Part shown: positions 1-10,873 of the stretch, piece by piece
How the letters are laid out: each line of letters begins with the position of its first letter
Position numbering within the stretch: the stretch's first letter is position 1
Assembly (NCBI GenBank): GCA_027365715.1
Contig: DAHXLZ010000176.1
Location: forward strand, 1 to 10,873
Direction: 5' to 3'
DNA length: 10,873 nt
Origin: Methanomassiliicoccales archaeon
Lineage (GTDB): Archaea > Thermoplasmatota > Thermoplasmata > Sysuiplasmatales > Sysuiplasmataceae
Made by a program: the position numbers and the translations under genes
The notes under the pieces: generated by a model
What the model was told of the DNA's origin: nothing
The model's database searches: none
What the model saw: the letters and a program-made list of their open reading frames with translations, nothing else

Positions 1-438
1 CTCTTCCAGTATGACCTCAATATGAACTCTTTCTCTCTTCCACTGTCCGCTTTTACCGAACGCTCTCGGTCTGAAGAAATTATATGCCTGGCCCCTGTGT
101 GAACTTATGGTCCGGATTCGCATGCCGTCTGAATCCAGTCCCTTGTACTCTGCATTATGCTGGGCCTCCTCAATCGCCTTTTTCACCACTCTTGCCGCCT
201 TTACGGGGAATCTGCCGGGTCCGATGCCGCGCTTGTGCGTTACCTGTTTGTTGAATCTCCTGAAAGGCACCGGCCTCCGGAGTGCTATGACCTCGTCAAG
301 GTACTGGAGTGCAACGTTGACCTTTCGTCCTCTGACAAATCTGCACAGCTCGACCGCATGTTTTGGCGAAATGTCCGAATCCTTTATGAGCGCCCTTGAA
401 GTCGTGTCAGGGTCCGATTCTTGAGTGTAGCCGGTCAT
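1..438 (-). CDS. rpl22: 50S ribosomal protein L22 (uL22), 3' end cut by window edge
   Basis: Ribosomal protein uL22 of the large subunit; it binds 23S rRNA and its long loop lines the peptide exit tunnel. The reading frame is open for 146 codons to base 1 with no stop, so only the last few residues are missing. Visible family features are an N-terminal MTGYTQESDPDTTSRA, then SPKHAVELCRFVRG, a central RRPVPFRRFN, and GPGRFPVKAAR followed by NAEYKGLD, all typical of archaeal L22. There are two adjacent ATGs at 441 and 438. The second is chosen because the Shine-Dalgarno GAGG then lies 7 nt upstream, as at the other genes of this operon, instead of 4 nt. It follows uS19 after 9 bp and is the sixth gene of the S10-type operon here. 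Identification is from recognised motifs and gene order. Confidence 0.95.
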   Translation of the reverse strand, partial: MTGYTQESDPDTTSRALIKDSDISPKHAVELCRFVRGRKVNVALQYLDEVIALRRPVPFRRFNKQVTHKRGIGPGRFPVKAARVVKKAIEEAQHNAEYKGLDSDGMRIRTISSHRGQAYNFFRPRAFGKSGQWKRERVHIEVILEE

Positions 439-441
439 CAT

Positions 442-449
442 ATCACCTC
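442..449 (-). promoter_or_regulatory. Shine-Dalgarno site of L22, overlapping the S19 stop codon
   Basis: On the minus strand GAGGTGAT is complementary to eight consecutive bases of the anti-Shine-Dalgarno at the 16S 3' end found at 10741-10750. The uS19 stop TGA (450-448) overlaps its first bases. This site decides the uL22 start in favour of the second ATG (438), and its overlap with the stop suggests termination-reinitiation coupling. Confidence 0.75.
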
Positions 450-906
450 ACTTTAATGGCAGGAATTTCGATCCTCTCGTTGCACCGACACCCGGTCCCG
501 AGTGCCTGGTAAAGCGTCTTGTCGGCGCGAATTCACCGATGGCATGGCCAATCATTTCGGCCTTGATTTCAATCTCCTTGTACTCTTTTCCGCTGTAAAC
601 CGCAACCTTCTTGCCCACAAACTCCGGAAGAATGAAAATCTCCCGCTTGTGTGTTTTTACTACTTCGCCGTTGGACTCGCGAAGCCTGTCAACAAGAGTC
701 TGCTGTTCCCTGTTCAATCCTCTTTTGTACGAGCGGCGTGCTCTTGAAGGGAGAAGATTCAAAACCTCTGCCAGCGGCAGCTTCAGCATCTCTTCCATTG
801 TATATCCTCTGTAGGTGAACTCCTTCTTCCTGCGGACAGTTACCTTTGATTTTCTCTTTCCTGACCTGCTCTTCGCAAGTTTGTTCTCTAAAGTGTCTTC
901 AACCAT
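448..906 (-). CDS. rps19: 30S ribosomal protein S19 (uS19)
   Basis: Ribosomal protein uS19 of the small-subunit head; with uS13 it contacts tRNA and the inter-subunit bridge. The 152-residue product has KKEFTYRGYTMEEMLKLP near residues 28-45, which is the archaeal/eukaryotic (S15e-like) N-terminal region. Its C-terminal half has GHAIGEFAPTRRFTRHSGPG and ends GATRGSKFLPLK, the strongly conserved rRNA-binding end. The first 25 or so residues are a basic, lysine- and arginine-rich extension. The ATG is 3 bp after the uL2 stop. An AAGGA at the end of the uL2 coding region, 7 nt before the ATG, supports this start. It is the fifth gene of the ribosomal operon. Confidence 0.96.
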   Translation of the reverse strand: MVEDTLENKLAKSRSGKRKSKVTVRRKKEFTYRGYTMEEMLKLPLAEVLNLLPSRARRSYKRGLNREQQTLVDRLRESNGEVVKTHKREIFILPEFVGKKVAVYSGKEYKEIEIKAEMIGHAIGEFAPTRRFTRHSGPGVGATRGSKFLPLK

Positions 907-909
907 TGC

Positions 910-1608
910 TCATTCCTTCTTCTTCCTCTGCTGAGAAAGTCTACCCACCTTCTGTCCAGGTCTGGCACCTCTGGAAACGGTACTTGGCCTGCCCACATGC
1001 TGATGCGAGCCGCCGCCAAACGGGTGGTTAACCGGGTTCATCGCAACACCACTGACACGCAGGTGTGACTTGGCTTTTGACTCAAGCGCGTGGAATTTCT
1101 TTCCGGCCTTGGCATAAGGCCTGTCTACTCTGCCTCCTCCGGCTGGAATGCCGATGGAAGCGTAACACCTGTTGTCTATTTTCTTGAATCTTCCGGAAGG
1201 GAGTTCAACCATGGTCGTAACACCGTGACTTATTACGGTTGCGGCCGTCCCCGCGGTTCTCACGAGCTTGCCTCTGTCGCCCGGGCGCAGCTCTATGTTG
1301 TGGATCAGCGTTCCTTCCGGTATCTCTCCTACGGGCTTTATGTTTCCACGTTCGAGTGGTGCTCCCGGGCCTATTGTAATTGACTGATTGACATAATTCC
1401 CTTCTACAGCTATCATATACGCGTCGCTTTTGCCGAAGTTGACCACAAGCATCGGTGTCGTGCGACCGGGAGCATGCACTATGTCCACGATCTTTCCAGT
1501 TCCTTCACGTATGTCGGGATTTTTCCCCGGTGTAAGGTGCCTAAAGCTCGGTGATCTGTAGTTTGGCGAGCCTTTGCCTCTCCTTTGCAGTCTCAATCTC
1601 TTTCCCAT
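910..1608 (-). CDS. rpl2: 50S ribosomal protein L2 (uL2)
   Basis: Ribosomal protein uL2, a 23S rRNA binder needed for subunit association and close to the peptidyl transferase centre. The 232-residue length is normal for archaea; the bacterial protein is longer at the N-terminus. Seen in order: a basic N-terminus (MGKRLRLQRRGKGSPNYRSP), GKIVDIVHAPGRTTPM around 38-53, EGNYVNQSITIGPGAPLERGN at about 70-89, and the hallmark MNPVNHPFGGGSHQHVGRP at about 190-208. The tail is very basic (QQRKKKE). It is preceded by a GAGGT Shine-Dalgarno that overlaps the uL23 stop, with a 10-bp gap. Fourth gene of the operon. Confidence 0.97.
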   Translation of the reverse strand: MGKRLRLQRRGKGSPNYRSPSFRHLTPGKNPDIREGTGKIVDIVHAPGRTTPMLVVNFGKSDAYMIAVEGNYVNQSITIGPGAPLERGNIKPVGEIPEGTLIHNIELRPGDRGKLVRTAGTAATVISHGVTTMVELPSGRFKKIDNRCYASIGIPAGGGRVDRPYAKAGKKFHALESKAKSHLRVSGVAMNPVNHPFGGGSHQHVGRPSTVSRGARPGQKVGRLSQQRKKKE

Positions 1609-1615
1609 TCAAATG

Positions 1616-1620
1616 ACCTC
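1616..1620 (-). promoter_or_regulatory. Shine-Dalgarno site of L2, overlapping the L23 stop codon
   Basis: The minus strand reads TGAGGTCATTTGAATG across the uL23-uL2 junction. The uL23 stop TGA (1621-1619) overlaps GAGGT, which sits 7 nt before the uL2 ATG. The stop-in-Shine-Dalgarno arrangement is the same as at the uS19-uL22 junction. Confidence 0.7.
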
Positions 1621-1927
1621 AGATAACGCCTATTCTCACGCCTATGTCTTCTGCCGAATATCCCTCTTTCAGCTTTATTATCGCATGCTTTCCGTCAGAA
1701 CGTATTTTCACGTTTATTTTCTCAACTTCTGCCTCAAAACGCTTTTCGAATGCCTTCTTTATATCAACCTTTGTCGCGTTGATTCTTACAATAAATTCGA
1801 GTCTGTTTCCATCATTCAGTTTCTGCTTTGCTGTTCCCGACATCGCGTTCATCGATTTTTCAGTAACATATGGATGAATCAGAACGGAATATTCATCAAA
1901 TCTGCTGTCTTCCCTGCTCTTTGCCAT
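1619..1927 (-). CDS. rpl23: 50S ribosomal protein L23 (uL23)
   Basis: Ribosomal protein uL23, at the rim of the peptide exit tunnel, where the signal recognition particle and other nascent-chain factors dock. The 102-residue product is somewhat longer than most archaeal L23 (around 80-85) because of about 15 extra N-terminal residues (MAKSREDSRFDEYSVL). The core is typical: IHPYVTEKSMNAM, then NRLEFIVRINATKVDIKKAFEKRF, and a C-terminal beta strand region ending DIGVRIGVI. The start codon directly follows the uL4 stop (TGA-ATG, no gap), with a G-rich Shine-Dalgarno inside the last uL4 codons, so translation of the two is probably coupled. Confidence 0.95.
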   Translation of the reverse strand: MAKSREDSRFDEYSVLIHPYVTEKSMNAMSGTAKQKLNDGNRLEFIVRINATKVDIKKAFEKRFEAEVEKINVKIRSDGKHAIIKLKEGYSAEDIGVRIGVI

Positions 1928-2734
1928 TCAAACCCCCCTCATCATTTCTATCGCTTTCCTGCTGAACAGGACCAGTCTGCCCGCATCTCCACCAGGTGCA
2001 AGCTTTTCCGTGTTAAGGGAAGCGGGGGTTGCAATCGACACTCCTGCCAGATTTCTCGCACTTTTTGCAAGCGGAACGTTCATCGATGATACAACAACAA
2101 GGGGGCCGACGGGTTCTCTGTACCTCCTGTTCCTCATCTTGCCTCTTCCGGCTCTAATGTGCGTGCCGTCCCTGACACGCGCTATGTCCTCAATGATTCC
2201 CAAACTGCCCAGCACCTGTTCGAATTCAGAGGACCTGGATATGGACTCTATCTCGTCGTCGAATACCACCGGCAGGCACACCGACTCAGAAAATCTGTGT
2301 CCCCGGCTCACAACGAGCTCCTTATTGCCTGACGCAGCCAGAGCGGACTGCTTCGCAAGCTTTCGCTCCTTTTCATTAATCTTCATGTACCACTGCCTTT
2401 CCTGCTTCGGCGGATGTGCCCTGCGCCCCCCGACGTTGTTTGGGGACTGTGCAGCTGTAGATTGCCCCTTTATCCTCTGGACTCTTGCAACTCCTCTGCC
2501 CTTTCCCCATGTCTCCACCGAATGCCGCATTCCGGCACGCTTCATTGAGCCGTAGGGTTGTCGCCTGTTTGCTGCAGAGGCAATGAAATCCTTCCTGATT
2601 AAGTCCGGCCTGTAAGGTGTAGAGAAATTCGCCGGCAACCGGAACTGCTCCTTTGGTTTACCGTCGGCTCCATAGAGAAATGCATTGCCTTCAGATGGTA
2701 CCTCAAGGGTTTTTTCCTGTTCCTGAGATGCCAT
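1928..2734 (-). CDS. rpl4: 50S ribosomal protein L4 (uL4, archaeal L4P)
   Basis: Ribosomal protein uL4, an early-assembling 23S rRNA binder whose long basic loop reaches the exit tunnel. The 268 residues fit archaeal/eukaryotic L4. Visible features include RPDLIRKDFIASAANRRQP near 42-60, the loop region YGSMKRAGMRHSVETWGKGRG with RVQRIKG, the family signature GGRRAHPP at about 102-109, and AGRGKMRNRRYREPVGPLVV in the C-terminal half. It ends GRLVLFSRKAIEMMRGV. The start is preceded by AGGGGGTG, 7 nt upstream, and by the uL3 stop 4 bp away. The bacterial L4 is a known autoregulator of its S10 operon; whether this one is, is open. Confidence 0.97.
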   Translation of the reverse strand: MASQEQEKTLEVPSEGNAFLYGADGKPKEQFRLPANFSTPYRPDLIRKDFIASAANRRQPYGSMKRAGMRHSVETWGKGRGVARVQRIKGQSTAAQSPNNVGGRRAHPPKQERQWYMKINEKERKLAKQSALAASGNKELVVSRGHRFSESVCLPVVFDDEIESISRSSEFEQVLGSLGIIEDIARVRDGTHIRAGRGKMRNRRYREPVGPLVVVSSMNVPLAKSARNLAGVSIATPASLNTEKLAPGGDAGRLVLFSRKAIEMMRGV

Positions 2735-2738
2735 TTAT

Positions 2739-3740
2739 TCACACCCCCTGGCTGGACTCTGTTGATATGTACGTCAATGTGGGGGCTTCCTTTACCTTAA
2801 CAAGTCGTGGTCTGGTTGAATCGCGCATTCTGATCAGGCGTTTAGACGGTCCTGGCACGCTGCCGTGGAGCAGCAGATATTCTCCAGAAACCCTGCCGTA
2901 ATTCAAAAACCCGCCCTTTGGTGTAATGTCATCCCCGCTGTTACCTATTTTCAGAACCCTCTTATTGAGCTCGGTCCTCTGGTGGTAACCGGTCTGACCC
3001 GACTGTGGAACTGTCGGCCAGATGTAGCCCGGTCTCTTTGGACCAAGTGTTCCTATCATTCTCGTATGCTTGCTGTTTTTATGCGAAAGTAACTTTACAC
3101 CCCATCTCTTTACAGCACCCTGGAACCCTTTACCTTTTGTTACTGAAATCACGTCGACAACATCGCCATCTTTGAGATAATCATGCACGCCAACTTCTTT
3201 TCCGAGAATGGAGAGTGAATATGCGACCCGCTCTTCGAATGTCCCGCCTCCAACCCTGATTTCCATCAGCTCAGGTTTTTTCTTCGGTATACCTGTAACC
3301 CTGTAGGGTTGAGTATGAACTATTATGTTCACCTCTTCACCCTCGATTTTAACAAACTTCTCCTGCTCTTCAGCGAAGTTCCTCTGATGCTTTATCGTAA
3401 GAACCCTTGACAGCTCCTTTTCGAGTTTCTCAGCCCAGATTTCTCCAGCTGTTTTCAAACCGGTTGAGCTTGCAGCATAAATCCTGACCGCAACAACTTT
3501 CAATGGTGGTGTCTCAAGCACTGTTACCGGGACCTGAAGTTCCTGACCTGCAGTAGTGGAAGTCGCTCTGTAATCGACAAGGATCGCATGCGTCATTCCT
3601 GCCTTGTAACCTGCAAACCCCTGTATCCTGGGTCCTCCGGCCGGCTCAGGCCACGAATCAAGCTTCGGAACTTCCCTCTTCGCTCTCTTCCTTGGCGAAT
3701 AGCCCATCGAACCGCGTCTTGGCCTTCTTCTGTTTGGCAT
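2739..3740 (-). CDS. rpl3: 50S ribosomal protein L3 (uL3), first gene of the operon
   Basis: Ribosomal protein uL3, an early assembly protein of the large subunit near the A-site and factor-binding region. The 333 residues match archaeal/eukaryotic length. The N-terminus is basic (MPNRRRPRRGSMGYSPRKRAKRE) and followed by the family motif GFAGYKAGMTHAILVD. The central part has VDVISVTKGKGFQGAVKRWGVK near 195-216 and KNSKHTRMIGTLGPKRPG, then GQTGYHQRTELNKRVLKIG, all diagnostic. AAGGTG lies 7 nt before the ATG, giving a clear Shine-Dalgarno. It opens the L3-L4-L23-L2-S19-L22 operon, and upstream lies an unusually long leader. Confidence 0.97.
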   Translation of the reverse strand: MPNRRRPRRGSMGYSPRKRAKREVPKLDSWPEPAGGPRIQGFAGYKAGMTHAILVDYRATSTTAGQELQVPVTVLETPPLKVVAVRIYAASSTGLKTAGEIWAEKLEKELSRVLTIKHQRNFAEEQEKFVKIEGEEVNIIVHTQPYRVTGIPKKKPELMEIRVGGGTFEERVAYSLSILGKEVGVHDYLKDGDVVDVISVTKGKGFQGAVKRWGVKLLSHKNSKHTRMIGTLGPKRPGYIWPTVPQSGQTGYHQRTELNKRVLKIGNSGDDITPKGGFLNYGRVSGEYLLLHGSVPGPSKRLIRMRDSTRPRLVKVKEAPTLTYISTESSQGV

Positions 3741-3908
3741 CTGCTAACACCTTTACCTTGCAACAACCGCATTGGCTGATGCAACACTAAGTCTCTTCTC
3801 CTTATTCATGAACAACCGTGACGCCACCGCATGCTTCAGAAAGTATCAGTAGCCTGCTTGCCGGGTTGCCTGGGCATTGCCCGAAGCGTCTGGTCGCACC
3901 AGGAGACT
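3741..3908 (-). promoter_or_regulatory. Long structured 5' leader of the ribosomal operon (candidate autoregulatory RNA)
   Basis: From the TATA box at 3931-3939, transcription should begin near 3905-3908, leaving about 165 nt of untranslated RNA before uL3. In minus-strand order it can form CTGGT-GCG-ACCAG (3902-3890), then CGGG/CCCG around an inner TGC/GCA (about 3882-3861). GACGC (3890-3886) and GCTTC (3887-3883) can pair with downstream GCGTC (3824-3820) and GAAGC (3837-3833), enclosing the second hairpin. An 18-codon open frame, MNKEKRLSVASANAVVAR (3809-3753), lies near the end; it may be a leader peptide or chance. No known riboswitch is recognised. Confidence 0.4.
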
Positions 3909-3930
3909 TGAAAGTCGTAAACTGTGGTCG

Positions 3931-3939
3931 TATATAAAA
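3931..3939 (-). promoter_or_regulatory. TATA box of the ribosomal protein operon
   Basis: Minus strand TTTTATATA is a close match to the archaeal box A (TTTATATA). Expected initiation 25-28 nt downstream is near 3905-3908. A near-palindrome, GACTT-GA-AAGTC (3905-3916), covers the predicted start region and could be an operator or chance. Confidence 0.65.
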
Positions 3940-4007
3940 GTGACCTATGTTCCCGCCTCAGAATGGCATGTTGCCGGTTATTGTTCAGGAATCATGTGGC
4001 CGGGCAT

Positions 4008-4400
4008 TCACCGTTCGGCGTCATCCATCAGACCAGTCAGAAAATCTGTTTCAAATCTCTCGGCAAGGCGCTGTAATACACTTATTATTTCAGACACCTC
4101 TCCCTCAATACGTCTTTTAATGACAGCTGTGTCTGAAATGCCATAAATGTGGAAATATCCGCCTCCCTTCAGACCCACAGTTTTCCTATAACACACACCA
4201 ATCGAGAGAAGCTTTGTCAGTGATCTGTGCACCGTGCTTCTGTCACGCTGAAGTTTTAAGGCAAGCTCATCGAGCGTTTTTTCCCTGCCGCCGGCAAGTT
4301 GCCGCAGTATTTCCACGTCGGCATCTCCGATGTCATAGAGGCAATAAAGAAGGTCGCTGCAACCCGCGGCTGAACTTCTGAGAGATGATATGCTTTTCAC
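4008..4400 (-). CDS. Winged-helix transcriptional regulator (TrmB/MarR-like), probable local regulator
   Basis: A small DNA-binding protein of 130 residues from the GTG at 4400. Residues 21-85 form a winged helix-turn-helix: DADVEILRQLAGG (first helix), KTLDELALKLQRDRSTVHRSLTKLLSIGV (helix-turn-helix and recognition helix), then a wing with KGGGYFHIYGI. Residues 90-120 form a probable C-terminal dimerisation helix (IEGEVSEIISVLQRLAERFE). The only in-frame start after the TATA box (4431-4438) is GTG 4400; the frame is open further upstream but would begin before the promoter. Three cysteines (14, 20, 70) could sense redox state, but this is only a suggestion from its divergent thioredoxin neighbour. 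Most likely it controls itself and the DUF302-thioredoxin operon through the element at 4440-4468. The exact subfamily is uncertain. Confidence 0.8.
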   Translation of the reverse strand: MKSISSLRSSAAGCSDLLYCLYDIGDADVEILRQLAGGREKTLDELALKLQRDRSTVHRSLTKLLSIGVCYRKTVGLKGGGYFHIYGISDTAVIKRRIEGEVSEIISVLQRLAERFETDFLTGLMDDAER

Positions 4401-4430
4401 AGTTATCTGGAGGAGGTATGCGGGATTGTG

Positions 4431-4438
4431 TTTATAAA
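4431..4438 (-). promoter_or_regulatory. TATA box of the winged-helix regulator gene
   Basis: Minus strand TTTATAAA (+ strand tttataaa). Expected initiation is near 4408, only about 7 nt before the GTG at 4400, so the mRNA is close to leaderless. ATTGTG hexamers on the plus strand flank it at 4425-4430 and 4441-4446. Confidence 0.6.
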
Positions 4439-4439
4439 G

Positions 4440-4468
4440 TATTGTGTGATATTGGCAATACCACAATA
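4440..4468. promoter_or_regulatory. Operator-like inverted repeat between two divergent TATA boxes
   Basis: Four copies of one pentamer are arranged as two direct plus two inverted: TATTG at 4440-4444 and 4450-4454, CAATA at 4456-4460 and 4464-4468. The inner pair makes an 11-bp palindrome with one central base; the outer pair extends to TATTGTG and CACAATA (7 bp). The element fills the gap between the minus-strand TATA (4431-4438) and the plus-strand TATA (4470-4478), where transcription factor B would sit on both sides. It is a strong candidate binding site for the adjacent winged-helix protein. Confidence 0.6.
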
Positions 4469-4469
4469 T

Positions 4470-4478
4470 ATTTATAAT
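4470..4478 (+). promoter_or_regulatory. TATA box of the DUF302-thioredoxin operon
   Basis: ATTTATAAT in an AT-rich run. Its centre (about 4474) predicts initiation near 4500. An ATG at 4489 therefore lies upstream of the predicted transcript, whereas GTG 4501 and ATG 4507 lie on it. Confidence 0.6.
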
Positions 4479-4506
4479 TAAATGATTAATGGGCTCCGCA
4501 GTGAAT

Positions 4507-4917
4507 ATGATGTTGACGGAAAAGAATGATTTTGAAGTAAGCGTCACAACCGGCCATAATCTGGTCGAAACTGTGAATGCATTAACCGCAGCCCTTAAGT
4601 CGCAGGGTTATGGCGTGCTGGGAACCATAGATGTAAGAAAGACGATGAGTGAAAAGACGGGTAAGGATGTGGGTGATTTTATGATACTGGATGTGTGCAA
4701 TCCCGTGCACGCTCTGAATGCCATGGGATTGACCGATAAGGCGGGGCTAATCCTCCCCTGTAAACTTTCAGTTCAGGGTAACGGGAAGGCAACCAGAGTG
4801 TCTATGATGCGACCCGTGAAATTGATCGGGCTGATTCACGACTCTTCGCTGGACAGCCTTGCGGAACAGGTTGAGAAAGAGCTAACTGATATCATGAAGA
4901 CTGTTGTGGAGGCATGA
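4507..4917 (+). CDS. DUF302 family protein
   Basis: A soluble 136-residue DUF302 protein, a family of small alpha-beta dimer-forming proteins without an agreed function. Recognisable pieces are HNLVETVNALTAALKSQGYGVLGTIDVRKTM (helix then strand, residues 17-47), MILDVCNPVHALNAMGL (the conserved CNP segment, 62-78) and a strand with GLILPCKLSV (84-93). The C-terminal helix SLAEQVEKELTDIM also fits. Both family cysteine positions (CNP and LPC) are present. The start is uncertain: ATG 4507 or GTG 4501 fits the promoter, and ATG 4489 would add six residues but precede the predicted transcript. It is cotranscribed with thioredoxin, its stop overlapping an ATG (ATGA). The pairing suggests a role in thiol or sulfur chemistry, which is inference. 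Confidence 0.85.
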   Translation: MMLTEKNDFEVSVTTGHNLVETVNALTAALKSQGYGVLGTIDVRKTMSEKTGKDVGDFMILDVCNPVHALNAMGLTDKAGLILPCKLSVQGNGKATRVSMMRPVKLIGLIHDSSLDSLAEQVEKELTDIMKTVVEA

Positions 4918-4922
4918 AAGAT

Positions 4923-5348
4923 ATGGATTTCAATGATGAAATAGAACAGATCAGGAAGAGAAAACTGGATGATTTGCTGCTCACTTCAGCTCAGTCTACT
5001 TCGGTAAAACAGTCAACTGCCGGAAAAGGTGAAGTCACTGTTCTTTCAGACGCCAGTTTTGATAAGTTCATAGCGGTACACGATGTCGCGATGGTCGATT
5101 TCTGGGCACCCTGGTGCGGCCCCTGCAGAATGGTTTCGCCGTCAGTCGAGCAGCTCGCAAAGGAATATTCGGGCAGGATTGCGTTCGGCAAGGTCAACGT
5201 CGACGATAATCCGTCAACTTCGTCGAGATTCAGCATTATGGGGATACCGACGTTACTCATCTTCAAAAAAGGCAAACCTGTCGACTCGATCGTCGGTGCA
5301 CTGCCGAAATCAGCCATCGCTCAGCGCCTGAACAGATTTGTCGTATGA
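4923..5348 (+). CDS. Thioredoxin with N-terminal basic helix
   Basis: A cytoplasmic thiol-disulfide oxidoreductase. From ATG 4923 the product is 141 residues: about 37 residues of charged extension (DEIEQIRKRKLDDLL, then a Ser/Thr-rich linker), followed by a complete thioredoxin fold. The active site is WCGPC (Cys65 and Cys68), preceded by MVDFWAP; the cis-proline is in GIPTLLIF (about 109). Both catalytic cysteines and the buried Asp (VDFW) are present, so it should be active. GGAGG at 4908-4912 is 10 nt before ATG 4923 but only 1 nt before ATG 4914, so 4923 is preferred; 4914 would add MKD and overlap the upstream stop. The extension resembles that of other archaeal thioredoxins. It is the second gene of the DUF302 operon. 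Confidence 0.93.
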   Translation: MDFNDEIEQIRKRKLDDLLLTSAQSTSVKQSTAGKGEVTVLSDASFDKFIAVHDVAMVDFWAPWCGPCRMVSPSVEQLAKEYSGRIAFGKVNVDDNPSTSSRFSIMGIPTLLIFKKGKPVDSIVGALPKSAIAQRLNRFVV

Positions 5349-5546
5349 TCTGCGCCTTTATCGGGTAATTCACTCCCGATGTCCAGGCTCCATTACTCAG
5401 GGCCTGTCAAAATGCTGTCAGGCGGCGCCTTCAGCTGTCTGAGCTGAGGTTGTGCCCACCTCCAGCCATCCATTCCTCACCATTCCCTTATTTCGCCGGA
5501 CATCGCGAGTCACCCAGACAAATCCATCACTTCGGATCTGCACAAT
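5349..5546. other. Non-coding spacer with three stem-loops between thioredoxin and eL40
   Basis: No credible coding frame is seen in these 198 bp. A hairpin with stem ATCGGG/CCCGAT lies at 5360-5380, 12 bp after the thioredoxin stop, and could aid termination, though no T-run follows. A weaker one lies at 5403-5422 (CCTG/CAGG with internal pairs). The strongest is 5424-5456, listed separately. No tRNA, C/D box pair or CRISPR repeat was found. Confidence 0.45.
5424..5456 (+). other. Strong bulged hairpin in the thioredoxin-eL40 spacer
   Basis: GGCGC (5424-5428) pairs with GTGCC (5452-5456, one G-U). After a 2-nt bulge on the 3' side, CT then TCAGCT (5429-5436) pairs with AGCTGA then GG (5442-5449), closing a 5-nt GTCTG loop. 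In total that is 13 pairs in 33 nt. The function is unknown; it may be a processing or terminator element, or part of a small RNA. Strand is assigned for the plus reading because G-U pairs occur there. Confidence 0.4.
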
Positions 5547-5557
5547 TTCTATATATG
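5547..5557 (+). promoter_or_regulatory. TATA box of the eL40 gene
   Basis: TTCTATATATG, centre about 5552. Initiation is predicted near 5578-5580, 6-8 nt before the eL40 ATG at 5586. No Shine-Dalgarno is present, consistent with a near-leaderless mRNA. Confidence 0.6.
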
Positions 5558-5585
5558 AATTCTATCTCTGCATCAGCGAAGACAA

Positions 5586-5735
5586 ATGGCCAAGTTCAAG
5601 GAAGCTGAAATACGACTGCTGTCAAAAAAGGTGTGCATGAACTGCTCCGCAACGAATTCGATTAGAGCTACAAGGTGCAGAAAATGCGGATATGTTAAAC
5701 TCCGTCTCAAGGCGAAGGAGATAAGAAAGGCCTGA
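5586..5735 (+). CDS. rpl40e: 50S ribosomal protein L40e (eL40), zinc-ribbon
   Basis: A 49-residue ribosomal protein of the large subunit, present in archaea and eukaryotes (in eukaryotes made as a ubiquitin fusion; here it stands alone). It begins [20 protein letters not shown] and has four zinc-binding cysteines arranged CMNC and CRKC (residues 17, 20, 31, 34), followed by [15 protein letters not shown]. The archaeal signature ATRCRKCGY is present. The start ATG 5586 follows the TATA box by about 34 nt with no Shine-Dalgarno. The gene ends at TGA 5733-5735, 86 bp before the convergent RFC gene. It is monocistronic and away from the main ribosomal operon. Confidence 0.95.
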
Positions 5736-5821
5736 GGCCGGCCGATCCGGGTTCTGCCAGGTGAATAGTCCAGTATTCCATTTTATCACTTTCGGTTAGA
5801 GAGATATATTGGTGGATCAGG

Positions 5822-6835
5822 TCAGATCAGCTTCTGCTTTAAAGCCTTCTTTTCTCTCTTACCGATTAGACCAATCTGTGCGAGAAGGGATTCGAGTTGA
5901 ATCCTGTCATTCCCTCCCTGCACGATCCTGTACTCAGTTTCACCGATGCGGGACACTATGTCAAGCAGCGCATCCTCTGAAAGTTCCAGATCGAATACTG
6001 TCCTGTGGATTTCTGCAATAAGATCTGTCGCACTCATTCCCCTTTCGAACAACAGTGTATCGAGGATGTCTCTTGCCCTCAGGAAGCTGCCTTCAAGAGA
6101 ATAATCAAACATCTGTTTTATCTCTCTGGGATCTGGTGTAGATGTCGCGAGATAGACTGTATTCTGATCTATGCTTTTGCTGAGGAATGCACTGGCCTGA
6201 AGTGTGTTGATGGCCCTTCTTGAATCGCCCCTGGAGTACCGTATGATGTAATCTACCGCCTCCCTCGTTATATTGAGTTCCTCCGCTTTCACTATATTCT
6301 CCACGCATTTCTGGATGTCTGCATCGCGCAAGGGCGAAAACTGGAACACCGCGCATCTTGACTGAATCGGATCTATGATCTTCCCGGGATAATTCGCCGA
6401 AAATACAAATCTGCAGTTTCTGGAGTAGAGTTCCATGGTCCGTCTGAGCGCAGACTGCGCATCTGATGTGAGTGCATCGCTCTCATCCAGAAAAATTAAT
6501 TTGAATGACGCGCCGCCAAGTGGAGCTGTCCTCGCGAAGCTCTTGATCTTGCTCGGAACATTGTGCTCCGGATCTCCCCTGACAACTCTGATGCCACGTT
6601 CATCTGAAGCGTTGAGCTCCATGAAATTTTCACGCCAGTATTCGCCGAAAAGTTCCCTTGCCAGCACTATGCTGCATGTTGTTTTTCCAGTTCCGGCAGG
6701 CCCTGCAAACAGCAGATGCGGCAAATTTTTTGTTTCCGCATAAGATCTGAGCCTGGCGACTATGGCATCCTGGCCCACTATTTCGTCGAATTTCTTCGGC
6801 CTGTATTTCTCCACCCAAAGTTCTGTTTCGTCCAT
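5822..6835 (-). CDS. rfcS: Replication factor C small subunit (clamp loader ATPase)
   Basis: Small subunit of the archaeal clamp loader, which with the large subunit opens the PCNA ring at primer ends using ATP. The 337 residues from ATG 6835 start MDETELWVEKYRP, the usual RFC N-terminus (RFC box II). In order: Walker A GPAGTGKT (45-52), ELNASDERGI (73-82), Walker B LIFLDESD (113-120; most archaeal members have DEAD here), the QSALRRTME helix, sensor 1 SANY (147-150), the arginine-finger SRC motif (159-161) and sensor 2 RGDSRRAIN (202-210). No intein interrupts it. The frame is open upstream to a TTG at 6895, but the TATA-like CTTTTTAG (about 6862-6869) predicts initiation near 6839, just before ATG 6835. 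It converges on eL40 and diverges from the tRNA thiolase. Confidence 0.95.
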   Translation of the reverse strand: MDETELWVEKYRPKKFDEIVGQDAIVARLRSYAETKNLPHLLFAGPAGTGKTTCSIVLARELFGEYWRENFMELNASDERGIRVVRGDPEHNVPSKIKSFARTAPLGGASFKLIFLDESDALTSDAQSALRRTMELYSRNCRFVFSANYPGKIIDPIQSRCAVFQFSPLRDADIQKCVENIVKAEELNITREAVDYIIRYSRGDSRRAINTLQASAFLSKSIDQNTVYLATSTPDPREIKQMFDYSLEGSFLRARDILDTLLFERGMSATDLIAEIHRTVFDLELSEDALLDIVSRIGETEYRIVQGGNDRIQLESLLAQIGLIGKREKKALKQKLI

Positions 6836-6860
6836 CGAACCGGGGTAACATAAGTCTGCT

Positions 6861-6870
6861 TCTAAAAAGC
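6861..6870 (-). promoter_or_regulatory. Probable TATA box of rfcS
   Basis: Minus strand GCTTTTTAGA, a moderate box A match. Its centre lies about 31 nt before ATG 6835, giving a near-leaderless start and no Shine-Dalgarno. Confidence 0.4.
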
Positions 6871-6895
6871 ATTTCCTGTAATCGGGCTCTGTCAA

Positions 6896-7189
6896 CTTTT
6901 CGTCGATATTCCGCAGAAACGACGGGAACCCTCAGGTCCCGTCCGGGCTGCGTTGCCCCGTATGCCCGCATCGGGGCTGTCAGGAAGAGTTTTTGAACTC
7001 TGCTCACTGCCCGGTTCCAGACTGTTTAAAGACAGAGTCACAGAGCTGCGGACTTGCGGAGCATCCGCAGGTGTGTATGTGTTTCTCCGACCTGACTTCT
7101 GCTTATCCATCTCAAAGCCCCCTGAACGGCCAAATCAACCACGATTTGACAACGTCTGTAATCGTTGCCCATCTGCTGTGATGCGAATG
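6896..7189. other. Intergenic region rich in stem-loops, possible structured RNA
   Basis: Between the divergent rfcS and thiolase genes, 6921-7070 holds five inverted repeats in a row: GACGGGA/TCCCGTC (6921-6927 with 6937-6943); GCCCCG/CGGGGC with an inner ATG/CAT (6955-6960 with 6972-6977); AGAGTT/AACTCT with a TTTG loop (6986-7001); CTGT/ACAG (7022-7035); and CTGCGGA/TCCGCAG (7046-7052 with 7064-7070), which can slip to a second TGCGGA at 7055-7060. The region reads GC-rich beside its AT-rich flanks. Conserved RNase P, SRP RNA, 5S or tRNA motifs were not found on either strand. Strand and function are unknown. Confidence 0.35.
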
Positions 7190-7198
7190 TCTATATCT
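7190..7198 (+). promoter_or_regulatory. TATA box of the tRNA thiolase gene
   Basis: TCTATATCT, centre about 7194, is 26 nt before the GTG at 7220. The predicted transcript starts at the start codon itself, a leaderless mRNA. Confidence 0.6.
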
Positions 7199-7219
7199 AC
7201 GCTTTAAACTCACGCATCA

Positions 7220-8131
7220 GTGCTCTGCTCCTCCTGCAATTCTGATGCCATATACTTTGCGAGATACAACGGAAAGCATTACTGCACCGGTCACTTCACC
7301 GAATTCGTAGAAAAACGCGTCAGAAGGGAAATCAGGTCCCAGAAAATTTTTTCCAGAAACGCCACTGTTTGCATCGCCGTGTCAGGCGGGAAAGACAGCA
7401 TGACGGCGCTGACACTTCTGAAACGTTTTTCCGCGGACAGGCGTGACATTCATCTGATTGCCGTAACGGTGGACGAAGGAATAACTGATTACAGAACTGA
7501 GTCGATTGGCCTTGTTGAAAATTATTGCAGGGATCTCGGTATAGAGTGGAGATGCCGATCATTCAGTGATGAAGCGGACTTTACCATGGACCGGCTCGCA
7601 GCACAGGACAGGAGGAGAACAACATGCGCATATTGCGGTGTATTCCGGCGCAATATAATCAACAGCTTGGCAAGAGAAGCCCATGCCTCGTGGCTCGCCA
7701 CCGGGTTGAATCTCGATGATACGGCCCAGTCTGTAATGATGAATATTGCCAGAGGGGACACTTCGAGAATGTCGATGATGGGGCCTCATGACGCAGTGAT
7801 AGAAGGGCTCGTTCCGAGGGTGCAGCCATTGCGACAGATTCCCGAAAATGAAGTATTGCTGTATGCAATGATTTCAGCCATCCCTTTTCTGAGATCCTCC
7901 TGCCCCTATTCTGAGGAAGCATCGAGAAATTTATTCAGGGAAATTGTGCTCAGAATGGAAGAGGAGATGCCGGGGACCCGTTACTCTATCGTCAAATCCG
8001 CAGGCTCATTCTCTGCACCGGTTCATTCAGTCAGGGCACGCAGCTGCTCAAAATGCGGAGACGTCACATCAGGCACCGTTTGCAGGACATGCACATTGAA
8101 AGAGGAAATAAAGTCGGTACTGTCACGATGA
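7220..8131 (+). CDS. tRNA 2-thiolation enzyme, TtuA/Ncs6 family
   Basis: A PP-loop ATPase that adenylates a tRNA uridine and replaces its 2-oxygen with sulfur, usually delivered by a ubiquitin-like carrier (TtuB, Urm1 or SAMP). The 303-residue length is typical. Seen in order: an N-terminal zinc site (Cys3, Cys6, Cys22, His25); the PP-loop SGGKDS (55-60); CAYC (Cys136, Cys139) and SSCPY (Cys228), the three cysteines that hold the [4Fe-4S] cluster in TtuA; TGLNLDDTAQ (161-170); and a C-terminal zinc site (Cys276, Cys279, Cys288, Cys291). All key residues are present. The start is a GTG exactly where the TATA box predicts the transcript start. The gene is monocistronic and converges on glyA with 9 bp between stops. 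The modified tRNA position (34 or 54) cannot be told from sequence alone. Confidence 0.93.
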   Translation: MLCSSCNSDAIYFARYNGKHYCTGHFTEFVEKRVRREIRSQKIFSRNATVCIAVSGGKDSMTALTLLKRFSADRRDIHLIAVTVDEGITDYRTESIGLVENYCRDLGIEWRCRSFSDEADFTMDRLAAQDRRRTTCAYCGVFRRNIINSLAREAHASWLATGLNLDDTAQSVMMNIARGDTSRMSMMGPHDAVIEGLVPRVQPLRQIPENEVLLYAMISAIPFLRSSCPYSEEASRNLFREIVLRMEEEMPGTRYSIVKSAGSFSAPVHSVRARSCSKCGDVTSGTVCRTCTLKEEIKSVLSR

Positions 8132-8140
8132 CACTGGTGG

Positions 8141-9433
8141 TTATCGAGGGAAGAATCGTTCGTACTTGTAGGCCGGATATCCTTCCCCATAACAGTACTT
8201 CAGTCGTACGTATTTTTTCTTGAAGCTCCTCACGTCTTTCGCCACTTTAAGAGGGTTCTCTTTCTTAATCAGCAGCCGCTCCATGAATGAAGCTATTTCC
8301 TCCATTTCGCCGATCTTCATGCCGAGGTGTGTAACCTCCTGTGTTCCAAGACGAAGTCCACTTGGATGTACAGGGCTTGTGTCTCTGGGCAGGAGATTCT
8401 TGTTGACTATTATGTTCGATGCTTCTAGTGCCAATGCGCATTCACTGCCTCCACCCTGCTTTTCGACATTGACTGCAATTGCGTGGGATTCTGTGAAGCC
8501 GTAGTCCGCCGCCAGGACATCGAACCCCCTGTCGTAAAGACTCTGAGCCAGGGCCTTTGAATTTCTGACAATCTGCTTCGCATATTGCTTTCCGAATTTC
8601 TGCATTTCATCCAGCGCAATACAAAGTGCCGCCATTTCGTGAAGGTGGTGGCTGCTTGTCACGCCTGGAAATACGCTTCTTGTCAATGCCTTTTCCATTT
8701 CAGTGTTCCTGGGATTCGCGAGAATAATTCCGTGGTTCGGGCCTGGGAAAGTTTTGTGTGTACTTCCAGAAATTATGTGTGCTCCTTCCCTGAGTGGATC
8801 CTGAAACTGTTCACCGGCAATGAGGCCGAGCACATGTGCTCCGTCGTACCAGACGGTGCAGCCAGTTTCTGCAAAAACGTCCGACAGTTCCCTCAGCGGC
8901 GCAGGAAACAGGAAGAGCGACATACCGAATAGTGCCACCTTTGGTCTGACTTCCCTGAGGACCTTTGCAGTGCCATCAACATCGAGTGTCATGCGTTCAG
9001 CATCGAAGGGATAGTTCACAGTCTTGAGTCCCCTAACTCCGACAGCGCCAAACTTTGCCGTTGATATGTGAGCACCGTCAGATAGCGCCGGAGTCGTTAT
9101 GGTTTCTCCGGGATTTGTAAGTGCGAAGAGAACTGCCAGGTTTGCCACCGTTCCGGATATGGGACGGAGATCGGCAAGACTGCACCTGAATAACTTTCTG
9201 GCGAGCTCCATGCCTTTCGTCTCCACTCTGTCAACAAATTCATTGCCCTGATAGTACCGGTGGCCGGGCAAACCTTCTGCGTACCTGCCATTGAAATCCG
9301 AATTAAGCATTTCCCTCTGAAGAGGACTTATGACATTTTCAGAAGCGATAAGTGGTATCGATTCTTCAAAAAAATGGTTATGCTCAATTACACTGTCCCT
9401 GATAAATCGTGTACTTCTCGAAATCTGCGACAT
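8141..9433 (-). CDS. glyA: Serine hydroxymethyltransferase
   Basis: A PLP enzyme that interconverts serine and glycine, passing the one-carbon unit to a tetrahydropterin carrier. The 430 residues cover the full fold. Motifs: PLIASENV near the N-terminus (27-34), GHRYYQGNEFVDRVE (57-71, substrate and cofactor contacts), DGAHVLGLIAGE with the PLP-contacting Asp and His (197-208), and GSTHKTFPGPNHG, where Lys227 should form the Schiff base. The HKTFPGP form, in place of bacterial HKTLRGP, is the archaeal type; whether the carrier is methanopterin or folate cannot be read here. A C-terminal SGLRLGTQEVTHLG is also typical. It starts at ATG 9433, about 30 nt from an AT-rich box. It is divergent from the KaiC-like gene across 338 bp. 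Confidence 0.95.
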   Translation of the reverse strand: MSQISRSTRFIRDSVIEHNHFFEESIPLIASENVISPLQREMLNSDFNGRYAEGLPGHRYYQGNEFVDRVETKGMELARKLFRCSLADLRPISGTVANLAVLFALTNPGETITTPALSDGAHISTAKFGAVGVRGLKTVNYPFDAERMTLDVDGTAKVLREVRPKVALFGMSLFLFPAPLRELSDVFAETGCTVWYDGAHVLGLIAGEQFQDPLREGAHIISGSTHKTFPGPNHGIILANPRNTEMEKALTRSVFPGVTSSHHLHEMAALCIALDEMQKFGKQYAKQIVRNSKALAQSLYDRGFDVLAADYGFTESHAIAVNVEKQGGGSECALALEASNIIVNKNLLPRDTSPVHPSGLRLGTQEVTHLGMKIGEMEEIASFMERLLIKKENPLKVAKDVRSFKKKYVRLKYCYGEGYPAYKYERFFPR

Positions 9434-9458
9434 GCCAACACGAGAACAGCCACTTCTG

Positions 9459-9466
9459 ATTTAATT
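9459..9466 (-). promoter_or_regulatory. Probable TATA box of glyA
   Basis: Minus strand AATTAAAT; centre about 30 nt before ATG 9433, so a near-leaderless transcript. The match to box A is only moderate. Confidence 0.4.
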
Positions 9467-9731
9467 CTATTGGGGATGTGCCTGTGCGGGGACCCCTGTA
9501 GTTCAGCAGTCCTGATCCGGGTTTGAAAATTAAACGCGATCAACCTCTGTAACACGTTGTCTCCGGAATTCCTGTGTTTTGTGTTACAACCGCATTCTTA
9601 CTGCCTGCAGCAGCAGGTGGAATGTCCCTTCATTTGTGTTCAGAACCAGGTTCTCTGCTGCAATCGGTCCTCAGCTGTTGGCAGAGCAGTTCAGGTCAGG
9701 ATTCCAGTCTGTGCAAATTGGGCAGTCATCA
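9467..9731. other. Non-coding region between glyA and the KaiC-like gene
   Basis: No convincing coding frame in 265 bp. It holds several symmetric elements: GGGG-A-CCCC (9489-9497), CCTGC/GCAGG (9604-9617), a perfect 13-bp palindrome AGAACC-A-GGTTCT (9642-9654), and CTCTGC (9653-9658) with GCAGAG (9681-9686). A stretch near 9498-9528 looks loosely like tRNA D-arm and T-arm sequences but has no anticodon arm between them. Nothing is recognised with confidence; a small RNA or operators are possible. Confidence 0.35.
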
Positions 9732-9739
9732 ATAAATAT
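9732..9739 (+). promoter_or_regulatory. Probable TATA box of the KaiC-like gene
   Basis: ATAAATAT, centre about 36 nt before ATG 9772; initiation is predicted near 9762, giving about 10 nt of leader. Confidence 0.45.
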
Positions 9740-9771
9740 CGATTAATTGCATAAATCGGCAGAGTGGAAAG

Positions 9772-10509
9772 ATGGAAACGGTCGAAAAGGAACCTAAAGT
9801 GATGAAGCGGATAAAAACACACATAGACGGTTTCGATGAAATGCTTGAAGGAGGGATACCTGCTGGATCAATAGTGCTGATCGCAGGAACGCCTGGTACA
9901 ATGAAGTCAACTGTTTCCTGCAATATTCTTTACCGTAATGCGATTGCAAAGGAAGCCCACGGTGTTTACCTGACTCTGGAACAGAGCAAATCCAGCCTTG
10001 AACAGCAGGCCAGACGCTTCGGTATGCACTTCGAAGCCACCGGCGACAGAATGAGAATACTTGATTTCGGTATTGTGAGAAGGAATCTGAAGCAGCTCAC
10101 TGCAAGGCGCAGCTGGCTTGAAGTGTTCAAAATGTTTGTCAATAATTTAAAGGAGAGCGCCGGTTTCGACTTTCTCGTAATAGACTCACTCGACGTTCTG
10201 GAGATCGCGGCACATCTTGAAAGCAGAAGGGACGAACTATTCTATTTCTTCGAATGGATGAAAGGACTCAACGCAACAATTATTCTGACTGCGGAATCAT
10301 CTACTGAACACCTCACTTCGGAAAATCGTGACGAAGCATATCTCGCCGACGGCCTCATTTCCCTGTCTATCCAGGAAATAAGTGATGTGGAAGCGCAAAG
10401 ACGCATCAGGTGCATAAAAATGCGTTCAACTAACCACAGCATGGATTCATTCACTTTTCTGTTCGAAAATCGGAAATTTATGGCTGTGAAGTCAATCTCG
10501 AAACCGTAG
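9772..10509 (+). CDS. RAD55/KaiC-like RecA-superfamily ATPase, single domain, altered Walker A
   Basis: A 245-residue, single-domain member of the KaiC/GvpD/RAD55 group of RecA-fold ATPases. In order: RIKTHIDGFDEMLEGGIPAGSIVLIAG (residues 13-39, the KaiC-like entry motif), the Walker A region GTPGTMKS (39-46), YLTLEQSKSSLEQQARRFGM (66-85, matching the catalytic-Glu region of KaiC), Walker B FLVIDSLD (134-141), then YLADGLISLS and RRIRCIKMRSTNH, the C-terminal core strands seen in this family. The Walker A has Met where the last Gly of GxxGxGK[ST] is expected, although Lys and Ser remain. Archaeal members are involved in signalling, motility or repair regulation; the partner here is not known. 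It is monocistronic and convergent with 16S rRNA. Confidence 0.85.
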   Translation: METVEKEPKVMKRIKTHIDGFDEMLEGGIPAGSIVLIAGTPGTMKSTVSCNILYRNAIAKEAHGVYLTLEQSKSSLEQQARRFGMHFEATGDRMRILDFGIVRRNLKQLTARRSWLEVFKMFVNNLKESAGFDFLVIDSLDVLEIAAHLESRRDELFYFFEWMKGLNATIILTAESSTEHLTSENRDEAYLADGLISLSIQEISDVEAQRRIRCIKMRSTNHSMDSFTFLFENRKFMAVKSISKP

Positions 10510-10739
10510 TATGCCCGAAGTTGACTGAACACCGCGTTAATTTCCTCAGGACTGTTTATCATCACACGGGCGGGCAAAACCGGCTATTGCACTGGAACAG
10601 ACCTTCCGGCGGCTCAGATGCTGTGTTATGTTCTGGCACCAACAGGCAAAAATCATGGGTGGGGTTGTAAAGTGTTTTGGCTAACTCATCTGACGTTGTT
10701 GGCATATTTACTCTCTGCGTTTGCACACTTTGCTTACTT
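10510..10739. other. 16S rRNA trailer region, no 23S or tRNA gene
   Basis: These 230 bp lie between the KaiC-like stop and the 16S 3' end. Reading from the 16S gene (minus strand) no tRNA-Ala, tRNA-like arms or 23S start follow, and the next gene is convergent. The 16S 3' processing stem partner lies outside the window. A T5 run (minus strand, 10652-10648) could end transcription. A 47-codon frame (10705-10562) is judged chance. Confidence 0.6.
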
Positions 10740-10873
10740 AGGAGGTGATCCATCTGCAGGTTCCCCTACAGATACCTTGTTATGACTTAGCCCCCCTTAC
10801 CAAGCTCCAGTTCGAGCTCTCCAAAAAGAGAACCCTCACTCGAACCCGACTCGGATGGCTTGACAGGCGGTGT
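10740..10873 (-). rRNA. rrs: 16S ribosomal RNA, 3' end only
   Basis: The last 134 or so nt of 16S rRNA (E. coli positions about 1396 to the 3' end); the rest lies beyond the window. Seen on the minus strand: ACACCGCC at the start of helix 44, the helix 44 return strand with GGGGGGCTAAGTC, AACAAGGTA, helix 45 with its GGGGAACC segment, and the anti-Shine-Dalgarno GATCACCTCC ending at 10741. The exact mature end is uncertain by 1-2 nt. Compared with E. coli numbering, 1404 is U and 1497 is A (normally C and G). Helix 45 pairs 1510-1525 and 1508-1527 also differ but stay paired. Confidence 0.98.

Follow-up and report, generated by a model that had tools for sequence, protein, structure and literature searches.

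Probable recurrent compensated replacement of the helix 44 pair C1404-G1497 by U-A in archaeal and bacterial 16S rRNA

INTRODUCTION

The canonical pair between positions 1404 and 1497 of 16S rRNA helix 44 (E. coli numbering) is C-G, and in the part of PMC3900107 available to us C1404 and G1497 are called universally conserved. The same text, citing Cunningham 1993, states that disrupting the pair impairs tRNA binding at the P and A sites. At position 1404, m5C is made by T. thermophilus RsmF and human NSUN4 according to the excerpts consulted. A natural pair change in the decoding helix that keeps pairing is described, again in excerpted text, for 1406C-1495G of Leishmania and Trypanosoma mitochondria, although this case concerns another pair in another compartment, where the usual state is U-U. 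Here we describe an archaeal 16S gene with U-A at 1404-1497 and follow this state across archaeal and bacterial genomes.

RESULTS

The 16S gene of the window

The window, that is, the whole 10,873-nt stretch of DNA analysed, holds just the final 134 nt of an archaeal 16S gene, the 5' part lying beyond it. Three features are used below:

10740..10873, minus strand: 3' end of the 16S rRNA gene (helix 44, helix 45 and 3' tail), from Rfam RF01959
10865, minus strand: U1404 (E. coli numbering), usually C, from the sequence, the Rfam alignment and comparison with E. coli rrsB
10783, minus strand: A1497 (E. coli numbering), usually G, the Watson-Crick partner of U1404, from the same three sources

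In the Rfam search, RF01959 matched window positions 10873-10740 with 113.7 bits (E 4.6e-30), above its gathering score of 50; the match covers model positions 1343-1478 and is cut at its 5' end only, by the window edge. Starting at 10873 the minus strand reads ACACCGCC-T-GTC, with the T at 10865, and around 10783 it reads AAGTC-A-TAAC, with the A at 10783. Opposite these two letters the RF01959 consensus has C and G, as do positions 1404 and 1497 of E. coli rrsB, the flanks of which are identical to those of the window. The C1404/G1497 identity of canonical helix 44 is therefore replaced here by U and A, with Watson-Crick pairing retained. Sequence, Rfam alignment and rrsB all agree with the letters, coordinates and 1404/1497 numbering given in the initial annotation, and with its statement that both sides had changed from the consensus C-G to U-A with pairing kept. 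In helix 45, the window pair 1510-1525 (10770 and 10755, minus strand) is likewise U-A where C-G is commoner.

The 16S gene (10740-10873, minus strand) and a KaiC-type ATPase gene (9772-10509, plus strand) converge, 3' end to 3' end. With one match at the gathering threshold, the Rfam search showed no 23S gene downstream of the 16S gene in the window, and given this convergent neighbour the 16S gene appears to be unlinked. We scanned ten ORFs of the window; among their products are ribosomal proteins L3, L4 and L2, a replication factor C subunit (RFC), serine hydroxymethyltransferase (SHMT), a PP-loop ATPase, the KaiC-type ATPase, a thioredoxin and a DUF302 protein.

Distribution of U1404-A1497 and the relatives of the window

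A pattern demanding U1404 and A1497, scanned against one genome per species (GTDB 220), matched at least 119 loci, spread over many phyla of archaea and bacteria; this number is a minimum, with no denominator to set it against. Among the matches listed, record titles place 31 in the archaea and 85 in the bacteria and leave 3 unplaced, and most of the records are titled MAG or uncultured. The archaeal phyla among them are Thermoplasmatota, Microcaldota (titled Micrarchaeota), Nanohalarchaeota and Aenigmatarchaeota, and the bacterial ones include Pseudomonadota, Bacillota, Omnitrophota, Chloroflexota and others. The U-A state is uncommon but recurrent.

The nearest to the window among the U-A matches listed are three Thermoplasmata bins (L052, L066 and L050), with 16S tails of 97-98.5% identity to that of the window. 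They have its gene neighbourhood in common (KaiC-type ATPase 64-65%, SHMT 76-78%, RFC 69-77% where covered), and all three, separately named, read T and A at 1404 and 1497. These bins were first found by the pattern demanding T and A, so that a close C-G relative would not appear among its matches; genomes G001 and G002, the latter being the genome of L066, were recovered again with 1497 left free. The G002 16S gene is full length (model positions 1-1478, 1495.8 bits). Since the same pair occurs in three bins with the same neighbouring genes, error is unlikely, in line with the argument against a sequencing error in the initial annotation. On the evidence of these sequences, U1404-A1497 in the window is very unlikely to be an error in one assembly and would be a real, compensated replacement of C-G.

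Joint states with both positions free

We searched six groups, picked for containing a U-A member, with 1404 and 1497 free and the flanks exact (ACACCGCC.GTC and AAGTC.TAAC). The site was held in 382 of the 1,039 genomes searched, comprising 297 with C-G, 85 with U-A and none with any other combination, hence no half-steps. Given how the groups were picked, 85/382 cannot be taken as a prokaryote-wide frequency, and because exact flanks were demanded, genomes with other flank changes are missed; site-holding genomes made up less than 53% in the five larger groups. The counts by group are:

Phylum of G002 (Thermoplasmatota): site in 203 of 389; U1404 in 15, each paired with A1497; C-G in the remaining 188
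Phylum of L031 (titled Micrarchaeota): 66 of 196; 59 C-G and 7 U-A, all read (L169-L198, L259-L293, L031)
Order of L102 (titled Ca. Enterousia): 43 of 190; 43 U-A
Order of L022 (titled Christensenella): 25 of 151; 23 C-G and 2 U-A
Phylum of L010 (titled Nanohaloarchaea): 6 of 28; 6 U-A
Class of L049 (titled Dojkabacteria): 39 of 85; 27 C-G and 12 U-A

The 188 Thermoplasmatota C-G calls combine a search for non-U1404 with non-G1497, which found none among the site-holders of this phylum, with the letters listed for 148 and 45 genomes. At least two of these 188 genomes have bacterial-looking 16S tails (G011/L152, and G210 at G210:C25:4243-4348), which points to mixing in some bins; two different 16S tails occur in G297. 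U-A is apparently fixed across the order of L102 (L199-L228, L319-L331), where one locus, L209, has a run of N between both sites.

The initial annotation had called the U-A pair unusual and had named its being common across Thermoplasmata as the finding that would speak against this. Counted over the Thermoplasmatota phylum, only 15 of 203 site-holding genomes have U-A, and C-G is usual in the group holding the window's relatives. The description stands to that extent, but U-A is no lone oddity, recurring through at least 13 changes on the archaeal tree (below) and in 43/43 site-holding genomes of one bacterial order.

Switches on the archaeal 16S tree

On a FastTree phylogeny of 151 archaeal 16S rows with the 1404 and 1497 columns masked, the pair state changed at least 13 times, with 13 changes forced by starred branches. 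Unmasked trees of 155 and 116 rows gave 13 changes (12 forced) and 10 changes (9 forced), respectively. The first of these trees to be built (116 rows) left out 35 long rows without the standard 515 motif and 96 bacterial rows; for the second (155 rows) the 35 were restored, minus eight treated as bacterial, shorter archaeal rows were added and duplicates removed, and the 151-row set is the second minus four long-branch C-G rows. FastTree is a quick method and its support values are SH-like, the tree does not fix the direction of the changes, and some U-A rows were taken from the pattern that demanded both U and A. With its 134 nt the window stands outside the tree and is placed through its relatives, of which L066 and L159 group in a U-A branch next to relatives with C-G on the 155-row tree. 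Even sister rows can be unlike in state, as in L190 (G476) versus L191 (G528) and L157 (G360) versus L295 (G380).

Control pairs and other 16S columns

The same 151 rows were read at control pairs, their positions set by fixed offset, and four pairs that vary compare as follows:

1404-1497: C-G 124, U-A 27, nothing else
1411-1489 (free in the pattern): C-G 90, U-G 52, U-A 9
1410-1490 (free in the pattern): G-C 72, A-U 69, G-U 9, C-G 1
1510-1525 (helix 45): C-G 118, U-A 30, C-U 2, C-A 1

Wobble is thus present at the free nearby pairs, as U-G in 52/151 rows (1411-1489) and G-U in 9/151 (1410-1490), and in 0/151 at 1404-1497. The missing U-G is not special to 1404-1497, however, as 1510-1525 is also without it. 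Two further pairs, 1409-1491 and 1412-1488, are free in the pattern yet invariant in the 151 rows, while the pattern itself dictates 1401-1501, 1405-1496 and 1407-1494, which makes them uninformative.

For associated columns we required a frequency difference of at least 0.35 between the two states, a filter that 14 column/base tests passed. Among these, columns 1404 and 1497 alone follow the switch in 12/12 independent pairs. Co-switching of the other 16S columns that passed the filter was rejected, the best of the 12 other tested states reaching a net of about 3 of 12 independent pairs. The helix 45 pair 1510-1525, which has 5 changes on the 151-row tree, is not tied to the switch either: it moves in the same direction in 1.3 of 12 independent pairs and shows no difference in 10.7. 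Mean 16S G+C is 0.543 in U-A rows (n=27) and 0.549 in C-G rows (n=124), and the independent-pairs test gave no trend.

DISCUSSION

We consider it likely that U1404-A1497 is a compensated swap that has recurred, at a site where Watson-Crick pairing is obligatory, and that function is kept. Read in this way, the U-A pair would be a compensated replacement of the helix 44 C-G pair in working 16S rRNA, at a position with the A-site decoding bases on one side and the P-site codon on the other, where selection appears to require Watson-Crick geometry and not pair identity. Lineages would cross from C-G to U-A, and perhaps also back, with the second change coming soon after the first and the intermediates being purged. 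Both bases are seen to differ, the switches are repeated on the archaeal tree, and there are no half-steps among the 382 exact-flank genomes. From this we infer an unchanged function, a harmful intermediate and a swap that would be near-neutral. The fixation of U-A in one order (43/43) and one phylum (6/6) could alternatively mark a selected state.

A broader reading, which we put forward tentatively and would back less readily than the compensated swap itself, is that 1404-1497 may be a two-state decoding-helix element in both prokaryotic domains, either C-G or U-A, that moves in double steps only and has whole orders fixed at U-A. The stiffness of the U-A form beside the P-site codon would then differ, and the remaining 16S would tolerate this without matching changes.

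An adaptive origin, in which U-A reshapes a groove bound by hygromycin B-like natural products and lowers their binding, seems improbable to us. The source excerpts at hand list 1403-1405 and 1494-1498 as the hygromycin B site, which includes both 1404 and 1497, and the repeated appearance of U-A in unrelated lineages fits selection, but no other tested 16S column switches too, although the pattern fixes the closest columns. In the same excerpts the site of the 4,5- and 4,6-linked aminoglycosides is given as 1407, 1408 and 1491-1495, so that the initial annotation, in suggesting that the pair may affect sensitivity to these drugs, was slightly off and hygromycin B is the listed ligand instead.

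We give about the same low credence to a role of methylation, according to which the switch follows loss of the m5C1404 enzyme (RsmF/NSUN family) and the unmethylated C frees the pair. The RsmB/RsmF/NSUN family, PF01189, was not found in any of the 40 Thermoplasmatota genomes tested (0/40), while it is present in 13/14 control genomes. This absence agrees with such a loss, but a PF01189 match is missing alike from the 16 U-A and the 24 C-G genomes among these 40. Within these Thermoplasmatota genomes, lineage-specific loss of the RsmB/F family as a correlate of the switch was accordingly rejected, as there was no match in either state. As a permissive background, missing methylation would be compatible with the compensated swap.

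Less probable still is a general A+T drift of the 16S that turns many C-G pairs to U-A. The window does have a second U-A in place of C-G, at 1510-1525, but the idea is already weakened by the similar 16S G+C of the two states without a trend in independent pairs, and by a pair 1510-1525 that moves likewise in just 1.3/12 of them. Finally, although the window edge cuts the 16S gene, a sequencing error, misassembly or pseudogene can practically be dismissed given that the identical pair is found in three separately named bins of the same gene order, in the full-length 16S gene of G002 and in L049, a record titled complete genome.

Recurrence of the compensated swap would mean that a pair lying between the A and P sites and described as universal is replaceable in nature, repeatedly, provided that both sides change. 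The natural U-A lineages may thereby serve as natural experiments on what the decoding centre needs near 1404-1497, and as a case of compensatory evolution crossing what is likely a fitness valley. There may also be a practical side. Against what we take to be the 1492R primer sequence, the window target (10788-10767, minus strand) has three mismatches, and against what is presumably the 1391R/1392F-type sequence, the target (10873-10862, minus strand) has one. Because the swap mismatches these primer targets, U-A lineages may be under-counted in amplicon surveys. In the excerpt of a review available to us, Jones et al. 2012 are said to have noticed 1392r and 1492r mismatches in Cuniculiplasma-type archaea, in which amplification succeeded despite them.

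We found no description of a natural U1404-A1497 pair in the literature searched, which included the available portions of PMC3900107, PMC3101183, PMC5774723, PMC6336744 and PMC7600485, and existing rRNA alignments are likely to show the substitution. Outside the close relatives of the window, the 16S of I-plasma (Thermoplasmatales archaeon, L030; L121/L162) likewise has U1404-A1497; it forms a separate branch on the 16S trees and has about 82% identity to the window over the tail. Compared with the canonical helix 44 pair, the window has the same position, Watson-Crick pairing and flanks (ACACCGCC.GTC and AAGTC.TAAC), and differs in being U-A instead of C-G. With U-A in the window and in 85 of 382 site-holding genomes (from six groups chosen for a U-A member), universal conservation of C1404 and G1497 is contradicted. 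U1404-A1497 thus corrects the 'universal' claim, yet it is not a new kind of system.
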